Shown here: positions 1 to 64,000 of the stretch, one piece after another | Layout: each line of letters starts with the position of its first letter | Position numbering within the stretch: position 1 is the first letter of the stretch | Assembly: GCF_026625865.1 (NCBI RefSeq) | Contig: NZ_CP113067.1 | Coordinates: 248,001-312,000, forward strand | DNA from: Microbacterium sp. SL75 | Lineage (GTDB): Bacteria > Actinomycetota > Actinomycetes > Actinomycetales > Microbacteriaceae | Direction: 5' to 3' | DNA length: 64,000 nt | Program-made: the position numbers and the translations under genes | Notes under the pieces: generated by a model | Told to the model about the DNA's origin: nothing | Databases searched by the model: none | What the model saw: the letters and a program-made list of their open reading frames with translations, nothing else

Positions 1-532
1 GTTCACGTCGCGCTGCCCCGTGTGCGGTGCGGACCACGGTCGCGTGCGCGTGGAGGGGGCGGATGCCGCGGCCTCGGTGTCGTACGCCGGGGGTTGGGCC
101 GTCGTGGCCACGGCGTCGGGGCACGAGAGCGTCGGTGTGGATGCGGTGCCCGGGCATGCAGCCGGCTTGGAGCGGGTCCTTCCCCCCGTGGTGTCCGACC
201 GGCCGGCCGGCCTCGAGACGAGCGCTACGCGGGCGGAGGCGGAGCACCGTGCGACCGGGGGCGAGCAGGCCCGGGCGTGGGCGCGGGTGGAGGCCGTCCT
301 CAAGGCGGACGGCCGGGGGCTCGGCGTGGATCCGCGGTGCGTGGAGGTGACCCTGAACGGTGCGCGGTGGTCGGCTCGGGTGCGGTCACCCTCGTCCGAC
401 AGGGCTGAGGCGGGCGACGACGGCGAGGCGGGTGCGCGCGAACGGCGTTGGCGCGGATGGGACCTCGACGGTCCCGACGGCGTCGTGCTCGCGGTGGCCG
501 TGGAGGCGCGCGCGGACGACGTCTCGGTGTGA
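1..532 (+). CDS. 4'-phosphopantetheinyl transferase (5' end outside window)
   Basis: Probable Sfp-type 4'-phosphopantetheinyl transferase, which moves phosphopantetheine from CoA to the serine of a carrier protein. The frame is open to the left edge, so the true start is outside; the GTG at 20 is only an internal valine (the frame reads RCPVCGADHG through it). Family signs are the Cys/His segment near the N-terminus, the G-V-D metal-binding motif (VGVDAVPG) and the WARVEAVLKADGRGL segment equivalent to the W-x-x-K/V-E-A motif, then GWDLDGPDG. The synthetase at 1938-5876 contains a carrier domain that needs exactly this modification, so the two are likely partners. The family assignment rests on short motifs, so it is likely rather than certain. 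Confidence 0.72.
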   Translation, partial: FTSRCPVCGADHGRVRVEGADAAASVSYAGGWAVVATASGHESVGVDAVPGHAAGLERVLPPVVSDRPAGLETSATRAEAEHRATGGEQARAWARVEAVLKADGRGLGVDPRCVEVTLNGARWSARVRSPSSDRAEAGDDGEAGARERRWRGWDLDGPDGVVLAVAVEARADDVSV

Positions 533-642
533 GGCGCCGTGGGGGGGGTGCGCCGAAACCGCCCGATGCTCTGCCCGGTGGCTCCGCCGGCCGAGGCCAT
601 CGGTCCGGTCCCGCGAGTCGCGATGGCGCTGCGGTTCGACCG

Positions 643-1941
643 TCAGGGTCGCGCCGGCAGAGCCTCGTCGTCGATCCACCGTGACAGCACCGCCGCGGCA
701 TCCGCTCCCCCGGCGTGTTCGACCGCGGCGCGGAAATCGTCGGTGGTCACGAGAGCGTGCCGATGCTCCGCCGTCCACGATCGCAGGAGCTCGAAGAACG
801 CGTCGTCGCCGAGCGTGCGCCGAAGAGCGTGCAGGGTCAGGGCGCCGCGCTTGTAGACGCGGTCGTCGAACATGTCGTCGGGGCCCGGATCGACGAGAAG
901 AAGATCGCGGGGTTTGGCGGCGAGACGGGCGTAGAAGTCTGCGACGCACGACTCGACGGACGCGCCGCCCGAAGTCTCCGACCACAACCACTCGGCGTAG
1001 CAGGCGAAGCCCTCGTTGAGCCAGATGTCGCTCCACCGGGCGATGCCGACGCTGTTGCCGAACCACTGGTGCGCCAGCTCGTGCGCCACGAGGCGCTGCG
1101 CCGCGGGAACCAGATGGTTCATGCCGAAGACCGCCAACCCCTGGGCCTCGAGCGGGATCTCCAGCTCGTCGGCGGTCACCACGAGCGTGCACGCCTGCTG
1201 GGGGTAGGGCCCGAAGAACCGATCGAAGGCCCGCAGCATGCCGGGCACCGTCGCGAACGCCCGATCGACGGCCGCGCTGAGTCCCGGAGGGGCCGTGACC
1301 GTGACCGCGGGCACGAGCGAATCACCGGTGCCCTCGAGCTGGCGTGTGCGATAGCGCCCCACGTGCACGGCCGCGAGATACGTGGCCGTGGGGACGTCGG
1401 AGACGAAAGTGGTCGTCACCCGACCGCCCCGCCGCACGCTCGGACCGGCGACCCCCGTGGCCGCCGCCACGTATCCCTCGTCGACCGTGATCTCGAGCCG
1501 CATACGCGCGCGGTTGTCCGGGCGGTCGTTGCAGGGGAACCAGGTCGGCGCGCCGGTCGGCTGGCCGGCGACGAGGGCACCATCGGTCAGTTCCTCCCAC
1601 CCGAGGGTTCCCCACCGGGAACGGCGAGGAGCCGGGGCCCCCGCGTAGGCCACCTCGACCTCGAAACGATCACCCGCGGCGAGCGCGCGCGGCAGGGTGA
1701 CGCGGAGGACGCGGGGACCGGCCGAGAACCGGGCGCTCGCACCGTCGACGCGCACGCGCGAGGTGCGGAGGCCGACGAGGTCGAGGGCGAAAGACGAGAC
1801 CGCCTCGCGGGCGACCGCGACGATCGTCGCGACGCCTTCGAGGCGATTGGTGCGCACGCGGTAACCGATCACGAGGTCGTACGACTCGACGTCGTACGAC
1901 AGGTCGCCGCTCTGCGGGGCGTACCGGTCGACCACGCTCAC
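643..1941 (-). CDS. M1 family zinc metallopeptidase (aminopeptidase N-like)
   Basis: Gluzincin aminopeptidase of family M1, 432 residues. The zinc site is visible: HELAH at about residues 287-291 and the third ligand Glu at about 310 (WLNEGF). The tyrosine that stabilises the transition state is probably in VYKRGAL. The usual GAMEN exopeptidase motif is replaced by EAQGLAVFG, as in other short actinobacterial M1 proteins. No signal peptide is evident, so it is probably cytoplasmic. The chosen GTG at 1941 overlaps the stop of the upstream Pls-type synthetase (GTGA), which implies translational coupling; an upstream in-frame start at 2004 would overlap the synthetase by 67 bp and is less likely. 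The M1 domain ends soon after the catalytic part, so it is shorter than classical PepN (about 870 residues). Confidence 0.88.
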   Translation of the reverse strand: MSVVDRYAPQSGDLSYDVESYDLVIGYRVRTNRLEGVATIVAVAREAVSSFALDLVGLRTSRVRVDGASARFSAGPRVLRVTLPRALAAGDRFEVEVAYAGAPAPRRSRWGTLGWEELTDGALVAGQPTGAPTWFPCNDRPDNRARMRLEITVDEGYVAAATGVAGPSVRRGGRVTTTFVSDVPTATYLAAVHVGRYRTRQLEGTGDSLVPAVTVTAPPGLSAAVDRAFATVPGMLRAFDRFFGPYPQQACTLVVTADELEIPLEAQGLAVFGMNHLVPAAQRLVAHELAHQWFGNSVGIARWSDIWLNEGFACYAEWLWSETSGGASVESCVADFYARLAAKPRDLLLVDPGPDDMFDDRVYKRGALTLHALRRTLGDDAFFELLRSWTAEHRHALVTTDDFRAAVEHAGGADAAAVLSRWIDDEALPARP

Positions 1942-4900
1942 GTCGTCGACTGGTAGGCGCGCACCTTCACCGCACGCCACGGACCGATGGGATTGCCGCT
2001 CCACCGCGAGCCGACCGGTACCGTCTCCCCGCGCATCACGAGCGACGCGGGGCCCACGGTCGCATGCGCGCCGAGCGTCGAGGCGGGAAGGACGACGCTG
2101 TGCGGACCGAGGGTCGACCCCGGCTCCAGCTCGACGGTATCCATACTCATGATTCGATCATGGAACAGATGCGTCTGAACGACGCATCCGCGGTTGACGG
2201 TTGACGCGTCCCCCAGAGTGACCAGGTCGGGCTCGGGCAGCCAGTAGCTGTCGCACCACACCCCGCGCCCGATCTTCGCGCCGAGAGTGCGCAGCCACAC
2301 GGCGAGCGCCGGCGTGCCCGCCGCCGCGCGCGCGAACCACGGGGCGGCGACCATCTCGGTGAAGGTGTCCGACACCTCCGTGCGCCACACGAAGCTCGAC
2401 CAAAGCGGCTGCTCCCCCGCGCGGATGACGCCGACGATCGCCCACTTCGCCGCCGTCGATACGCCGGCCGCCACGGCGCCCGCCGCGAGCAGCACGATGC
2501 CCGAGAGCAACAGCGTCCACACCGGGCCCAGGCCTTGCCACAGTGCAGCGAGTGCGAAGATCACGCCGAGACCGAGCGCACACGTCACGACCACCGGCAC
2601 GAAGCGGCACAGCTCCCAGAGGGTTCGCGCGAGACGCAGCGCCGACGTCGGCCGGTAGGTGCGCGACTCGTCGCCCTCCGCCGACCTCCGGCGCAGGCGC
2701 ACCGCGGGTGAGCCGAGCCACGATGAGCCCGCCTTGGCCTTGAGCGGCGCGGCCGAGAGCACGGCGACCAGCCCATCGCGCGGAACGCGATGTCCGGGAG
2801 CGGCCATGCCGGAGTTGCCGAGGAACGCGCGCTTGCCGATGCGCACCGGCCCGATCCGCAGCCAGCCGGCTCGCAGCTCGTATGAGGCCACCATGGTGTC
2901 GTCGGCGAGAAACGCCCCGTCCTCGATCCGCGTCATCGACGGGATGAGCAGCACCGTCGACGCCTCGACGTCGCGGCCCACGCGCGCACCGAGCAGGCGC
3001 AGCCATACGGGGGTGAACAGTGACGAGTACAACGGGAAGAGCACCGTGCGGGCGGCATCCAGGAGTCTTTCGATCGTCCACGCCTGCCAGGCGACGCGAC
3101 TGCGCACGGGGTGCGTCCCCTCGATGAGCGCGATCGACATGACGCGCACGAGTAGGACCACGGATGCCGCGAACACCAGGCCCGTGACCGCGACGCCGGG
3201 AACGAGCCAGGCGAAAGCCCCCGCGGCTGCCTGGGCGAGATCGCTCGCGCCGCGCATGCCCTGCGCGACGACGAGCCCACCGACGGTGAACGACGCGAGC
3301 GGCAGCAGCGCCAGGACGACCGCCGACGCGGCGTACGCCCAGAGCCAGCGGGTGGGCGACGCCGGGCGCTCGGTCGGCCAGCCCTTCGCCGTGCCGCCCA
3401 CGCGCACAGCCGGAGACCCGGCCCACGACTGGTCGGCCTTGACGCGGCCGAAGACCGCGGATCCCGGCGCGATCTCGGCGCGACGACCGATGCGCGTTCC
3501 GGGAGCGAGGGTCGAACGGGCGCCCACGGTGGCTTCCGCCCCGATGCGCACCTCGCCGATGCGCACGAGGTCACCGTCGATCCAGTACCCGGTCAGATCC
3601 ACCTCGGGTTCGATCGAGGCTCCGTCGCCGACGACGAGCATTCCCGTGACCGGCGGCAGCGCGTGCAGGTCGACGTTGCGACCGATTCGCGCGCCGAGAG
3701 CGCGGGCGTAGTACGACACCCAGGGGGCGCCCGCGAGACCCACGGCATCCACCTGGTCGGCGATCTGCTCGGCGAGCCACAGGCGGATGTGCACCCACCC
3801 TCCGCGCGGATAGTCGCCCGGGCGGAGGCCCGCGAGCAGGAGGCGAGCGGATGCCACGGCGATCGCCATGCGCCCGAACGGCGTCGCAAAGACGACGAGG
3901 CCGGCCACGAGAACCGGCCACGGCACCGTCGGCAGGACGTCGAAGCCGGGGACGAGCCGCAGGATCGCCGAGGCGGTCAGCAGGTAGAGCAGCCACCGCA
4001 CCCCCGAGAGGACGAAGAGCGGCACACCGAGCAGCGTCTGCGCCCACTGGGTCGTGCGCGGCGTCGGTTCGGCGCGGTGGAACTCGGCGGGGGTCTCGTC
4101 GGCGAGCTGCGGTCCGAGCGCCTTGGCCATCGCCCCCAGTCGGGGCACGTCGTAGATGTCGGCGACCGAGAACTCGGGCACGCGTGCACGGATGCGCGAG
4201 ACGAGCTGGGCCGCCGCGAGCGACCCGCCGCCCAGATCGAAGAAGTCCGCCTTGCGCTCGGTGACCGGCAGGCCCAGGACGGCCTGCCACTGCTCGGCCA
4301 GCCAGGTTTCATCGAGGGAGAAGTCGGTGGGGGCGGGAGCCTCGACACCGGGGAGCGGCCACGGCAGAGCCGCCCGGTCCACCTTGCCCGAGGTGCGCAC
4401 GGGAAGAGCGTCGACCACGCCCAGAAGCGGGATGGTCGCGGCGGGGAGGCGCTCTGCGAGAGCGGCGCGAGCGGCGGCGCGGTCGAGTTCGACGCCCTCC
4501 TCCATCACGAGGTAGCCGACCAGCACCGGGACGCCCGCCTCGGTGGTGCGGACGGCGACCGTGGCGGCGCTGACACCGCGAAGGTCCTGCAGGGCCGACT
4601 CCACCTCACCGAGCTCGATGCGCCTGCCGCCGACCTTCACCTGGTCGTCCGCGCGCCCCTGGAACACCAGACCCTCGGGCTCGAAGCGCACGAGATCGCC
4701 CGAGCGATAGGCCCGCTCCCACCCGAGAGTCGGCATGGACGCGTACTTCTCGGCGTCCTTCGCCGGGTCGAGATAGCGGGCGAGACCGACGCCGCCGATG
4801 ATCAGTTCGCCCACCTCTCCCTCCGCCACGGGGAGTCCCTCGGCATCCACCACCGCGAGAGACCAGCCGTCGAGGGGCAGACCGATGCGCACGGGCAGCG

Positions 4901-5876
4901 AGCCGTCGAGCGGAGCCGCGCACGCCACGACCGTCGCCTCGGTCGGTCCGTACGTGTTCCAGACCTCGCGTCCCTCGGCCACCAGGCGCGCGGCGAGCTC
5001 GGGCGGGCACGCCTCTCCGCCGAAGATCAGCAGGCGCACGTTCTCGATCGAGTCCGCCGGCCACATCGCCGCGAGCGTCGGCACGGTCGATACGACCGTG
5101 ATCCCCTGGCGGAGCAGCCAGGGCGCGAGGTCTTCGCCCGACCGCACGAGAGAACGGGGAGCCGGCACGAGACACGCACCGTGGCCCCAGGCGAGCCACA
5201 TCTCCTCGCACGAGGCGTCGAAGGCCACCGAGAGCCCGGCCAGCACACGGTCCCCCGGTCCGAGCGGTTCGCTCTGCAGGAAGACGCGCCCCTCCGCTTC
5301 GACGAAGGCAGCCGCCGAGCGGTGCGAGACCGCGACGCCCTTGGGGACGCCGGTCGAACCCGAGGTGAAGATGATCCACGCGTCGTCGTCGGCCGTGGGC
5401 GGGGCGACGATCGGCACGGCGTTCGTGCCCGGATGCGGAGCGTCTCCGTCGTACAGACGAACGAGGTCGCCCTCGGTCGCCACGAACTCGCCCTCCCCCG
5501 CGACGATGCCGCGCACCCCGGCCTCACCGAACACCAGGCGGGCGCGCTCGTCGGGATCGTCGGCATCCACCGGCACGTAGGCGGCGCCCGCCGCCATGAC
5601 CGCGAGTATCGACACGTACAGCTCCTTGGAACCGGACGGCATGCGCACGCCCACCCGGTCACCCCGTCGCACTCCAGCGTCATGCAGAGCCGCTGCCGTC
5701 CGCCACACACGCGCCAGCAGCTCGCGGTAGCTGAGGGCACCCGACCCGTCGTCGATCGCGGAGGCTTCGGGATACCGAGCGGCGACGTCGGTCAGGATGT
5801 CGATGAGAGTGCGCGCGGGCGGCGCAGCCCCCGTCCGGTCCAGCGGGGCCTGAGCTTCGAAAGCGGAGGTCGTCAC
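1938..5876 (-). CDS. Pls/PosA family NRPS-like synthetase (A-PCP-three TM/acyltransferase units)
   Basis: Single-module membrane synthetase of the Pls/PosA type, 1312 residues, close in length to epsilon-poly-L-lysine synthetase. Residues about 25-490 form an AMP-binding adenylation domain (IIFTSGSTGVPKG, NTYGPTEA, YRSGDLVRF). About 515-585 is a carrier domain with the phosphopantetheine serine in DLGGGSLAA. The rest alternates pairs of transmembrane helices with three left-handed beta-helix acyltransferase-like units (hexapeptide runs such as VRIGEVRIGAEATVGARS; a typical SWAGSPA/SWLGSPA/RWSGNPIG ends each). In Pls this layout performs iterative amide formation to a homopolymer of an amino acid. 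The monomer cannot be read safely; the acidic FDASCEE segment at the start of the specificity pocket would fit a basic amino acid (inference). First gene of a two-gene operon with the M1 peptidase. Confidence 0.9.
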   Translation of the reverse strand: MTTSAFEAQAPLDRTGAAPPARTLIDILTDVAARYPEASAIDDGSGALSYRELLARVWRTAAALHDAGVRRGDRVGVRMPSGSKELYVSILAVMAAGAAYVPVDADDPDERARLVFGEAGVRGIVAGEGEFVATEGDLVRLYDGDAPHPGTNAVPIVAPPTADDDAWIIFTSGSTGVPKGVAVSHRSAAAFVEAEGRVFLQSEPLGPGDRVLAGLSVAFDASCEEMWLAWGHGACLVPAPRSLVRSGEDLAPWLLRQGITVVSTVPTLAAMWPADSIENVRLLIFGGEACPPELAARLVAEGREVWNTYGPTEATVVACAAPLDGSLPVRIGLPLDGWSLAVVDAEGLPVAEGEVGELIIGGVGLARYLDPAKDAEKYASMPTLGWERAYRSGDLVRFEPEGLVFQGRADDQVKVGGRRIELGEVESALQDLRGVSAATVAVRTTEAGVPVLVGYLVMEEGVELDRAAARAALAERLPAATIPLLGVVDALPVRTSGKVDRAALPWPLPGVEAPAPTDFSLDETWLAEQWQAVLGLPVTERKADFFDLGGGSLAAAQLVSRIRARVPEFSVADIYDVPRLGAMAKALGPQLADETPAEFHRAEPTPRTTQWAQTLLGVPLFVLSGVRWLLYLLTASAILRLVPGFDVLPTVPWPVLVAGLVVFATPFGRMAIAVASARLLLAGLRPGDYPRGGWVHIRLWLAEQIADQVDAVGLAGAPWVSYYARALGARIGRNVDLHALPPVTGMLVVGDGASIEPEVDLTGYWIDGDLVRIGEVRIGAEATVGARSTLAPGTRIGRRAEIAPGSAVFGRVKADQSWAGSPAVRVGGTAKGWPTERPASPTRWLWAYAASAVVLALLPLASFTVGGLVVAQGMRGASDLAQAAAGAFAWLVPGVAVTGLVFAASVVLLVRVMSIALIEGTHPVRSRVAWQAWTIERLLDAARTVLFPLYSSLFTPVWLRLLGARVGRDVEASTVLLIPSMTRIEDGAFLADDTMVASYELRAGWLRIGPVRIGKRAFLGNSGMAAPGHRVPRDGLVAVLSAAPLKAKAGSSWLGSPAVRLRRRSAEGDESRTYRPTSALRLARTLWELCRFVPVVVTCALGLGVIFALAALWQGLGPVWTLLLSGIVLLAAGAVAAGVSTAAKWAIVGVIRAGEQPLWSSFVWRTEVSDTFTEMVAAPWFARAAAGTPALAVWLRTLGAKIGRGVWCDSYWLPEPDLVTLGDASTVNRGCVVQTHLFHDRIMSMDTVELEPGSTLGPHSVVLPASTLGAHATVGPASLVMRGETVPVGSRWSGNPIGPWRAVKVRAYQSTT

Positions 5877-5926
5877 GGAGGTGAACAGTACAACCCCCAG
5901 GAAAACACCCCGGGACGGCCGCCCCG

Positions 5927-5986
5927 GTTCACCTCCCGTTCACCCGTGCAACGCAGTCTGTTCTCCGTCGCTGTTTACCGTTCACG
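5927..5986 (+). promoter_or_regulatory. PHO-box-like direct repeats upstream of pstS
   Basis: Two perfect GTTCACC heptamers start at 5927 and 5938, exactly 11 bp apart, the spacing of the PhoP-binding PHO box known from Streptomyces. Looser copies follow: GTTCTCC at 5960, GTTTACC at 5973 and GTTCACG at 5980. An inverted copy (GGTGAAC) lies at 5880-5886, over the start of the divergent Pls-type gene. Phosphate-starvation control of pstSCAB is the expected outcome; whether the synthetase is also affected is open. Confidence 0.75.
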
Positions 5987-6035
5987 ACGAACCCTGCACC
6001 GGGTTCCTGTTCCCGACATGCGAAGGATTCACACC

Positions 6036-7163
6036 GTGAAGCTCTCCCGACTCGCCCAGCTGGGCACCGTGGCCGCCGTGGCCTCTCTGACACTCGCCGG
6101 CTGCGCCGGCACCTCGGGCTCCGGCGACGCCGCGGGCTCGACCCCCACGTCGACCTCGTCCGACGTCGCGTTCACCGTCGACCCGAACCTCTCGGGCACG
6201 ATCACGGCCGGTGGCTCGAGCGCCCAGGCGAACGCGCAGGCCGCATGGACGAGCGCCTACAACGCTCAGGCCAAGGGCGTCACGATCAACTACGACAAGT
6301 CGCAGGGCTCCGGCGGTGGCGTCACCAACTTCCTGAGCGGCGCGTACGACTTCGCCGGCTCCGACTCGCCGCTGAACGCCGACCAGACGGCCCAGTCCAA
6401 GGCCCTCTGCACCGACGGCGGCGTCAACATCCCCGTCTACCTCGACGGTGTCGCGATCATCTTCAACATCCCCGGCGTGACCAGCCTGAAGCTCTCGGGT
6501 GAGACGATCGCGAAGATCTTCGCCCTGCAGATCACCGACTGGTCGGACCCGGCCATCACGAAGGACAACGGAACGGCCCTCGCCGCCGGCGCCATCACCA
6601 CCGTCGCCCGTTCGGACGGCTCGGGCACGACGCAGAACTTCACCAACTACCTCGCCGCGACGCAGTCGTCGGTCTGGACCAAGCCCGCGGGCAAGGACTG
6701 GCCGATCGAGGGCAACGTGTCGAAGCAGAAGGGCGGCTCGGGCGTCGTCGAGGCCGTCAAGGCCGGCACCGGCACCATCGGCTACGCCGACCACTCCGCC
6801 ATCGGCAGCCTGAACGCCGCGTCGATCATCCAGGACGGCACCGCCATCGCTTACAGCCCCGAGGCCGTCACGGCGACCTTCGCCGCTGCCGCGGTCGACG
6901 CCAGCAACGGCGTCGCGGGCGACCTGTCGAAGAAGTTCGACTACTCGAAGCTCACGGCTGAGACCTACCCGATCCCGCTCGTGTCGTACGCGATCGCCTG
7001 CACCACGTTCAAGGACGCGAAGCAGTCCGAGCTCGTCAAGTCGTACCTCGGCTTCGTCACCAGCACGCTCGGCCAGCAGGTCGCTGCCAAGAACGCCGGC
7101 TCCGCGCCGCTGCCCGACTCGGTGCTCTCGGCTGCTGCCGAGACCCTCGCGTCGATCAAGTAA
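6036..7163 (+). CDS. pstS: phosphate ABC transporter substrate-binding lipoprotein PstS
   Basis: Periplasmic-type phosphate-binding lipoprotein, 375 residues, that delivers phosphate to PstCA. A signal peptide ends in the lipobox LAGC. The start of the mature domain (SGTITAGGSSAQANAQ) and SDGSGTTQNFTNYL are typical PstS ligand-binding loops. GTG at 6036 was chosen because GAAGGA lies 8 bp upstream; an in-frame ATG at 6018 would place that ribosome-binding site inside the gene and give a longer N-region. First gene of pstSCAB; PHO-box repeats lie upstream and a stable hairpin lies downstream at about 7179-7214, which probably leaves more pstS than pstCAB message. Confidence 0.95.
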   Translation: MKLSRLAQLGTVAAVASLTLAGCAGTSGSGDAAGSTPTSTSSDVAFTVDPNLSGTITAGGSSAQANAQAAWTSAYNAQAKGVTINYDKSQGSGGGVTNFLSGAYDFAGSDSPLNADQTAQSKALCTDGGVNIPVYLDGVAIIFNIPGVTSLKLSGETIAKIFALQITDWSDPAITKDNGTALAAGAITTVARSDGSGTTQNFTNYLAATQSSVWTKPAGKDWPIEGNVSKQKGGSGVVEAVKAGTGTIGYADHSAIGSLNAASIIQDGTAIAYSPEAVTATFAAAAVDASNGVAGDLSKKFDYSKLTAETYPIPLVSYAIACTTFKDAKQSELVKSYLGFVTSTLGQQVAAKNAGSAPLPDSVLSAAAETLASIK

Positions 7164-7178
7164 ACATCTCTTCGGACT

Positions 7179-7215
7179 CGGCCCGGCCCGCACCTCGCGT
7201 GCGGGTCGGGCCGGG
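7179..7215 (+). terminator. hairpin between pstS and pstC (attenuator or mRNA stabiliser)
   Basis: Near-perfect GC-rich inverted repeat (left arm GCCCGGCCCGCAC, loop CTCGC, right arm GTGCGGGTCGGGC with one G-U pair). No T-run follows, so it is more likely a partial terminator or 3'-end protector for pstS mRNA than a full stop. Confidence 0.6.
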
Positions 7216-7291
7216 CTGATCGGAGCGGTCGACACCGTCGAATGCTCCGCTGAGCCGACATCCTCAGAGAACACCCGACCGAGGAGAACCC

Positions 7292-7327
7292 ATGACCCGT
7301 GCCGAGCGTGAGATCCCCCGTGACTGA
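7292..7327 (+). CDS. possible 11-residue leader ORF before pstC
   Basis: An ATG with the best local ribosome-binding site (GAGGAG at 7281-7286, 5 bp spacing) opens an 11-codon frame ([11 protein letters not shown]) whose stop overlaps a GTG of pstC at 7320. This could couple translation of pstC to the leader. It may equally be chance, or show that the real pstC start has been shifted by a sequence error. Confidence 0.3.
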   Translation: MTRAEREIPRD

Positions 7328-8339
7328 CACCGTCGCAGACACAGAGACCGCCCCGTCTTCCCCTCCCCCGCCGCGGACGTCGATCGTCGGCAAGCGCCGC
7401 GTCGGAGACTCCGTCTTCCTGGGGCTGTCGACCACGGCCGCCGTGTCGATCATGATCATCCTCGCCGGGGTCGCGATCTTCCTGATCATCCGCGGAATCC
7501 CCGCCATCACCGGCAACTGGACCGAGGGCGATCTCGCCGGGTACCAGAACGGCAGCTGGACGAACTTCTGGGAGTACGTCGGTCCGCTGCTCTTCGGCAG
7601 CATCTGGGCCGCCCTCATCGCCATGGTCATCGGCACCCCGGTCGCCATCGGGATCGCGCTGTTCATCTCGCACTACGCGCCCCGTCGCATCGCCGGCTTC
7701 CTCGGCTACATCGTCGATCTGCTGGCCGCGGTCCCCTCGATCGTCTTCGGCCTGTGGGGCATCATCGTCATGCGCCCCCTGCTCGTACCGGTCGGGGAAT
7801 TCCTCAACCAGTACCTCGGCTGGATCCCGCTCTTCCAGGGCCCCGTGTCCACCACCGGCTCGACGATGTTCACCGGTGGCGTCGTGCTCGCCGTGATGAT
7901 CCTCCCAATCGTCACCTCCATCACCCGCGAGATCTTCCTTCAGACCCCGCGCCTGCACGAAGAGGCTGCCCTCGCCCTCGGCGCGACACGCTGGGAGATG
8001 ATCCGTCTCGCGGTGTTCCCCTACGCACGCAGCGGTATGGTCTCGGCCACCCTCCTGGGCCTCGGCCGCGCGCTCGGCGAGACCATGGCCATCGCGCTCA
8101 TCGTCTCGCCCAGCCTCATCTACTCGGTGCTGCTGCTCACCGACGGCTACAACTCGCAGACCATCGCGGCCAACATCGCGCTGAACTTCCCGATCGCCAC
8201 CGACCTGCAGCGCTCGGCGCTCATCGGCACCGGTCTCATGCTGTTCGTCGTCTCGCTCGCGGTGAACATGCTCGCTCGATACATCATCGGAGCCACCGGT
8301 CCCGGTGCGAAGGGTCGCAAGAAGGGCAAGCGCTCATGA
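7299..8339 (+). CDS. pstC: phosphate ABC transporter permease PstC
   Basis: Inner-membrane permease of the phosphate importer, 346 residues from GTG 7299 (339 from GTG 7320). It has about six transmembrane helices and the binding-protein-dependent permease signature around [14 protein letters not shown], the loop that docks with PstB. The long loop after the first helix and the [20 protein letters not shown] segment are typical of PstC. The start is uncertain: GTG 7299 lies 12 bp after GAGGAG, while GTG 7320 overlaps the stop of a mini-ORF that has the better ribosome-binding site. The stop overlaps the pstA start (ATGA). Confidence 0.93.
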
Positions 8340-9424
8340 CCGTCACGGCCCCCTCGTCCTCCTCTCCCCTGGCACTGACCAGCGGCCAGCTCCCCCGCTT
8401 CATCGAGCCCGCGCTGCTGCTCGGGGTCGCGATCGTCGTGGCCGGAGTCCAGTTCCTGCTCGGGGGATTCAACCTCGCGGCGTGGCTCGTCCTGTCCGCG
8501 GTGCTCTACCTGATCGCCATCGGAGTCGGCTCCTCGATCGTCGAGAACCGCCGCAAGGCCGTGGACCGGGTCGTGCGCGGACTCGTGACCGTCGCGTTCC
8601 TGCTCGCGGTCGCCCCGCTCGTCTCGACCCTGTGGACCGTGGTGTCCAAGGGCCTGGCGGTCGTCAACTGGAACTTCGTCACGCAGGTCGGCGGCACCGC
8701 GTTCAACCCCGACACGCTCGAGGTCGTCGCCACTGCCGGTGCCTGGCAGGCCATCACGGGCACGCTCATCATCACGGGGATCGCAGCCCTCATCTCGGTG
8801 CCGATCGGCGTCCTCGCGGCGGTCTACCTCGTCGAGTACGCGCAGCCGAACAACCCGCTTCGCCGCGCGATCACCTTCCTCGTCGACGTGATGACCGGTA
8901 TCCCCTCGATCGTCGCGGGTCTGTTCGCGTTCTCTCTGTTCAGCCTGGTCGTCGGACCGAAGGCGTTCAGCGGGTTCTCGGCATCCATCGCCCTGTGCGT
9001 GCTCATGATCCCGATCGTCATCCGCTCCACGGAAGAGATGCTGCGTCTGGTCCCCGCCGACCTGCGCGAAGCCTCGCTCGCTCTCGGCGTGCCCCGATCG
9101 GCGACGATCATCAAGGTCGTGCTGCGCACCGCGGCATCGGGGATCATCACCGGTGTCGTCCTGGCCGTCGCCCGCGTGGTCGGGGAAACCGCACCGATCT
9201 TCATCGCCGCGAGCTTCACCGACAACTTCAACGCCAACCCGTTCGAGGGCCCCATGCAGACCCTGCCCGTCATGGCGTACACCGCGTACAGCTTCCCGGG
9301 GCAGGACATCGACGCTTCGCAGGCGAACGCCTGGGGTGCGGCCTTCCTTCTCGTCGTCCTCGTCGTCATCTTCAACCTGATCGCCCGTATCGTGGCGGCG
9401 GTGTTCGCGCCCAAGGCGCGCTGA
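8336..9424 (+). CDS. pstA: phosphate ABC transporter permease PstA
   Basis: Second permease subunit of the phosphate importer, 362 residues. The ABC-docking loop is [18 protein letters not shown]. The N-terminal part adds about three helices before the conserved permease core, as in other actinobacterial PstA proteins. The start ATG at 8336 overlaps the pstC stop by 4 bp, so the two are translationally coupled and probably equimolar. The PstB start follows 20 bp after its stop. Confidence 0.94.
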
Positions 9425-9444
9425 GCCCAGAAAGGCACACACTC

Positions 9445-10224
<780 letters not shown>

Positions 10225-10236
10225 CCAGCTCTCATG

Positions 10237-10264
10237 CGAAGGCCCCGCTCCGGCGGGGCCTTCG
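10237..10264 (+). terminator. pstSCAB terminator (also reads from the opposite side)
   Basis: Perfect 12-bp stem (CGAAGGCCCCGC) with a TCCG loop, 12 bp after the pstB stop. It lies between convergent genes, so it can also end the aminotransferase transcript arriving from the right. Confidence 0.85.
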
Positions 10265-10280
10265 TCGTTCTCTCGAGCCC

Positions 10281-11165
10281 TCAGTCGCGCGGGCTGAGCA
10301 GGTAGGCGTTGAGCTCGTCGGTGAACGCGCGGTCGAGCGCCACCTCGATGCCGTCGACGGAACGGATCGGGGCCGCGAGCCGGACGCTTGAGAGGAGCCA
10401 CGCGGCATCCGCTCTCGTCAGATCTTCGGCCGGCACCGTCTCGTACGTCGTGGCGAAGCCGCGGCCCTCGAGGAAGGCGAACAGGCTGAGCTGCGTCGTC
10501 CCGTGCAGGATGCCGGCCTGAGGTTCCGGCGTGACGAAACGATCCCCGAAGCGCAGGACGACGGATGCCGTGGGCGCCTCGAGCACATGACCGTCGCTCG
10601 TGACGAACACGGCGTCGTCGGCACCGCGTCGCTTCGCCTCGCGGATCGCGGCCATGTTGACCGCGTACGACAGCGTCTTCGCCCCGAGCAGGAGCCAGGG
10701 AGCGCGAGCGGGCACGTCGAGGGCGTAGCCGCGGTCGAGCGTCGCGACGCGGACTCCCTCGGAGCGTGCGCGGTCGTTGTCGGGGGCGTCGGCGAGCGTC
10801 ACCCAGGCGGTCGGGGCGGGCCCGTGCTCGACACCGCGGCTGAGGAGCAGTTTCATGACGTTCTCGCCCTCGCCCGCGGCGCGCGCGGCGCGCTGGATCG
10901 CGACGCGCCATTGCGCGAGGTTCGGCACGGGGAGGTCACAGAGCGCGGCCGAGTGCACCAGACGCGCGAGGTGGGGTTCGACCTCCTGAACGTGCCCGTC
11001 GACGACGCCGAGGCTCTCGAAGATCCCGTCACCGCGCTGTGCGCTCAGCTCGCCCACACCGAGAGCGGGGCCGTCGGGGTCGATCTCCCGCAGGGTGTCG
11101 GAGTAGTCGTTGCGCTGCACGTCGGATGCCACGGGGTCGATCACGAGAGCGAAGCGCCAAGCCAT
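10281..11165 (-). CDS. class IV PLP-dependent enzyme, probable aminodeoxychorismate lyase
   Basis: Fold-type IV PLP enzyme, 294 residues. The PLP lysine is in LLGAKTLSYAVNMAA, and the cofactor-phosphate and substrate regions are seen in DAVFVTSDGHVLEAPTASV and AGILHGTTQ. The N-terminal GDGIFESL motif is typical of the PabC branch, which converts 4-amino-4-deoxychorismate to p-aminobenzoate for folate. Branched-chain or D-amino-acid aminotransferase remain possible, since the family is hard to split by motif. It stands alone without pabA/pabB nearby. ATG start at 11165. Confidence 0.78.
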   Translation of the reverse strand: MAWRFALVIDPVASDVQRNDYSDTLREIDPDGPALGVGELSAQRGDGIFESLGVVDGHVQEVEPHLARLVHSAALCDLPVPNLAQWRVAIQRAARAAGEGENVMKLLLSRGVEHGPAPTAWVTLADAPDNDRARSEGVRVATLDRGYALDVPARAPWLLLGAKTLSYAVNMAAIREAKRRGADDAVFVTSDGHVLEAPTASVVLRFGDRFVTPEPQAGILHGTTQLSLFAFLEGRGFATTYETVPAEDLTRADAAWLLSSVRLAAPIRSVDGIEVALDRAFTDELNAYLLSPRD

Positions 11166-11353
11166 GGGGCGAGCCTACGCCGCACGACCGACACGCCCGA
11201 GCCTTGTCAACGGGGCCGCGGAAGGGAATGTCCGCAGGCGGGTCTTGTTACACTCCTATAGCCGGGCCGCAGTAACCCCGGGCTCCATCTTCTGCCGCTA
11301 TGAGCGGCCATGCGCCGAGAGGCGTTCTGCGGTCCGGCACTTATCTTTTCCGC

Positions 11354-11992
11354 TCAGGTCAGCGCGTCACGGCGCCAGAGAGCGGCGGATGCCGAGAGGT
11401 CTTCCGCGTAGGTGGCGAGGCGCAGGGCCCGCGTCGTCAAGGCCGAGGCCCGTTCCGATTCGGTGTTCTCGTAGTCGTCGGCCAGGTGTGTCGAGCCCGC
11501 GGCCTGCACACGGCAGAACGCCGCTGCGCGGTCGAGGGCGACGGCGAAGTCCCCTTCGAAGAGCCCACGCAGAATCGTGTCGATCAACCGCACGAGTTCT
11601 TCGGGGCCCGCGGGGGCGGGGGCGCCGGCGACCACGGCATCCACCGTCGTGATCTCCACACGTCCGCGTTCGTACAGCAGAGCTGCCGTCGCCGCGTCAT
11701 CGTGGATCATCAGCTGCAGCAGGTAGAGCCGCCAGAGCGCCCCGGGCAGCGATCGGGCGGGCGAGCGCGACCACAGCTCGGCGATGTCGTCGATGCCGTG
11801 GTCGTCGGTGAAGGCGATGAGACGCTCGACCACGTCGACGCTCGGATCGGCCCGCACTCGCGACAGCAGGGCCTGCGCCGTGCTGTGCGCAACCCGCGAT
11901 ACCTCGGCCGGATCCTCCGCGGAGAAGAGACGATCGAACAGCTCGGCGGGACGCCGAACCGGCTTGTGGAACTCGCGGGGGGAATCGCTCAT
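11354..11992 (-). CDS. conserved actinobacterial protein of unknown function
   Basis: A 212-residue mostly alpha-helical protein with no signal peptide or membrane segment. I recall closely similar proteins in Microbacteriaceae (same start FHKPVR and the segment ARSLPGALWRLYLL), sometimes carrying a misleading RNA-polymerase name; no catalytic motif is visible here. It stands alone on the minus strand, 77 bp downstream of rskA and separated from it by a hairpin. Codon use matches the core genome. No function can be assigned. Confidence 0.8.
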   Translation of the reverse strand: MSDSPREFHKPVRRPAELFDRLFSAEDPAEVSRVAHSTAQALLSRVRADPSVDVVERLIAFTDDHGIDDIAELWSRSPARSLPGALWRLYLLQLMIHDDAATAALLYERGRVEITTVDAVVAGAPAPAGPEELVRLIDTILRGLFEGDFAVALDRAAAFCRVQAAGSTHLADDYENTESERASALTTRALRLATYAEDLSASAALWRRDALT

Positions 11993-12025
11993 CCATCCAG
12001 GCTAGAGCGTCGATCTGCTCCCCCG

Positions 12026-12053
12026 GGCCGCTCGCCTGTCCCCGCGAGCGGCC
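12026..12053 (-). terminator. possible terminator downstream of sigK-rskA
   Basis: Perfect 10-bp stem (GGCCGCTCGC) with an 8-base loop, 17 bp after the rskA stop. No T-run follows on the minus strand, so termination strength is uncertain. Confidence 0.5.
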
Positions 12054-12069
12054 GAGGAGGCACGAGGAA

Positions 12070-12882
12070 TCAAGCCGTGGCGACGACCACGACGGGGGCG
12101 GTGCTGGGCGTCCCGTCGGGCGATCCGCCGGCGGGCTCGATCGTCACCGCGATGACGTCTCCCGCGTGCATCTCTCCCTGGAGGACCGCCGTAGCCTTCC
12201 CCGCTTCGTCGGGCTCGAAAGTCCCGGCCGCGATCGGGGTGTCGCCGCGGACGAACCACAGCTCGTAGGTCTTGTCGGCGGCGAGGGCCGGCATCCCGTC
12301 GGTGACGAGCACGCTCTGCCCGGTCGACGGCGACCAGTGCGCGGTCGCCACCGTTCCGTCGGGGAGGGTGGTCGACGCCGACTGGGCGTCGGGGGCCTGC
12401 TCGATCGACCTCAGAGCGACGACGGAGGCCGGCGGTGAGACCAGTTGGCTGACCGTGACGGCCCCGAAGCCCAGAACGAGGACGGCCGCGAACGAAGCCG
12501 CGAGGGTGAACCACCGGCGGGGTCCCCAGCCGGATGCCGCGGACACACCGGTCGACGCCGTCTCGCGCTCCGGCTCGATCGGCGTCACACCAGCGGCGGC
12601 GTAGTCTTCGTCGGCGGATGATGAGGCAGGAAGGGTCGCCACGCCGACCGACTCCTGCGGCAGTTCGGAGATACGCGCGAACAGCGAGGCCCGCACGGAG
12701 GGCGGGGGCTCGACGGGTTCGACGGAGGCGCTGATGGCGGCGACGGCGTCGGCTGCATCGCGGACGTGGTGGTCCCAATGCGGGTTGCCCGCCAAAGCCT
12801 CCTGGTACGCGCGTTCATCTGCCTCGGAGAGCGCATTGAGCGCGTGTCCGACGGCGAGGTCGGCGAAATCCCTCTCGTTCAC
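12070..12882 (-). CDS. rskA: anti-sigma-K factor RskA
   Basis: Membrane anti-sigma factor, 270 residues. The N-terminal cytoplasmic anti-sigma domain (about 1-75, ALNALSEADERAY) holds the sigma factor; one transmembrane helix follows (RWFTLAASFAAVLVLGFGAV, about 140-160); the extracytoplasmic RskA domain contains YELWFVRGDTPIAAGTF. In mycobacteria RskA is cut stepwise (site-2 protease Rip1) to free SigK under reducing conditions. The start GTG overlaps the sigK stop (GTGA), so sensor and sigma factor are coupled. The fasciclin lipoprotein target lies across the promoter region. Confidence 0.9.
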   Translation of the reverse strand: MNERDFADLAVGHALNALSEADERAYQEALAGNPHWDHHVRDAADAVAAISASVEPVEPPPSVRASLFARISELPQESVGVATLPASSSADEDYAAAGVTPIEPERETASTGVSAASGWGPRRWFTLAASFAAVLVLGFGAVTVSQLVSPPASVVALRSIEQAPDAQSASTTLPDGTVATAHWSPSTGQSVLVTDGMPALAADKTYELWFVRGDTPIAAGTFEPDEAGKATAVLQGEMHAGDVIAVTIEPAGGSPDGTPSTAPVVVVATA

Positions 12883-13481
12883 TTGTCCACCCCCATCTCG
12901 ATTCTCAACCGCGACAATCCGTCACGCATTCGTGTCTTGACCGTACCGAGCGGCGCCCCGACCAGGGTCGCGATCTCACTTTGGCTGTACCCGCCGAAAT
13001 AAGCGAGCGTGAGTGCTTCCTTCTGAGCGTCCGGGAGCGCCGCCAGTGCATCGACGACGCGCCGCCCTTCCATCTTCAGTTCGACTTTCTCGGAGACGGC
13101 GTCGTAAGCGACGTCCATATCCCGGAAGCCCGCGCGCACGTCTCGATCGACACTCGACTGCGATGACCGCACGCGGTCCACCGCTCGACGGTGAGCGATC
13201 GTGAGAACCCACGATCTTCCCTGTCCCTTGTTCGGAGTGAAGCGCCCGGCGGATTGCCAGATCTCCAAGAAGACTTCTTGAAGCACTTCCTCGCTCTGCG
13301 AGCGGTCGACGAGCACGCGCAGGATCAGGCCGAAGGCGCGAGCGGACAGTGAGTCGTAGAGCTCCGCGAAGGCCGCCCGATCGCCATCGGCCACGCGCAG
13401 CAGGAGACTCCCGACGTGGTCGGCGTTCTCCACCCCGTCGTCGGGAAGGTCGAAACCGTCGATCACCATGGCATCCATCAT
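12879..13481 (-). CDS. sigK: ECF RNA polymerase sigma factor SigK
   Basis: Extracytoplasmic-function sigma factor, 200 residues. Region 2 contains FAELYDSLSARAFGLILRVL and the -10 recognition part SRSWVLTIAHRRAVDRVR-like segment; region 4 contains the helix-turn-helix GGYSQSEIATLVGAPLGTVKTRM. It recruits core RNA polymerase to its own promoters and is held by RskA. ATG at 13481 has GAGAGG about 8 bp upstream; ATGs at 13478 and 13469 are alternatives. The association with a fasciclin protein matches the sigK-mpt70/83 logic in mycobacteria, which supports the SigK name over other ECF groups. Confidence 0.9.
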   Translation of the reverse strand: MMDAMVIDGFDLPDDGVENADHVGSLLLRVADGDRAAFAELYDSLSARAFGLILRVLVDRSQSEEVLQEVFLEIWQSAGRFTPNKGQGRSWVLTIAHRRAVDRVRSSQSSVDRDVRAGFRDMDVAYDAVSEKVELKMEGRRVVDALAALPDAQKEALTLAYFGGYSQSEIATLVGAPLGTVKTRMRDGLSRLRIEMGVDK

Positions 13482-13800
13482 TGCCTACCTCTCGCGCGCG
13501 CCCACGCGAGCGCACGCGCGTGGCGGAACAGATATGGGCAAACCGTTACCCGGCCACCCCGAGGCGAAGCAGCATCCGGCGGTGCGGTTCAAAAACATTC
13601 TCAAGAATATTTACGAGCTTCTCATCAGGCTTTTTTATGCCTGACAACACCTGCGCGCGGCCGAATTCGCAACATTTCGCAATCCGATCGCGAGGGGGTC
13701 CCGAAGACCCTGTGTAAGCCGCTCCACGGCGAACCGCCCCTCGCACCGGGGTGTCCCTGACGGGTCGCAGACGCGATCCGGATGATTTCGGAGGAATGTC
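13482..13800. promoter_or_regulatory. divergent promoter region between sigK and fasciclin gene
   Basis: A 319-bp region without a gene. It should contain the promoters for sigK (left) and the fasciclin lipoprotein (right) and is AT-richer around 13590-13640. I could not identify a convincing SigK-type -35/-10 pair by eye. A strong ribosome-binding site (GGAGGA) lies just before ATG 13801. Confidence 0.55.
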
Positions 13801-14472
13801 ATGCTCACCAACAAGAAGCCCGTTGTCGCTGGTCTCGCCCTCGTTCTGGGTTCGGCCTTCGCTCTCACCGCATGTTCGGGCGGCACCACCTCGGGTGGCT
13901 CGACCACCGAAGAGAGCTCGATGCCCTCGATGTCGGCATCGCCGTCGATGTCGTCCAGCGCCATGGACCCCGCCGCGAACCTGGTCGGCCCCGGTTGCGC
14001 CGACTACGCCGCCGCCGTTCCCTCGGGCTCGGGCTCGGTTGCCGGTATGGCCGCTGACCCGGTGGCCACCGCCGCCTCGAACAACCCGCTGCTGAAGACG
14101 CTTACCGCGGCCGTCAGCGGCCAGCTGAACCCCGACGTGAACCTCGTCGACACGCTGAACGGCTCGGAGTTCACCGTCTTCGCCCCGGTCGACGACGCGT
14201 TCGCCAAGATCCCGGCCGCGACCATCGACGGGCTCAAGACCGACTCCGCCACGCTGACCAAGATCCTCACGTACCACGTGATCCCCGGCCAGCTCACCCC
14301 CAGCGAGATCGATGGCACGCACGCCACGGTCGAGGGCCAGGACGTCACCGTCGCCGGCTCGGGTGACGCCATCACCGTCAACGGCTCGACCAACGTCATC
14401 TGCGGTGGCGTCCAGACGGCCAACGCCACCGTGTACCTCATCGACTCGGTGCTGATGCCCCCCACCATGTAA
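13801..14472 (+). CDS. fasciclin-domain lipoprotein (MPT70/MPT83-like)
   Basis: Secreted lipoprotein of 223 residues. Signal peptide ends in lipobox LTAC; a Ser/Met-rich linker (about 28-60) precedes a fasciclin (FAS1) domain with the H1 and H2 boxes [15 protein letters not shown] and YHVIPGQL and the end [17 protein letters not shown]1 domains mediate adhesion or glycan/ligand binding. It is the likely SigK target, being divergent from sigK-rskA. Within the N-linker many Met residues could be redox sensors, but this is speculation. Strong terminator 14531-14569 follows. Confidence 0.93.
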
Positions 14473-14530
14473 TTCCCGGACGCGCGTTCATCCGCGCTTC
14501 CGAGCGGTCGATGATCGACCGACCCTGACG

Positions 14531-14569
14531 GCGAGCGCCGGACCCCAGGCGAGGGGGTCCGGCGCTCGC
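14531..14569 (+). terminator. strong bidirectional terminator
   Basis: Perfect 16-bp stem (GCGAGCGCCGGACCCC) with a 7-base loop, followed by TTTCGT. It lies between the convergent fasciclin and siderophore-binding genes. Confidence 0.88.
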
Positions 14570-14589
14570 TTTCGTGTCTGCGGGGTTCG

Positions 14590-15639
14590 TCAGTCCCCGA
14601 CGGTCCGGATGATCTCCTCCTGGACGAGACGCGCGGCGATCGGCCCGGCGTTCATGAACCACGGGTCGAAGTCGACGGTGACCGTTCGCTTGTCCGCCAC
14701 CGCGCCGAGGGTCGGCCAGAGCGGGGCACTCTCGATGAAGGTCCGCCCCTGCCCGGTTCCGCCGTAGTAGACGCGGTCCGCATCGGCCAGGTCGATCTGC
14801 TCGGCGCTGATCTCCTGCGACGTCTCGTCGAACTGCTGCGACGCCGGGCGCCCCAGGTCGAGATCCTGGGCGATACCTCCCGCGAACGACGGCAGTCCCA
14901 TGATGCGGGTGCGGTCACCGGTCGATTGCAGGAACGACACCGTGGGCTCGCCGGCGGGATGCGTCTGGGCGAAGGCAGCGCTCTCGCCCTGCAGGTCGTC
15001 CAGCACTCCGCGCGCGGTCCCCTCGTCCCCGAGGGCGTCGGCGATGAGGAGGAAGTCGCTCTTCCAATTGACGCCGTTGCCCTTGGTCACGACGGTCGGT
15101 GCGATGGCGGAGAGGGCGTCGTAGAGCTGCGCGCCCCGGGTCGAGTTGATCAGGATGAGGTCGGGGGCGGCCTGTGCGATCGCCTCGAGGTCGGGCTCGG
15201 TGCGTTCGCCGATATCGGCCATGGCATCGAGCGCCGCCGCCTTGTCGGGAAGCGCCTCACGGAGGTATTGCGGCACGAGGCCGCTGTTCTCGGCGCGGGT
15301 CGCGGCGACGGGCACCTGCCCGAGGGAGAGCAGCGCGTCGAGCTGCCCCGTGGAGACGACCGCGATGCGCTGGGGTTCGGCCGCGATCTTCGTCGTTCCC
15401 GCGAAGTGGGTCACCTCACGGGGGAAGACGCCATCCGCCTCGGGCGAGCCCATCCCGGGTTCGAGGTCTCGCGAGACGATCCACTGCCCGGTGGAGCCCG
15501 CCTCGGCATCCACGGTCGAGGGCCCCGTCGCGGGGCCGGCGCACCCGGCCAGGGCCAGGGCGGTCGCGACGACCCCGGTGGCGAGCAGATGTCGGGGACG
15601 AAAACGGGCACGGTGGGACGAGAAACGAAAGAGAGTCAC
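14590..15639 (-). CDS. iron-siderophore ABC transporter substrate-binding lipoprotein
   Basis: Class III (FepB/FecB-like) binding protein, 349 residues, lipobox ALAGC. The start of the mature domain (IAAEPQRIAVVSTGQLDALLSLG) and APDLILINSTRG are typical of periplasmic-binding fold 2 for Fe(III)-siderophores. It feeds the two permeases transcribed in the opposite direction from 15663; no ATPase gene is present here, so a shared FhuC-type ATPase from elsewhere is needed. The GTG at 15639 has no ribosome-binding site and begins one base after an iron box, which suggests a leaderless message. Confidence 0.9.
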   Translation of the reverse strand: MTLFRFSSHRARFRPRHLLATGVVATALALAGCAGPATGPSTVDAEAGSTGQWIVSRDLEPGMGSPEADGVFPREVTHFAGTTKIAAEPQRIAVVSTGQLDALLSLGQVPVAATRAENSGLVPQYLREALPDKAAALDAMADIGERTEPDLEAIAQAAPDLILINSTRGAQLYDALSAIAPTVVTKGNGVNWKSDFLLIADALGDEGTARGVLDDLQGESAAFAQTHPAGEPTVSFLQSTGDRTRIMGLPSFAGGIAQDLDLGRPASQQFDETSQEISAEQIDLADADRVYYGGTGQGRTFIESAPLWPTLGAVADKRTVTVDFDPWFMNAGPIAARLVQEEIIRTVGD

Positions 15640-15640
15640 G

Positions 15641-15660
15641 GGGTTAGGTTATCCTTACCC
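15641..15660. promoter_or_regulatory. DtxR/IdeR-type iron box in a divergent promoter
   Basis: GGGTTAGGTTATCCTTACCC matches the iron box (TTAGGTTAGSCTAACCTAA) in both half-sites with a few changes. It lies between two start codons only 23 bp apart. TATCCT (15650-15655) fits a -10 box 7 bp before ATG 15663, and TAACCT on the other strand lies 6 bp before GTG 15639, so both messages may be leaderless and both would be shut by iron-loaded repressor. Confidence 0.82.
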
Positions 15661-15662
15661 GC

Positions 15663-16715
15663 ATGCTCGACGTCCACCCGTCCGTCACCCCGGGCGTGGT
15701 TCTCCCGGGACGCCGACGACGCTCCTCGCGTGCTCGAGCTCTCTCGATCACCCTCGCCGTCGGTGGCATCCTGTGTCTTCTGATCCTCGCGAGCTTCGCG
15801 GTGGGGTCGCGTGCTCTCGCGCCCTCCGAGGTGTGGTCCGCCCTTCTCACGGATCGACGGGATGCCGTGGGCGTCATCGTCTACGAGCTGCGCCTGCCCC
15901 GCACGCTCACCGCGATCTTCGCCGGGGCCTGCCTCGGCGTCGCGGGAGTGCTCATGCGGGCCGCCACACGAAACCCCCTCGCCGACCCGGGCCTGCTCGG
16001 TGTGAACGCGGGGGCCGCTCTGGGAGTGGTCGTCGCCATCGGGTTCTTCGGCGTCGCGACGGCGAGCGGGTACGTCTGGTTCGCGTTCGCCGGTGCGGCG
16101 GGAGCGTCCTTGCTCGTCCACCTGGCGGCCCGTGGGGACCGCCGTGACGACGCGATCGGCCTCGTTCTCGCGGGCGTCGCGCTCAGCGCCTGTCTCGGCG
16201 CCGTCGTCCGGATCATCACCTTGGTCGACGATGACACCTTCGAGTCGTTCCGTTTCTGGGCGGTCGGCTCGTTCGAGCGGCGCGATCCCGACGTGGCCGC
16301 GCAACTCCTCCCGTTCGCGGTGGCGGGCGTCGTTCTGGCCCTTCTCGTCTCACGCGGCCTCGATCAGCTGCAGCTCGGAAGCGACCTGGCCCGCTCACTC
16401 GGTGTCTCTCCGGCGCTCATCATGCTCGGCGCCGGCGCCGCGATCACCCTGCTCTGCGCCGCCGCGACCTCGGCTGCCGGCCCCCTCGCCTTCATCGGGC
16501 TGCTCGTGGCGCACGCCGTGCGCGGGGCGGTCGGCGGATCCGTGCGCGTCTCACTCCTCCTCGCGGCCGTCACGGGCGCCGCCCTGACCCTGGCGAGCGA
16601 CGTACTGGGACGCGTGATCGCGCTTCCGGGTGAGGTCGAGGCCGGAATCGTTGCCGCCGTCCTCGGCGCCCCGCTGTTGTTGTGGCTCATCCTGCGAAAG
16701 ACGAAGACACCGTGA
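15663..16715 (+). CDS. FecCD-family iron-siderophore permease 1
   Basis: Membrane permease of a siderophore importer, 350 residues, about ten helices. Family landmarks are RLPRTLTAIFAGACLGVAG near the N-terminus, RNPLADPGLLGVNAGAALG, and GPLAFIGLLVAHAVR in the coupling region. It should form a heterodimer with the next gene, whose GTG start overlaps its stop by 4 bp. No ribosome-binding site precedes ATG 15663; a -10-like TATCCT ends 7 bp upstream, as in leaderless genes. Iron control through the box at 15641-15660 is expected. Confidence 0.92.
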   Translation: MLDVHPSVTPGVVLPGRRRRSSRARALSITLAVGGILCLLILASFAVGSRALAPSEVWSALLTDRRDAVGVIVYELRLPRTLTAIFAGACLGVAGVLMRAATRNPLADPGLLGVNAGAALGVVVAIGFFGVATASGYVWFAFAGAAGASLLVHLAARGDRRDDAIGLVLAGVALSACLGAVVRIITLVDDDTFESFRFWAVGSFERRDPDVAAQLLPFAVAGVVLALLVSRGLDQLQLGSDLARSLGVSPALIMLGAGAAITLLCAAATSAAGPLAFIGLLVAHAVRGAVGGSVRVSLLLAAVTGAALTLASDVLGRVIALPGEVEAGIVAAVLGAPLLLWLILRKTKTP

Positions 16716-17728
16716 GCCTGGGAACGCCCCTGCGCACGTCCGCTCGATCCCGGAGGCGTCGCCGGTACGCCCTGGTCCTCGTGACGACCCTGGTCGTGCC
16801 TTCGATCGCCGCCGTCGTGGGCCTCACGACGGGCTCCTTCCACGCGTCGCTGGAGCAAGTGGCATCCGCCCTCACCGGAGAGGGCGACGGACGCACCACC
16901 GTCGTGGTGGTGGGGCTGCGGGTGCCGCGAGTGCTCGCCGCCCTCGCGATCGGCGCTGCCCTCGGGCTCGCCGGCGCGGTGTTCCAGACCCTCGCCCGCA
17001 ATCCGCTCGCGAGTCCCGACATCATCGGGTTCAGCGCCGGATCCGCCACGGGTGCGCTCGTCGGTCTCACACTCATCGCTCCGTCGGCGTCTCCAGCGGC
17101 CGGAGCGTGGATGGGCGGGCTGCTCACCATCGTGATCGTCATGGCCATCGCCCGCAGCGTCGGCGTCTCACGAGAGAGGACGATCCTCGCGGGAATCGCC
17201 CTGTCGACCCTGCTCTCGGCCGTCAACGACTACCTGCTCACCCGGGCTCCCCTCGAAATCGCACGGAATGCGACGCAGTGGCTGCACGGGAGCCTCGCGG
17301 CCACCTCGTACGACGATGTGGGGCTGTTGCTCGTGACGATCGGCATCCTGTCGCTCGTTCTGGTGGTCATGTACCGGGATTTCCGCGCTCTCGAACTGAG
17401 CGATGACACCGCGGTCGCGCTCGGCGTACGCACCGGTCGCGTGCGCCTGCTGCTGATCGTGGTCGCCGCGCTGTTGACGGGCACCGCGACGGCTGTCGCC
17501 GGCCCCATCGGCTTCATCGCCCTCGCGACACCCCAACTCGCCCGACGCACGATGGGAACGAGCGGCATCCCCCTCGTCGGCTCCGCGGTCACCGGCGCGG
17601 CCGTGCTGCTGGTCGCCGACGTGATCGCCCAGCGAGCGCTGGCTCCGCTGCAGATCCCGGTGGGGCTGCTGACCGCCGTCGTCGGCGGCGCGTACCTCTT
17701 CTGGATCGTGTCGCGCCGACGGAGGTGA
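16712..17728 (+). CDS. FecCD-family iron-siderophore permease 2
   Basis: Partner permease, 338 residues, about ten helices. It has RVPRVLAALAIGAALGLAG, RNPLASPDIIGFSAGSATG and GPIGFIALATPQLARR, the same landmarks as permease 1. The GTG at 16712 overlaps the stop of permease 1 (GTGA) and is preferred over an in-frame upstream ATG at 16682 inside the first gene. Together with the lipoprotein on the other strand it forms an importer lacking its own ATPase. Confidence 0.92.
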   Translation: MSLGTPLRTSARSRRRRRYALVLVTTLVVPSIAAVVGLTTGSFHASLEQVASALTGEGDGRTTVVVVGLRVPRVLAALAIGAALGLAGAVFQTLARNPLASPDIIGFSAGSATGALVGLTLIAPSASPAAGAWMGGLLTIVIVMAIARSVGVSRERTILAGIALSTLLSAVNDYLLTRAPLEIARNATQWLHGSLAATSYDDVGLLLVTIGILSLVLVVMYRDFRALELSDDTAVALGVRTGRVRLLLIVVAALLTGTATAVAGPIGFIALATPQLARRTMGTSGIPLVGSAVTGAAVLLVADVIAQRALAPLQIPVGLLTAVVGGAYLFWIVSRRRR

Positions 17729-17767
17729 ACACGAGCGCCCCCGCGAGGCCGGTAGGCTGGTCGTCGA

Positions 17768-17843
17768 GGGCCTCTAGCTCAGTCGGTAGAGCATCGGACT
17801 TTTAATCCGCGGGTCGTGGGTTCGAGCCCCACGGGGCCCACCA
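17768..17843 (+). tRNA. tRNA-Lys (anticodon TTT)
   Basis: 76-nt cloverleaf with acceptor GGGCCTC/GGGGCCC, D-arm GCTCAGTCGGTAGAGC, anticodon loop CTTTTAA, T-arm GTGGGTTCGAGCCCCAC and an encoded CCA. Its 3' end borders the accessory island, which makes it a candidate integration site; I did not find a second copy of its 3' end in the window. Confidence 0.96.
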
Positions 17844-17911
17844 TTGAGGCGATAAGATCGCGCGGCTCCGGCCCACACGCGCAGTTGAGAATCCCGGCGC
17901 TGAGGAGAATC

Positions 17912-19351
17912 GTGACGACGGGAGAGTTCAGTCGCCCAGACCTCGCGGATCTCATAATTCAGGCAGCGCTGAGCATGCATGAGTTCGGCCATTCGCAACT
18001 CGCAAAGGGTGGCTACTTCCCTCGCGTCGAAGAGGTTCCGTACAGAGAGAATGAGCACGGCTGGCCCTCCGTTACTCGCTCGTTCTACCCATTCGGCGGC
18101 AAGTCCGATTTCGTGGAATGGACAAGCGTCTTTGGGGCTGAGAAGAATGAGACGCTGAAGTTCGACGTCCGGGACGTCCCTGCGCTCGCACCGTTGGTAG
18201 ACGAGGCTATCGCTGACGAGACTCTTGACCGAGCGTTCGACCCGCTCGGAGTGGGCCGACGCGACGAGGCGAAGCGGAGACGTTGGCTAGGAGGGGGCGC
18301 GGTTACCGAAGCCGCAAGACTATTGATGCGCGCGGAGGCGTTGGGGGATGTATCGGAGGCATCGTTACGCACGATCTACGGGCAGTGGGAGCGAGGACAT
18401 TTTGAGAAGGAGATCATCGGCGACCTCCTTTATCCAATCCTTCTTACGCACTTCGATATAGATGACCGGGTGGAAGTCGGGCCCGGAGTCTCAATCGAAC
18501 GCATTCCCGAAGAACTCCACAGAGTGCGAGCGCTGTCGATAGGGCACAGCGAGGTGAACCCGTTCCTTGCTTCCGCTGCAACCCACGCGCTGGTGCTGCA
18601 CGATCAGCGCTTCGACAACTCAGACGGCCCGCTCGCGCGGCGACTCAAATTCGATGTACAGGCGCCGGGGCGCGAGGCGGCAGATCTGTTCTTTCAGGCT
18701 CTGACAGTCGCGAGCGGACACGAGAGCGGATACGCCCAAGTGTGCCTCCGCCCCCACGGCTGGGCGACGGGTTGGCGACTAGATCTCCCACCGCTCGAGC
18801 TTGTTAGTTCGCTGGTTGCGTACCCGCGAGCGTTCAATGGCGGCTGGAACGGCGACGGCGTATCGGTCGACGCCGCAGCGTTAGGAACGCTCCCTGCCTT
18901 GCTCGCAGGCTTACAGGCGACAACGCCGCGAGCGAAGCTAGCGGCGCGAAGGTTGCGTCAGTCGTCAATGCGCGAGCACCACGATGACATCGTGATCGAC
19001 GCATGCATCGGCATCGAAGCGTTGGTGGGCGAGGAACACGACGAGCTAGTCCACCGAATGGGGTTGCGTGCCTCTGTCGCCCTCTCGAAAGTTGGCTGGA
19101 ACGCGAACGCTGCGTATGACGTGCTGAAGAAGGTATACGGACACCGCTCGAAGATCGTTCACGGCACGGAGCCAAAGAACGCAACAATCACGATTGCAGA
19201 CGCGAAGTATCAAGTGGCACCCACCGCGGTCTTTCTGCTCCGATCGCTCCTCCAGGCTCACTTACTCGCAACGCCGCCCTGGAGCCCCGCGGGCCTGGAC
19301 GCTCTTCTGTTCGACGCGATCAACGGTCACGGCGAGGGGCAGCCACAGTGA
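17912..19351 (+). CDS. Apea-like HEPN domain protein
   Basis: A 479-residue protein whose C-terminal third resembles the Apea-like HEPN family: DIVIDACIGIEALVG followed by a helix and YGHRSKIVHG. The R-x4-H motif at about residues 412-417 (RSKIVH) is the catalytic signature of HEPN RNases. The N-terminal 300 residues match nothing I recognise. GTG 17912 has GAGGAG 5 bp upstream; longer starts would run into tRNA-Lys. It has less GC-biased codons than the core and is followed by a membrane protein and a small beta-rich protein in the same direction. A phage-defence or abortive-infection role is plausible from the family and the site, but unproven. Confidence 0.75.
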   Translation: MTTGEFSRPDLADLIIQAALSMHEFGHSQLAKGGYFPRVEEVPYRENEHGWPSVTRSFYPFGGKSDFVEWTSVFGAEKNETLKFDVRDVPALAPLVDEAIADETLDRAFDPLGVGRRDEAKRRRWLGGGAVTEAARLLMRAEALGDVSEASLRTIYGQWERGHFEKEIIGDLLYPILLTHFDIDDRVEVGPGVSIERIPEELHRVRALSIGHSEVNPFLASAATHALVLHDQRFDNSDGPLARRLKFDVQAPGREAADLFFQALTVASGHESGYAQVCLRPHGWATGWRLDLPPLELVSSLVAYPRAFNGGWNGDGVSVDAAALGTLPALLAGLQATTPRAKLAARRLRQSSMREHHDDIVIDACIGIEALVGEEHDELVHRMGLRASVALSKVGWNANAAYDVLKKVYGHRSKIVHGTEPKNATITIADAKYQVAPTAVFLLRSLLQAHLLATPPWSPAGLDALLFDAINGHGEGQPQ

Positions 19352-19433
19352 CCGACCCTCTCCGCTGGCTAGCGTCTCCGGCGGAACCTTGGCGTCGACC
19401 CCAACCGCGTTCGGAAGTCGATAGGGTGTGCGC

Positions 19434-19949
19434 ATGACAGAGGGCGTGGCCAAGAAGCGTCGCACCCTGCGTATCGGCAACGGACAGATCACCCTCGACT
19501 GGAAGTTCTGGCTTGCGTTCGTCGGGGCCGGGGTTATCATCTGGATCGGTTTCAGTTCGAGCACCAAAGAGAACCCATACGGCGGCGTCCTCGCGTCCGT
19601 CTCAACGGTCGTCGGCACGCTCGTCGGCGTCGCATTGCAGTTTCAGCCCGTCCCGCTCGACCAGAGCCCTCGTGCGGAGGGCGCAATCCGAGGACTCGGC
19701 ATCATCGCGCAACTGACGAATGACACCAACGTGGTCGTGGGTCAAGTCGCCACCACCACGAAGGAAGCGCGCACATCAATGGCATTGGCAAGCGTGCAAA
19801 CGAGCCTGACTCAGATCAGCGTCGAACTCCAAATGTCGATGGTGCAATGGGACGGGGTCGCCCCCGGATCGTTGACGAATTTCGAAGAAGATCGCAAGAA
19901 GGGTAGCGATCTACTTCGCAGAATGACGGAGGCAAATGACAGTGAGTGA
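19434..19949 (+). CDS. small membrane protein of unknown function
   Basis: 171 residues: a basic cytoplasmic start, two closely spaced transmembrane helices (about 25-43 and 52-70, FWLAFVGAGVIIWIGF and VLASVSTVVGTLVGVAL), then a long helical, probably coiled-coil tail with many Ser/Thr/Gln. No family recognised. ATG 19434 is chosen; a TAGGGT -10-like box ends 6 bp before it, so it may have its own leaderless message. It overlaps the next gene by 14 bp and lies 82 bp after the HEPN gene. Confidence 0.7.
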   Translation: MTEGVAKKRRTLRIGNGQITLDWKFWLAFVGAGVIIWIGFSSSTKENPYGGVLASVSTVVGTLVGVALQFQPVPLDQSPRAEGAIRGLGIIAQLTNDTNVVVGQVATTTKEARTSMALASVQTSLTQISVELQMSMVQWDGVAPGSLTNFEEDRKKGSDLLRRMTEANDSE

Positions 19950-20466
19950 TTCGAACTCGGCAGAAGTTCCGCGCTTGCGAGGCCAGGTCGCAGAGCTCGT
20001 AAGTGACCGCGAAGTCATCCTCAACCGTGGCTCCAACCACGGCGTGCAAGAGGGCCAGTACTTCGCGATATTAAACCCAGACACCATCGGCATCACCGAT
20101 CCAGAAACCGGCGAGGACCTCGGCGGCATCCGCGTCGTCAAGGTGGTCGTGGTGGCAGTGGAGGTCGCTGCGAAGCTCACACTCGCAAGGACCTTTCGCA
20201 CTAAGACGTTGAACGTCGGCGGATCTAGCACCGCCGCGTCGACACTGGCCGGTGTGAGTTCAATGTTTAACCCTCCAAAGTACGTCGAGACCGTTGAGAA
20301 ACTGACGATCGATAGAAACGCACCGAGGAAGATTTCGCCTTCTGAAAGCGTGGTCAGCAAGGGCGACCCATTCGAAGAGGCCTATGAAGATGAGGTTGAA
20401 GACGTTCGGACCATCACGCTGTTCGAGGCAGATGACCGGTGGCGCGCGGGAGAGGTCGAGAGCTAG
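19936..20466 (+). CDS. small beta-rich protein, FlgT C-terminal-like
   Basis: 176 residues without signal peptide. Residues about 15-80 (LVSDREVILNRGSNHGVQEG, then DPETGEDLG) resemble the small beta-barrel seen in FlgT C-terminal and related domains that repeat in secretion and adhesion proteins; this is recognition by pattern only. The C-terminal part is acidic (EEAYEDEVEDV). Its start overlaps the membrane protein gene by 14 bp, so the two are probably co-translated and may form a complex. Function unknown. Confidence 0.65.
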   Translation: MTVSDSNSAEVPRLRGQVAELVSDREVILNRGSNHGVQEGQYFAILNPDTIGITDPETGEDLGGIRVVKVVVVAVEVAAKLTLARTFRTKTLNVGGSSTAASTLAGVSSMFNPPKYVETVEKLTIDRNAPRKISPSESVVSKGDPFEEAYEDEVEDVRTITLFEADDRWRAGEVES

Positions 20467-21438
20467 CGGTGTGGGACAAACGCCTCGAACTTCGCAACCT
20501 GTTGCGAGTAGTCGGATGGGTACAAGTGTGAGAGTAGATCGTGTCCGTTGTGACGCCGCTTGCGTGGCCCAGTCACCGGCTCACCTGGTACGGCGGGAAG
20601 CCCGCCTCGAGCTATAAACTGGCGGCGGTGTGGCGGAGATCGTGTACGCGGATCGCGGATAGCTGCGCGCGGACCAGGGCGGGCGCGAAGTAGTTGTGAC
20701 GGAAGGTCGCGACGTCCCAGACACGGTCGTAGTCCACACGGTGCGACCCTGGCGTCCGTCCCGGCCAGAACATCGCGTCGCCGCCGCCGGAGCGCAGGTG
20801 TTGGATCTTCGCCGACTTCAGGTCGGCCAGCAGCTTCCGGTCCAGGATCGGCACGTCACGCTATGAGCGGCGGGACCTCGGCGTTCCGACACCCATTCCT
20901 CCACTTCCTGGTCTTGGCTCTTGATCCACTATGCGGCCCGGCCCTTCGCCTCGCGGGCGCGGGCAACGATCGCGTGACATTGAGATCGCATGGTCTTGGC
21001 ATAGCGCGTGTGATTTGTAAGCGATCCATCGTGCAACAGATCGATTCCGCCGTAGGAGGCGCTGCAGCTCGCCTTCTTCCCATCCAGACCATCGTGAAAC
21101 ACAACGCGGCCGACGGCGACGGCACCCAGAGCATGCAGGGACGTCACCCGCCCGGGTCACGCGGCAGAGGTAGTGCGCGAGCGCCTGGCCGAACCCGATG
21201 GCATCCCCGTCACGACGCCTGCTGTCGATGTAGCGCGAGAACAGCTTAGGCCCCCTTCGGCCGTTTCCGTTGGCGCATCCGGCGACCTATCGGCGCGCCT
21301 CTGCTGACAGGCCTTCTCCCGCGCCCCGGCCAGAAGTCCGTCCGACCGCGCCCCGTAAGAACCCATCCGAGGCAATCAGGCCGGCGTCAGGAGACAGCGG
21401 GAAAGTTGGCACTTCTCGCCGGTGGTAAGCGGAGACCG
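20467..21438. other. degenerate region with a recombinase fragment
   Basis: About 970 bp without an intact gene. It holds the tyrosine-recombinase remnant at 20612-20860; the rest (20875-21438) shows no frame with convincing protein features on either strand and looks like decayed mobile-element DNA. Confidence 0.6.
20612..20860 (-). pseudogene. tyrosine recombinase/integrase fragment
   Basis: About 80 residues of a phage-type integrase core. It contains VPILDRKLLADL and the catalytic-core motif IRVHDLRHTAASL, that is the second Arg of the R-H-R-Y set. A TAG stop follows directly after HTAASL, so the C-terminal helix with the nucleophilic tyrosine is gone, and the N-terminal and first catalytic parts are missing upstream. 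It is probably a relic of the enzyme that inserted an element near tRNA-Lys, 2.8 kb away. Confidence 0.75.
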
Positions 21439-21768
21439 TTATGGCATGTGCAATGTAGTTATTCCTCGATCGTCCACTAACCCGGATTGGGCCTGAGTGT
21501 CGTAGGCCTCTTGCACGGGAACGGCAATGCCCCAGCGTGTCCATTCGCGGACGCTGGTCGTCGTGTCGTCGAAAGCGTTCCACGTTTCGTCCCCCACTAG
21601 TTCGGGCAGAGGAACGAGAATGCGAAAGACACCCGGAAAGGGTGAAGAGCTGGAGAACTCGATCTCTACGCCGCGCTCGAGCGGGCGCAGGTATCGCAGG
21701 GTGAGTTCCTTGAGGTACCCGCTTTCGAACTCGTCGTGAAGCGGACCGAGGAAATCGATTTTGCTCAT
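21439..21768 (-). CDS. hypothetical protein, second gene of an IS-truncated pair
   Basis: 109 residues, soluble, acidic, no recognised family. It starts MSKIDFLGPLHDEF and contains a beta-rich middle (VEIEFSSSSPFPGVFRILVPLP). The size and the small-acidic character would fit an immunity protein, which is only a guess. ATG 21768 overlaps the stop of an upstream frame (ATGA), so it was the second gene of a coupled pair. The upstream gene is cut by an IS3-type element at about 21949, so the original promoter is probably lost. Confidence 0.6.
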   Translation of the reverse strand: MSKIDFLGPLHDEFESGYLKELTLRYLRPLERGVEIEFSSSSPFPGVFRILVPLPELVGDETWNAFDDTTTSVREWTRWGIAVPVQEAYDTQAQSGLVDDRGITTLHMP

Positions 21769-21949
21769 CCGGCTACCTGGCGCACCCATGCGGGGCAAAC
21801 GGTAGGGCCGACGCAGTATGCGGTGATGATGCCGCGGGGTGCGCCGTCGCTAAGTCGGGTGTTGTTGGAGATAACACGGACGTCCATCGTCTTGTCGACT
21901 CGGCACGAGCCAAGCCAACACGTGAACAGGGGCGTGAGGAACGGATCGG
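21765..21949 (-). pseudogene. C-terminal fragment of a gene cut by the IS3 element
   Basis: An open frame of about 61 codons runs from the left end of the IS element to a TGA that overlaps the ATG of the gene at 21768. It reads DPFLTPLFTCWLGS, then MDVRVISNNTRLSDG and GIITAYCVGPTVCPAW. The amino-acid pattern and the ATGA coupling support real coding. The N-terminal part is missing; I could not recover it beyond the IS. No family recognised; several Cys residues are present. Confidence 0.5.
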
Positions 21950-21998
21950 TGACAACTGATCGTTAGTGCCGGGAGGCGCTGGCGGGGAGGATGTCATC

Positions 21999-22304
21999 AT
22001 GCCCGGTCCTTATCCCAGAGAGTTCCGCGAGGACGTTGTCGCGGTCGCTCGTAGCCGCGAGAGCGGCGTCACTATCAAGCAGGTTGCGACGGGCTTCGGG
22101 ATCAGCGAAGCAACGCTGCAGAACTGGCTCCGCCAGGCCGATGTCGAAGAGGGCAACCGGCCCGGACAAACCGCCGCCGATGCCGCTGAGGCGCGGGAGC
22201 TGAAGAAGCGGATCCGGCTCCTCGAGCAGGAGAACGAGGTCCTCCGCCGTGCGGCGGCGTATCTGTCGCAGGCGAACCTGCGCCTCGGTGGCTCCCCAAA
22301 ATGA
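21999..22304 (+). CDS. IS3-family transposase OrfA
   Basis: 101 residues. Helix-turn-helix DNA-binding part (VTIKQVATGFGISEATLQNW) followed by a leucine-zipper-like helix (LKKRIRLLEQENEVLRRAAAYL) used for multimerisation. ATG 21999 has GGGGAGG upstream. Its stop overlaps the OrfB start (ATGA). In most IS3 elements the two frames are joined by -1 frameshifting into OrfAB; here the junction AAAATGA could serve, but coupling by reinitiation is equally possible. Confidence 0.9.
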   Translation: MPGPYPREFREDVVAVARSRESGVTIKQVATGFGISEATLQNWLRQADVEEGNRPGQTAADAAEARELKKRIRLLEQENEVLRRAAAYLSQANLRLGGSPK

Positions 22305-23179
22305 CGTACCCGCTCGTTGCTGAGCTCGCCGATGCGGGGATCCCCGTGACGGTGTCGTGCCGGGTTCTCAAGCTCGCCCGCCAGCCCTACTACCGGTGGA
22401 AAGGCGACCCGATCCGTGACGCCGACATCGTCCGCGCGTATCGGATCAACGCCCTGCACAACGCTCACCACGACGACCCGACGTTCGGCTACCGATACCT
22501 CGCCGACGAGGCCCGCCGAGCGGGTTGGCGGATGAGCCGCCGGACGGCGTGGAAGCTGTGTTCGCAGGCCGGGATCCTCTCGTCGGCGCAACGCCGCCGG
22601 CGCGGGAAGGGCAAGAAGGCCGGTCCGCCGGTGTTCGATGATCACGTGCAGCGCGTGTTCCGCGCCGACGCACCGAACCGGGTCTGGCTGACCGACATCA
22701 CCGAGCACCGCACCACCACCGAGGGCAAGCTGTACTGCTGCGCGATCAAGGACGTGTTCTCCAACCGGATCGTCGGGTACTCGATCTCGGATCGGATGAC
22801 CGCGAAGCTCGCCGTCGACGCGCTCCGTAACGCCGTCGCCCGCCGCGGTGAGGTCGCCGGGTGCATCCTGCACGCCGACAGGGGTAGCCAATTTCGCAGC
22901 CGAGCCATGGCCCGCGAGCTGCGCCGTCACGACATGGTCGGATCCATGGGCCGAGTCGGCGCGGCCGGGGACAACGCGGCCATGGAGTCGTTCTGGTCGC
23001 TTCTTCGAACGAACGTGCTCAACCAGCAGCGGTGGACGACGCGTCAGGAGCTGCGACTGGCCATCGTGGTCTGGATCGAGCGGAAGTACCACCGCCAACG
23101 AACCCAGGACACCCTCGGCGGCTTGACGCCGATCGAGTTCGAAGCGAAGCTAACCGAGCCGCTCACACTCGCGGCCTAA
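22301..23179 (+). CDS. IS3-family transposase OrfB (DDE integrase core)
   Basis: 292 residues, full length for OrfB. An HTH_21-like N-part (FGYRYLADEARRAGWRMSRR) precedes the retroviral-integrase-like core with the DDE residues in WLTDITEH, HADRGSQF and NAAMESFWSLL. The C-terminus (RRTQDTLGGLTPIEFE-like) is intact. All catalytic residues are present, so the element may still be active. Confidence 0.92.
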   Translation: MTYPLVAELADAGIPVTVSCRVLKLARQPYYRWKGDPIRDADIVRAYRINALHNAHHDDPTFGYRYLADEARRAGWRMSRRTAWKLCSQAGILSSAQRRRRGKGKKAGPPVFDDHVQRVFRADAPNRVWLTDITEHRTTTEGKLYCCAIKDVFSNRIVGYSISDRMTAKLAVDALRNAVARRGEVAGCILHADRGSQFRSRAMARELRRHDMVGSMGRVGAAGDNAAMESFWSLLRTNVLNQQRWTTRQELRLAIVVWIERKYHRQRTQDTLGGLTPIEFEAKLTEPLTLAA

Positions 23180-23276
23180 ACCGAACCTGTCACCAGTTCG
23201 TTCTTCACGCCCCACGTCATGGCTGGTGATTTCGGGGCCTATGACAAGTCAGGCCTGCGGTGTGCTGTCACCGAGG

Positions 23277-23311
23277 AGGGCTCCCGCTGGTGTTTTGCCA
23301 GCGGGAGCCCT
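23277..23311 (-). terminator. strong terminator of the SipW-type secreted protein gene
   Basis: Perfect 14-bp stem (AGGGCTCCCGCTGG) with loop TGTTTTG, 7 bp after the stop of the minus-strand gene at 23318. Confidence 0.88.
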
Positions 23312-23317
23312 GGCGGA

Positions 23318-23908
23318 TTACACGCCGCCGGCCTGGATGGCGCTGATCATCAGTTCGAAGGGCAGGCTGAGGCCCTGGAACGTGTTGTCGGTGGTGGCGG
23401 GCAGCCAGGCGCGGAACTTGATGACCTGGGTCGCGTTGGATGCCAGCACCGAGGAGCTGCTGATCGCTTTGCCTGCCTGGTTGTCCAGCGCGCCAGGCGT
23501 CGACCAGCTGAACCCGCCGTCCGTGGAGTACTGCAGCATGAGCTGCTTCGCGAGAGCGTTCTCCTGGGCGGTCGAGGGCGACGTTCGGTTAATGAACGCC
23601 TTCCAGTTGATCGCAGCTGTGCCGTTGTTACGCACGTTCAGGTTGAAGGTCTGCGCCTTCGTGGCCACATCTGCGTCTGCGATCGGCAGGACGTTTGCGA
23701 ACGTCACCGCCTGCGGCGCGGCCGCGGTTCCACCATCCGACGGGTTGCCGAGGATGACAGTGCCTGCGGTAATCGAGTTGGCCGCGATCTGCTTGGTATC
23801 CGTGAAGTACGCGCCGGTGGCTACCGTGCCGCCGAGGCCGACACTGAGCAACACCATCGACGCGATCAGCGTCTTTTTCTTGTTCCAGGTGGAGGGCTTG
23901 AGGTTCAT
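23318..23908 (-). CDS. secreted protein with SipW-dependent-type signal peptide (TasA/camelysin-like)
   Basis: 196 residues. The N-terminus (KKKTLIASMVLLSVGLGG, then TGAYFTDT) matches the SipW-dependent signal peptide class used for TasA and camelysin (CalY), with the typical A-Y-F-T-D-T after the hydrophobic core. The rest is a beta-rich domain (ITAGTVILG, FNLNVRNNGTAAINW). In Bacillus such proteins form matrix fibres; in actinobacteria they are usually unstudied. No SipW-type signal peptidase gene is in the window. ATG 23908 is preferred over an in-frame ATG 7 codons upstream because GGAAAGAAAG lies upstream of it. It has its own strong terminator and sits alone between two IS elements. Confidence 0.75.
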   Translation of the reverse strand: MNLKPSTWNKKKTLIASMVLLSVGLGGTVATGAYFTDTKQIAANSITAGTVILGNPSDGGTAAAPQAVTFANVLPIADADVATKAQTFNLNVRNNGTAAINWKAFINRTSPSTAQENALAKQLMLQYSTDGGFSWSTPGALDNQAGKAISSSSVLASNATQVIKFRAWLPATTDNTFQGLSLPFELMISAIQAGGV

Positions 23909-24940
23909 GGTTGTCGACTTTCTTTCCATTGAGAGGGATTGCAGGGCAGCGTCAGAATCAGCGCGGGCGCGAAGGATCTTGACGCCAGGGCCGGCCGCTG
24001 TTGCAACTAAGTACGTAGCCGGGGTCTGTAGGGGGGGAGAATTTGGTTCGTCACGATCCCGAATTGATGACGGCGCCGCGAGATGCCCCTCCGCTACCCG
24101 CAAAGGGGGCAGGCGGCTCGTTGCACCCAGACCCCTTGGACCGGCTGCAGGAAGAGCACCTGTGGTTACTCGCTGCCCTCGGAATTCGTTATCGAGCGAC
24201 GCCGGAAGCGACAGCTGAGAGACAGAAACCGCGTCTTCGCGAGGCGCCAGCGTGGTGAAGAGAAGCGGTCAGGGGTCTGCATGCACCGGGGCTGTCTGAT
24301 CGCAGAAGTCAATCTGCCAGCGCACCTCTTGCGCCACTGGCTGAGACAAGTCCGCAGCTACCCCTGGCGAACAGACGGACATTCGAACCGGAGCCGCTTT
24401 TTACGCGAGCGCTGAAGCTGACCGGGGCAGTCCCCGGCAAAATCAGCAGATCATCCGACGCACTTCTATTCGCGTCGATGATTACATCCCGAACCTCCGA
24501 AGACTGGAACGTCGCCTCATGTGCCGCGTGGGCGGGGCTGGCCCGGCGAACGCAAGCACGCCGAGGTTGAGGCCTGTAGTCGGCGTGATGTTCGCTGACG
24601 GGGCGACCGGAGCGGTGCACGCCAATTGAGGCTCCTCGGGTCAAAAGGGTATGAAGCGGATTGCTACGGTACGAACGAGGTGTTTGTGATCATTATGCAC
24701 ATTACGCACCCTCAACGCTACTTAGCGGATCATTTTGGTCCTTAGTTCCTTCGGCGTATGGGAGGTCAGCACCCGTACCCGCCAGCGATCGAGGCGCCGT
24801 ACGCCCGTGGACGGAACCCCTGACCAGAAGAGGCCGCCTTGTGCGTCTCGCCGGCTATCCCGGTGAAACGCACCACCTCACACACGTGGCGGGCCGAGAC
24901 CGGCGGCGCCAGACCAGGCGTGACCTGCCTCCCACACCTA
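23909..24940. other. about 1 kb without an identifiable gene
   Basis: Lies between the SipW-type gene and the IS5-family element. It should contain the promoter of the SipW-type gene near 23930-23990. The part 24640-24740 is clearly AT-richer than the genome. No frame on either strand shows recognisable protein features; probably decayed accessory DNA. Confidence 0.5.
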
Positions 24941-25880
24941 GGGCGTGTCTCCCAAATGGGTGGGGTGAGTCGGTGATGCTAGAGACGTGTCGCGGTTCCA
25001 GTTGCTTTCGGATACTCAATGGGATCTGATCAGCGGGTTCTTGCCCGGTCCGACCGGCCGTAAGGGCCGCCCCTTCTCGGACGCGCGAACGATGGTCGAG
25101 GCGATCGCGTATCGCTATCGGACAGGGATCGCGTGGCGGGATCTGCCGGAGGTGTTCGGCCCGTGGCAGACGGTGTGGAAGTGGCACCGTCGGATGGCCG
25201 GCGATGGAACCTGGGATCGTGTCCACGCGGCGCTGCTGGCTCGCGCCGACGCGACCGGCAAGCTCGATTGGTCCGTGTCGGTGGACTCCACGATCGCTCG
25301 CGCCCATCAGCACGCGACGAACATCACCCGGGTCACGGGGGGCTTCGTCGAACTACAACAATCCGCTGATCGAGCCGCCTGATCACGGGTTCGGCCGCTC
25401 CCGAGGCGGACTCTCCACCAAGCTCCACCACCTGGTCGACGGTCGCGGCCTGCCACTGGTGATCGCGGTCACGCCGGGCCAGTCCGGGGACTCGCCCATG
25501 CTGATCCCGTTGCTGCAGCAGTTGCGCGTCGCCCGCCCGATCGGTCGCCCCCGCACCCGACCCGACCGGCTCCGAGGCGACAAGGCGTACTCGCCCCGGG
25601 CAATCCGACAGCACCTGCGTGACCGCAGCATCCAGGCCGTCATCCCGCAGCCATCGGATCAGATCGGCCACCGCGTCCGACGCGGCTCACACGGCGGACG
25701 ACCCATCACTTACGACCGCGACGACTACCGAAACCGCAACGTCATCGAACGCCGCTTCGCCACCCTCAAACAATGGCGAGGCCTCGCCACCCGCTACGAC
25801 AAACTCGCCACCGTCTACCGCTCAGCAGCCGCCCTCAACGCCGTCATCGCCTGGACCCGCCATTTAGGAGACACGCCCTA
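24939..25880 (+). mobile_element. IS5-family (IS427-group-like) insertion sequence
   Basis: About 940 bp bounded by inverted repeats of 19-21 bp: TAGGGCGTGTCTCCCAAATG at 24939 and, read inward from 25880, TAGGGCGTGTCTCCTAAATG; one mismatch. The outermost TA on both sides is the likely target duplication, giving element ends 24941 and 25878. It encodes one transposase in two frames. The right flank starts inside an open coding frame (25882-26117) whose left part is missing. Confidence 0.9.
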
Positions 25881-25881
25881 G
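24987..25881 (+). CDS. IS5-family transposase in two frames (OrfA 24987-25382, OrfB to 25881)
   Basis: OrfA holds the DUF4096-like DNA-binding part (WDLISGFLPG, AIAYRYRTGIAWRDLP) and the first catalytic Asp (VSVDSTIARAHQ). The second frame carries the remaining DDE residues (LRGDKAYSP and NVIERRFATLKQWR). The frames overlap at about 25337-25342, where a run of six G occurs; passing there requires a net +1 shift, equal to skipping one G. Such a shift, programmed or by slippage, is common in this group, but a simple G insertion in a dead copy would look the same. The stop codon TAG uses the terminal repeat/TA flank. Confidence 0.8.
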
Positions 25882-26117
25882 CTGGACATCATCGCCCAGC
25901 TCAACGACCGGACCGTCACCGACGAAGTCCGCCTCGCCATCGACGCCTGGATCGACAAAACCAAAGCCGACCCAGCTACTCAACGCCGCACGAAAGATGT
26001 CCGCCACGAGATCGAACGCGAGGCAGTGGGCAAACGCCACGCCACCGCCGCCATTTTCCACGCCGCACCGGCACCGAAGACCCCGCGCACGCCGTCGAAG
26101 CCCCGGGCAACCTGACG
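25882..26117 (+). pseudogene. C-terminal fragment of an unknown gene cut by the IS5 element
   Basis: An open frame of 78 codons starts directly at the IS right end and reads LDIIAQLNDRTVTDEVRL, AIDAWIDKTKADP and RTKDVRHEIEREAVGKRH before TGA. The amphipathic, charged pattern looks like genuine coding. The left side of the IS does not supply the missing N-terminus (a TAG stop precedes in frame), so the rest was deleted. No family recognised. Confidence 0.45.
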
Positions 26118-26267
26118 GCTCCACCTCACCCCGGGCGGCCGGCTTGAGCACGCCCATCCACGGACGCAGCTCGCCGGCCGCCCCGACCACTCGCCCACTT
26201 CAAGTCCGCCAGCTCGTTTGTGCTCTGCGATTTCACGAAAACCATCCCGGTTCCCGGTCGCACGCAG

Positions 26268-26700
26268 GAAGGAGGAACACCCCCATGGTGCAGAGCATCA
26301 CCATCCCGGCAGACAACACCACAACCCTCAGGACCAGCACGTTGGATTCGCTCGAGGACTACCGGCGGACCGTCGGCGGCCGTATCGAAGCGGTCGACAT
26401 CCCCGACCTCGGCGTCACGATGTACGTCAACGAGGAAGGGCTCATCCGCGACTTGCCGTTCGACCGGCGCGCCACATTCTTCGGCGATTCCACGTCCCGC
26501 ACGCCCGCGACACACGTCTCATCGGCGACGTCGTGGTCCTTGGACTCACGGAAGACGAGGGCGAGAACACCGAGCTACCGGAGGATCTTCGGACCGCGGC
26601 TGTTCGCGGAACACGGAACGGGATGCGGTCATCGTGTGAGCGTCGGACGGTTCGTGGCCCTCTCTCACGGCGACGCCTACGCCTGCGCCGTCGCGTGGGA
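26268..26700 (+). pseudogene. DUF3846-like gene with a frameshift
   Basis: ATG 26285 with an excellent ribosome-binding site (AAGGAGG, 26268-26274) opens a frame typical of DUF3846 proteins of actinobacterial mobile elements: EDYRRTVGGRIEAVDIPDLG, then TMYVNEEGLIRDLPFDRRAT. At about 26485-26492 the similarity moves to the -1 frame (FHVPHARDTRLIGDVVVLGL, then TEDEGENTELPEDLR). Loss of one base (for example a T, restoring FFWRFHVP) explains this. The natural stop also seems lost, as the second frame runs on into the terminator of the convergent lipoprotein gene. Confidence 0.7.
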
Positions 26701-26709
26701 GAGGGGGCC
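26656..26709 (-). terminator. long hairpin, terminator of the minus-strand lipoprotein gene
   Basis: Arms of about 20 bases (GGCCCTCTCTCACGGCGACG and its near complement CGTCGC-GTGGGAGAGGGGGCC) with one bulge, 3 bp beyond the stop of the lipoprotein gene. Confidence 0.7.
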
Positions 26710-26711
26710 GT

Positions 26712-27686
26712 TCAGCCCGCGTCGATCAGTTCTTGCATTCTTTCAAGCCGCTCGGTCTCGGCGGACAGGGCTGAGGGGAAGAGGTCTGGTTGTCTGTCGA
26801 TCGCCTGCCGCTGGTAGGCGCCGAGAACGTCGTAGAAAACGTCGGGCCATCCACTTTCTTCTGTGCATTTCGCATCAGCCGTCGCAGCGTCGATCTTCTC
26901 TCGCGTCGGCATTCCCTGAGCGTCGTTCATGGGCTCGTCGAATCGCGCGTACTGATACCCCTTCGACTCCATGCACGCGACCCACTGCGCGTTGACCGCC
27001 GACACCGCGTCGTGGTGCAAAGCGAGGCCCAGAACCTCGGATTCCAGGGGCCGTAGATCGATATAGGGAATATCGATCTTCTTCTCGATGGCCGCATAGC
27101 AACCGCCCTCGTCGGGGAGCGCGCCTCGGGAATCCCGGGGAACCTCATCGGCGGGAAGTCGTTCTGCGGGCCCGGTAGAACCGGGTATCGATGCGTTTTC
27201 CGGGCCGAAGAGGACTCCGGCGATCTTTGCATCGCTGATGGGGTCGCCCGTCTGCACGGGGAAGATGTTCACGGGCGAGGAGATGTAGAAGCCGCTCCCG
27301 TTCACCCACGGAGTTCCGGGCGCCTGTGCGTACGCGTACGTCTGCACCTGGTCCATCGGCCGGAAACCCGGCCTGCCGCCCCACTGGAACCAGTAGGGAT
27401 TCTCCGGGTCATCGCTCACCTGTTGGATGTAGTCGCCGGCGAAAACGGCGGTCATGCCGTATTCGGCGAGACAGCCCGACAGCAGCCGCGCATGCTCGAG
27501 CTGGAGTTGCTCTCGAATCGCTGGGCTCAGCGCATACGCATCGAACGGCAGCGCCTGTGTCTCAGCGAAGCTCGGCACGGGATCAGGGACGCGAGGAGTC
27601 TCCCACGCATCCCCGGAGCTCGATGCGCACCCTGACAGCACCAGGCAGACAGCGGCTGACGCCGCCAGGAGATACCTCGATTTCAC
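26712..27686 (-). CDS. putative lipoprotein of unknown function
   Basis: 324 residues. Signal peptide ending in lipobox LSGC (about residues 17-20), then a soluble domain with paired Cys-containing helices (LLSGCLAEYGM, WVACMESKGYQYARF, ADAKCTEESGW) and FYDVLGAYQRQAIDRQP. The repeated C-x(2,3)-(E/A)-x-G/Y pattern is frequent in secreted actinobacterial proteins of unknown role. GTG 27686 gives the only sensible signal peptide (KSRYLLAASAAVCLVLSGC). It follows the small secreted protein at 27769 on the same strand but a hairpin separates them. Confidence 0.75.
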   Translation of the reverse strand: MKSRYLLAASAAVCLVLSGCASSSGDAWETPRVPDPVPSFAETQALPFDAYALSPAIREQLQLEHARLLSGCLAEYGMTAVFAGDYIQQVSDDPENPYWFQWGGRPGFRPMDQVQTYAYAQAPGTPWVNGSGFYISSPVNIFPVQTGDPISDAKIAGVLFGPENASIPGSTGPAERLPADEVPRDSRGALPDEGGCYAAIEKKIDIPYIDLRPLESEVLGLALHHDAVSAVNAQWVACMESKGYQYARFDEPMNDAQGMPTREKIDAATADAKCTEESGWPDVFYDVLGAYQRQAIDRQPDLFPSALSAETERLERMQELIDAG

Positions 27687-27726
27687 CGGTGTGAGCTCAT
27701 TCCGATTGACCGTTCGCGGAAAGGAA

Positions 27727-27757
27727 GGGGCCGGCCCCGGCGTGCGGGACCGGCCCC
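27727..27757 (-). terminator. terminator of the small secreted protein gene
   Basis: GC-rich hairpin, outer stem GGGGCCGG/CCGGCCCC, 12 bp after the stop at 27769; CTTCCTTTCC follows on the minus strand. Confidence 0.65.
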
Positions 27758-27768
27758 GATCGGAGGGC

Positions 27769-28140
27769 TTAGCCGGCTGAGTACGCCGAGAAACCGGAGC
27801 AGCCGATGTCGTTGCCGTTGTTGATGGAGCAGGCGCGGATACGGATCTGACCGACACCGGTGATGGTCTTGTTCTTCGTCGTGCCGGCGCCGTCGGTGTT
27901 GTCGAAGGTCCCGATGCCGCCGGCCTTCGTCTCCCACTTCGTGCGTGCTCCCCACCCGTCGTTCCGGACGTCGGAGGCCGAGAGCCGGTCGGCTCCCGCG
28001 TTCCAATACGCCGTCGCGCGCTGGTATCCACCGTTGGAGTACGAGGCGCTGGCGTCGGCCGTAGCCGCCGCCGAAGACCCCAGAACGAGTGCTCCCGCGA
28101 CGAAAGCCACTGCCCCCAGCATGCCAATCTTCTTCTTCAT
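27769..28140 (-). CDS. small secreted protein of unknown function
   Basis: 123 residues with a clear Sec signal peptide (KKKIGMLGAVAFVAGALVLG, cleavage near ATADA). The mature part of about 93 residues is rich in Gly, Asn and aromatic residues (YSNGGYQRATAYWNAGADRL) and has one Cys pair (IRACSINNGNDIGCSG), probably a disulfide. Such small proteins recur in actinobacterial secretomes without known function; a bacteriocin-like role is possible but no family match is evident. Confidence 0.75.
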   Translation of the reverse strand: MKKKIGMLGAVAFVAGALVLGSSAAATADASASYSNGGYQRATAYWNAGADRLSASDVRNDGWGARTKWETKAGGIGTFDNTDGAGTTKNKTITGVGQIRIRACSINNGNDIGCSGFSAYSAG

Positions 28141-28600
28141 TTTTGCCCCCCTATTCAGATCGACAGGTCAATGTGACCAGTCGGCGTCAGACTATTCAGG
28201 CGCTGCAAAGAAAGTCAATCATGGACATTTTGCTCAGTGAACGCTGAGCGAGGGCAGTCGTCCGCGAGCTTTACATTCCTGGAAAGCCGAAAACTCTCGC
28301 CTCGCGCTCTTCGAGCGGACTCGAATGACCACGCCGTCCGAAGAGCTATTGCGCGAAGCGGCGCAATGTGATCGAGTGAGCGAAATCGAGGATCACTGCG
28401 CCTGAGGCGAAAACCCACTTTCCACCCGGGGTGACACCCCTGTCATTCTGCGTTGCGCTGTCGATAACACCCGTGGAGTTCGCGAAATCCGAAAACAGAG
28501 ACGACGCCAGCGGTGAAGATGTGCAGCCGTCGAGACGAGAACAGCTGCCTCATGCATGCTGTGGGCCCCGCCCGACAGGACGGGGCCCACAGCGCCTACG
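28141..28600. other. 460 bp without a gene
   Basis: Contains the promoter of the small secreted protein on the minus strand (28141-28250 region, AT-rich CAATCATGGACATTTTGCTC) and, at the other end, the terminator of the GH43 gene. No coding frame is convincing. Confidence 0.5.
28559..28592 (-). terminator. terminator of the GH43 gene
   Basis: Perfect 12-bp stem CTGTGGGCCCCG with a 10-base loop, 9 bp after the stop of the anchor frame at 28601. Its position after the displaced anchor frame confirms where the original gene ended. Confidence 0.85.
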
Positions 28601-28968
28601 TCAGACCGAGCGCGAGCGACGCCGCAGCGCCACCAGGCCCGCGCCCGCGGCGATCAGCCCGAAGGCGCCGAGGCCCAGGGCCCAGGACATTTCCGCACCG
28701 GTGCGCGCGAGACTTCCGGCCGGCACCACCTGCACGCCCAGGCGCGCGAGAGTCGACCCGTCGGCACGAGTGATCACGAGGGTGTGCGCACCGGTGGCGA
28801 AATCGGCGGGAACCGTCACGCGGAACGTGACCGCACCGCGGGCATCGGCCGCGGGGATGCCCGTGATCGTGAGCGGCTGACTGTTCAGCACGGCGCTGAT
28901 CTGCTCACCCGCCGCCACACCCGTCACCGAGACGGTGAACGACCCGCCCTGTTCGACCCGTGACGAGC
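28601..28968 (-). pseudogene. C-terminal stalk and LAxTG wall anchor, out of frame with its GH43 gene
   Basis: This frame encodes the end of the neighbouring GH43 protein: SSRVEQGGSFTVSVTG, GEQISAVLNSQPLTITGIP, FATGAHTLVITRADG, then the sorting signal LARTGAE, a hydrophobic helix and an RRRSRS tail. It is closely similar to the in-frame ends of the GH43 at 33021 and the GH127 at 40844. It is displaced from the upstream frame by one extra C in CC at 28968-28969 (plus strand). The first available start (GTG 28927) has no signal peptide, so it is unlikely to act alone. Confidence 0.8.
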
Positions 28969-31900
28969 CTCGCCGTGGCCGTCGTGCCCGCGGACGGGCT
29001 CTGCGACGCGGAAGGCTGACCTGGAACGGGCGCGCTCGGCGAGGGAGAGACCGTCGGATCGGGAGAAGCCGACGGCTCAGGGGACGGCTCGGGCGAGGGC
29101 GTGACCTCGGTCACCAGAGTCCCCTTCGCGAACAGGGTGCCGACCTCCTCGGCATCCAGCGCCCTGTCGTACACCCGCACCTCGTCGAGGTCGCCGCCGT
29201 AGAGACTGTCGGGTCCGTACTGCGACTTGGCCAGCATGCCTCCGATGCCGCCCGAGGCCTCGAGGTCGGAGGCGTCGAAGATCGTGGCGATCTCGGCGAC
29301 CTTCGCCCCGTTGACGTAGGTGACCAGCGTCTTCTGACCGGTGAGGACGAGGGTGACCTGCGCCCAGGTGCCGGCGGGGAGGGCCGCCGCGCCCGACTTG
29401 TTCTCGGTGAAGCCCGACTTGATCGCGGCGGCGACGCCTCCGCAGTCGGCACTGGTGAACAGGTAGTTCGACGTGCTCGAACCGAGCGACAGGGGCCACT
29501 CGCAGGGGGCGGCGCCGTCCCACTTCATCCACGTCGACACGGTGAGGTCACGCGTGCCGTCGGGCACCACGTCTCCCGCGATCGTCGCGAAGGCCGCGCT
29601 CGAGCCGGCCCGACCGCCCGGGAACGACAGAGCGGAGTCGCCGTCCACCGCCCGCGCGCCGGTCGCGATGGTCGCACCCGTGCCGCGGATCGTCGCGTCG
29701 TGCCCGTGCCCGGAGACGTCGGTGACGCGGGAGCCTTCTGTCGTGGCATCCATTCCGTCGAAGCTGTAGCGCAGCAGCAGATCGGCCTCGGCCTTCACCA
29801 CCGTGATCGTCAGCGTCGCCGTGCGACCGTCGGTCGTCGTGGCGGTGATCGTCGAGGTGCCCGCCGAGACTGCGGCCACCTGACCCGAGCCGTCGACCGT
29901 CGCCACCGAGGGGGTGCTGGAGGTCCAGGTCACCTTCTGGTCGGCGTTCGCGGGCGCCACCGACGCCGACAGCGAGGTGGTCGCCCCGACGGCGAGAGCG
30001 CGCGAGTCGTAGCCGATCGACAGAGAGGTGGATGCCACGGAGCCGCCCACCGCGGTCACGGTGGCGATCGCGGGAGTCACCGAACCGTCGTCGAGCGCCC
30101 CGCGGATCTGCACGCTGTCGCCCGGGGCCTTCAGCGCGGAGAGATCCTGCTGCTCCCAGGTGACACCGACGTCGATCGCACCGGCGCCCCGTGCGGCCTT
30201 CACCGTTGCGGGCAGGGCTACCGAGGCGGTGCCCGGAGCCACGTCGTACGACAGCGGCTCGACCGAGGTCACGAGCTGCTCGGGGTTGTAGGTCGCGATG
30301 AGGCGGTCGCGCTCTTCACGGGTGATACCGAAGGCGACGCCGTGGCGCGGGGAGGGCGGCAGCGAGTACTTCGCGGGAACCTTCCAGTCGACCTTCCCCT
30401 CTTCGAGCGACTCGGTGTAGAGCGGGATGTATCCGCCGCCGCCGTACCAGTCGACGAGCACGTAGTTGCGGTCGCCGTTGATGTCACCGGGGTTCGAGCG
30501 GAAGGCCGAGGGGCCCTCGGTCTCGGGCAGGCCGGCGTTCGCCGAGAGGCAGGTGTCGAACTTCGTCCACTCCCCCGAGGTCGATGGAGCGCGCAGATCG
30601 GTGCCCTTCTCCGCCACGATGTCGGGGCGGCACGCGGTCTGCTCGGTGCCCTTGGTGAAGCGGTAGTACGTGCCGTCGCGTTCGAGGATCGTGGTGTCGA
30701 TCAGACCCGCGTTGGTCTTGCGCAGGCCCTCGATGTCGCCCGACTTGATGTAGGGCACAGCGGGGGTGAACGTGACGAAGTCGCGCGTGGTGGCCATGAG
30801 GATCTGCGGACCGTTGCCGTCTTCCTGCGTGTGCGCGTCGTCGAGGAACAGGCGCGACGACCAGTACACGACGTAGGCGTCGATGGTCGGGTCGTAGTGG
30901 GCCTCGGGCGCCCACGTCATGCCGGCGCTCGGCGGTGAGACCTCGATGTGACGCTGCTCGCCCCAGTTGACGAGGTCAGTCGACTCCCAGATCTCCAGGT
31001 AGCGGCTGCCGTTGTCGGTCGGGAAGCCCTTCCGCGCGGCCGAGAGGTCGGTCGCGATGAGGAAGAAGCGGTCGCCCTCCTTCGAGCGCAGCACGAACGG
31101 GTCACGCAGACCCATGTCGCCCTTGGTGGACTCGAGCACCGGGTTCGCGTTGTTGAGGGTGCGCCAGTTGAGCGCGTCGTTGCCCTCGGAGACGGCGAAG
31201 CGGATCTTCTCACCGTCGATCGTGTTGTCGCGGAAGTACACGAACATGTACGCCTCGTCGTCTTCGCGTGTGTGCTCGGACGCGGCGAGAACGGTGATCG
31301 GGAGCTGCACGGTCCTGGTCGCCTCACCCAGGCGCAGAGTCGCGGTGAGTGTCACCGCCGTGTCGCTGTCACCACGAGTGACGCGGCCCTTCTCCACGAC
31401 GTCAGGCGAGACGCCCGAGTCGGTGTCGGTGACGACCGCGGTGTTCGAGGACGACCACGAGATCTCCACCTCGCCGGCCTGCGCCGACGAGAACGTGCGC
31501 TTCAGATCTGTGCCCGTGTCGGGGAGGGTGATCGATCCGCGCACGTCACCGGAGAGCCCCGCCTGCGAGGGCAGGGCGTCGGCGACCTGACGGACGGCCT
31601 CGTCCTGCTCCGTAGCCGACAGCGCGCGCACCGTCACCGCGATGGGGGAGGCGACGCGCGTCTGACCGCCGAGGGTGAGGGTGGGGGTGAGCTGCACGGT
31701 CGTGTCGCCGACGCTCGCGGAAGGACGCGTGACGGTGCCGTCGGCGGCCACCACGGCCGCGTCGCTCGTCGCCCACGAGACCGAAGAGCCAGCCTCGGTG
31801 CTGGCCGGCAGCTGCAGATTCCGATCGACGCTCGAGGTGTCGCCGAGCGACACGGAGTCGGATGCCAGCACGGCGCGGTATCCGTCTGCTCCGACGGAGC

Positions 31901-32675
31901 GGATATCGTCGGCCGACAGCGCGCTGTTCCAGATGCGGACGTCGTCGATCGCCCCGACGTAGTAGGGGTCGTCCCAGAACGAGCGCCCGAGATAACCGCC
32001 CACGCCGTTCTGACCGAGTGCGGCGTCGATCGTCTGCGTGATGCCGGTGAGGTCGGCATCCGCGCCGTCGAGCTGCCCGTTGACGTAGTAGGTGAGCCGC
32101 TGCCCGGGCTGGAAGACGAGGGTGACGTTCGCCCACTGCCCCACCGGCAGGGCCGATCCGCCGTTGCCGACGCGACGCTCGCCGGAACCGTCCGACACCG
32201 CCCCGTAGGTACCGTTGCAGCTCGTCGAGGCCAGGACGTTCTTCGTCGTCGAACGGCCGAGACCGAAAGCGAGCTGGCACGAGCCGTTGCCCGCGCCCTC
32301 CCACTTCGTCCAGAGGCTCACGGTCAGGGCCGTATCGGTGGAGGCGACGACGTCGTTCGGCAGCGTCACGTACGGGGCGACCGCATCGGCGTCGTTGCGA
32401 CCGCCCGAGAGGCGGATGGCCTTGTCGTTCGCAGCGCCCGTGACGCCCGGAACGATCGTGATGCCGCCGTTCTGAACCACGCCGTCGGCTCGTGGCGACC
32501 GCGTGCCGGTGTCGGGGATCGCCGCCCCGGCACCGAGGGTGCCGCTCAGGGTGTCGAAGGTGTAGTGCAGGCCGGGCTCGGGCACGGCCGCGGCCGAAGC
32601 AGCGGGGACCGTGACGAACGTCGACGCGGCGACTGCGGCGACGGCGGTGGCGGCGAGGAGACGGGGGACGCGCAT
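28905..32675 (-). CDS. secreted multidomain GH43-like glycosidase, frameshifted before its wall anchor
   Basis: 1256 residues in frame. Signal peptide (about 1-30); LamG/concanavalin-like domain (about 35-255, ending DDVRIWNSAL); two Ig-like beta domains (about 265-460); a GH43-type five-blade propeller (about 470-810) with base Asp in LRDPFVLRS, the pKa-modulating position in WAPEAHYDP and acid Glu in ETEGPSAFR; Ig-like/BIG2 domains (about 825-985); a second LamG (about 995-1195); a Pro/Ser linker. Likely acts on arabinofuranosyl or related side chains of plant glycans outside the cell. After GTTATA the frame is wrong because of a 1-bp insertion at about 28968, so the product would be released instead of wall-bound. 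LacI-type operator 103 bp upstream. Confidence 0.88.
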   Translation of the reverse strand: MRVPRLLAATAVAAVAASTFVTVPAASAAAVPEPGLHYTFDTLSGTLGAGAAIPDTGTRSPRADGVVQNGGITIVPGVTGAANDKAIRLSGGRNDADAVAPYVTLPNDVVASTDTALTVSLWTKWEGAGNGSCQLAFGLGRSTTKNVLASTSCNGTYGAVSDGSGERRVGNGGSALPVGQWANVTLVFQPGQRLTYYVNGQLDGADADLTGITQTIDAALGQNGVGGYLGRSFWDDPYYVGAIDDVRIWNSALSADDIRSVGADGYRAVLASDSVSLGDTSSVDRNLQLPASTEAGSSVSWATSDAAVVAADGTVTRPSASVGDTTVQLTPTLTLGGQTRVASPIAVTVRALSATEQDEAVRQVADALPSQAGLSGDVRGSITLPDTGTDLKRTFSSAQAGEVEISWSSSNTAVVTDTDSGVSPDVVEKGRVTRGDSDTAVTLTATLRLGEATRTVQLPITVLAASEHTREDDEAYMFVYFRDNTIDGEKIRFAVSEGNDALNWRTLNNANPVLESTKGDMGLRDPFVLRSKEGDRFFLIATDLSAARKGFPTDNGSRYLEIWESTDLVNWGEQRHIEVSPPSAGMTWAPEAHYDPTIDAYVVYWSSRLFLDDAHTQEDGNGPQILMATTRDFVTFTPAVPYIKSGDIEGLRKTNAGLIDTTILERDGTYYRFTKGTEQTACRPDIVAEKGTDLRAPSTSGEWTKFDTCLSANAGLPETEGPSAFRSNPGDINGDRNYVLVDWYGGGGYIPLYTESLEEGKVDWKVPAKYSLPPSPRHGVAFGITREERDRLIATYNPEQLVTSVEPLSYDVAPGTASVALPATVKAARGAGAIDVGVTWEQQDLSALKAPGDSVQIRGALDDGSVTPAIATVTAVGGSVASTSLSIGYDSRALAVGATTSLSASVAPANADQKVTWTSSTPSVATVDGSGQVAAVSAGTSTITATTTDGRTATLTITVVKAEADLLLRYSFDGMDATTEGSRVTDVSGHGHDATIRGTGATIATGARAVDGDSALSFPGGRAGSSAAFATIAGDVVPDGTRDLTVSTWMKWDGAAPCEWPLSLGSSTSNYLFTSADCGGVAAAIKSGFTENKSGAAALPAGTWAQVTLVLTGQKTLVTYVNGAKVAEIATIFDASDLEASGGIGGMLAKSQYGPDSLYGGDLDEVRVYDRALDAEEVGTLFAKGTLVTEVTPSPEPSPEPSASPDPTVSPSPSAPVPGQPSASQSPSAGTTATARLVTGRTGRVVHRLGDGCGGG

Positions 32676-33020
32676 GGGCAGGACGCTCCGTTCGGATGCG
32701 GGGACGGGCTGGCGATGCGGCGCCGTTCACCGAATACGAAAGGACAGCAGCTCTGCTGACTTTTCGAGTCGGCGCTGTGTTAGCGCTCACACTCAGAAGC
32801 ACCGTACAAGGCGCTCGTGCGGCGGTCAAGCATCGATGCGGTCACGACGTGAAGGTTCACATGTGCCTTGCGCTAGCCCGCGCTCATTGTTTAATGTCGG
32901 TCGCGACCCAGGCCGGAAACCGCATTACCGGCCCGGGACCGCCACGACGACGTGCGGTCCGGTCGCCTCGCCGGCGACCCGGACGAGACGCTTCGCCGTA
33001 CGCCCGAAAGGCTCCCCCGC
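32676..33020. promoter_or_regulatory. divergent GH43/GH43 promoter region
   Basis: 345 bp without a gene, shared by two large divergent GH43 genes. It contains a LacI-type operator at 32778-32791 and an AT-richer stretch at 32884-32900 that may be a -10 region for the right gene. A CGAAAGG ribosome-binding site precedes ATG 33021. Confidence 0.65.
32778..32791. promoter_or_regulatory. LacI-family operator, copy 1
   Basis: TGTTAGCGCTCACA, a pseudo-palindrome around the central CG typical of LacI/GalR sites (consensus TGTTAGCGCTAACA). The complement of exactly this 14-mer occurs at 40696-40709 upstream of the GH127 gene, which points to one shared repressor. No lacI-type gene is in the window. 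Confidence 0.8.
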
Positions 33021-36000
33021 ATGCGTTCACGTCGTCCTGCCGCCCTCGCCCTCGCCGTCGCCCTGGTCGGGACCGGACTGGTCACCGGCATCGCTCCGGC
33101 CCAGGCGGAGGCTCCCGCCGCCGCGCTCGCCTACGACTTCGACGCCCTTCCCACCGGGCCCATCGCCGCGGGAGCGCAGATCCCGGATGCCGCGGGTGCC
33201 CACGCCGGAACGGTGCGCGGTGCCGGCGCGAACATCGTCACCGGCCCGCGTGGCGGCTCCGACCGTGCGCTGGCGCTGCCGGGCGGTTCGTCGACGTCCG
33301 GGGCGGCTTTCGTGGAGATCGCTCCAGGCCTGACGGATACGACGACGGGCGACGTCACGATCTCAGCGTGGATGCGGTGGTCGGGCGGGCAGGAGTGCTC
33401 GTGGGCCTACAGCCTCGGCAGCTCGAACGAGCGATACCTGTTCGCCACCCCGCGCTGCGGAGGAAACCTGATCGGAGCCGTCAAGTCCGGCACCGAGCAG
33501 CGGGCGACCGGTAACGGCCCCGCCGCATCGAGCCGGTGGAGCCACATCGCGGTCTCCCTGCAGTCGGGACAGCGCGTCACCACCTACGTCGACGGCGAAG
33601 CCGTGGCCTCCACCGCGACGACGGCGACCGGTGCCGCGACCGTGGGATCGTCGCTGTTCTCGGGGCTAATCGGCAAGTCGCTCTACCCCGGAGACCCTTT
33701 CTTCGCGGGGGCGATCGACGACGTCCGCGTGGATCGCCGAGCGCTCGGCACCGAACAGATCCGCGAGATCGCGGCCCCCGCGGCAGAAGCGATCGCGCGA
33801 GCCGACGCAACCGCCGTCGAGCTCGGCGACACCTCCGACGTCGTCTCGGATCTCGCGCTTCCCCGCGTCGGCAGCGGTGGTTCGACCCTGTCCTGGGCGT
33901 CGAGCGACCCCGACGTCGTCTCACCCGACGGCCGGGTGACGCGGCCCGCGCCGGGTTTGCCGGACGCTACCGTCACGCTGACGCCGACCGCCGCCTTCGC
34001 CGGGGCGACAGCGATCGGCGCACCCGTGCAGGCGACCGTGCGAGCGGATTCCGCAGCCGACCTCTCGGCGCGGTTGAGCGCCTCGCTCGTCGTGCCGCCG
34101 GTCGTGGCATCCGGGACCTCCCTCCCGAGCGTCGCGGGCGTGGACCTGCGCTGGAGCGGCGCGGCCGTCTCGAACGGGGCGCTCGTGAACCCGGGCTCCG
34201 GCGACCGAACCTCGCAAGTCACCGCGGCCGCGACCTGGGGCACGACCACCTTCTCGAAGACCTTCACGGTGACCGTGCTCGATCCCGCCACGGCGCAGAG
34301 CCTCGTCGCGTACACGCGCACACCCACCAATGACCACGACGCGAATCAGGACACCGTCGCGCGAAGCATCCACCTCGCGGTCGGCACGTCGGCCGACACC
34401 GCGCAGCCCCTGCAGAACAACTACGGTGTGGTCTTCGCGCGCGGCGAGCACGTCGGTCTCGACAACGTCGAGCAACGCGGCATCGGCTCCCCCTCGCCAT
34501 TCTTCTTCGCCGACGGCCGACTCGGCTTCCTCGCCACCCGCGTCGAGATGTCGGGAGCACGGGATGCCACGGCCCAGAGCGGAGCGCTCGTGTTCCGCGC
34601 CGAGGATGATCGGGGTTCGCAGTTCGCCGAGCTCGGCACCATCGACCTCGGAACGACCGACGGGGTCGTCTCTCCGCGCGCCGTGTGGGACTCGGCCCAG
34701 CAGCGCTACCTCGTGTCGTGGACCGACGCCTCGGGCACCGCCCGATACACGACCGTGACCGACCTCGCCCGGACTGAGCAGGTTGCCGACCCCTTCAACC
34801 CCGAGGACGACGGCACACGCAGCCGCGTCGTCTCCGCCGGAAACCGCGGCGACGTCGTCGTCGGCTCCCCCATCGGCGTCGCGGACCCCGGCTGGGGCTC
34901 GTTCGCCGAACGCGTCGCCAACGCGGAGCCCGGCGGCATCCTGCCCGTCAGCGGGACGATCGCGACCGCTCTCGCCGAACGCTACGACCGCGTCGTCAAC
35001 ACGGCGGTGACGGTCGCCCCCGCCACGATCGCGGCGGGCGCCGGCGAAGACCTCGACCGCACGCGCGCCGACCTCTCGTACAGCGACGGGTCGACCGCGA
35101 CCCTCCCCGTCGACTGGAACACGGACGAGGTCGCGGCGGCCCGGGCGGCCACCTCGGGCACCGTCACCGTCACGGGCACCGTCCGGCAGAAGGACTACAG
35201 CGTTCCCTTCGCGGCCAACCGCGCCGACCCGACCATCTACCGTTACGAGCGCGCGGGCAAGACGCAGTATCTGTTCATCGCGACCGACGACACGAACAAC
35301 AACAACATCGCCTCGGCCCACCTGCCCATCCGCGTCTCCGACACCTTCGACGGACTCTCCGATGCCGCCGGCGGAGCCCAGCGCGAGGTCGACCTGTTGA
35401 ACCGTTGGACACGGCGCGACACCACCACCGACGGTCGAACGATCGCCGGGTGCTACTGGGCACCCGAGATCCACGAGATCGGCGGGAAGCTGTCGATCCT
35501 GTTCTCGCCGTGCTTCAACTCGGGCGACGCGCAGGCCAACGATGGCGCCGACTGGCGCACCGTGCAGTCGCACATCATGCAGCTCCGCGACGGCGGCGAC
35601 CCCGCCGACCCCGCGGACTGGTCGAAGCCTGCCGCGGTCCTGGAAGCCGACGGGACGGCCCTGGGCCGCGAGGGTTACAGCAACATCAGCCTCGACATGA
35701 CCTACTTCGAGGCGAACGGGCAGGCGTACTACACGTGGTCGCAGCGTTTCACCTCCCCCGGCTTCGGCGACCCGCTCACGTGGATCGCGAAGGTCGACCC
35801 CGCCGACCCCACCCGGATCGTCGGCGAGGCGAAGCCCGTGATCTCGCCGTCGCTCTCGTGGGAGCTGCGCCTGGCCGAGGGGTCGTTCGCGATGGAACGC
35901 GACGGCAGGATCTACCTGATCTACTCCAGCGACGGCGTGAGCCCTCGCTACGTCGTCGGCGGCGTCTGGGCCGATCTCGACAGCGATCTCATGGACATCG

Positions 36001-36737
36001 ACAGCTGGCACAAGTACAACACCCCGTTGATGAAGAGCGTGCCGATGCCCGAGGGGGTGTGGGACTACCTCACCTACCCCCAGGGCCCCGGCCACGGAGC
36101 GGTCACCACCGACGACGACGGGAACGAGCTCTACGTCTTCCACACCTGGGGTGACGGCGTGGCCGGCAACGGCCGCGACACCCGCATCGGACGCGTCCAC
36201 TGGGCCGCCGGTGATCGACCCGTGCTCGACATGAGCAAGGACGAGCAGGTGCTGCCGGCCCTGCGCACGGTGACGATGACCGTCACGGTCGTGCCCGCGG
36301 GCGGCCCCTCGCCCTCCCCGGAGCCCACCGCACAGCCCTCCCCCGGCGCTTCCGGCCCGGTCGCCACCGCGAGCGCGACGCGCGTCGCGCAGGGCCAGTC
36401 GTTCGACGTGACCGTGACGGGGCTGAACCCCGGCGAGCAGATCTCCGCCGTCCTGCGCAGCACTCCGCTGCCGATCGCCGGCATTCCGGTGGCCGATGCC
36501 TCCGGTCGCGTGGCCTTCCGCGTCGTCGTCCCCGCCGACTTCGCCACGGGCGCACACACCCTCGAGATCGCACGCGCCGACGGAGGCGTCTTCAGTCGCC
36601 TCGGCGTCGAGGTCGTCGCCGCCGGGTCGCTTGCGAAGACCGGCGCCGACGTGGCGCTCGCGGCGGGTCTGCTGGGCGCGGGAGCACTTCTGGCCGGGGT
36701 CGCGGTGCGGGCGCTGCGCCGCCGACGGCTGTCATGA
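33021..36737 (+). CDS. cell-wall-anchored multidomain GH43 glycosidase
   Basis: 1238 residues. Signal peptide (about 1-32); LamG domain (35-250, IDDVRVDRRAL); Ig-like repeats (about 260-440); a second propeller-like half (about 440-660); the canonical GH43 catalytic domain (about 735-1120) with base Asp in NRADPTIYRY, WAPEIH, acid Glu in RLAEGSFAM and the metal/His region HGAVTTDDDG; a Pro/Ser linker, a beta stalk (GLNPGEQISAVL) and sorting signal LAKTGAD plus TM and RRRR tail. Most likely an exo- or endo-acting arabinan/arabinofuranosyl hydrolase displayed on the surface by a class E sortase. ATG 33021 has CGAAAGG upstream. Its stop overlaps the next gene (ATGA). Confidence 0.9.
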   Translation: MRSRRPAALALAVALVGTGLVTGIAPAQAEAPAAALAYDFDALPTGPIAAGAQIPDAAGAHAGTVRGAGANIVTGPRGGSDRALALPGGSSTSGAAFVEIAPGLTDTTTGDVTISAWMRWSGGQECSWAYSLGSSNERYLFATPRCGGNLIGAVKSGTEQRATGNGPAASSRWSHIAVSLQSGQRVTTYVDGEAVASTATTATGAATVGSSLFSGLIGKSLYPGDPFFAGAIDDVRVDRRALGTEQIREIAAPAAEAIARADATAVELGDTSDVVSDLALPRVGSGGSTLSWASSDPDVVSPDGRVTRPAPGLPDATVTLTPTAAFAGATAIGAPVQATVRADSAADLSARLSASLVVPPVVASGTSLPSVAGVDLRWSGAAVSNGALVNPGSGDRTSQVTAAATWGTTTFSKTFTVTVLDPATAQSLVAYTRTPTNDHDANQDTVARSIHLAVGTSADTAQPLQNNYGVVFARGEHVGLDNVEQRGIGSPSPFFFADGRLGFLATRVEMSGARDATAQSGALVFRAEDDRGSQFAELGTIDLGTTDGVVSPRAVWDSAQQRYLVSWTDASGTARYTTVTDLARTEQVADPFNPEDDGTRSRVVSAGNRGDVVVGSPIGVADPGWGSFAERVANAEPGGILPVSGTIATALAERYDRVVNTAVTVAPATIAAGAGEDLDRTRADLSYSDGSTATLPVDWNTDEVAAARAATSGTVTVTGTVRQKDYSVPFAANRADPTIYRYERAGKTQYLFIATDDTNNNNIASAHLPIRVSDTFDGLSDAAGGAQREVDLLNRWTRRDTTTDGRTIAGCYWAPEIHEIGGKLSILFSPCFNSGDAQANDGADWRTVQSHIMQLRDGGDPADPADWSKPAAVLEADGTALGREGYSNISLDMTYFEANGQAYYTWSQRFTSPGFGDPLTWIAKVDPADPTRIVGEAKPVISPSLSWELRLAEGSFAMERDGRIYLIYSSDGVSPRYVVGGVWADLDSDLMDIDSWHKYNTPLMKSVPMPEGVWDYLTYPQGPGHGAVTTDDDGNELYVFHTWGDGVAGNGRDTRIGRVHWAAGDRPVLDMSKDEQVLPALRTVTMTVTVVPAGGPSPSPEPTAQPSPGASGPVATASATRVAQGQSFDVTVTGLNPGEQISAVLRSTPLPIAGIPVADASGRVAFRVVVPADFATGAHTLEIARADGGVFSRLGVEVVAAGSLAKTGADVALAAGLLGAGALLAGVAVRALRRRRLS

Positions 36738-37786
36738 GCAGAGCCCCCTCGGGGCAGCTGAGCAACCGCACGTCCCCGGCTGTCTCCGCCCCGGCCGAGC
36801 CGGGGCGGAGGCCCTTCGGACGCCCCCTGCTCGTCATCGCGGCGGTGGTGGTCGCCGCCGCGGCCGTGCGACTCGTCACCATCGGCGCCGACACTCCCCT
36901 GCCCAGCGCGCTGTCGGATGGAATCACCCTCGCCGCGAGCGTCGTGATCGAGTCCCTGCCGTTCGTCTTCCTGGGCGTGGTGATCTCGATCGCGGTGCAG
37001 CTGTGGGTGCCGACGAGAATCATGGATGCCGTGATCCCCCGCCGGGGTGTAGCCCGCCGCGCCGTGCTGTCGCTGCTGGGACTGGTGCTCCCCGTCTGCG
37101 AGTGCGGCAACGTGCCCCTGGCGCGCGGGCTGATGCTGCGGGGGTTCTCGGTCGCCGACTCGGTGACGTTCCTGCTGGCCGCTCCGATCGTGAACCCGGT
37201 GACCCTCATCACGACCTATCAGGCGTTCGGATGGGACGACGGCATCCTGGTGTCGCGGCTGCTGGGCGGGTTCATCATTGCGAACCTCGTCGGGTGGGTG
37301 GTGAGCCTGCACCCGGAACCGGAGCGCCTTCTCGCCCCCGCGTGGGCGGCGACCTGCGCCGCCACGCCCTCCGCCCGCCGACGGGCCTCTCTTGCGCGAG
37401 CGGCCGGGATGTTCCGCGACGAGGTCTCGGCGATGCTGCCGGCGCTCTTCTTCGGCGCGGCGATCGCGGGGATCATTCAGGTCGCGATGTCTCGCGAGAC
37501 GCTCACCGGGATCGGCGGGCACCCCGTGGTCGGCATCCTGGCGCTGATGGTGCTCGCCTTCGTGATCGCGATCTGCTCCAACGTCGATGCGTTCTTCGCC
37601 CTCTCGCTGGCGTCGTCCTTCTCGCCGGGAGCGCTCGTCGCCTTCCTCGTGTTCGGGCCGATGATCGACGTGAAGATGCTCGCGATGCTGTCCACGACCT
37701 TCCGCGTGCGCGCACTGGCGGGGCTCACCCTTCTCGTCGCCCTCGGTGCCGTGACGATCGGCCTGGCGGTGAACCTCGTTGTCTGA
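36734..37786 (+). CDS. YraQ/UPF0718 (DUF318) family permease
   Basis: 350 residues, about eight to nine transmembrane helices. The family hallmark C-E-C-G-N-x-P occurs as LPVCECGNVPLARG and a second half-site as AICSNVDAFFALSL. The natural substrate of this family is not firmly established; a role in metal or thiol-metal export has been suggested for relatives. It is coupled by ATGA to the GH43 gene upstream and by an 8-bp overlap to its usual partner (TIGR03943 protein) downstream. The coupling to a glycosidase is unexpected. Confidence 0.87.
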   Translation: MSRAPSGQLSNRTSPAVSAPAEPGRRPFGRPLLVIAAVVVAAAAVRLVTIGADTPLPSALSDGITLAASVVIESLPFVFLGVVISIAVQLWVPTRIMDAVIPRRGVARRAVLSLLGLVLPVCECGNVPLARGLMLRGFSVADSVTFLLAAPIVNPVTLITTYQAFGWDDGILVSRLLGGFIIANLVGWVVSLHPEPERLLAPAWAATCAATPSARRRASLARAAGMFRDEVSAMLPALFFGAAIAGIIQVAMSRETLTGIGGHPVVGILALMVLAFVIAICSNVDAFFALSLASSFSPGALVAFLVFGPMIDVKMLAMLSTTFRVRALAGLTLLVALGAVTIGLAVNLVV

Positions 37787-38510
37787 GTTCCTCTCCCGCT
37801 GGACCGGGCTCATTCTGTGCGGCATCGGCGTGCTCTGCACCCTCGCCCTCGCCGCCCGGGGCGACCTGACGCTGTACATCCACCCGCGGTACGTGGTCTT
37901 CACCGTCGTCCTCACGCTGGTGGGAGCGGCCCTGCTCGCTCTGGCCGTGTGGTTCTCGCTCGCGCGGCGAGCGCCGGAGCACGACGATCACGGCCATGAC
38001 CACGCGCCTCGCCGCGGTCTTCTCGCCACCGCCGTGAGCGGGACCCTCGTCGTCGTCACTGCCCTCGCCCTGCTCGTCGCGCCGCCAGCCGTGCTGAGTG
38101 CCGAGCGCGCACTCACGAGCACCGCCGCCACCAGCGGCGGAGGCGATGTCGCGGCACCCTCACTGGTGGGAAGCGATCCCACGAGGTTCTCGCTGCGAGA
38201 CTGGGCCACCATACTCGGCGCCGGGTCCACGGCATCCGATCTCGTGGGGCAGCAGGCCGACGTGACCGGCTTCGTCCTTCTCGACGCCGCAACCGACACC
38301 GCGCGGATCGGCCGCTACGCGGTCACCTGCTGCACGGTCGACGCCCAGCTCTTCGCGGTCCGCATCGAGCGCTCCGCCCTGCCCGCGGGCGTCGAGACCG
38401 GCGCCTGGGTCCGTGTCGCGGGAACCTTCACCGACGACGACGGCGCGACCGTGCTCCGTCCCGACACGATCGAGGAGGTGCCCGAACCCGATGATCCCTA
38501 CCTCTCGTGA
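37779..38510 (+). CDS. TIGR03943 (DUF1980/YcgQ) family permease subunit
   Basis: 243 residues: two N-terminal helices, a His/Asp-rich loop (HDDHGHDHAP, about 68-77) that could bind metal, a third helix, then an extracytoplasmic OB-like domain with the family motif YAVTCCTVDAQ. It is regularly found next to YraQ-type permeases and is thought to be its second subunit. TTG 37779 is the only suitable start and overlaps the permease stop. The following gene starts 20 bp inside it. Confidence 0.87.
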   Translation: MSEFLSRWTGLILCGIGVLCTLALAARGDLTLYIHPRYVVFTVVLTLVGAALLALAVWFSLARRAPEHDDHGHDHAPRRGLLATAVSGTLVVVTALALLVAPPAVLSAERALTSTAATSGGGDVAAPSLVGSDPTRFSLRDWATILGAGSTASDLVGQQADVTGFVLLDAATDTARIGRYAVTCCTVDAQLFAVRIERSALPAGVETGAWVRVAGTFTDDDGATVLRPDTIEEVPEPDDPYLS

Positions 38511-39858
38511 ACCCCGCCGTACGCGGCGCCGCTTCCTCGTCGTCGCGGCGATCGTCGTCCTCGTCCTCGTCGGCGCGAGCGTCGCGATGGCGGCTGTGGC
38601 CCTGGATCGCGGGCCCCGCCTGCGCGCCGTCACCGGCGATGTCTCGCTCACCGTCTCTCAACGCGATCTGACGCTCACCCTGCGCACCGACCAACCGCTC
38701 GACTCCTCCTCGATGGAGGGGCTGCGTATCGAACCCGCGGCGCCCGCTGACATCGACCTCGACGGCGCCTCGGTCCGGGTACGTTTCACCGACCTGCTCG
38801 ACTTCGACACGGTGTACCGCATCGTCGCCCCGGGTCTGCGATCACGGGCCACGGGCGCCACGAGCGCGGTGGAGTACACCTTCACGACGCCCTCGAACAC
38901 GGTCACCGTCCTCGAGCGGGGTGGGGCATTCGACCGGGTCGACGACACCCCGGACCGCGTCGTCCGTCACGACCTGTCACGCGAGACGGTGACCACTCTG
39001 CTGTCGGCACCGCGCATCCAGGAATACGCCGACACTCCGGACGGGGTCGTGGCGCTCGTGCTCGCCGCGGAGGGAGGCGCACGCCTGCAGACGGTCGACG
39101 ATGCGGGTGTCGAAGCCACCCTTCCCGCGCCGGGCCGAGGCGACATCCGACTCCTTCGTGCATCCGCCGACGCCGGTCGAGTCGGGTACGTCTTCACCGG
39201 TCCCTCCGCCGATGGGACGACGGAGTACACGAACACGCTCTTTCTGACCGACCCGGCGGACGACTCCGCGCCGCGCGCCGTCCACGGCATAGACGGGATG
39301 CCGCTGCGCACCGACGCGTGGTTCTTCGTGCCCGGCAGCGCCTACCTGGTGGCGCAGGCCGCCGACCGGAGTCTCGTCCTCGTGGATGGGACGGGGGTCG
39401 CTCCGCCGCGGGCACTCGGCCAGCTCGGCGATCTGCGCGGCATCCTCCCGGGGACGACGTCGGTCGTGGTGTCGTCGGATGCCGCGACCTCGGTCCTCGA
39501 TCTGACGAACGGTTCGGTGACGGATGTCACCGGGGCCCCCGCGGCCACCTCGACGCTCGGCAGTCTCGTGCTCTCCCCCACGTCCGTCCTCACGTGGACC
39601 GGCCAGGAGATCACACGGTCGACGGCAGAGGGGTCGGGGGTCCCGCTCGCCGTCGCGGGGAGCGGCGAACGTCTCCAGGAGGTGTGTGCCTCACCGAGCG
39701 GCCGACACCTCGCTGTCGGAAGCGCACCCGAGGCGGCGCCGATCGACGGGTATCCCGCACGCGCCGACCGCGTGGGCCGCTCGACGCGCATCGTCGACGC
39801 CGAGTCGGGCGAGATCGAGACGCAGCTCTCGGGCACGCGGCCCGATTGGTGCGCCTGA
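38491..39858 (+). CDS. membrane-anchored protein with Ig-like and propeller-like domains
   Basis: 455 residues. Arg-rich start, one transmembrane anchor (RFLVVAAIVVLVLVGASVAM, about 15-37), an SbsA-type Ig-like domain (about 55-135), then repeating beta-strand units of about 45 residues (for example RLQTVDDAGVEATL, SLVLVDGTGVAPP, LQEVCASPSGRHLAVG) that look like a six- or seven-blade beta-propeller facing outside. No catalytic motif. ATG 38491 has GAGGAG 13 bp upstream and lies inside the end of the TIGR03943 gene, so it belongs to the same operon. Role unknown; perhaps a scaffold or sensor for the membrane pair. Confidence 0.78.
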   Translation: MIPTSREPRRTRRRFLVVAAIVVLVLVGASVAMAAVALDRGPRLRAVTGDVSLTVSQRDLTLTLRTDQPLDSSSMEGLRIEPAAPADIDLDGASVRVRFTDLLDFDTVYRIVAPGLRSRATGATSAVEYTFTTPSNTVTVLERGGAFDRVDDTPDRVVRHDLSRETVTTLLSAPRIQEYADTPDGVVALVLAAEGGARLQTVDDAGVEATLPAPGRGDIRLLRASADAGRVGYVFTGPSADGTTEYTNTLFLTDPADDSAPRAVHGIDGMPLRTDAWFFVPGSAYLVAQAADRSLVLVDGTGVAPPRALGQLGDLRGILPGTTSVVVSSDAATSVLDLTNGSVTDVTGAPAATSTLGSLVLSPTSVLTWTGQEITRSTAEGSGVPLAVAGSGERLQEVCASPSGRHLAVGSAPEAAPIDGYPARADRVGRSTRIVDAESGEIETQLSGTRPDWCA

Positions 39859-39859
39859 G

Positions 39860-39903
39860 GTCGAGCGTCGCCCGGCGGGAGGGGCCGCCAGGCGACGCTC
39901 GAC
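39860..39903 (+). terminator. terminator between convergent genes
   Basis: Perfect 13-bp stem GTCGAGCGTCGCC with an 18-base loop, just after the stop at 39858 and before the convergent metalloprotease stop at 39911. Confidence 0.8.
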
Positions 39904-39910
39904 CCGGGAC

Positions 39911-40510
39911 TCACATGCCGTCGGCGATCATCGCCCAGATCAGCTGGACGTGCCGGTCGGCGTTGAGATCGGACATCTCGTTGTCGTAGTTCAGGCCGTA
40001 GGGCCAGATGTGCGATCCTCCGCAGTTGAGCACGGCCCCGGCTCCATCGAACTCGGCCAGCTTCGCGTTGCCGTTGGGGCCGGTCCACTGCCCGTTCTGG
40101 CACATCGCGTACCAGGCGTTGGCGGTGCCGTTGCCGACGGTGTGCGAGATCTCGTGGAGCGCCGTGCGCTCCTGCATGAAGCCGCGATTCTCGCCGAACC
40201 GGATCGTCCCGTCGATGCTCGCCTCGGCGGTGGGGACCCCGGGGACGTAGTAGACGTTCAGGTGCCGGTCGAAGTCGCTGAACTCGTTGTAGCGCGAGAC
40301 CGCGGCATCCATCGCCGCTCGGATGCGGTCGTACGCATCGGCCTGGTCGGCCGTGGGGTTCGCCTCGGTATAGAGCGTGTAGGTCATGCGCCCGGCCGCC
40401 TCGGCAGGTGTCGAGGTCGCCGCCAAGGGGGCGATGACGGCGGCGAGCGCTGCGGCCGCGACGACGATGCGCTGAACGAGGGCACGGGGACGGGGGGATG
40501 CGTGCTGCAT
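39911..40510 (-). CDS. secreted HExxH putative metalloprotease
   Basis: 199 residues with a Sec signal peptide (about 1-38, LAAVIAPLAATSTPAEA). A zincin-type motif HEISH occurs at about residue 120 (ALHEISHTVGNGT); possible third ligands are the His in GSHIWPYG or an Asp near the C-terminus. Family relatives that I recall combine this domain with carbohydrate-binding modules in plant-biomass degraders, so a wall- or plant-protein target is plausible. ATG 40510 has GAAGGAGAG upstream. Divergent from the GH127 gene across 333 bp. Confidence 0.78.
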   Translation of the reverse strand: MQHASPRPRALVQRIVVAAAALAAVIAPLAATSTPAEAAGRMTYTLYTEANPTADQADAYDRIRAAMDAAVSRYNEFSDFDRHLNVYYVPGVPTAEASIDGTIRFGENRGFMQERTALHEISHTVGNGTANAWYAMCQNGQWTGPNGNAKLAEFDGAGAVLNCGGSHIWPYGLNYDNEMSDLNADRHVQLIWAMIADGM

Positions 40511-40843
40511 GGTCACTCTCCTTCGAATGGTCCGCGACGTCGGTGTCGCGTCCTGAGACAGTAAACGCATTCCCGAGCCGGCAGGAAGGGCGCAGAGATC
40601 CTTCTCATCGGTTTCTCATCTGACGACGCGATGAATGGACGAATTGCCGTCACGATCAGGTAACTGTGTCCGAAATAGCTCTTTCGGCCCCGATCTGTGA
40701 GCGCTAACATCACCTCAGGCGACGAAGACGTCGCCGCGCAATGACGCTCCGCCAGGAGGTCCGGCCCCCTTTCGTGAAAGGCCTCGACGCCTTCCGCCGC
40801 ACGCCCGACTTCCTCGTTCTGCGATGCCGCAGGAAGGAACAGC
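40511..40843. promoter_or_regulatory. divergent promoter region, metalloprotease/GH127
   Basis: 333 bp without a gene. It holds the second LacI-type operator (40696-40709) 135 bp before the GH127 start. The stretch 40610-40690 is AT-richer and probably carries the promoters. GGAAGGAA precedes ATG 40844. Confidence 0.6.
40696..40709. promoter_or_regulatory. LacI-family operator, copy 2
   Basis: TGTGAGCGCTAACA, exactly the reverse complement of the site at 32778-32791. It lies upstream of the GH127 gene and links it to the same regulon as the GH43 pair. Confidence 0.8.
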
Positions 40844-43800
40844 ATGTCCCGTATCCGAAAATCGGTCGCGCTCGGTGCCGTGGCCCTCATGGTCGCGAGC
40901 GGGGCGGTGGCGCTCACGACGCCGCTCGTCGCTTCGGCGGACACCGGGCTCGACGGCTCGAAGATCCTCGACCTCCCCTTCGACGACTCGATCGCCGACA
41001 GCGGCCCCCGCGGGAACCCCACCTCCATGATCCGAGGGGCGGCCGAGTACACCGCGGGAATCGATGGTCGGGCGCTGAAGCTCTCGGGAGATGACGCGCT
41101 GGGCCTGGGAACGTCCCCCTCCCTGCAGCCCGAGAACCTCACCGCCTCCTTCTGGTTCAAACCCGACGGGAGCATGGGCGATGCCGAACAGGTGTTCACC
41201 TGGAACAAGCGCGAGTGGTTCACCGACGGGTGGTACCTGACCTCTGAAGGACCCAATACCCCGCTCGCGCTCTCCGTGGGGCCCGGGAACAACCAGCCCT
41301 ACAAGGTCGCGGTGACCGGCACGCGGGATGCGTTCTTCCCGAGCGACGCCTGGACGCACGTCGTCGTCACCTACGACAAGACCACCAAGGCGGTGTCGTT
41401 CTACCGCAACGGCGAGAAGCAGACCTCGACGGTCGTCGTCCCGGTGGGCCCGAACGCCTCGGGCGTGCTCGGCACCACGGATGTCGAGAAGTCGATCGGC
41501 TTCAACGGAGTCGTCCACAACGGCGCGTACAGCCAGGGCGCCCTCGACGACTACACGCTCTACGACGCCGTCGCCACCACGTCGGACGTCGTCGCCCTCC
41601 AGCGGCAGAACGACCCCACCTTCGACCCCTCGACCATCGCGCAGAAGGGCCTCGACTCCGTGTCGGTCCCCACGACCGCGACCGCAGACTTCGGTGTGCC
41701 GACCTCGACGGCGAACGGATCCGAGCTGTCGTGGACCTCGTCGAACGCCGACGTCATCGCCGTCCAGGCCGGACAGGCCGCGGTCGTCCGCCCGCAGGGG
41801 GCGGATTCTTCCGTCACCTTGACGGCCAGCGCCACCTACGGCGGCAGCACCGCCCGGACGAAGACGTTCACGGTCACGGTGCCGGCGGAGGGATCGACCG
41901 CCTCGCTGTACGTCGACGACACCGATCTCAACGAGGTCTTCGTCGCAGACCCCTACCTGCAGAACAGCCACACGAAGATGGTCGATTGGCTGCTGACCCT
42001 CGATCCGAAGCGCTTCCTCTACTCCTTCGACCAGCTCTCGGGCATTCCGACCACGGCCCAGCCCTACGGCGGATGGGAGCGCACCACCGGCGCGCGCTTC
42101 CAGGGGCACTTCTTCGGCCACTTCCTCTCCGCGCTGTCGCAGGCGTACGCCACGGAGACGGATGCCGCACGCAAGGCGCAGCTGCTCGAGAAGCTCACGA
42201 CGGCGGTCGACGGGCTCAAAGCGGCACAGGACGCCTACGCGCAGAACGACCCCGACAACGCCGGCTACGTCTCACCGTTCCCGGTGTCGTACCTGCCCGG
42301 CGGTCGCGACGGCTTGATCGTGCCGTTCTACAACCTGCACAAGGTGCTGGCCGGGCTCCTCAAGGCGCACCAATACGCGCCCGAGGCGGTCGGAGACGAG
42401 GCGCTCACCGTGGCCGAGAAGTTCGGAACCTGGCTGAACACCTGGGGATCGCGTCAGGCCAACCCCGGTGAACTGCTCAACACCGAGTACGGCGGAATGA
42501 ACGAAGCCCTGTACGACCTCTACAGCATCTCGATGGATGAGAACCACAAGAAGGCCGCCCAGTACTTCGACGAGACGACGCTGTTCCGCCAGCTCGCGGC
42601 GGGTCAGGACGTCCTCGCCGGCAAGCACGCGAACACGACGATCCCGAAGCTGATCGGCGCGCTGAAGCGGTACACGGTTCTCACCGACGACCCGACGCTG
42701 TACGCCCGACTCAGCGAGGCCGAGAAGGCCGACCTCGGGATGTACCGACAGGCGGCGGACAACTTCTGGGCGATGGTGGTCGAGGACCATTCCTACGTGG
42801 GCGGCGGCAACAGCTACTCCGAGCACTTCCAACAGCCCGGTACCCTGTACGACTTCGCCACGAACGGCAACACCAGCGGCTACGGCGAGAACTCCACGGT
42901 CGAGGGGTGCAACGAGTACAACATGCTCAAGCTCACGCGAGCGCTGTTCCGCGTCGCCCCCGACGTGAAGTACGCCGACTACTACGAGAACACGTACATC
43001 AACACGATCCTCGCGTCGCAGAACCCCGAGACGGGAATGATGACGTACTTCCAGCCCCAGACCGCGGGCTATGCCAAGGTCTTCGGCAAGAAGGAGGACG
43101 AGTTCTGGTGCGATCACGGCACCGCCACCGAGAGCTTCACGAAGCTCGGCGACTCGATCTACTTCCGCAAGGGCACCTCGGTGTGGGTCAACATGTTCCG
43201 CTCGTCGGAGCTCGACTCCCCCGAGCAGAACCTGAAGCTGACGCAGACGGCGGACGTCCCCAACACCGACGTGGTGGAGTTCTCCGTCGCGTCGCTCGAC
43301 GGCACCGCGTTGGCCAGCGGGACCACCCTGCGTCTGCGCGTGCCGGACTGGTCGCCGAACCCCACGCTGACGGTGAACGGCAACACCGTCGACGTCGCCC
43401 GAGAGAACGGGTACCTCGTGGTTCCGGTATCCGCCGGCGACATGCTCGTGTACACCCTCCCCGCCTCCGTCACGGTCGACTCCGACGCCGGCAACCCGAA
43501 CTGGGTGGCCTTCCGGTACGGCCCGATCGTGCTCTCGACGGCGCTCAGTTCGACGAACGTCGACGCCTCGTACGAGGCCGGCATCCTGGTGCAGATGAGC
43601 GTGGCCGACAAGTCGGTGAGCAACAACGTGCTGGTGTCGAACGTCGATGACTTCAAGAAGAACATCGCCGCCAACCTGGTGCGTCTGGAGAACGGTCTCG
43701 ACAACAACGATCGGTCGGTGATGCGGTTCGGCCTGAAGAACGTCGACAGCGCCGCAGCCGCCCTGACATTCGAGCCGTATTACAGCATGTACAACGTCCG

Positions 43801-45217
43801 TTACGGCCTGTACATGAACCTCATCGAGCCCGACTCCGCCGCCGCTCAGGCGATGATCCGCAAAGAGAAGGAGCAGCTGCGCATCGACGAGACCACGGTC
43901 GACTCGCTGGTCTCGTTCGACAACAACAACAGCGAGGCGGGAAAGAGCTACAAGACCAACCTCTCGCAGGTCGGCGTGTGGCGGGGCATGGGCTATCGCG
44001 ACGCGCAGGCGAACCCCGCGGCGTTCTTCCAGTACGACCTGCAGATCGACCCCTCGACGCCGAAGAACTACCTCGGCGTGCGCTATTACGGCGGCGACGA
44101 CGGACGCACCTTCGACGTCTACGTGAACGATCAGAAGCTCAAGAGCGAGCGGATCACGAACGCCGCAGGAGCGGACCAGTGGTACGTGCAATACGACGAG
44201 ATCCCCGCGTCGTTCCTGTCCGACACCGAGGCGAAGGACCGGTACAAGAAGGATGCCAACGGGGGCTACGTGCTGGATGCCGAGGGAAAGAAGATCCCCG
44301 TCGTCACGGTGCGGTTCCAGAGCAACGGATCGAGCTTCGTCGGTGGCGTGTACGGCGTGTTCACGGCGACGCAGACCGCCTTCGCGACGGCGTCGGCGCT
44401 GACGGATCTGTCGTTCGACGGGGGAACGCTCTCGCCCGCCTTCGACGGGACCACGACCGCATACACGCTGAGTGTGCCGAAGGGTCGCGCGGAGGTGACG
44501 TTCGACGCCGACCCGGCCGTTCCGAGCGGGCTGGTCTTCGCGAACGGCATCCTCATCGACGACACGAAGGTGCGCACGGTGGCCCTCGGCGAGGGCACCC
44601 CGACGCTCACCCTCGAGGCCTACGCGCAGGATCACCGGACGAAGACGACCTACACGGTCGCCGTCGTCCGCACCGATGCGCCGAGCCCGGAGCCCACGGG
44701 AACCGCGAGCCCGGAACCCACCGAGACCGCCGGCCCGCAGCCGACCGCAACGGCGGGCCCCGGCCCGTCGGGCACCGCCTCGCCCACCGCGGGCGGTACC
44801 GGCTCGCCGACGGCGGGCACCGCGACGCCGCGCACGGCCACGTCGTCGGTCAACGCGGTCGAGCGTGGTGGCGTCGTGCGCGTGAGCGTGAGCGGTCTCG
44901 CCCCCGGCGAGCAGGTCACGGCCGAGCTGCGCAGCGATCCGATCCGCATCACGGGGATCCCCGTCGCGGACGCGAACGGACGCGTGAGCTTCGACGTGCG
45001 CATCCCCCCGTCGCTCCCGACGGGCCAGCACCACATCGTGGTGTGGGCCGCCGACGGGTCGGAGATCGCGCGGCTGCCCGTCACGGTCTCCGCGAAGGGC
45101 ACCCTCGCCGCGACCGGGGCTCAGGCTCCGTTCGGTGTCGCCCTGCTCGGAGCGATGTTGCTGGTCGCCGGAGCGGCCGGCTGGGCGATGCGTCGCCCGC
45201 GCACCCGCGCGAGCTGA
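40844..45217 (+). CDS. cell-wall-anchored GH127-family beta-L-arabinofuranosidase
   Basis: 1457 residues. Signal peptide (1-32); LamG domain (about 40-235); Ig-like domain (about 240-345); GH127 catalytic (alpha/alpha)6 barrel (about 350-750) with the Glu/Cys site STVEGCNEYN and FWCDHGTATES, the region of the zinc-bound Cys nucleophile in characterised GH127 enzymes; GH127 beta domains (to about 950); a second beta module (about 1000-1180); cadherin-like domain (LTDLSFDGGTLSPAFDG); a Pro/Glu/Thr-rich linker; stalk (GLAPGEQVTAELRSD); sorting signal LAATGAQ, TM, RR tail. GH127 releases beta-L-Araf from hydroxyproline-rich plant glycoproteins, which fits the GH43 neighbours. Surface display by class E sortase expected. 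Confidence 0.92.
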   Translation: MSRIRKSVALGAVALMVASGAVALTTPLVASADTGLDGSKILDLPFDDSIADSGPRGNPTSMIRGAAEYTAGIDGRALKLSGDDALGLGTSPSLQPENLTASFWFKPDGSMGDAEQVFTWNKREWFTDGWYLTSEGPNTPLALSVGPGNNQPYKVAVTGTRDAFFPSDAWTHVVVTYDKTTKAVSFYRNGEKQTSTVVVPVGPNASGVLGTTDVEKSIGFNGVVHNGAYSQGALDDYTLYDAVATTSDVVALQRQNDPTFDPSTIAQKGLDSVSVPTTATADFGVPTSTANGSELSWTSSNADVIAVQAGQAAVVRPQGADSSVTLTASATYGGSTARTKTFTVTVPAEGSTASLYVDDTDLNEVFVADPYLQNSHTKMVDWLLTLDPKRFLYSFDQLSGIPTTAQPYGGWERTTGARFQGHFFGHFLSALSQAYATETDAARKAQLLEKLTTAVDGLKAAQDAYAQNDPDNAGYVSPFPVSYLPGGRDGLIVPFYNLHKVLAGLLKAHQYAPEAVGDEALTVAEKFGTWLNTWGSRQANPGELLNTEYGGMNEALYDLYSISMDENHKKAAQYFDETTLFRQLAAGQDVLAGKHANTTIPKLIGALKRYTVLTDDPTLYARLSEAEKADLGMYRQAADNFWAMVVEDHSYVGGGNSYSEHFQQPGTLYDFATNGNTSGYGENSTVEGCNEYNMLKLTRALFRVAPDVKYADYYENTYINTILASQNPETGMMTYFQPQTAGYAKVFGKKEDEFWCDHGTATESFTKLGDSIYFRKGTSVWVNMFRSSELDSPEQNLKLTQTADVPNTDVVEFSVASLDGTALASGTTLRLRVPDWSPNPTLTVNGNTVDVARENGYLVVPVSAGDMLVYTLPASVTVDSDAGNPNWVAFRYGPIVLSTALSSTNVDASYEAGILVQMSVADKSVSNNVLVSNVDDFKKNIAANLVRLENGLDNNDRSVMRFGLKNVDSAAAALTFEPYYSMYNVRYGLYMNLIEPDSAAAQAMIRKEKEQLRIDETTVDSLVSFDNNNSEAGKSYKTNLSQVGVWRGMGYRDAQANPAAFFQYDLQIDPSTPKNYLGVRYYGGDDGRTFDVYVNDQKLKSERITNAAGADQWYVQYDEIPASFLSDTEAKDRYKKDANGGYVLDAEGKKIPVVTVRFQSNGSSFVGGVYGVFTATQTAFATASALTDLSFDGGTLSPAFDGTTTAYTLSVPKGRAEVTFDADPAVPSGLVFANGILIDDTKVRTVALGEGTPTLTLEAYAQDHRTKTTYTVAVVRTDAPSPEPTGTASPEPTETAGPQPTATAGPGPSGTASPTAGGTGSPTAGTATPRTATSSVNAVERGGVVRVSVSGLAPGEQVTAELRSDPIRITGIPVADANGRVSFDVRIPPSLPTGQHHIVVWAADGSEIARLPVTVSAKGTLAATGAQAPFGVALLGAMLLVAGAAGWAMRRPRTRAS

Positions 45218-45224
45218 GCGATCC

Positions 45225-45262
45225 CGAGAGGCGGCGGCTCCTTCGGGAGTCGTCGCCTCTCG
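45225..45262 (+). terminator. terminator between GH127 and lysR (convergent)
   Basis: Stem CGAGAGGCGGCGGCTCC with complementary arm GGGAGTCGTCGCCTCTCG (two G-U pairs) and a TTC loop, 7 bp after the GH127 stop. Confidence 0.8.
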
Positions 45263-45276
45263 GCGTCCGCGGGCGT

Positions 45277-46218
45277 TCAATCCAGCAGTTCCACCCCGAA
45301 CCCCGCCACGACATCGCGCACCTCGCCCAGGTACCGCTGCGCCTGTTCGGTGAGGGGGATGGCGGTCCGCCCGATCCAGCCGATCTCGATCCGCTCGTCG
45401 ACGTCGAGGGGGACCGCGACGATCTCGGGGTCGAGGTCGTCGCTGATGATGCCGGTGGAGATCGTGTATCCGTCGAGACCGATCATGAGGTTGAAGATCG
45501 TCGCGCGGTCCGAGACCCGGATCTCCTGCCTGCTGGAGAGGGTCGAGAGGATCTCCTCGGCGAAGTAGAACGAGTTGTTCGCGCCCTGGTCGAAGGTGAG
45601 ACGCGGGAGGTCCGCCAGGTCGTCCAGAGTCGCGCGCTCGCGACCGGCGAGCGGATTGCGTCGAGAGACGAAGATGTGCGGCTCGGCGCGGAAGAGCGGG
45701 TGGAAGGCGAGCCCCGAGTCCCGCAGCAGCTTGTCGAGGACGTTCCGGTTGAAGTCGTTGCGGAACAGGATGCCGAGCTCGCTGCGCAGCGTCCGGACGT
45801 CTTCGATGATGTCGAAGGTGCGGGTCTCGCGCAGCGAGAACTCGTACTCCGCGGCATCCGTCGCCTTCACCATCCGCACGAACGCGTCGACGACGAACGA
45901 GTAGTGCTGGGCCGAGACGCCCAGCAGGCGACGTGAGGGCGGTCGACCGAGGTAGCGCTGCTCGAGCAGCTCGGCCTGCTCCACCACCTGCCGGGCGTAG
46001 CCGAGGAACTCGACCCCGTCGACGGTCAGGGTGACGCCGCGCGCAGAGCGGGTCAACAGGTCCCGGCCCACCCGCGTCTCGAGATCGCGCATCGCGGCCG
46101 ACATGGTGGGCTGAGCGACGTAGAGCAGGTCGGCCGCGGCGCTGATGGATCCTTCCGCCGCCACCTCGATGAAGTACTGCATCTGCTGCAGCGTGATGCC
46201 ACTCGCGCGCTTTGCCAT
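45277..46218 (-). CDS. LysR-family regulator of mesX-mesD
   Basis: 313 residues. N-terminal winged HTH (ISAAADLLYVAQPTMSAAMR, about 22-45) and a two-lobe effector domain (LGILFRNDFNRNVLDKLL). It is divergent from mesX with only 42 bp between the starts and a perfect inverted repeat in between, so it very likely controls mesX-mesD and itself. Its effector might be a methionine-pathway metabolite such as homocysteine, as for MetR (inference). ATG 46218. Confidence 0.9.
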   Translation of the reverse strand: MAKRASGITLQQMQYFIEVAAEGSISAAADLLYVAQPTMSAAMRDLETRVGRDLLTRSARGVTLTVDGVEFLGYARQVVEQAELLEQRYLGRPPSRRLLGVSAQHYSFVVDAFVRMVKATDAAEYEFSLRETRTFDIIEDVRTLRSELGILFRNDFNRNVLDKLLRDSGLAFHPLFRAEPHIFVSRRNPLAGRERATLDDLADLPRLTFDQGANNSFYFAEEILSTLSSRQEIRVSDRATIFNLMIGLDGYTISTGIISDDLDPEIVAVPLDVDERIEIGWIGRTAIPLTEQAQRYLGEVRDVVAGFGVELLD

Positions 46219-46226
46219 AGCCCAAA

Positions 46227-46244
46227 GCTATACCCGCGTATAGC
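46227..46244. promoter_or_regulatory. LysR-type operator between lysR and mesX
   Basis: Perfect inverted repeat GCTATAC-CCGC-GTATAGC, 9 bp from the lysR start and 17 bp from ATG 46261. It has the dyad with T-N11-A spacing expected for LysR-family sites. Confidence 0.82.
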
Positions 46245-46260
46245 GGAGCGGAATTACTCG

Positions 46261-47328
46261 ATGACCCCGCAGAGGGCGCACGATGAGGACACGATCACCG
46301 CACGGCCCACCCCGGCCCTATCCGATTGGCTCGACATGGCGAACGACATCACGTTCCGCATCTCCACCACGCGCTTCGACGAGGACTACGCCCCCTCGAC
46401 CAGCTCGCGGATCACCACGAACTTCGCCAACCTCGCCCGGGGCGAGCACCGCCGGCAGAACCTGCGCAATGCGCTGGCCATGATCGACCGCCGCTTCAAC
46501 GAACTCGTCGACGCCGACAACCCCGACGGCGACCGCTACCGGGTCGAGCTCGACATCGTCTCGGCCGAGCTGCAGTTCGACGACGACGGTGACGATCGCG
46601 AATTCCCCCTGCTCGAGGTCCTCGACCTCCACCTCGTCGACACGGCCACCGGCGAGCGCCACCAGGGCATCGTGGGCAACAACTTCTCGTCCTACCTGCG
46701 CGACTACGACTTCAGCGTGCTGCTGCCGGCGGCCAACGGCGAGGGCAAGGCCTTCACGCTCCCCGAGGGCTTCGGCATCCTGCACGGCAAGCTCTTCCAG
46801 CACTTCCTCGACTCCGAGGCCTACCGCGAGCGCTACACGCAGTCGCCCGTCGTGTGCATCAGCGTGTCGACGAGCCGCACATACCACCGCACCGGTGTCG
46901 TTCACCCCGTCCTGGGGCACGAGTACGAGCAGGACTCGTTCTCGCTGACCGACGAGTATTTCGGGAAGATGGGCCTGCAGGTGCGGTACTTCATGCCGCG
47001 CGGCAGCGTGGCCCCGCTGGCGTTCTACTTCCGCGGCGACCTGCTGGGCGACTACTCCGACCTGCAGCTCGCCGGCACGGTGGCGACGATGGAGACGTTC
47101 CAGAAGATCTATCGTCCCGAGATCTACAACGCGCACGAGCCCGCGGGCGAGGTCTACCGCCCGACGCTGGCGCACGAGGACTTCACCCGCACCGACATCG
47201 CCTACGACCGCGACGAGCGCAGCCGCCTGGGCATCACGCAGGGCCGATACACCGAGGAGCACTTCGTGAAGCCTCACCGTGCCGTGCTCGACGCCTGGCT
47301 CGTCGCCGACGCCCTCCCCACCCGATGA
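46261..47328 (+). CDS. mesX: MesX, DUF1852 protein required by MesD
   Basis: 355 residues from ATG 46261, or 330 from ATG 46336, where similarity to DUF1852 begins (MANDITFRISTTRFDEDY). Conserved DUF1852 features seen: SSRITTNFANLARGEHRRQN, ALAMIDRRFNELVD, VCISVSTSRTYHRTGVVHPV. In Acinetobacter and other bacteria MesX is needed, with oxygen, for the folate-independent methionine synthase MesD; its chemistry is not settled. The upstream start has GCGGAG at 11 bp and follows the operator directly; the second start matches family length better. Its stop overlaps mesD (ATGA). Confidence 0.88.
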   Translation: MTPQRAHDEDTITARPTPALSDWLDMANDITFRISTTRFDEDYAPSTSSRITTNFANLARGEHRRQNLRNALAMIDRRFNELVDADNPDGDRYRVELDIVSAELQFDDDGDDREFPLLEVLDLHLVDTATGERHQGIVGNNFSSYLRDYDFSVLLPAANGEGKAFTLPEGFGILHGKLFQHFLDSEAYRERYTQSPVVCISVSTSRTYHRTGVVHPVLGHEYEQDSFSLTDEYFGKMGLQVRYFMPRGSVAPLAFYFRGDLLGDYSDLQLAGTVATMETFQKIYRPEIYNAHEPAGEVYRPTLAHEDFTRTDIAYDRDERSRLGITQGRYTEEHFVKPHRAVLDAWLVADALPTR

Positions 47329-48386
47329 CCTCCCCGAAGGCGACCGCCGTGAACACTCTCCTGCCCACCTCCATCGTCGGAAGCCTCCCGAAGCCCGCCT
47401 GGCTCGCCAAGCCCGAGGTGCTGTGGTCGCCGTGGGAACTCGACGGCGACACGCTCGTCGAGGGCAAGCACGACGCCCTGCGCAGCGCCGCGAAGGAGCA
47501 GGAGCGCCGGGGCCTCGACATCGTCAGCGACGGCGAACAGACCCGCCAGCACTTCGTGACGACCTTCATCGAGCACCTCGAGGGCGTCGACTTCGAGAAC
47601 CGCGAGACCGTGCGCATCCGCGACCGTTACGACGCGAGCGTACCGACCGTGGTCGGCGCGGTGAGCCGTCGCCAGCCCGTCTTCGTCCAGGATGCCGCGT
47701 TCCTGCGTCAGCAGACGGATCGCCCGATCAAGTGGGCCCTTCCCGGCCCCATGACGATGATCGACACTCTCGCCGACCGCTACTACGGCAGCCGCGAGAA
47801 GCTCGCGTGGGAGTTCGCCACCATCCTCAATCAGGAGGCGCTCGAACTCGAAGCCGCCGGCGTCGACATCATCCAGTTCGACGAGCCCGCCTTCAACGTC
47901 TTCTTCGACGAGATGAAGGACTGGGGCGTCGCCACCCTCGAGCGCGCCGCCGAGGGACTGCGCGCCGAGACGGTCGTGCACATCTGCTACGGCTACGGCA
48001 TCAAGGCGAACACCGACTGGAAGGCGACTCTGGGGGCGGAATGGCGCCAGTACGAGGAGTCGTTCCCCCTGCTGCAGCGCTCGAGCATCGACACCGTGTC
48101 GCTCGAGAGCCACAACTCGCACGTGCCGATCGACCTCATCGAGCTCATCCGCGGCAAGAACGTCATGCTCGGCGCGATCGACGTCGCCAGCCACGAGGTG
48201 GAGACCCCCGAAGAGGTGGCCGACACCCTGCGGCGTGCCCTGCAGTTCGTGGATGCCGACAAGCTCATCGCGAGCTCGAACTGCGGCATGGCGCCCCTTC
48301 CGCGCCAGGTGGCGTTCGACAAGCTCAGCGCGCTCTCGGCGGGCGCCGGCATCCTTCGCGAAGAACTCGCGCGCGTTCCCGCCTGA
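47325..48386 (+). CDS. mesD: MesD, folate-independent methionine synthase (core-MetE type)
   Basis: 353 residues, the size of the MetE C-terminal catalytic domain without the folate-binding N-terminal half. Seen: VGSLPKPAWL at the N-terminus, IQFDEPAFNVFF, and zinc-site regions VVHICYGYG (His/Cys), SLESHNSHVPIDL (Glu) and ASSNCGMAPL (Cys). The MesD family makes methionine from homocysteine with an unidentified methyl donor and needs MesX. Both genes are coupled by ATGA, and a LysR gene lies upstream. Classical MetE is excluded by length; MesA/B/C are less likely because of the DUF1852 partner. Confidence 0.88.
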   Translation: MTSPKATAVNTLLPTSIVGSLPKPAWLAKPEVLWSPWELDGDTLVEGKHDALRSAAKEQERRGLDIVSDGEQTRQHFVTTFIEHLEGVDFENRETVRIRDRYDASVPTVVGAVSRRQPVFVQDAAFLRQQTDRPIKWALPGPMTMIDTLADRYYGSREKLAWEFATILNQEALELEAAGVDIIQFDEPAFNVFFDEMKDWGVATLERAAEGLRAETVVHICYGYGIKANTDWKATLGAEWRQYEESFPLLQRSSIDTVSLESHNSHVPIDLIELIRGKNVMLGAIDVASHEVETPEEVADTLRRALQFVDADKLIASSNCGMAPLPRQVAFDKLSALSAGAGILREELARVPA

Positions 48387-48443
48387 GGGCCGCGCGATCC
48401 GTGGCAGAGTCGACGGTGACCCCCTTCACCGTCGAGGAGAAGC

Positions 48444-49484
48444 ATGCCCATCGCCGCCGATGACCCCCGCCTGACGTCCGCGTTCATCGCGTCCTCCACC
48501 CGCTACGACGACGTGCCGTTCCTGCGCGCCGGGGCGAGCGGGATCCCCCTCCCCCGTATCTCGCTGGGTCTCTGGCAGAACTTCGGCAGCGGACGCACGC
48601 TCGACTCGCAGCGCGAGATCCTGCGCCACGCCGTCGACCGCGGCGTCGTGCACATCGACCTCGCGAACAACTACGGCCCGCCCTACGGCGCGGCCGAGAC
48701 GACCTTCGGCACGGTGCTCGACAGCGATCTGCGCCCGTACCGCGACGAACTGTTCGTCTCGACGAAGGCCGGGTACGACATGTGGCCCGGGCCCTATGGC
48801 GACGGCGGATCGCGCAAGTACCTCGTGCGCTCGCTCGAGCAGAGCCTCACGCGCATGCGCACCGACTACGTCGACGTGTTCTACTCCCACCGCGTCGACC
48901 CCGAGACGCCGATCGAAGAGACGGTCACCGCTCTCGCCGACATCGTCCGCAGCGGCAAGGCGCTGTACGTCGGCATCTCGAACTACCCGGCCGAACTCAC
49001 CCGCCGCGCGCACGAGCTGCTCGCGGCCGAGGGCGTGCGCCTGTTCATCCACCAGCCGCGCTATTCGCTGTTCGACCGCACGCCCGAGTCCGAGCTCTTC
49101 CCCACGCTGCGCGAGCTCTCGGTCGGCAGCGCCGTCTTCTCGCCGCTCGCCCAGGGCCTGCTGACCGCGAAGTACCTCGACGGCACCGTCCCCGCCGACT
49201 CGCGAGCGGCCGACAGCCGCTTCCTCGACGAGTCCGCCCTCACCGACGATTACCTCGAACGCATCCGCGGCATCGACGGGGTCGCCCGCGATGCGGGGCT
49301 GTCGATCCCGCAGCTGGCCGTGGCGTGGGTGCTGCGTGACCCGGTGGTCACCACCGCGATCATCGGCGCCTCGCGCCCGAGCCAGATCGACGACGCCGTC
49401 GAGGCGAGCAAGGCCACACTGGGCGACGACGTGATCGCCGCCCTCGAGCCCTTCGCCGCCCCCTCCGGCGGGTCGCTGCGCTGA
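48444..49484 (+). CDS. aldo/keto reductase (YghZ/GpR-like)
   Basis: 346 residues, (beta/alpha)8 NADPH-dependent reductase. The catalytic tetrad is visible: Asp in VHIDLANNYG, Tyr in the same motif, Lys in VSTKAGYDM and His in FYSHRVDPE; cofactor end AIIGASRPSQI. Length and YGPPYGAAE match the YghZ branch (L-glyceraldehyde 3-phosphate reductase in E. coli). Substrate here is unknown. GAGGAGAAGC precedes ATG 48444, 57 bp after mesD, so it may be in the same transcript. Confidence 0.9.
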   Translation: MPIAADDPRLTSAFIASSTRYDDVPFLRAGASGIPLPRISLGLWQNFGSGRTLDSQREILRHAVDRGVVHIDLANNYGPPYGAAETTFGTVLDSDLRPYRDELFVSTKAGYDMWPGPYGDGGSRKYLVRSLEQSLTRMRTDYVDVFYSHRVDPETPIEETVTALADIVRSGKALYVGISNYPAELTRRAHELLAAEGVRLFIHQPRYSLFDRTPESELFPTLRELSVGSAVFSPLAQGLLTAKYLDGTVPADSRAADSRFLDESALTDDYLERIRGIDGVARDAGLSIPQLAVAWVLRDPVVTTAIIGASRPSQIDDAVEASKATLGDDVIAALEPFAAPSGGSLR

Positions 49485-49575
49485 GCGACGCACAACCACG
49501 GCGTCGGCGCAAGCGGCGCGGCATCCGGCGCTGGATCGTGTGAGGTGAGAACCCACACGCAATCGAGGAGGCGTC

Positions 49576-49761
49576 ATGGGTGTCGCACGTTGGATCGGAA
49601 CCGGCGCAGTCGGACTCGCAGGGGCCGTCCTGGCCCGGACGGCGATCGGCCGTGCGGTCGCCGCCGGAACCGTGGCCTACCGGGTCTGGAAAGACCCCAA
49701 GGTACAGAAGATCCGCCGCAAGGTGCAGGCGAAGGTTCTCAGGCAGCGCTCGCAGCGCTGA
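49576..49761 (+). CDS. small conserved basic protein
   Basis: 61 residues. An N-terminal hydrophobic helix (GTGAVGLAGAVLARTAIGRA) is followed by a strongly basic tail (KDPKVQKIRRKVQAKVLRQR), suggesting a small membrane-associated protein. GAGGAGG before ATG 49576 and a terminator right after the stop support real expression. Similar short proteins occur in Microbacteriaceae as I recall; no function known. Confidence 0.75.
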   Translation: MGVARWIGTGAVGLAGAVLARTAIGRAVAAGTVAYRVWKDPKVQKIRRKVQAKVLRQRSQR

Positions 49762-49770
49762 ACTGCCCCG

Positions 49771-49799
49771 GGCCCGGGTCGCGATCGTCGACCCGGGCC
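49771..49799 (+). terminator. terminator between convergent genes
   Basis: Perfect 11-bp stem GGCCCGGGTCG with a 7-base loop, followed by TTACG. Serves the small protein gene and, from the other side, the Lrp-type gene. Confidence 0.82.
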
Positions 49800-50282
49800 T
49801 TACGCGTGCCCGGGGGCCGGTTCCAGTGGCAGGGGCGAAACGGGCTTGGTGACCCCGAACGCGAAGGTCGTGTCGATCGACGACAGCGATGGGATAGCGC
49901 GCAGGTGATCGCGCAGGAGTCGCTCGTACTCCTCGAAGCTCGGCGTGACGATGCGCACCAGGTAGTCCCAGTCGCCGGCGAGCAGGTGCGCTTCGACGAT
50001 GTGCGGGATCGCGCGCAAGCGCTCCTCGACGGCATCCACCGTCGCCCCCTCGTGCGAGGCGAGCCGCAGGCGTACGAACGCCGTGATGGTGAGGTCGACC
50101 GCTCTCGGCGACACCACCGCACGATAGCCCTCGATGACGCCCGCCTGCTCGAGCTGACGCACGCGCCTCAGGCACGGCGAGGGCGAGAGACCGACTCGAT
50201 CGGCCAGTTCCTGATTGGAGAGTCGACCGTCTTGCTGCAGTTCACGCAGGATCAGTCGGTCGATGCGATCGAGCGAAGTCAT
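49800..50282 (-). CDS. Lrp/AsnC-family transcriptional regulator
   Basis: 160 residues: AsnC-type HTH at about 4-60 (LSNQELADRVGLSPSPCLRR) and a RAM ligand domain (about 70-145, AHLLAGDWDYLVRIV). Members sense amino acids and often control a divergent exporter. The divergent neighbour at 50363 is an EamA-type transporter, 80 bp away, its likely target. ATG 50282. Confidence 0.92.
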   Translation of the reverse strand: MTSLDRIDRLILRELQQDGRLSNQELADRVGLSPSPCLRRVRQLEQAGVIEGYRAVVSPRAVDLTITAFVRLRLASHEGATVDAVEERLRAIPHIVEAHLLAGDWDYLVRIVTPSFEEYERLLRDHLRAIPSLSSIDTTFAFGVTKPVSPLPLEPAPGHA

Positions 50283-50362
50283 GTAGCAGATTCTGCCAAT
50301 TTTCGTGGACTGCGGGCAAGAATCGCAATCCGCTGCGTCGGCGATCTTTCTACGCTCGCAGG

Positions 50363-51295
50363 GTGACGACGTTCACCCTGCCCCTGCCCCGAGCGCTGCC
50401 CCGCCGCACCGTCGTCGGTCTGACGGCTCTCACCGCCGTCGTCGCCCTCTGGTCGTCGTTCGCCCTGTCGACGCGCGCGCTCGAGGGCGCCGGACTCACG
50501 ATGGTCGATGCCGCGATCGTTCGCTTCGCCGTTCCCGCGGTCGTCCTGAGTCCGTGGATCCCTCGCGCATTCCGCGCTCTCCGCGCCGAGCGCCCCACTG
50601 TGCTCGCTCTCGTGCTCCTGGCCGGCCTGCCGCACTTCTTGCTGTTCGCCTGGGGCGCCCACCTCACCTCTGCGGCGCTCACCGGACTGCTCGTACCGGG
50701 AACCGTCCCCCTGTTCGTCGCGGTGCTGCTCTTCCTGTGCGTGCGCCGCAGGGTGTCGCCGCGCCGCCTGCTCGCCCTCACCGCGATCGTCGCGGGAGTG
50801 GTGGCCAGCGCGCTGTTCACCGGCGGACCGGCGGGGCCCGCCGGTATCGCCGTGCTTCTGGCTGCCGGCCTCGTGTGGGCCGCCTATACCCTCGGCGTCG
50901 CCCGCACCCGGCTCGATCCGATCACGGTGATCGTGGTCGTGTCGGTGACGTCCGTGGCATCCGCCCTGCTCCTGGCGACAACGGGCGTGTTGCCCTCCAC
51001 CCTCCTCGCCGGCACAGCCGACCTGAGCACCGTGGGCACCTACGCCCTCGTGCAGGGGGTCGGCACGGGTCTGCTCTCGACCGCCTGCTACGTCGTGGCG
51101 GTCAAGAACCTCGGCAGCAGCCTTCCCGCCGCCGCCGGAGCCCTCAGCCCGGTCCTCACCGCCGTCGTGGCCGTGCCGCTCCTCGGAGAGCCCCTCGGCC
51201 CGGGCCTCGGCTTCGCCCTGGCACTGATCACGACGGGCGTCGCGGTCTTCGCGCTGTCCCCCGCGTCCGCGAGCGCTCCCGACGCCGGCTCCTGA
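50363..51295 (+). CDS. EamA/DMT-family transporter
   Basis: 310 residues, ten transmembrane helices in two EamA repeats (AVVALWSSFALSTRALEGAG and a second beginning AVLLAAGLVWAAYTLG; the end ALSPVLTAVVAVPLLGEPLG is typical). Usually metabolite or amino-acid exporters. GTG 50363 has no strong ribosome-binding site; the message may be leaderless. Probably controlled by the divergent Lrp-type regulator. Confidence 0.9.
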   Translation: MTTFTLPLPRALPRRTVVGLTALTAVVALWSSFALSTRALEGAGLTMVDAAIVRFAVPAVVLSPWIPRAFRALRAERPTVLALVLLAGLPHFLLFAWGAHLTSAALTGLLVPGTVPLFVAVLLFLCVRRRVSPRRLLALTAIVAGVVASALFTGGPAGPAGIAVLLAAGLVWAAYTLGVARTRLDPITVIVVVSVTSVASALLLATTGVLPSTLLAGTADLSTVGTYALVQGVGTGLLSTACYVVAVKNLGSSLPAAAGALSPVLTAVVAVPLLGEPLGPGLGFALALITTGVAVFALSPASASAPDAGS

Positions 51296-51374
51296 CGGCA
51301 TCCGTTCCGCCCTCCGCTCCGAACAGGTAGGAAGGCTCTTCGCGAACACGCGCCGAGCGGAGACGAGGGATGCC

Positions 51375-52964
51375 ATGACGACCGACACCGCGGCCCGGGA
51401 AGACAAGACCACCACGGTCCGCCGCCCGCACGCCTGGATCTGGGCCGCCCTGGCCGGAATCGTGTCTGCGGCGGCTCTGCTGGCCGTCGCCGAAGCGCTC
51501 GCGGCGCTCGTCGCCCGATCGGCGAGTCCGATCTTGGCCGTCGGCTCGTTCATCGTCGACATCGTCCCGCGCCCCCTGAAGGAGCTCGCGATCACGCTGT
51601 TCGGCGAGAGCGACAAGATCGCCCTGCTCGCCGGCGTCGGTCTCGGAGCCGCCGTGGCCGCCGCCGTGGCCGGTGTGCTCGAGTACCGCTTCCGCTTCGT
51701 GGGGGTGATCCTGCTCGGCATCGGCGGCATCCTCGCGACCGCGGCCATCGTCACGCGCGCCGGAGCCGGAGCTCTCGCCTGGCTCCCCCCGGTCATCGGC
51801 ACCGTCGCCGGGGTCCTGGTCCTGCTCCTCGCCATCGTGCGCCTGCGTCGCTGGGTCTCGGCCGCGACCGCGGGAAAGACGGATGCCGTGGGCACCGACC
51901 GTCGCCAGTTCCTGCTGTTCACCGGTCTCACCGCGGTGGGCGCCGTCGTGGTGGGCGTTGGAGCCCGCGTGCTCAACGCCGCCACCTCGTCGGTCGCCGC
52001 CGCCCGCGATGCGCTGCGGATCCCCTCGGCTCGCACCACGGTGACCGTGCCCGAGGGTGCGAACTGGGAGATCGACGGCCTGACCCCGATCATCACCCCG
52101 AACGGCGATTTCTACCGCGTCGACACCGCGCTCACGGTCCCCAACGTCGACCCCACCACGTGGCGTCTCTCGATCGAGGGCATGGTCGACAACCCGATCG
52201 AGCTCAGCTTCGACGATCTCGTCAACATGGGACTCGACGAGTACGGCGTCACCCTCACCTGCGTGTCCAACGAGGTCGGCGGCGGACTCGTCGGCAATGC
52301 CATCTGGACCGGCATCCCCATCCGCGACGTGCTGCGCATGGCCGGCGTGCAGGGAGATGCCGACATGGTCCTCTCCGAGAGCGTCGACGGGTACACGGCA
52401 TCCACTCCCCTCTCGTCCCTCACCGACGACAACCTCGATGCGATCTTCGCTGTGAAGATGAACGGCGAACCGCTCCCGTTCGAGCACGGCTTCCCCGTGC
52501 GCATGGTCGTGCCGGGCCTGTACGGCTACGTCTCGGCGACGAAGTGGGTCACCAAGCTCACGGTGACGCGTTTCGACAAGGACGAGGCGTACTGGACGCC
52601 CCGCGGCTACTCCGCAGAGGCCCCCATCAAGATGTCGTCGCGCGTCGACACACCCAAGATCGGTTCGCCCGTCCCGGCAGGCCCCGTCGTCATCGCCGGC
52701 ATGGCCTGGGCTCAGCCCGTGGGCGTGCAGAAGGTGGAAGTCAGCATCGACAACGGCGAATGGCAGGAGACCCAGTTGTCGACGCCGATCAACGACCAGT
52801 CGTGGGTGCAGTGGAAGCTCGACTGGACCGCCGACGCCGGTACGCACTACATCGCCGTCCGAGCCACCGACAAGCAGGGTAACCTGCAGATCCAGGATCA
52901 GGCGCCGATCGCCCCCGACGGCTCGAGCGGTTGGCAGCGGACGCTCGTCACCGTCTCGTCGTGA
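51375..52964 (+). CDS. membrane-bound molybdopterin oxidoreductase (sulfite-oxidase fold)
   Basis: 529 residues. Four N-terminal transmembrane helices (about 20-155), then a twin-arginine-like segment DRRQFLLFTG before a fifth helix, then the sulfite-oxidase Moco domain (about 235-410) with the Mo-ligand Cys in VTLTCVSNEVGG and GFPVRMVVPGLYG, and the dimerisation domain (about 425-525, IAGMAWAQPVGVQKVEVSID). The catalytic part is outside the membrane. Substrate of this actinobacterial branch is unknown; it may act in sulfite or methionine-sulfoxide-type redox chemistry. ATG 51375 preceded by GACGAGGG. Confidence 0.92.
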   Translation: MTTDTAAREDKTTTVRRPHAWIWAALAGIVSAAALLAVAEALAALVARSASPILAVGSFIVDIVPRPLKELAITLFGESDKIALLAGVGLGAAVAAAVAGVLEYRFRFVGVILLGIGGILATAAIVTRAGAGALAWLPPVIGTVAGVLVLLLAIVRLRRWVSAATAGKTDAVGTDRRQFLLFTGLTAVGAVVVGVGARVLNAATSSVAAARDALRIPSARTTVTVPEGANWEIDGLTPIITPNGDFYRVDTALTVPNVDPTTWRLSIEGMVDNPIELSFDDLVNMGLDEYGVTLTCVSNEVGGGLVGNAIWTGIPIRDVLRMAGVQGDADMVLSESVDGYTASTPLSSLTDDNLDAIFAVKMNGEPLPFEHGFPVRMVVPGLYGYVSATKWVTKLTVTRFDKDEAYWTPRGYSAEAPIKMSSRVDTPKIGSPVPAGPVVIAGMAWAQPVGVQKVEVSIDNGEWQETQLSTPINDQSWVQWKLDWTADAGTHYIAVRATDKQGNLQIQDQAPIAPDGSSGWQRTLVTVSS

Positions 52965-53065
52965 GGTGCCGCCCGGGAATGTCAATCTCTGTTTCCGGGC
53001 GCACCCCCGCGGCATGATCGGCGTATGCCTTCAGCAAGCACCCCGGCCCACACGGGCGCCCTCGT

Positions 53066-54169
53066 ATGACCACGGCCACGGATGGACCGCGGATGACGTC
53101 CACTTCACCCGATCACGAACCCACCCGCCCCTTGATGAGCATCCGACGTTCGATTCCGCAGGACTGGGACGAGCAGGTCGACCTGTTCGCGATCGTCAAG
53201 CTCGACAGCGGTGGGTTCGTGCGCGGATGGAATCTCGGCGCCGAACGCATCAAGGGGTACAGCGAGGACGACATCCTCGGTTCGCACTTCTCGCGTTTCT
53301 ACCGCGAGGAGGACCGACGCCGCGGCAAGCCCGACCAGTTGCTGGCCGCAGCCCAGCGAGACGGCCACGTCGAGGACACCGGCTGGCGCGTCCGTCGCGA
53401 CGGCAGCGAGTTCTGGGCGCGCGTGACGATCTCCGCCATCCGTAACGAGCACGGCCAGGTTCGGGGCTTCGTCAAGATCGTGCGCGACCTGACCGCCGAG
53501 AAGCAGGCCGCCGACGAGCGTCTGGCCCTGCAGCGCACCTTCGCGCATGATCTGCTCTCGCCGGTCACCGCCCTGCGCGGCTATCTCGACCTCATCGGCG
53601 AGGAGCTGCCCCCCGACCACCGACTCCTGCATCTTGCGGGAGAAGCGAGCGACCACCTCATCGCGATGGCGCAGGCCCTCATGGCCGAGGTCGACACCGC
53701 GGGTCAGCGAGGCCGCAGCCGAGCGAGCCTGGACTTCATCGCTCGCGGGGCGGTCTCACTGGTCCTTCCCGGAGACGCGCCCGGCCGGGTCGTCTTCGGC
53801 CAGATGGATGCCGTGACCGTCTGGGGCGACGTGCTGGGCCTTCGGCGGGCCATCGCGAATGTGCTCGAGAACGCCGCCAAGTATTCGGACGACCTCATCG
53901 AGATCGAGGCGTTCGAAACGGACGAAGGCGCCGCGATCCGCGTGCGCGATCATGGACGCGGTATCCACCCCGAGGATCTCGCCTCGATCACCCACGAGGG
54001 CAACCGCGGCCGCTTCGCCGACCCCGGGGACGGGGGTCGGGGCATCGGGCTCGCGAGCGTCCAGCGGATCGTGAGCGAGCACGGCGGCACGCTGCGCATC
54101 ACCAGCGTTCTCGGCGAGGGGACGAGCGTGACCATCACCCTCCCCCGCGCCGACGACGAGCGCGACTGA
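53066..54169 (+). CDS. soluble PAS-domain sensor histidine kinase (orphan)
   Basis: 367 residues, no membrane segment. PAS domain at about 40-155 (LGAERIKGYSEDDILGSHFS; S-box end VKIVRDLTAEKQA), HisKA with phospho-acceptor His in TFAHDLLSPVTALRGYL (about 172), and HATPase with N-box NVLENAAKYS, G1 DHGRGI and G2 GGRGIGLAS. No response regulator adjoins it, so its partner is elsewhere. Start ATG 53066 is uncertain; ATG 53093 and later ones are possible, since the N-terminal 30 residues look disordered. Confidence 0.9.
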   Translation: MTTATDGPRMTSTSPDHEPTRPLMSIRRSIPQDWDEQVDLFAIVKLDSGGFVRGWNLGAERIKGYSEDDILGSHFSRFYREEDRRRGKPDQLLAAAQRDGHVEDTGWRVRRDGSEFWARVTISAIRNEHGQVRGFVKIVRDLTAEKQAADERLALQRTFAHDLLSPVTALRGYLDLIGEELPPDHRLLHLAGEASDHLIAMAQALMAEVDTAGQRGRSRASLDFIARGAVSLVLPGDAPGRVVFGQMDAVTVWGDVLGLRRAIANVLENAAKYSDDLIEIEAFETDEGAAIRVRDHGRGIHPEDLASITHEGNRGRFADPGDGGRGIGLASVQRIVSEHGGTLRITSVLGEGTSVTITLPRADDERD

Positions 54170-54179
54170 GCGCGGCGCC

Positions 54180-54758
54180 TCAGTCGCCCGAGGTCGCGAG
54201 TTGCGCTCCGGCCGTCTCGATCTCGGTGAGGGCGGCGGCGCTCGAATCGGGGTGCACGCCCGCGATCAGGTCGATCAGCACGCGCACGCGACGCCCGGCG
54301 CCGAGGGCGTCGAGGGCCGAAGCCCGCACGCAGTAATCGGTCGCGATCCCCACGACGTCGATGTCGCGGATGCCGTGAGCCTCGAGAAGCTGCGCCGCGG
54401 TCTCGCCCTCGTCGGTGACGCCCTCGAACAGCGAGTAAGCAGGCTTGCCCTGCCCCTTTTTGAGGTGGTGGGTCACGCGCGCGGTGTCGAACACCTCGTC
54501 GTAATCGGCGCCGAAGGTTCCGCCGACGCAGTGCACCGGCCACGTGTCGACGAAGTCGGGGGCCTCGGAGAAATGGCCGCCGTTGTCGTCGTCGCCGTGG
54601 TGCCAGTCACGCGAAGCCACGATCAGCGCGTAATCGTCGGCGTGCTCGGCGAGGTACCGCGAGATGCGCTCGGCGACCGCGTCGCCTCCTTCGACACCCA
54701 GCGCACCGCGCTCGGTGAAGTCGTTCTGGACGTCGACGATGAACAGGGCGCGCGTCAT
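54180..54758 (-). CDS. pncA: nicotinamidase (isochorismatase-like hydrolase)
   Basis: 192 residues. Catalytic triad visible: Asp in IVDVQNDF, Lys in HLKKGQGKP and Cys in ATDYCVRAS; metal site in SRDWHHGDD. It converts nicotinamide to nicotinate for NAD recycling. It starts 4 bp inside the MMPL transporter gene (overlap), so both are in one transcript. Other isochorismatase-family amidases are less likely because of the D-x-x-N-D-F and D-W-H pattern. Confidence 0.92.
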   Translation of the reverse strand: MTRALFIVDVQNDFTERGALGVEGGDAVAERISRYLAEHADDYALIVASRDWHHGDDDNGGHFSEAPDFVDTWPVHCVGGTFGADYDEVFDTARVTHHLKKGQGKPAYSLFEGVTDEGETAAQLLEAHGIRDIDVVGIATDYCVRASALDALGAGRRVRVLIDLIAGVHPDSSAAALTEIETAGAQLATSGD

Positions 54759-57010
54759 GCGTCGAGCCTACGCGCCCCGACATTTCCCCTGCCCAGCTTC
54801 GAAGGCCACCAGATGCGACGACCCAGGTCATAGGCGAGCGCCGGCACGAGGAGGGATCGCACCACGAACGTGTCGAGCAGGACCCCGAACGCCACGATGA
54901 AGGCGAGCTGCGCGAGGAACAGGATCGGAATGACCCCGAGAGCGGCGAACGTCGCCGCCAGCACGAGACCCGCCGAGGTGATGACCCCACCGGTGGCGAC
55001 GAGTCCGCGCAGGATTCCCGCGCGCGTGCCGTGCACGAGCGACTCCTCCCTCACTCTCGACATCAGGAAGATGTTGTAGTCCACGCCCAGGGCGACGAGG
55101 AAGACGAAGCCGTACAACGGCACCGCCGGATCCGCGCCCGGGAAGCCCAGGATGCCGTCGAACACCAGGGCGCTGACCCCCAGAGCAGCGCCGAACGAGA
55201 CGATGACGGTACCGATGAGGACGAGCGGGGCCACGACCGAGCGCAGCAACGCCATGAGGATGAGCAGGATCACGACGAGCACGATCGGGATGATCAACGA
55301 GCGGTCGCGGATCGAGGTGTCGATCGAGTCGATGTCGGTCGCGGTCACCCCGCCCACCAGGGCCGCTCCCTCTCCCAGCTCGTCGGCCAGAGCGATGCGG
55401 AGCTGACGGACCGTGTCGTCTGCCGCCGAGGAATCGGCCGTGTCGGCGAGGGTCGCGGCCAGCAGCACATCGCCCTCGGCGACCGTCGGGGTCGGGGCGG
55501 GCGTTCCGGGCGCACCCGACGTCGTGGTCTGCAGGGCGCCGTCGACCACGCTCACGGGCGACTGTCCCCCGGGGGCGTCGGCGCTGAGTACCGAGACCGC
55601 GTCGATCCCCGAGGCGTTCTGCAGCACGGTCACAGCCCGAGCAGCTTCCTGCTCGGGGACGACAACGTATGCCGGGCTCCCGGAGCCGCCCGGGAAGTGC
55701 TCGGCCAGGGCCGCCTGACCGTCGCGCGCCTCCGAAACCCCCAGCACGAGGTCGCTCGCGGGCACCCCGTCGGCGCGCAGCTGCGTGACGCCGACGCACG
55801 CCGCCAGGAGGACGAGTGTGCACACGACCCACACCGGGCGAGCGCGACGGGCCACGAATCGCGCCTGGCGCGGCCAGAGGCCCCTCGCCGGCTGCGTGAA
55901 GTCGGCGGGGATCGCCGATCGGCCCGGCCGGGGCAGGAACGGCCAGAACGCCGCCCGGCCGACCAGCGCCAACAGGGCGGGCAAAAACGTCAGTGCCGAG
56001 AGCACGGCGAACGCGATCCCGATCGACGCGATCGGGCCCAGAGCACGGTTGGTGGCCAGGTCGGACAGCAACAGGCAGAGAAGCCCGGCGATCACGGTGC
56101 CTCCCGAGGCCAGGATGGGCTCGAACGCCCGCCTCCACGCCCGGGTCGTGGCATCCCATCTCGTCAGGCCCTCGCCGATGGCTTCGCGGAACCGCGCGAC
56201 GTAGAGGAGGGCGTAGTCGGTGGCCGCACCGATGACGAGGATGAACAGGATCCCCTGCACCTGACCGTTGAGCACGACGACCCCGGCGTACGCGAGCCAC
56301 CAGACGGTGAGAAGCGCGACGCAGAGGGCGAAGACCGAGGTCAGTAGGACGAGGATCGGCAGCAGCGGTGAGCGGTACACGACGACGAGGATGACGAACA
56401 CCGCCACGAGGGCCACGATCAGCAACAGACCGTCGATACCGAGGAAGCCCTTCACGAGATCGGCGGTGAACCCGGCGGGACCGGTGACCCACGCTTCGAC
56501 TCCGGCGGGCACCCCGGCCGCAACCGTCTCGCGCACCTGCTCGACCACCTCACGCACCTCGCCGGAGCTGTCGATCGGCACGAAGATCTGCGCCGCGCGG
56601 CCGTCGTCCGAGACGACAGGGGGCGAGGCGTCGCCCGGCACCCCCTCGACGGCGGCCACGTCCGTTGCGAGACTCTGCAGCGCGGCGACCTGCGCATCAC
56701 TGAGCGCGCTGCCGTCGGAGGTCGAGGCGACCACGATCGCGGGAATCGTGTCGTTCCCGGTGAAATCGGTCAGCCGTTCACTGACGCGGGTCGCGTCGGC
56801 CGACTGCGGCAGGAAGGACGACTGGTCGTTCGTCGCAACCTGATCGACCTTGCCGAAGAACGGTCCACCGATCGATCCGCCCGCCACCCACATCAGGACG
56901 AGCAGACTCGGGATGCCGATGCGCAGCCACCGCGATACCCGCGCGGGTCGTAGCGAGCGGCGCGTGGCTGCGCGGGTGGAGCGACGAGTGGACGCAGGCG
57001 AGTCGGACAT
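54755..57010 (-). CDS. MMPL-family RND-type membrane transporter
   Basis: 751 residues with two halves of one plus five helices each. Extracytoplasmic loops with PN1/PN2-like domains (VDQVATNDQSSFLPQSAD; about 60-200 and 420-540). Family motifs: IGAATDYALLYVARFREA in the first half and ALGVDYNIFLMSRVREE in the second, the proton-relay Asp-Tyr pairs. Basic Arg-rich N-terminus. Probably a proton-driven exporter of lipids or drugs. The start ATG 57010 lies inside a 33-bp palindrome and lacks a ribosome-binding site; TAAGCT 6 bp upstream fits a leaderless -10. The stop overlaps pncA. Confidence 0.92.
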   Translation of the reverse strand: MSDSPASTRRSTRAATRRSLRPARVSRWLRIGIPSLLVLMWVAGGSIGGPFFGKVDQVATNDQSSFLPQSADATRVSERLTDFTGNDTIPAIVVASTSDGSALSDAQVAALQSLATDVAAVEGVPGDASPPVVSDDGRAAQIFVPIDSSGEVREVVEQVRETVAAGVPAGVEAWVTGPAGFTADLVKGFLGIDGLLLIVALVAVFVILVVVYRSPLLPILVLLTSVFALCVALLTVWWLAYAGVVVLNGQVQGILFILVIGAATDYALLYVARFREAIGEGLTRWDATTRAWRRAFEPILASGGTVIAGLLCLLLSDLATNRALGPIASIGIAFAVLSALTFLPALLALVGRAAFWPFLPRPGRSAIPADFTQPARGLWPRQARFVARRARPVWVVCTLVLLAACVGVTQLRADGVPASDLVLGVSEARDGQAALAEHFPGGSGSPAYVVVPEQEAARAVTVLQNASGIDAVSVLSADAPGGQSPVSVVDGALQTTTSGAPGTPAPTPTVAEGDVLLAATLADTADSSAADDTVRQLRIALADELGEGAALVGGVTATDIDSIDTSIRDRSLIIPIVLVVILLILMALLRSVVAPLVLIGTVIVSFGAALGVSALVFDGILGFPGADPAVPLYGFVFLVALGVDYNIFLMSRVREESLVHGTRAGILRGLVATGGVITSAGLVLAATFAALGVIPILFLAQLAFIVAFGVLLDTFVVRSLLVPALAYDLGRRIWWPSKLGRGNVGARRLDA

Positions 57011-57037
57011 ATAGCTAGCTTATCTAGCAATATGTCC
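57005..57037. promoter_or_regulatory. long imperfect palindrome over the MMPL start codon
   Basis: Arms GGACATATAGCTAG and GGACATATTGCTAG (read inward from the two ends), 14 bp with one mismatch, spaced by 5 bases (CTTAT). It covers the start codon (57008-57010) and the -10-like box, as expected for a TetR- or MarR-type repressor site. No such regulator is encoded next to it. Confidence 0.75.
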
Positions 57038-57051
57038 TCTGTGCCAGTTCG

Positions 57052-57447
57052 TCAGCCTCGCGCGAAGAGCACCACGATCGAGACGACGAAAGCGACCACG
57101 CCCAGGCCCAGCACTCCCGCGGCGAGGAAGGAGACGAATCGGACGAGGGGCGAGGAGCGCGTGAGCCGCATGCGATTCGACGAGCCGCGGCGGTAGAAGA
57201 TATCGGCCATATCGGCGGCGCCGATCTTCACCTCGTCGTGCGCCGAGAGCGGCGCTTCGTTCACTCCCCCGTCGGCGTCGAACCAACGGACCACGCGACC
57301 GTCGTCGACGTGCTCCACGACCGCGCGGACGGGCAGCCAGGTGCCATCTGCGAGCAGGAGGAACACCGCCGCGAATGCCAACAGCAGTCCACCGCCGAGA
57401 CCCACCCACGTGAAGATCTCGATGACGGCATCGAGGGCGTTCGACAC
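57052..57447 (-). CDS. small membrane protein of unknown function
   Basis: 131 residues. Transmembrane helix at about 10-32 (FTWVGLGGGLLLAFAAVFLL), a short soluble beta-rich loop with LPVRAVVEHVDDGRVVRWFD, and a second helix near the C-terminus (FVSFLAAGVLGLGVVAFVV). The soluble part looks SH3-like. GTG 57447. It precedes the MMPL gene on the same strand but the palindromic operator lies between them. Function unknown. Confidence 0.75.
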   Translation of the reverse strand: MSNALDAVIEIFTWVGLGGGLLLAFAAVFLLLADGTWLPVRAVVEHVDDGRVVRWFDADGGVNEAPLSAHDEVKIGAADMADIFYRRGSSNRMRLTRSSPLVRFVSFLAAGVLGLGVVAFVVSIVVLFARG

Positions 57448-57489
57448 GGAGGCTCCAGCGGGGTCAGCGGGCGGAGGACGGCCGTCACG

Positions 57490-57775
57490 CGGGCGCGGAA
57501 CGAGGCGGGTTCAGCCTATCGGGCGGGTGCCGAGATCGTCGCCGGAGCCGGCGACAGCGCCCCGCGACGACGCGTCGCGACCAGCGCACGGTGAGCGGCA
57601 CGGCCGCAACCGCCCCGAACGAGATGTCGATCACCTGCCAACCCACGGGAAGCCCCCGGAGGGCGGCCGCGATCAGCAGGTGGGCGAACGCCAGCCATTC
57701 GGTGCCGTAGGCGAGGAAAGGAAACGCCGCGGCCGTGGCATCCAGCCCTTCGAAGAAAGGCCCCCACCCGGTGGA
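57490..57775 (-). pseudogene. remnant of a membrane-protein gene with internal deletion
   Basis: Two coding-like pieces in different frames: GWGPFFEGLDATAAAFPFLA plus YGTEWLAFAHLLIAAA (about 57775-57640), then LPVGWQVIDISFGAVAAVPL (about 57625-57560). They look like the start and end of one small membrane protein with the middle and the frame lost, and no start codon is left upstream, where the tRNA-Thr terminator lies. Recognised by pattern only. Confidence 0.4.
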
Positions 57776-57792
57776 AGCGGGTGAGGGCCTTC
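57757..57792 (-). terminator. terminator of tRNA-Thr
   Basis: Stem AAGGCCCTCACCCG / CGGGTGGGGGCCTTT (minus strand) with a 7-base loop and a TTTCTT tail, 3 bp from the tRNA 3' end. Confidence 0.8.
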
Positions 57793-57794
57793 GG

Positions 57795-57867
57795 AGCCGC
57801 CTAAGGGAATCGAACCCTTGACCTATTCATTACGAGTGAATCGCTCTGCCGTCTGAGCTAAGGCGGC
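57795..57867 (-). tRNA. tRNA-Thr (anticodon CGT)
   Basis: 73-nt cloverleaf on the minus strand: acceptor GCCGCCT/AGGCGGC, D-arm AGCTCAGACGGCAGAGC, anticodon loop CTCGTAA, T-arm AAGGGTTCGATTCCCTT. CCA is not encoded. Confidence 0.96.
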
Positions 57868-57932
57868 ATGTGCTCGCTGTCGCGTGCACGATCATCGATC
57901 TTACATGCTCCAGCGCGTGCCGAGGTACGCGC

Positions 57933-58604
57933 TCAGTAGTCGCCCACCGCGGTGCGGTCGGCGAGGATGTCCCGGCTCGACGACAGACCGAGGCGCGTGG
58001 CCCCCGCGGCGATCATCTCTTCGGCGGCGGCGCGGGTACGCACTCCCCCCGAAGCCTTGACCTCGGCGCGGTCGCCGACTGTGCGCTTCATCAGCTCGAC
58101 GGCGTGGACGCTCGCTCCGCCTGCGGGGTGGAAACCAGTCGACGTCTTGACGAAATCGGCGCCCGCGTTCACCGCGGCCTCGCAGACGGCGACGATCGCC
58201 TCGTCGCTCAGCGCCGCCGACTCGATGATGACCTTCAGCACGGTGGGGACGGGAGCCGCGGCGCGCACGGCGCGGATCTCGGACTCGACGACGTCGTAAC
58301 GCCCCTCGATCGCCGCACCCACGTCGATGACCATGTCGATCTCGTCGGCGCCCTGGGCGACCGACAGGGCGGCCTCGGCCGCCTTGACCTCGGCGTGGTG
58401 CTTGCCGCTGGGGAAGCCGCACACGACGGCGAGCTTGAGGCCCTCGGGGAGCTGCACGGGCAGGAACGACGGCGAGATGCACACGCTGTAGGTGCCGAGC
58501 TCGGAGCCCTCGGCGATGAGGCGCTCGACATCGGCGCGAGTGGCCTCGGGCTTGAGCAGCGTGTGGTCGATGTAGGACGCCAGGTCGACGATGGGCGCGT
58601 TCAT
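57933..58604 (-). CDS. deoC: deoxyribose-phosphate aldolase
   Basis: 223 residues, class I aldolase that splits 2-deoxyribose 5-phosphate into glyceraldehyde 3-phosphate and acetaldehyde. Schiff-base Lys in [10 protein letters not shown], second Lys in EVKASGGVR, and the N-terminal [12 protein letters not shown] motif are all present. Stands alone; ATG 58604. Confidence 0.96.
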
Positions 58605-58665
58605 AGGGGTCTCCTCGGGATGTGACGTCTTCAGCCTACGCGGACGGTCGGGCCCGAACGCGGCG

Positions 58666-60207
58666 CTACTCGCAGCGCAGCCCCGCGGCGGGCACGGTGC
58701 CGTCGATCAGGTAATCGTCGACCGCCGAGTTCACGCAGTCGTTGCCCTTGTTGTAGGCGAGATGCCCCTCGCCGACGTAGGTGACGAGCACACCCTGCGA
58801 CAGCTGACCGGCGAGCGCCTGCGCCTCGGCATACGGGGTCGCGGGATCGCCCGTCGTACCGAGGACGACGATCGGCGGGGAGCCGGGGGCGGTGATCGCT
58901 TCACGCGTGCCCGTCGGCGGTGCCGGCCACGCCTCGCAGGCGTCGGGCCCGAGCCAGTACGGGGCGACGACCGGCGCCTTCTCTCGGAGCTCCTGCTCGA
59001 TCTGCGGATTGTTCTCGTCGCCCTCGTCGGGATAGTCGACGCAGTTGTAGGCGCGCAGCGCCTGCATCGTGTTGTCCTGGTACTTCCCGTCGACGCGACC
59101 GTTGTAGAAGTCGGCGAGTTGGAACGCGACGGAGGCGTCACCGTTCTGCACACCGCTCAGCGCGATACGGAGGTATGGCCAGTTCTGGTCGCTGTAGAGA
59201 GCCGCCACGATCGATGTCACCAGAGTGTCCGCGCCGAGCTGTCGGCCGTCGGGACCGGCGAGAGGACGCGCGTCGACCCGCTCGAGCACCGACGAGAGGT
59301 CATTCATCGCATCGTCGACGGACCCGGTGAACGGGCAGTCCGAGTTCTCGAGGCAGTCCGCCATGAAGGCGCGCAAGGCGTTCTCGAATCCGACCGCCTG
59401 AGCGATCCCGCTCGCGCTGCCGGGCAGACTGGGGTCGATGCCGCCGTCGAGCACCATGCGACCCACGCGAGCGGGAAAGAGCCCCGCGTAGGTGGTACCG
59501 AGGAACGAGCCGTAGGAGAAGCCGAGGTAGTTGAGCTTCTCGTCTCCCAGGACGGCGCGGAGCAGATCCATGTCGCGCGCGGCGTTCTCGGTGGAGACGT
59601 AGGGCAGGATGCCGTCGCTGTTCTGCTGACACGCCTGCGCGAAATCGGCCTGACGCTTCTCGAGAGCGGCGTTGCGCTCGTCGCTGCCGCGCGCTCCCGG
59701 CGGGATGTCGTAGAGGAACGCATCCATGCCCGCCGCGTCGTAGCAGGTGACCGGAGCAGACTGACCGACGCCGCGGGGGTCGAAGCCGATGACGTCGTAG
59801 TCCTTCGTGAGCGTCTCATCCGCCACGAGCGAGAGGGAGTCGCGGACGGTGGAGACGCCGCTCACACCGGGTCCGCCGGGATTGGTCAGAAGCGAGCCCA
59901 GGGGCTGACCCGACGTCGCGCGGTGGCGGATGACAGCCAGCGAGAGCTCGCCCTGGGACGGATCGGAGTAATCGCGCGGGGCCGTGACCGTGGTGCAGTC
60001 GAAACCCGCCGAACCGCAGTCGGTCCAGGTGAGCGTCTGCCCGTAATACGGCAAGAGCGCGGCATCGATGCCTTCGGTCTGCGGAGCCGGCGACGGACCG
60101 ACCGCGGGAGCCATGGGCGGGATCTGCGCGTAGAGGCAGCCCGACAGTGCGAGAGACAGACCCACGATGCCCGCGACGACGGCGGCCAGACGGCGACGCA
60201 CGCTCAC
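58666..60207 (-). CDS. secreted alpha/beta hydrolase lipoprotein (tripeptidyl-aminopeptidase-like)
   Basis: 513 residues. Lipobox LSGC at about residues 21-24. Catalytic Ser in [10 protein letters not shown], Asp in [10 protein letters not shown] and His in GEGHLAYN; oxyanion region NPGGPGVSG. The TAP-like C-terminal domain is typical of actinobacterial SlpD/E and CaeA-type exported hydrolases, which cut peptides or esters in the wall space. GTG 60207 overlaps the holB stop (GTGA), so a secreted hydrolase is coupled to a replication gene, a common arrangement in Microbacteriaceae as far as I recall. Confidence 0.9.
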
Positions 60208-61382
60208 GGGGCGGATCCGTTGGCGACGGTGATCATGAGGCTCTCCAGCGCCAGCAGCGGGGCGGCGTTCTGTTCGAGGTTGCGGCGGGTGACCGAGATG
60301 CGGTCGAGGACTCCGAGTGTGCGGGAGGGAGACCACTCGGAGGCCACGGCACGCAGGGCCTCGAGACGCTCGCTGTTGACGAGATCGCCCTCCCGGCCGT
60401 ATTGGATCATCACGACGTCGCGGAAAAGCGACTGCAGGTCGGTGAGTACGCGGTCGATGCCGTCGCGCAGGCTGCGGGTCGCACGGCGCTTCTGATCGTC
60501 TTCGAGGGCGTTGACCTGGCCGCGCACGGACGGCGGCACCGCGGCCCCCTCGGCCACACCGAGCATGCGCAGGAGCGAGCGACGCTCCTCCTCATCGCGC
60601 GTGGCCGTGAGCGCCTTGGCGTCGTCGGTGGCCAGGCGCACGATGCGCCCCGCGACGTCGACCGCGTCGCCGATGCCGCGCACGGCGAGGACGGCGGCGA
60701 TGGTCTCGGCCCGACGGCCGCGCGCGTCGTCGTCGGTCGCGAGCCGCTGCGCCATGCCGATGTGGCGCTGCGCGTGCCGCGCGGACTCCTCGGCGATGTC
60801 GGGGCTCACCCCCGTGCGCTCCACGATGAGAGCGGCGACGTCGGCGACGGACGGCTCGCGCAGGCGCAGCACGCGCACACGGGAGCGAATGGTCGGCAGG
60901 AGATCGGCGTCACTGGGCGCGCAGAGCACCCACACCGTCTTCTCGGGGGGCTCCTCGAGGGCTTTGAGGAGAACGTTCGAGGTGCGCTCCGCCATGCGGT
61001 CGGCGTCTTCGACGACGATCACGCGGTGGCGTCCGAGCGAGGGGGCGAAAGAGGCACGCTCGACCAGGCGTCGCGCCTCGTCGATGCGGATGACGACCTG
61101 CTCGGTGCGCAGTGCGGTGAGATCGGGGTGGGTGCGGGCGAGCACCTGACGCTGCGCCTGCTCGTCGCCCGGATCGGCGATGAGCGCCGCGGCGAACGCG
61201 TACGCCAGCGTTGAGCGGCCCGAACCGGGAGGGCCGGTGATGAGCCACGCGTGGGCAAGGGCGGAGGGGTCGGATGCCGCATGCTGCAGCGTCTGGACCG
61301 CCTCGTCCTGCCCCCACACGGCATCCCACGGGAATGCCGTCGTCCCTGCGGAGGAAGCGGGCGAATCGAGGGCGACGGACAT
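60204..61382 (-). CDS. holB: DNA polymerase III subunit delta'
   Basis: 392 residues. AAA+ clamp-loader subunit: modified P-loop GPPGSGRST, sensor-1 region VLLKALEEPPEKTVW, SRC-like motif as SRVRVLRL. The N-terminal WGQDEAVQTL and the absent zinc module (Cys pattern reduced) are usual for actinobacterial delta'. It helps load the beta clamp. ATG 61382 chosen (MSVALDSPAS); an upstream in-frame start at 61436 lacks conservation. Second gene after tmk in the same direction. Confidence 0.93.
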   Translation of the reverse strand: MSVALDSPASSAGTTAFPWDAVWGQDEAVQTLQHAASDPSALAHAWLITGPPGSGRSTLAYAFAAALIADPGDEQAQRQVLARTHPDLTALRTEQVVIRIDEARRLVERASFAPSLGRHRVIVVEDADRMAERTSNVLLKALEEPPEKTVWVLCAPSDADLLPTIRSRVRVLRLREPSVADVAALIVERTGVSPDIAEESARHAQRHIGMAQRLATDDDARGRRAETIAAVLAVRGIGDAVDVAGRIVRLATDDAKALTATRDEEERRSLLRMLGVAEGAAVPPSVRGQVNALEDDQKRRATRSLRDGIDRVLTDLQSLFRDVVMIQYGREGDLVNSERLEALRAVASEWSPSRTLGVLDRISVTRRNLEQNAAPLLALESLMITVANGSAP

Positions 61383-61450
61383 GGGCTCCAGCCTAACGGC
61401 GGGGTCGGACACGGCCGCTGGCGGTCGGCTGTGCATCGTCCGGCCCCGCG

Positions 61451-62125
61451 TCAGCCGAGACGCTCGGCGATGGCCGCACGGACGTGATGAGCCAGCTCGT
61501 CGGCCGGGCGCATGGCATCTAGGACGAGGAAACGCCGCGGCTCGTCGGCGGCGAGGGCGAGGAAGCCAGTGCGTACGCGCGCGTGGAACTCGCTCTTCTC
61601 CGCCTCGAGTCGGTCGAACGGTTTGTCGTCGGCATCCAGGCGCCGACGCGCCGCGGCCGGATCGAGGTCGAGCAACACCGTGAGATCCGGCAGCAGCCCG
61701 CCCGTCGCCCAGAGCGACAGGGCGCGGATGTCGTCGGCATCCAGGATTCTGCCCGCGCCCTGATAGGCGACGGACGAGTCGAGGTAGCGGTCCTGGATCA
61801 CGACGTCGCCGCGGGCGATGGCCGGCTGCACGACGGTCTCGACGTGATGAGCCCGATCCGCGGCGTACAGCAGAGCTTCGGCGCGTGCCGCGATGTGGCC
61901 GCGATGATGCAGGACGATGTCGCGGATGCGCACGCCCACCTCGGTGCCACCGGGCTCACGGGTTCGCACGACCGTGTTGCCACGGGCGGTCAGCCACTCC
62001 TCGAGCATCGAGGCTTGGGTGGTCTTGCCCGCGCCGTCGCCGCCCTCGAAGGTCACGAACAGGCCGGGCCCCCCGGCCGCAGCCGCCCGGGGGACGGTCA
62101 GCGGCCGGGTGCGATCCTCGGTCAC
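61451..62125 (-). CDS. tmk: thymidylate kinase
   Basis: 224 residues. P-loop FEGGDGAGKTTQ, DR-motif VIQDRYLDSSVAYQG, TREPGGTEVG and a LID region LDADDKPFDRLE. Phosphorylates dTMP to dTDP. GTG 62125 overlaps the topA stop (GTGA), so topA, tmk and probably holB form an operon; the first 18 residues (RTRPLTVPRAAAAGG) are an extension and a later start is possible. Confidence 0.94.
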   Translation of the reverse strand: MTEDRTRPLTVPRAAAAGGPGLFVTFEGGDGAGKTTQASMLEEWLTARGNTVVRTREPGGTEVGVRIRDIVLHHRGHIAARAEALLYAADRAHHVETVVQPAIARGDVVIQDRYLDSSVAYQGAGRILDADDIRALSLWATGGLLPDLTVLLDLDPAAARRRLDADDKPFDRLEAEKSEFHARVRTGFLALAADEPRRFLVLDAMRPADELAHHVRAAIAERLG

Positions 62126-64000
62126 GACTTCTTCGCCGGCGCCTTGCGCGTGGTCGTGGTCTTGGGTGACGCTGCCGTGGTGGTCTTGGCCGCGGCCGTC
62201 TTGGCCGCGGTGGTCTTCGTGGCCGTGGTCTTCGCCGCGGCCGTCTTCGCCGCAGTGGTCTTGGCCGCGGCCGTCTTCGTGGCCGTGGTCTTGGCCGGAG
62301 CCTTGCGCGCCGCCGTCTTCTTCGGCGCCGGACCCTTGGCGCGTTTGTCAGCGATCAGCTCGACCGCGCGCTCGAAGGTCAGGGCCATCGCGTCTTCACC
62401 GCGGGGAACCGTGGCGTTCGTCTCGCCGTCGGTGACGTACGGGCCGAAACGGCCGTCCTTGAGCTTGAGGGGCTTGCCGCTCACGGGGTCGGCGTCGAAC
62501 TCCTTCAGCGCACTGGATGCCCGGCGGGCGCCGTACTTCGGCTCGGCGTACTTCGCGAGAGCCTGCTCGAGTGTGATGTCGAAGATCTGCTTCTCGTCGT
62601 CGAGCGACCGTGAGTCGGTGCCCTTCTTGAGGTAAGGACCGAAGCGACCGTTCTGCGCGGTGATCTCGGCGCCCGACTCCGGGTCGGTGCCGACGACGCG
62701 CGGAAGCGCCAGCAGTTGCAGAGCGGTGTCGAGATCGACGGTGTCGACCGACATCGACCGGAACAGCGACGCCGTCCGGGGCTTGGGAGCTGCTTCCTTC
62801 TTCGCGCCGCGCTTCTTGGGGGCTTCGACGACCTCGCCCGTAGCCTGATCGACCTCTTCGGGCTCCTCGGCATCGACTTCTTGGACGTAGGGCCCGAAGC
62901 GACCGTCCTTGACGACGACGAGCTTGCCGTTTTCGGGGTTCTCTCCGAGCACGCGGTCGCCGGCAACCGGGGCGTCGATGAACTCCTGCGCCTTCGCCGG
63001 CGTGAGCTCGTCGGGGGCGAGGTCTTCGGGGATGTTCACGATGCGGGGCTTCGCCTCGGGGCCGGCCGCGGGGTCGGTGACCTCGAGGTACGGCCCGTAC
63101 TTGCCGAAGCGGAGGGTCGCGGTGTCGGTGATGCGCGTGGAGTTGAGCTCTCGAGCATCGATCTCGCCGAGGTTGTCGACGATGTGGCGGAGCCCCACCT
63201 GCTTCTCGGAGCCGAAGTAGAACGACTTCAGCCATTCGGTGCGACGCTGCTCGCCGCGGGCGATGGCATCGAGATCGTCCTCGAGGGCAGCGGTGAAGTC
63301 GTAGTCGACGAGGTCTGCGAAGTGCTCCTCGAGCAGACGCACGACGCTGAAGGCGAGCCAGCTGGGTACCAGGGCCTGCCCGCGCTTGCTGACGTAGCCG
63401 CGGTCGAGGATCACGCCGATGATGCTGGCGAAGGTCGACGGGCGGCCGATCCCCTTCTCTTCCAGCGCCTTGACCAGGCTGGCCTCGGTGTAGCGCGGCT
63501 TCGGAGAGGTGCTGTGGCCCTTGGGCTCGACGTCGCTGACCGACAGCGCGTCGCCCACGGCGACGGCCGGCAGCGACTGGTCCGCGTCGTCGTCGTTGCG
63601 CTTCTCGTCAGCGCCCTCTTCATAGGCCTCGAGGAACCCCTTGAAGGTGTAGACGGTTCCGGATGCCGTGAACTCGGCGACCTGAGCACCCGCCTTCACG
63701 GTGAGGGTGACGGTCGTCGTCTCGTACTTGGCATCCGCCATCTGGCTGGCGACCGTGCGCTTCCAGATGAGGTCGTAGAGCTTCTGCTCGTCGCGGTCGA
63801 GGGAGGAAGCGAGCGAGGCGGGAGTGCGGAAGGTCTCGCCGGAGGGACGGATGGCCTCGTGGGCCTCCTGCGCATTCTTCGACTTGCTCTTGTAGACACG
63901 CGGGTTCGCGGGGACCGCCTTGTCGCCGTAGAGAGAGACGGCCTGCGCGCGCGCCGCCGAGATGGCCTGCCCCGACAGGGCGACCGAATCGGTACGCATA
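62122..64000 (-). CDS. topA: DNA topoisomerase I, C-terminal part (gene continues to the right)
   Basis: The last about 625 residues of type IA topoisomerase. The window edge falls directly before MRTDSV: the catalytic Tyr codon ends at base 64000 (its last base is T). Present are domains IV-II with AQEAHEAIRP and IGRPSTFASIIGVI, and the repeated C-terminal modules with GRFGPYV/FGKYGPYLEV (four copies, no zinc fingers), typical of actinobacteria. The protein ends in a Lys/Ala/Thr-rich tail. It relaxes negative supercoils. Confidence 0.96.
   Translation of the reverse strand, partial: MRTDSVALSGQAISAARAQAVSLYGDKAVPANPRVYKSKSKNAQEAHEAIRPSGETFRTPASLASSLDRDEQKLYDLIWKRTVASQMADAKYETTTVTLTVKAGAQVAEFTASGTVYTFKGFLEAYEEGADEKRNDDDADQSLPAVAVGDALSVSDVEPKGHSTSPKPRYTEASLVKALEEKGIGRPSTFASIIGVILDRGYVSKRGQALVPSWLAFSVVRLLEEHFADLVDYDFTAALEDDLDAIARGEQRRTEWLKSFYFGSEKQVGLRHIVDNLGEIDARELNSTRITDTATLRFGKYGPYLEVTDPAAGPEAKPRIVNIPEDLAPDELTPAKAQEFIDAPVAGDRVLGENPENGKLVVVKDGRFGPYVQEVDAEEPEEVDQATGEVVEAPKKRGAKKEAAPKPRTASLFRSMSVDTVDLDTALQLLALPRVVGTDPESGAEITAQNGRFGPYLKKGTDSRSLDDEKQIFDITLEQALAKYAEPKYGARRASSALKEFDADPVSGKPLKLKDGRFGPYVTDGETNATVPRGEDAMALTFERAVELIADKRAKGPAPKKTAARKAPAKTTATKTAAAKTTAAKTAAAKTTATKTTAAKTAAAKTTTAASPKTTTTRKAPAKKS
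62128..62330 (-). repeat. Lys/Ala/Thr-rich repeated tail of topA
   Basis: Imperfect tandem repeats of a 5-residue unit (AAKTT/TAAKT/ATKTT), about 12 copies, encoded by GGTCTTGGCCGCGGCC-like repeats. Basic tails of actinobacterial TopA help DNA binding and processivity; repeat number may vary between strains. Confidence 0.8.

Follow-up and report, generated by a model that had tools for sequence, protein, structure and literature searches.

Two candidate defence modules, an ApeA-like HEPN gene and a membrane protein–beta protein gene pair, beside tRNA-Lys in Microbacterium sp. SL75

ApeA is an antiphage HEPN system of Gao et al. 2020 (cited via PMC7699616 and PMC10952713). The ApeA/BMEI1217 family of HEPN proteins, in the 2013 account (PMC3710099), has a conserved Rx4H motif; some members carry an N-terminal domain of about 300 amino acids, some are associated with restriction-modification operons, and the domain ApeA-NTD1 is described there as mainly beta strands. 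The title of a preprint that appears as a reference entry in PMC13405049 reports a deoxydinucleotide ligand for ApeA. From phages, a passage of PMC3952083 places the superinfection exclusion gene ltp next to int in prophage TP-J34.

Here we compare these systems with positions 17912-20466 of a window, the whole stretch of 64,000 nucleotides of Microbacterium sp. SL75 that was analysed (contig NZ_CP113067.1, positions 248,001 to 312,000, forward strand). This segment encodes a HEPN protein, a membrane protein (P2) and a small beta protein (P3) (Table 1). A sequence-only reading had placed the three genes directly after tRNA-Lys and near a dead integrase, and had proposed that they form one abortive-infection-type system. 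We confirmed the tRNA-Lys(ttt) gene at that place. What had been called a dead integrase is an 80-aa remnant that ends in a stretch, HDLRHT, which we take to be a tyrosine integrase motif; the remnant is identified by this motif only and had no Pfam match at E ≤ 0.1. Among five genomes of the same genus, the tRNA-Lys gene is identical at 73-76 of 76 bases and the downstream genes differ, as judged by eye. The HEPN, P2 and P3 genes have a G+C content of 0.58-0.61 versus 0.685 for the whole window, and a GC3 of 0.70-0.74 versus 0.86 in the single neighbouring transporter gene measured; these lower values fit imported DNA. Neither the last 12 nt of the tRNA-Lys 3′ end (exact) nor its last 14 nt (up to 2 mismatches) has a second copy within the window, and the combination of integrase and direct repeat that marks a tRNA-integrated island is absent from the window, the integrase being a remnant only. 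We consider it fairly probable that the spot beside tRNA-Lys is a variable one, occupied at 17912-20466 by two candidate defence modules that are independent of each other.

Table 1. Positions of the features described, in window coordinates
Feature	Position	Strand	Basis
tRNA-Lys (ttt)	17768-17843	+	tRNA call
HEPN gene, 479 aa, GTG start at 17912, stop ends 19351	17912-19351	+	ORF; GAGGAG precedes start
HEPN protein regions: N-terminal ~340 aa; C-terminal HEPN part ~341-440 with E369 and R412-x4-H417			
TAGGGT, TANNNT (-10-like) box, predicted leaderless promoter of P2-P3	19422-19427	+	6 nt upstream of P2 ATG
P2, two-helix membrane protein, 171 aa	19434-19949	+	ORF; hydrophobic segments
P3, FlgT_C/TsaP-type beta protein	19942-20466	+	GTG start backed by homologues
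Putative tyrosine integrase remnant, 80 aa, C-terminal part	20612-20854	-	end HDLRHTAASL
Presumed IS3-type transposase genes, a pair of ORFs that overlap, edge of patch	21966-23179	+	ORFs; family presumed from sequence

We found 51 homologues of the HEPN protein and aligned 45 of them with the window's sequence (alignment A1; P0001, P0045-P0048 and P0050 excluded). The R-x4-H motif that had been noted from the sequence holds without exception: each of the 46 aligned sequences, the window's among them, has R412 and H417, and E369, an acidic residue that precedes the motif, is likewise invariant. The protein has two features of the HEPN superfamily, the Rx4-6H motif and the conserved acidic residue before it. 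Across 10 divergent HEPN parts, the invariant residues are E369, Y409, R412, S413, H417, and G418. None of these 46 sequences had a match to a HEPN model of Pfam or PADLOC, and the only two PADLOC matches found among them were single-member, non-HEPN matches with E-values of 0.015 and 0.045. Some of the relatives carry Apea-like or HEPN names given by their sources. Two kinds of A1 profile match were set aside: G386 (E 6e-4), which is a glycosyltransferase, and knotted HP0242-type PDB proteins (E 5e-4 and 0.0014), which we read as chance matches through a helical stretch. Separately, G304, G437, G446, G591, G602, and L015 have only the HEPN part in common with A1, and we class them as distant HEPN proteins, not orthologues.

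Against the solved E. coli Ec2ApeA (structures 9hxb, 9hxd, and 9hxi), the HEPN profile aligned in two collinear blocks, a weak match that is not significant alone (E 0.11). As in Ec2ApeA, about 340 N-terminal residues precede the HEPN part of the window's protein, and the order of the xIExL and R-x4-H blocks within that part is the same. The protein also has the conserved Rx4H in common with the ApeA/BMEI1217 family, and a long N-terminal region in common with some of its members. It is shorter than Ec2ApeA (479 against 593 residues), it has no PADLOC match, and the demonstrated resemblance is confined to the HEPN part. The earlier label of Apea-like therefore stands on the motif, the names of the relatives and the weak collinear alignment, but not on any Pfam or PADLOC HEPN model. 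Given these ApeA-like traits, an antiphage role of the HEPN gene is plausible.

The other two genes, at 19434-20466, are a coupled pair of a membrane protein and a beta protein. P2 was correctly read from the sequence as a two-helix membrane protein: it has hydrophobic segments at about residues 19-44 and 48-71 and, as predicted by eye, a helical C-terminal tail, and P48, L125, and W139 are invariant in 11 aligned sequences (alignment A2; P0052 and P0056 excluded). SLATT proteins are two-helix effectors in nucleotide-signalling defence systems. P2 resembles them in its pair of membrane helices and its predicted helical tail; unlike them, the 11 P2 relatives had no SLATT profile listed at E ≤ 5 (a range in which the program discards most matches above about 0.1), and we rejected P2 as a SLATT member on this ground. 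P2 had other weak matches, among them one to ApoL (E 0.095) and several to helical chains in the PDB, of which the best reached E 0.12; we took all of these as chance.

P3 is 174 aa long from GTG 19942 and 176 aa from ATG 19936. Its close homologues start at the residue encoded by GTG 19942 (the 174-aa P0059; starts of the form MSD), so the overlap with P2 is 8 bp. The beta gene does overlap P2, as had been reported; the 14 bp given at that time assumes ATG 19936. We found 40 relatives of P3 (alignment A3; P0059, P0097, and P0098 excluded). With a limit of E ≤ 0.1, 17 of 38 P3 members matched Pfam FlgT_C (PF16538), the best of them at 7.7e-4; the window's P3 reached E 0.0095 and 16.8 bits, below the Pfam cut-off of 27. 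The broad P3 profile matched two TsaP chains, 6ve2_O and 3jc8_Ta (E 1.5e-6 and 2.8e-6). By these profile matches, P3 is related to the FlgT_C/TsaP type of beta domain. The phage family phrog_27728 was matched by all 38 members, and there was no Pfam LysM match. FlgT and TsaP are parts of envelope machines. P3 differs from these proteins in being small, with little beyond that domain, and in being encoded on mobile DNA beside the gene of a membrane partner.

To see how general this pairing is, we read the context of the P3 gene at 14 places. A membrane gene lies directly upstream at 11 of these: six actinobacterial places (one of them a viral contig), four plasmids (from Glutamicibacter, Psychrobacter, Candidatus Megaera, and the archaeon Haladaptatus) and one Lacticaseibacillus phage, P7.1. 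The other three are Gordonia phages, which hold a weak barrel relative with no membrane gene directly upstream. The two genes overlap in 10 of the 11 pairs and are 11 bp apart in Megaera, and 10 of the 11 membrane partners have two hydrophobic helices, the partner in P7.1 having one. Similarities among P2 proteins follow those among P3 proteins across ten pairs (Spearman 0.88; 0/2000 permutations), three of these pairings being assumed because the contigs of three P2 and three P3 relatives have the same lengths. The Psychrobacter, Megaera, and P7.1 partners were counted by position and stand outside the P2 comparison; the first two match each other. The Haladaptatus partner has no demonstrable homology to P2 (hhalign probability 0.5), and its alignment with the barrel profile (probability 1.1) was not accepted as a sign of a second barrel. 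Further P3 searches returned no plasmid match at 1e-5 with the window's P3 and, in viral contigs scanned with P3 subgroups or with individual distant P3 proteins, only the known contig L016 or nothing; a phage collection searched with the window's HEPN, P2, and P3 proteins also had no match.

One alternative is that the pair serves cell-envelope or mobile-element housekeeping apart from phage defence, in which, as in FlgT or TsaP, the barrel would dock on a scaffold in the membrane. The two TsaP matches and the FlgT_C relationship favour it. However, P3 is very patchy, with carriers in 3/398 genomes of the family and 3/396 of the order (overlapping samples, this genome being in both counts), and its surroundings are mobile, often with defence genes; we regard this role as unlikely. 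We are similarly doubtful that the pair is a toxin-antitoxin or a plasmid or prophage maintenance module, with P2 as membrane toxin and P3 as antidote. The genes are small and overlapping, and they occur on plasmids of 6.6 kb, 7.2 kb, and 11.5 kb and in a phage lysogeny region, but P3 has no match to a DNA-binding-type domain and the barrel relatives of the Gordonia phages do without the membrane partner. The lysogeny region is that of P7.1, in which the pair has the repressor region on one side and the integrase on the other (some of these roles were assigned by eye). This is the int neighbourhood, as for ltp of TP-J34; unlike ltp, the P7.1 locus has two genes, and exclusion by the pair is putative.

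We then considered transcription of the pair. In 5/7 related actinobacterial pairs, with the second in-frame start chosen by us for G699, a TANNNT box (promoter consensus of PMC3160421) precedes the P2 start by 6-7 nt, compared to 21/296 mechanical ORF starts; neither viral contig L016 nor the plasmid of Glutamicibacter has it. The pair is thus predicted to have its own leaderless promoter. A simple scan found no terminator in the HEPN-P2 gap of 82 bp, and because the genes are on the same strand, co-transcription of HEPN and P2 is possible.

None of the window's three proteins matched a PADLOC 2.0.0 family at E ≤ 1. At five other loci, neighbours of the pair did match PADLOC: SIR2 (PDC-S65), AbiEi, PDC-S32, TIR (PDC-S35), and an MkoA-like helicase with PDC-S02. 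The neighbours were picked by eye, 4 of the 10 genes tested had no match, and these counts stand without a background rate. In Glutamicibacter, the TIR gene is 65 bp upstream of the pair, in a layout resembling that of the window. Given how frequent defence genes are as neighbours, it is plausible that P2-P3 is a defence module. The variety of effector and defence genes beside or near pairs (HEPN, TIR in Glutamicibacter, SIR2 in G699, AbiEi, an AbiJ-type gene, and a helicase with an Mrr nuclease) would also suit a modular accessory to interchangeable effectors, such as a membrane sensor or an immunity partner. We consider this quite unlikely: orientation and distance vary (upstream, downstream, and about 2 kb off in G373), defence islands would show such neighbours anyway, the neighbour tally lacks a background rate, and the single neighbour tested at Psychrobacter and at P7.1 had no PADLOC match in either case.

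The HEPN gene, P2 and P3 are probably not a single three-gene unit. Among 398 family and 396 order genomes (overlapping samples), only this genome has HEPN and P3 together. The P3 gene was absent from 5/5 carriers of a HEPN-profile match that we searched, Georgenia, Jiangella, and Rhodococcus among them, or from four once the glycosyltransferase G386 is dropped (for Rhodococcus, the search covered the plasmid only). The HEPN-profile hits of same-sized draws do not include the other four P3-bearing genomes of the two samples (G217, G373, G554, and G699). The HEPN relatives have other neighbours: type I restriction-modification-like genes in Georgenia (read from translations), mobile-element-like genes in Jiangella (by eye), and a RAMP protein nearby on the Rhodococcus plasmid. 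The sequence-only reading had named in advance, as an outcome against its unit, that the HEPN protein be found without its partners, and this is what we observed. With few carriers, the evidence opposes a tight unit more than a loose association. A single system of HEPN nuclease, membrane tether or effector, and barrel as regulator would explain the common strand and terminator-free gap, the similar base composition and an effector-P2-P3 layout seen twice (HEPN here, TIR directly upstream in Glutamicibacter), but it is improbable given the HEPN relatives without P3, the four P3-bearing genomes outside the HEPN hits, the promoter predicted within the gap and the change of the pair's neighbour between loci. 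What persists of the earlier proposal is a plausible defence flavour for both parts.

Together, these results lead us to favour two modules. The first (17912-19351) has in its support the gene itself, the invariant motif, E369 and the different neighbours in other records. It would be a stand-alone ApeA-like HEPN RNase, in which the N-terminal part of about 340 residues may sense a cue brought about by phage, perhaps a ligand of the nucleotide kind that the preprint title reports for ApeA; sensing would switch on a C-terminal HEPN dimer, which would cut RNA through R412/H417 so that growth stops. The second (19434-20466) is a two-gene cassette supported by conserved gene order, overlap, its own promoter signature in most related pairs and mobile, often defence-bearing surroundings. 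The P2 hairpin of two helices would lie in the membrane with its helical tail in the cytoplasm; P3, a putative soluble FlgT_C/TsaP-type barrel, would be matched to P2 in level through overlapping translation and would dock on it. The membrane-tethered P2-P3 complex would most likely act in superinfection exclusion or membrane-acting abortive infection.

A literature search for a FlgT-type two-gene module gave none among the titles listed, which is no proof of absence from print. We tentatively suggest, as a possibility short of a probable reading, that the pair is an undescribed mobile antiphage module for exclusion or abortive infection. Such a module would occur in Actinomycetota, on plasmids of Pseudomonadota and of a haloarchaeon, and in a phage of Bacillota; its docking barrel, of flagellar or pilus-ring type, would have been co-opted into an immune complex bound to the membrane, in which membrane partners of more than one kind take part. 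If the HEPN gene is ApeA-like, it extends ApeA-like RNases into a divergent actinobacterial branch with a candidate N-terminal sensor. Should the pair prove to be an immune module, bacteria, phage, and an archaeal plasmid would have in common a small two-gene membrane system without a match in PADLOC-DB 2.0.0, and phrog_27728, a phage family whose function is now unassigned, would gain a role.

Three genes of low G+C content follow tRNA-Lys in a window (G000:C1:248001-312000) of the 3.44-Mb genome of Microbacterium sp. SL75 (G000; G-numbers denote compared genomes, L-numbers loci read in context). They encode a HEPN protein and a pair comprising the membrane protein P2 and the FlgT_C/TsaP-type protein P3. 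Their G+C is 0.58–0.61 against 0.685 for the window, and their GC3 is 0.70–0.74 against 0.86 in a nearby transporter gene, the one neighbor measured. GTG 19942 is the favored start of P3, as its near homologues begin at that residue; thus the P2/P3 overlap, put at 14 bp in the sequence-only reading, is real but spans 8 bp.

Features at the tRNA-Lys locus (window coordinates)
Feature	Position	Strand	Remark
tRNA-Lys	17768-17843		precedes HEPN gene
HEPN protein, 479 aa	17912-19351		first gene after tRNA-Lys
P2 membrane protein, 171 aa	19434-19949		after HEPN gene
P3 beta protein	19942 (GTG)-20466		overlaps P2
Remnant ending HDLRHT	20612-20854	minus	after P3
Transposase pair	21966-23179		presumably IS3-type; after remnant

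The tRNA-Lys spot is variable. The tRNA gene occurs in five of six same-genus genomes examined (73–76 of 76 bases identical; best match in the sixth, just 64 of 76), and the genes 3′ of it, judged by eye, differ in each of the five. No second copy of the tRNA-Lys end was found within the window. Between a fasciclin-like lipoprotein gene and the tRNA, window positions 14590-17728 hold genes for a siderophore-type binding protein and two permeases; in five relatives the ORF directly 5′ of the tRNA resembles, by eye, the antisense of the lipoprotein gene. The left side may be variable too.

The three genes had been read as a possible abortive-infection-type unit, and we searched for their co-occurrence in 398 family and 396 order genomes, overlapping sets whose repeated draws we took as identical because the same genome handles recur. 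P3 was present in 3 of 398 (G000, G217, and G373) and 3 of 396 (G000, G554, and G699), the recovery of G000 in both serving as positive control for the query. P2 was detected in 1 of 398 (G000) with a profile, A2, that overlooks P2 in G217 and G373, where it is divergent. The HEPN profile matched 3 of 398 (G000, G304, and G386) and 5 of 396 (G000, G437, G446, G591, and G602); we rejected G386 as a HEPN carrier, the match being a glycosyltransferase. No second genome in either set combined HEPN with P3, and a search of five matches to the HEPN profile (G304, G386, Georgenia, Jiangella, and, for Rhodococcus, its plasmid alone) found P3 in none of them. Because carriers are few, a tight unit is ruled out better than a loose one. 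We conclude that HEPN and the pair are probably two separate modules; the sequence-only reading was right to single out these genes and wrong to group them.

A TANNNT box lies 6–7 nt 5′ of the P2 start in five of seven actinobacterial pairs (the window, G554, G699, G373, and G217; for G699 we used the second in-frame start) and was not found there in L016 or Glutamicibacter. In the window and four loci, this signature stands before 37 of all 7208 ATG/GTG triplets; of 296 mechanical ORF starts (≥150 aa), 21 have it. According to PMC3160421, bacterial leaderless genes are marked by such boxes ∼12 bp 5′ of the start, which in high-GC groups take the TANNNT form. We predict that the pair can be transcribed alone, since the window's box falls inside the 82-bp gap between HEPN and P2. 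Read-through from HEPN is possible because a simple scan found no terminator between them.

The HEPN search, which scored the 8000 candidates with most words in common, gave at least 51 relatives, of which 45 were aligned with the window protein (A1). R412 and H417, and likewise E369, are invariant in all 46 sequences, none of which matched a Pfam or PADLOC (defence-gene) HEPN model. Ten divergent HEPN parts, in which E, Y, R, S, H, and G are invariant, were combined into a profile, and its top PDB rows were a CRISPR-associated protein (E 0.065) and Escherichia coli Ec2ApeA (E 0.11). Both conserved blocks of Ec2ApeA are collinear with the profile (residues 353–381 and 486–520) without significance, an alignment we treat as a lead rather than proof of ApeA membership. 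ApeA is described in PMC7699616 and PMC10952713 as a HEPN antiphage system, and deoxydinucleotides activate it according to the title of a 2026 preprint (reference entry in PMC13405049); because of that title we propose that the HEPN N-terminus may sense a ligand. HEPN is probably a divergent ApeA-like protein, a new member of a kind already known, and on balance we favor an antiphage RNase: the N-terminus would be the sensor and the dimer the RNase, whose activity would arrest growth.

A genome-contig scan yielded two full-length relatives, in Georgenia (type I restriction-modification-like neighbors) and Jiangella (conjugation-like neighbors), both judged from translations. A third lies on Rhodococcus plasmid pUSK13_2 (L017). 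There, at 9683-11702, the HEPN gene is followed by a three-gene run that includes a RAMP-superfamily CRISPR-associated protein, the only annotated CRISPR gene in the 17-kb stretch; ∼6.6 kb beyond comes an Abi-family protein. In L036 (G446:C7:12500-32400), a gene for a distant HEPN protein with R-x4-H (9396-10832, minus strand) adjoins Type_ISP methylase and PLD-helicase genes; its other flank is mobile-element-like by eye.

Protein searches gave 40 P3 and 7 P2 rows, the window's own included; three of each lie on equal-sized contigs (2907, 5200, and 381124), which suggests that they share them. Among 14 P3 places read in context, 11 have a membrane protein gene immediately 5′: seven actinobacterial (the window, viral contig L016, G554, G699, G373, G217, and a Glutamicibacter plasmid), plasmids of Haladaptatus, Psychrobacter, and Candidatus Megaera, and Lacticaseibacillus phage P7.1. 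The genes overlap by 4–35 bp in ten (counted from the homologue-supported start in the window, G373, and G699) and are separated by 11 bp in Megaera; ten of the membrane partners carry two hydrophobic helices, that of P7.1 one. Gordonia phages OneUp, BrutonGaster, and DatBoi carry a weak P3 relative (E 0.006–0.05) with no membrane gene immediately 5′ (helices were checked in OneUp and BrutonGaster; DatBoi has a tRNA there).

P3 is the element common to all pairs. Its profile (A3) scores from 273 bits (window) down to 39.7 (Megaera) across the eleven, and 34.3 and 25.2 in DatBoi and OneUp. All 38 members match phage family phrog_27728; 17 of 38 resemble Pfam FlgT_C at E ≤ 0.1, the window protein under the curated cut-off, and with a broad profile P3 also aligns to TsaP, in two structures (E 1.5e-6 and 2.8e-6). 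The relative P0095 (304 aa) has a different architecture within the barrel family, its P3 domain preceding a C-terminal part that matches HEAT/leucine-rich-variant repeats. From alignments, we take the seven actinobacterial P2 proteins as one family: A4 holds six (window, L016, G554, G699, G373, and G217; distant members 16–31% identical to the window's), and hhalign joins that of Glutamicibacter (probability 95). The comparison, which covered these pairs and Haladaptatus, revealed no demonstrable relation of the Haladaptatus partner to P2; a separate comparison showed kinship between the partners in Psychrobacter and Megaera (E 1e-5).

PADLOC matched 6 of 10 neighbor proteins picked by eye: SIR2 PDC-S65 (G699), AbiEi (G554), PDC-S32 (G373; also Pfam AbiJ_NTD4), TIR PDC-S35 (Glutamicibacter), and an MkoA-like helicase and PDC-S02/Mrr (Haladaptatus). 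It matched none of the other four, one each in G554, G217, P7.1, and Psychrobacter. The G217 neighbor weakly matches RiboL-PSP HEPN, under the Pfam cut-off; in L012 (G217:C1), a zinc-ribbon-like protein and this small R-x4-H protein (10352-12115) are encoded divergently from the adjoining pair. A VapC/Phd pair is annotated close by in Megaera, and L016 adjoins what looks by eye like a tape-measure gene. The P7.1 pair is flanked by a repressor/HSDR_N region and an integrase (HSDR_N by Pfam, the rest by eye), a place next to the integrase like that of the superinfection-exclusion gene ltp of TP-J34, which adjoins int (PMC3952083). In L011/L005 (G373:C22), a serine recombinase and an AbiJ-type gene occupy the same stretch as the pair; one end has two similar N-terminal pieces of a gene, presumably thiamine-binding-type, as if an element had duplicated its target. 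These surroundings are suggestive of defence, not proof, because the counts lack a background rate.

Relatives of the P3 barrel sit on ring-shaped envelope machines. We tentatively suggest that P2 might anchor in the membrane, P3 dock on it via the barrel, and the complex block or abort infection. A toxin–antidote module seems unlikely to us, and a non-defence envelope role equally so. We consider the pair the more interesting half of the locus compared with HEPN, because it is easy to test, has no PADLOC match, and is found in bacteria and an archaeon.
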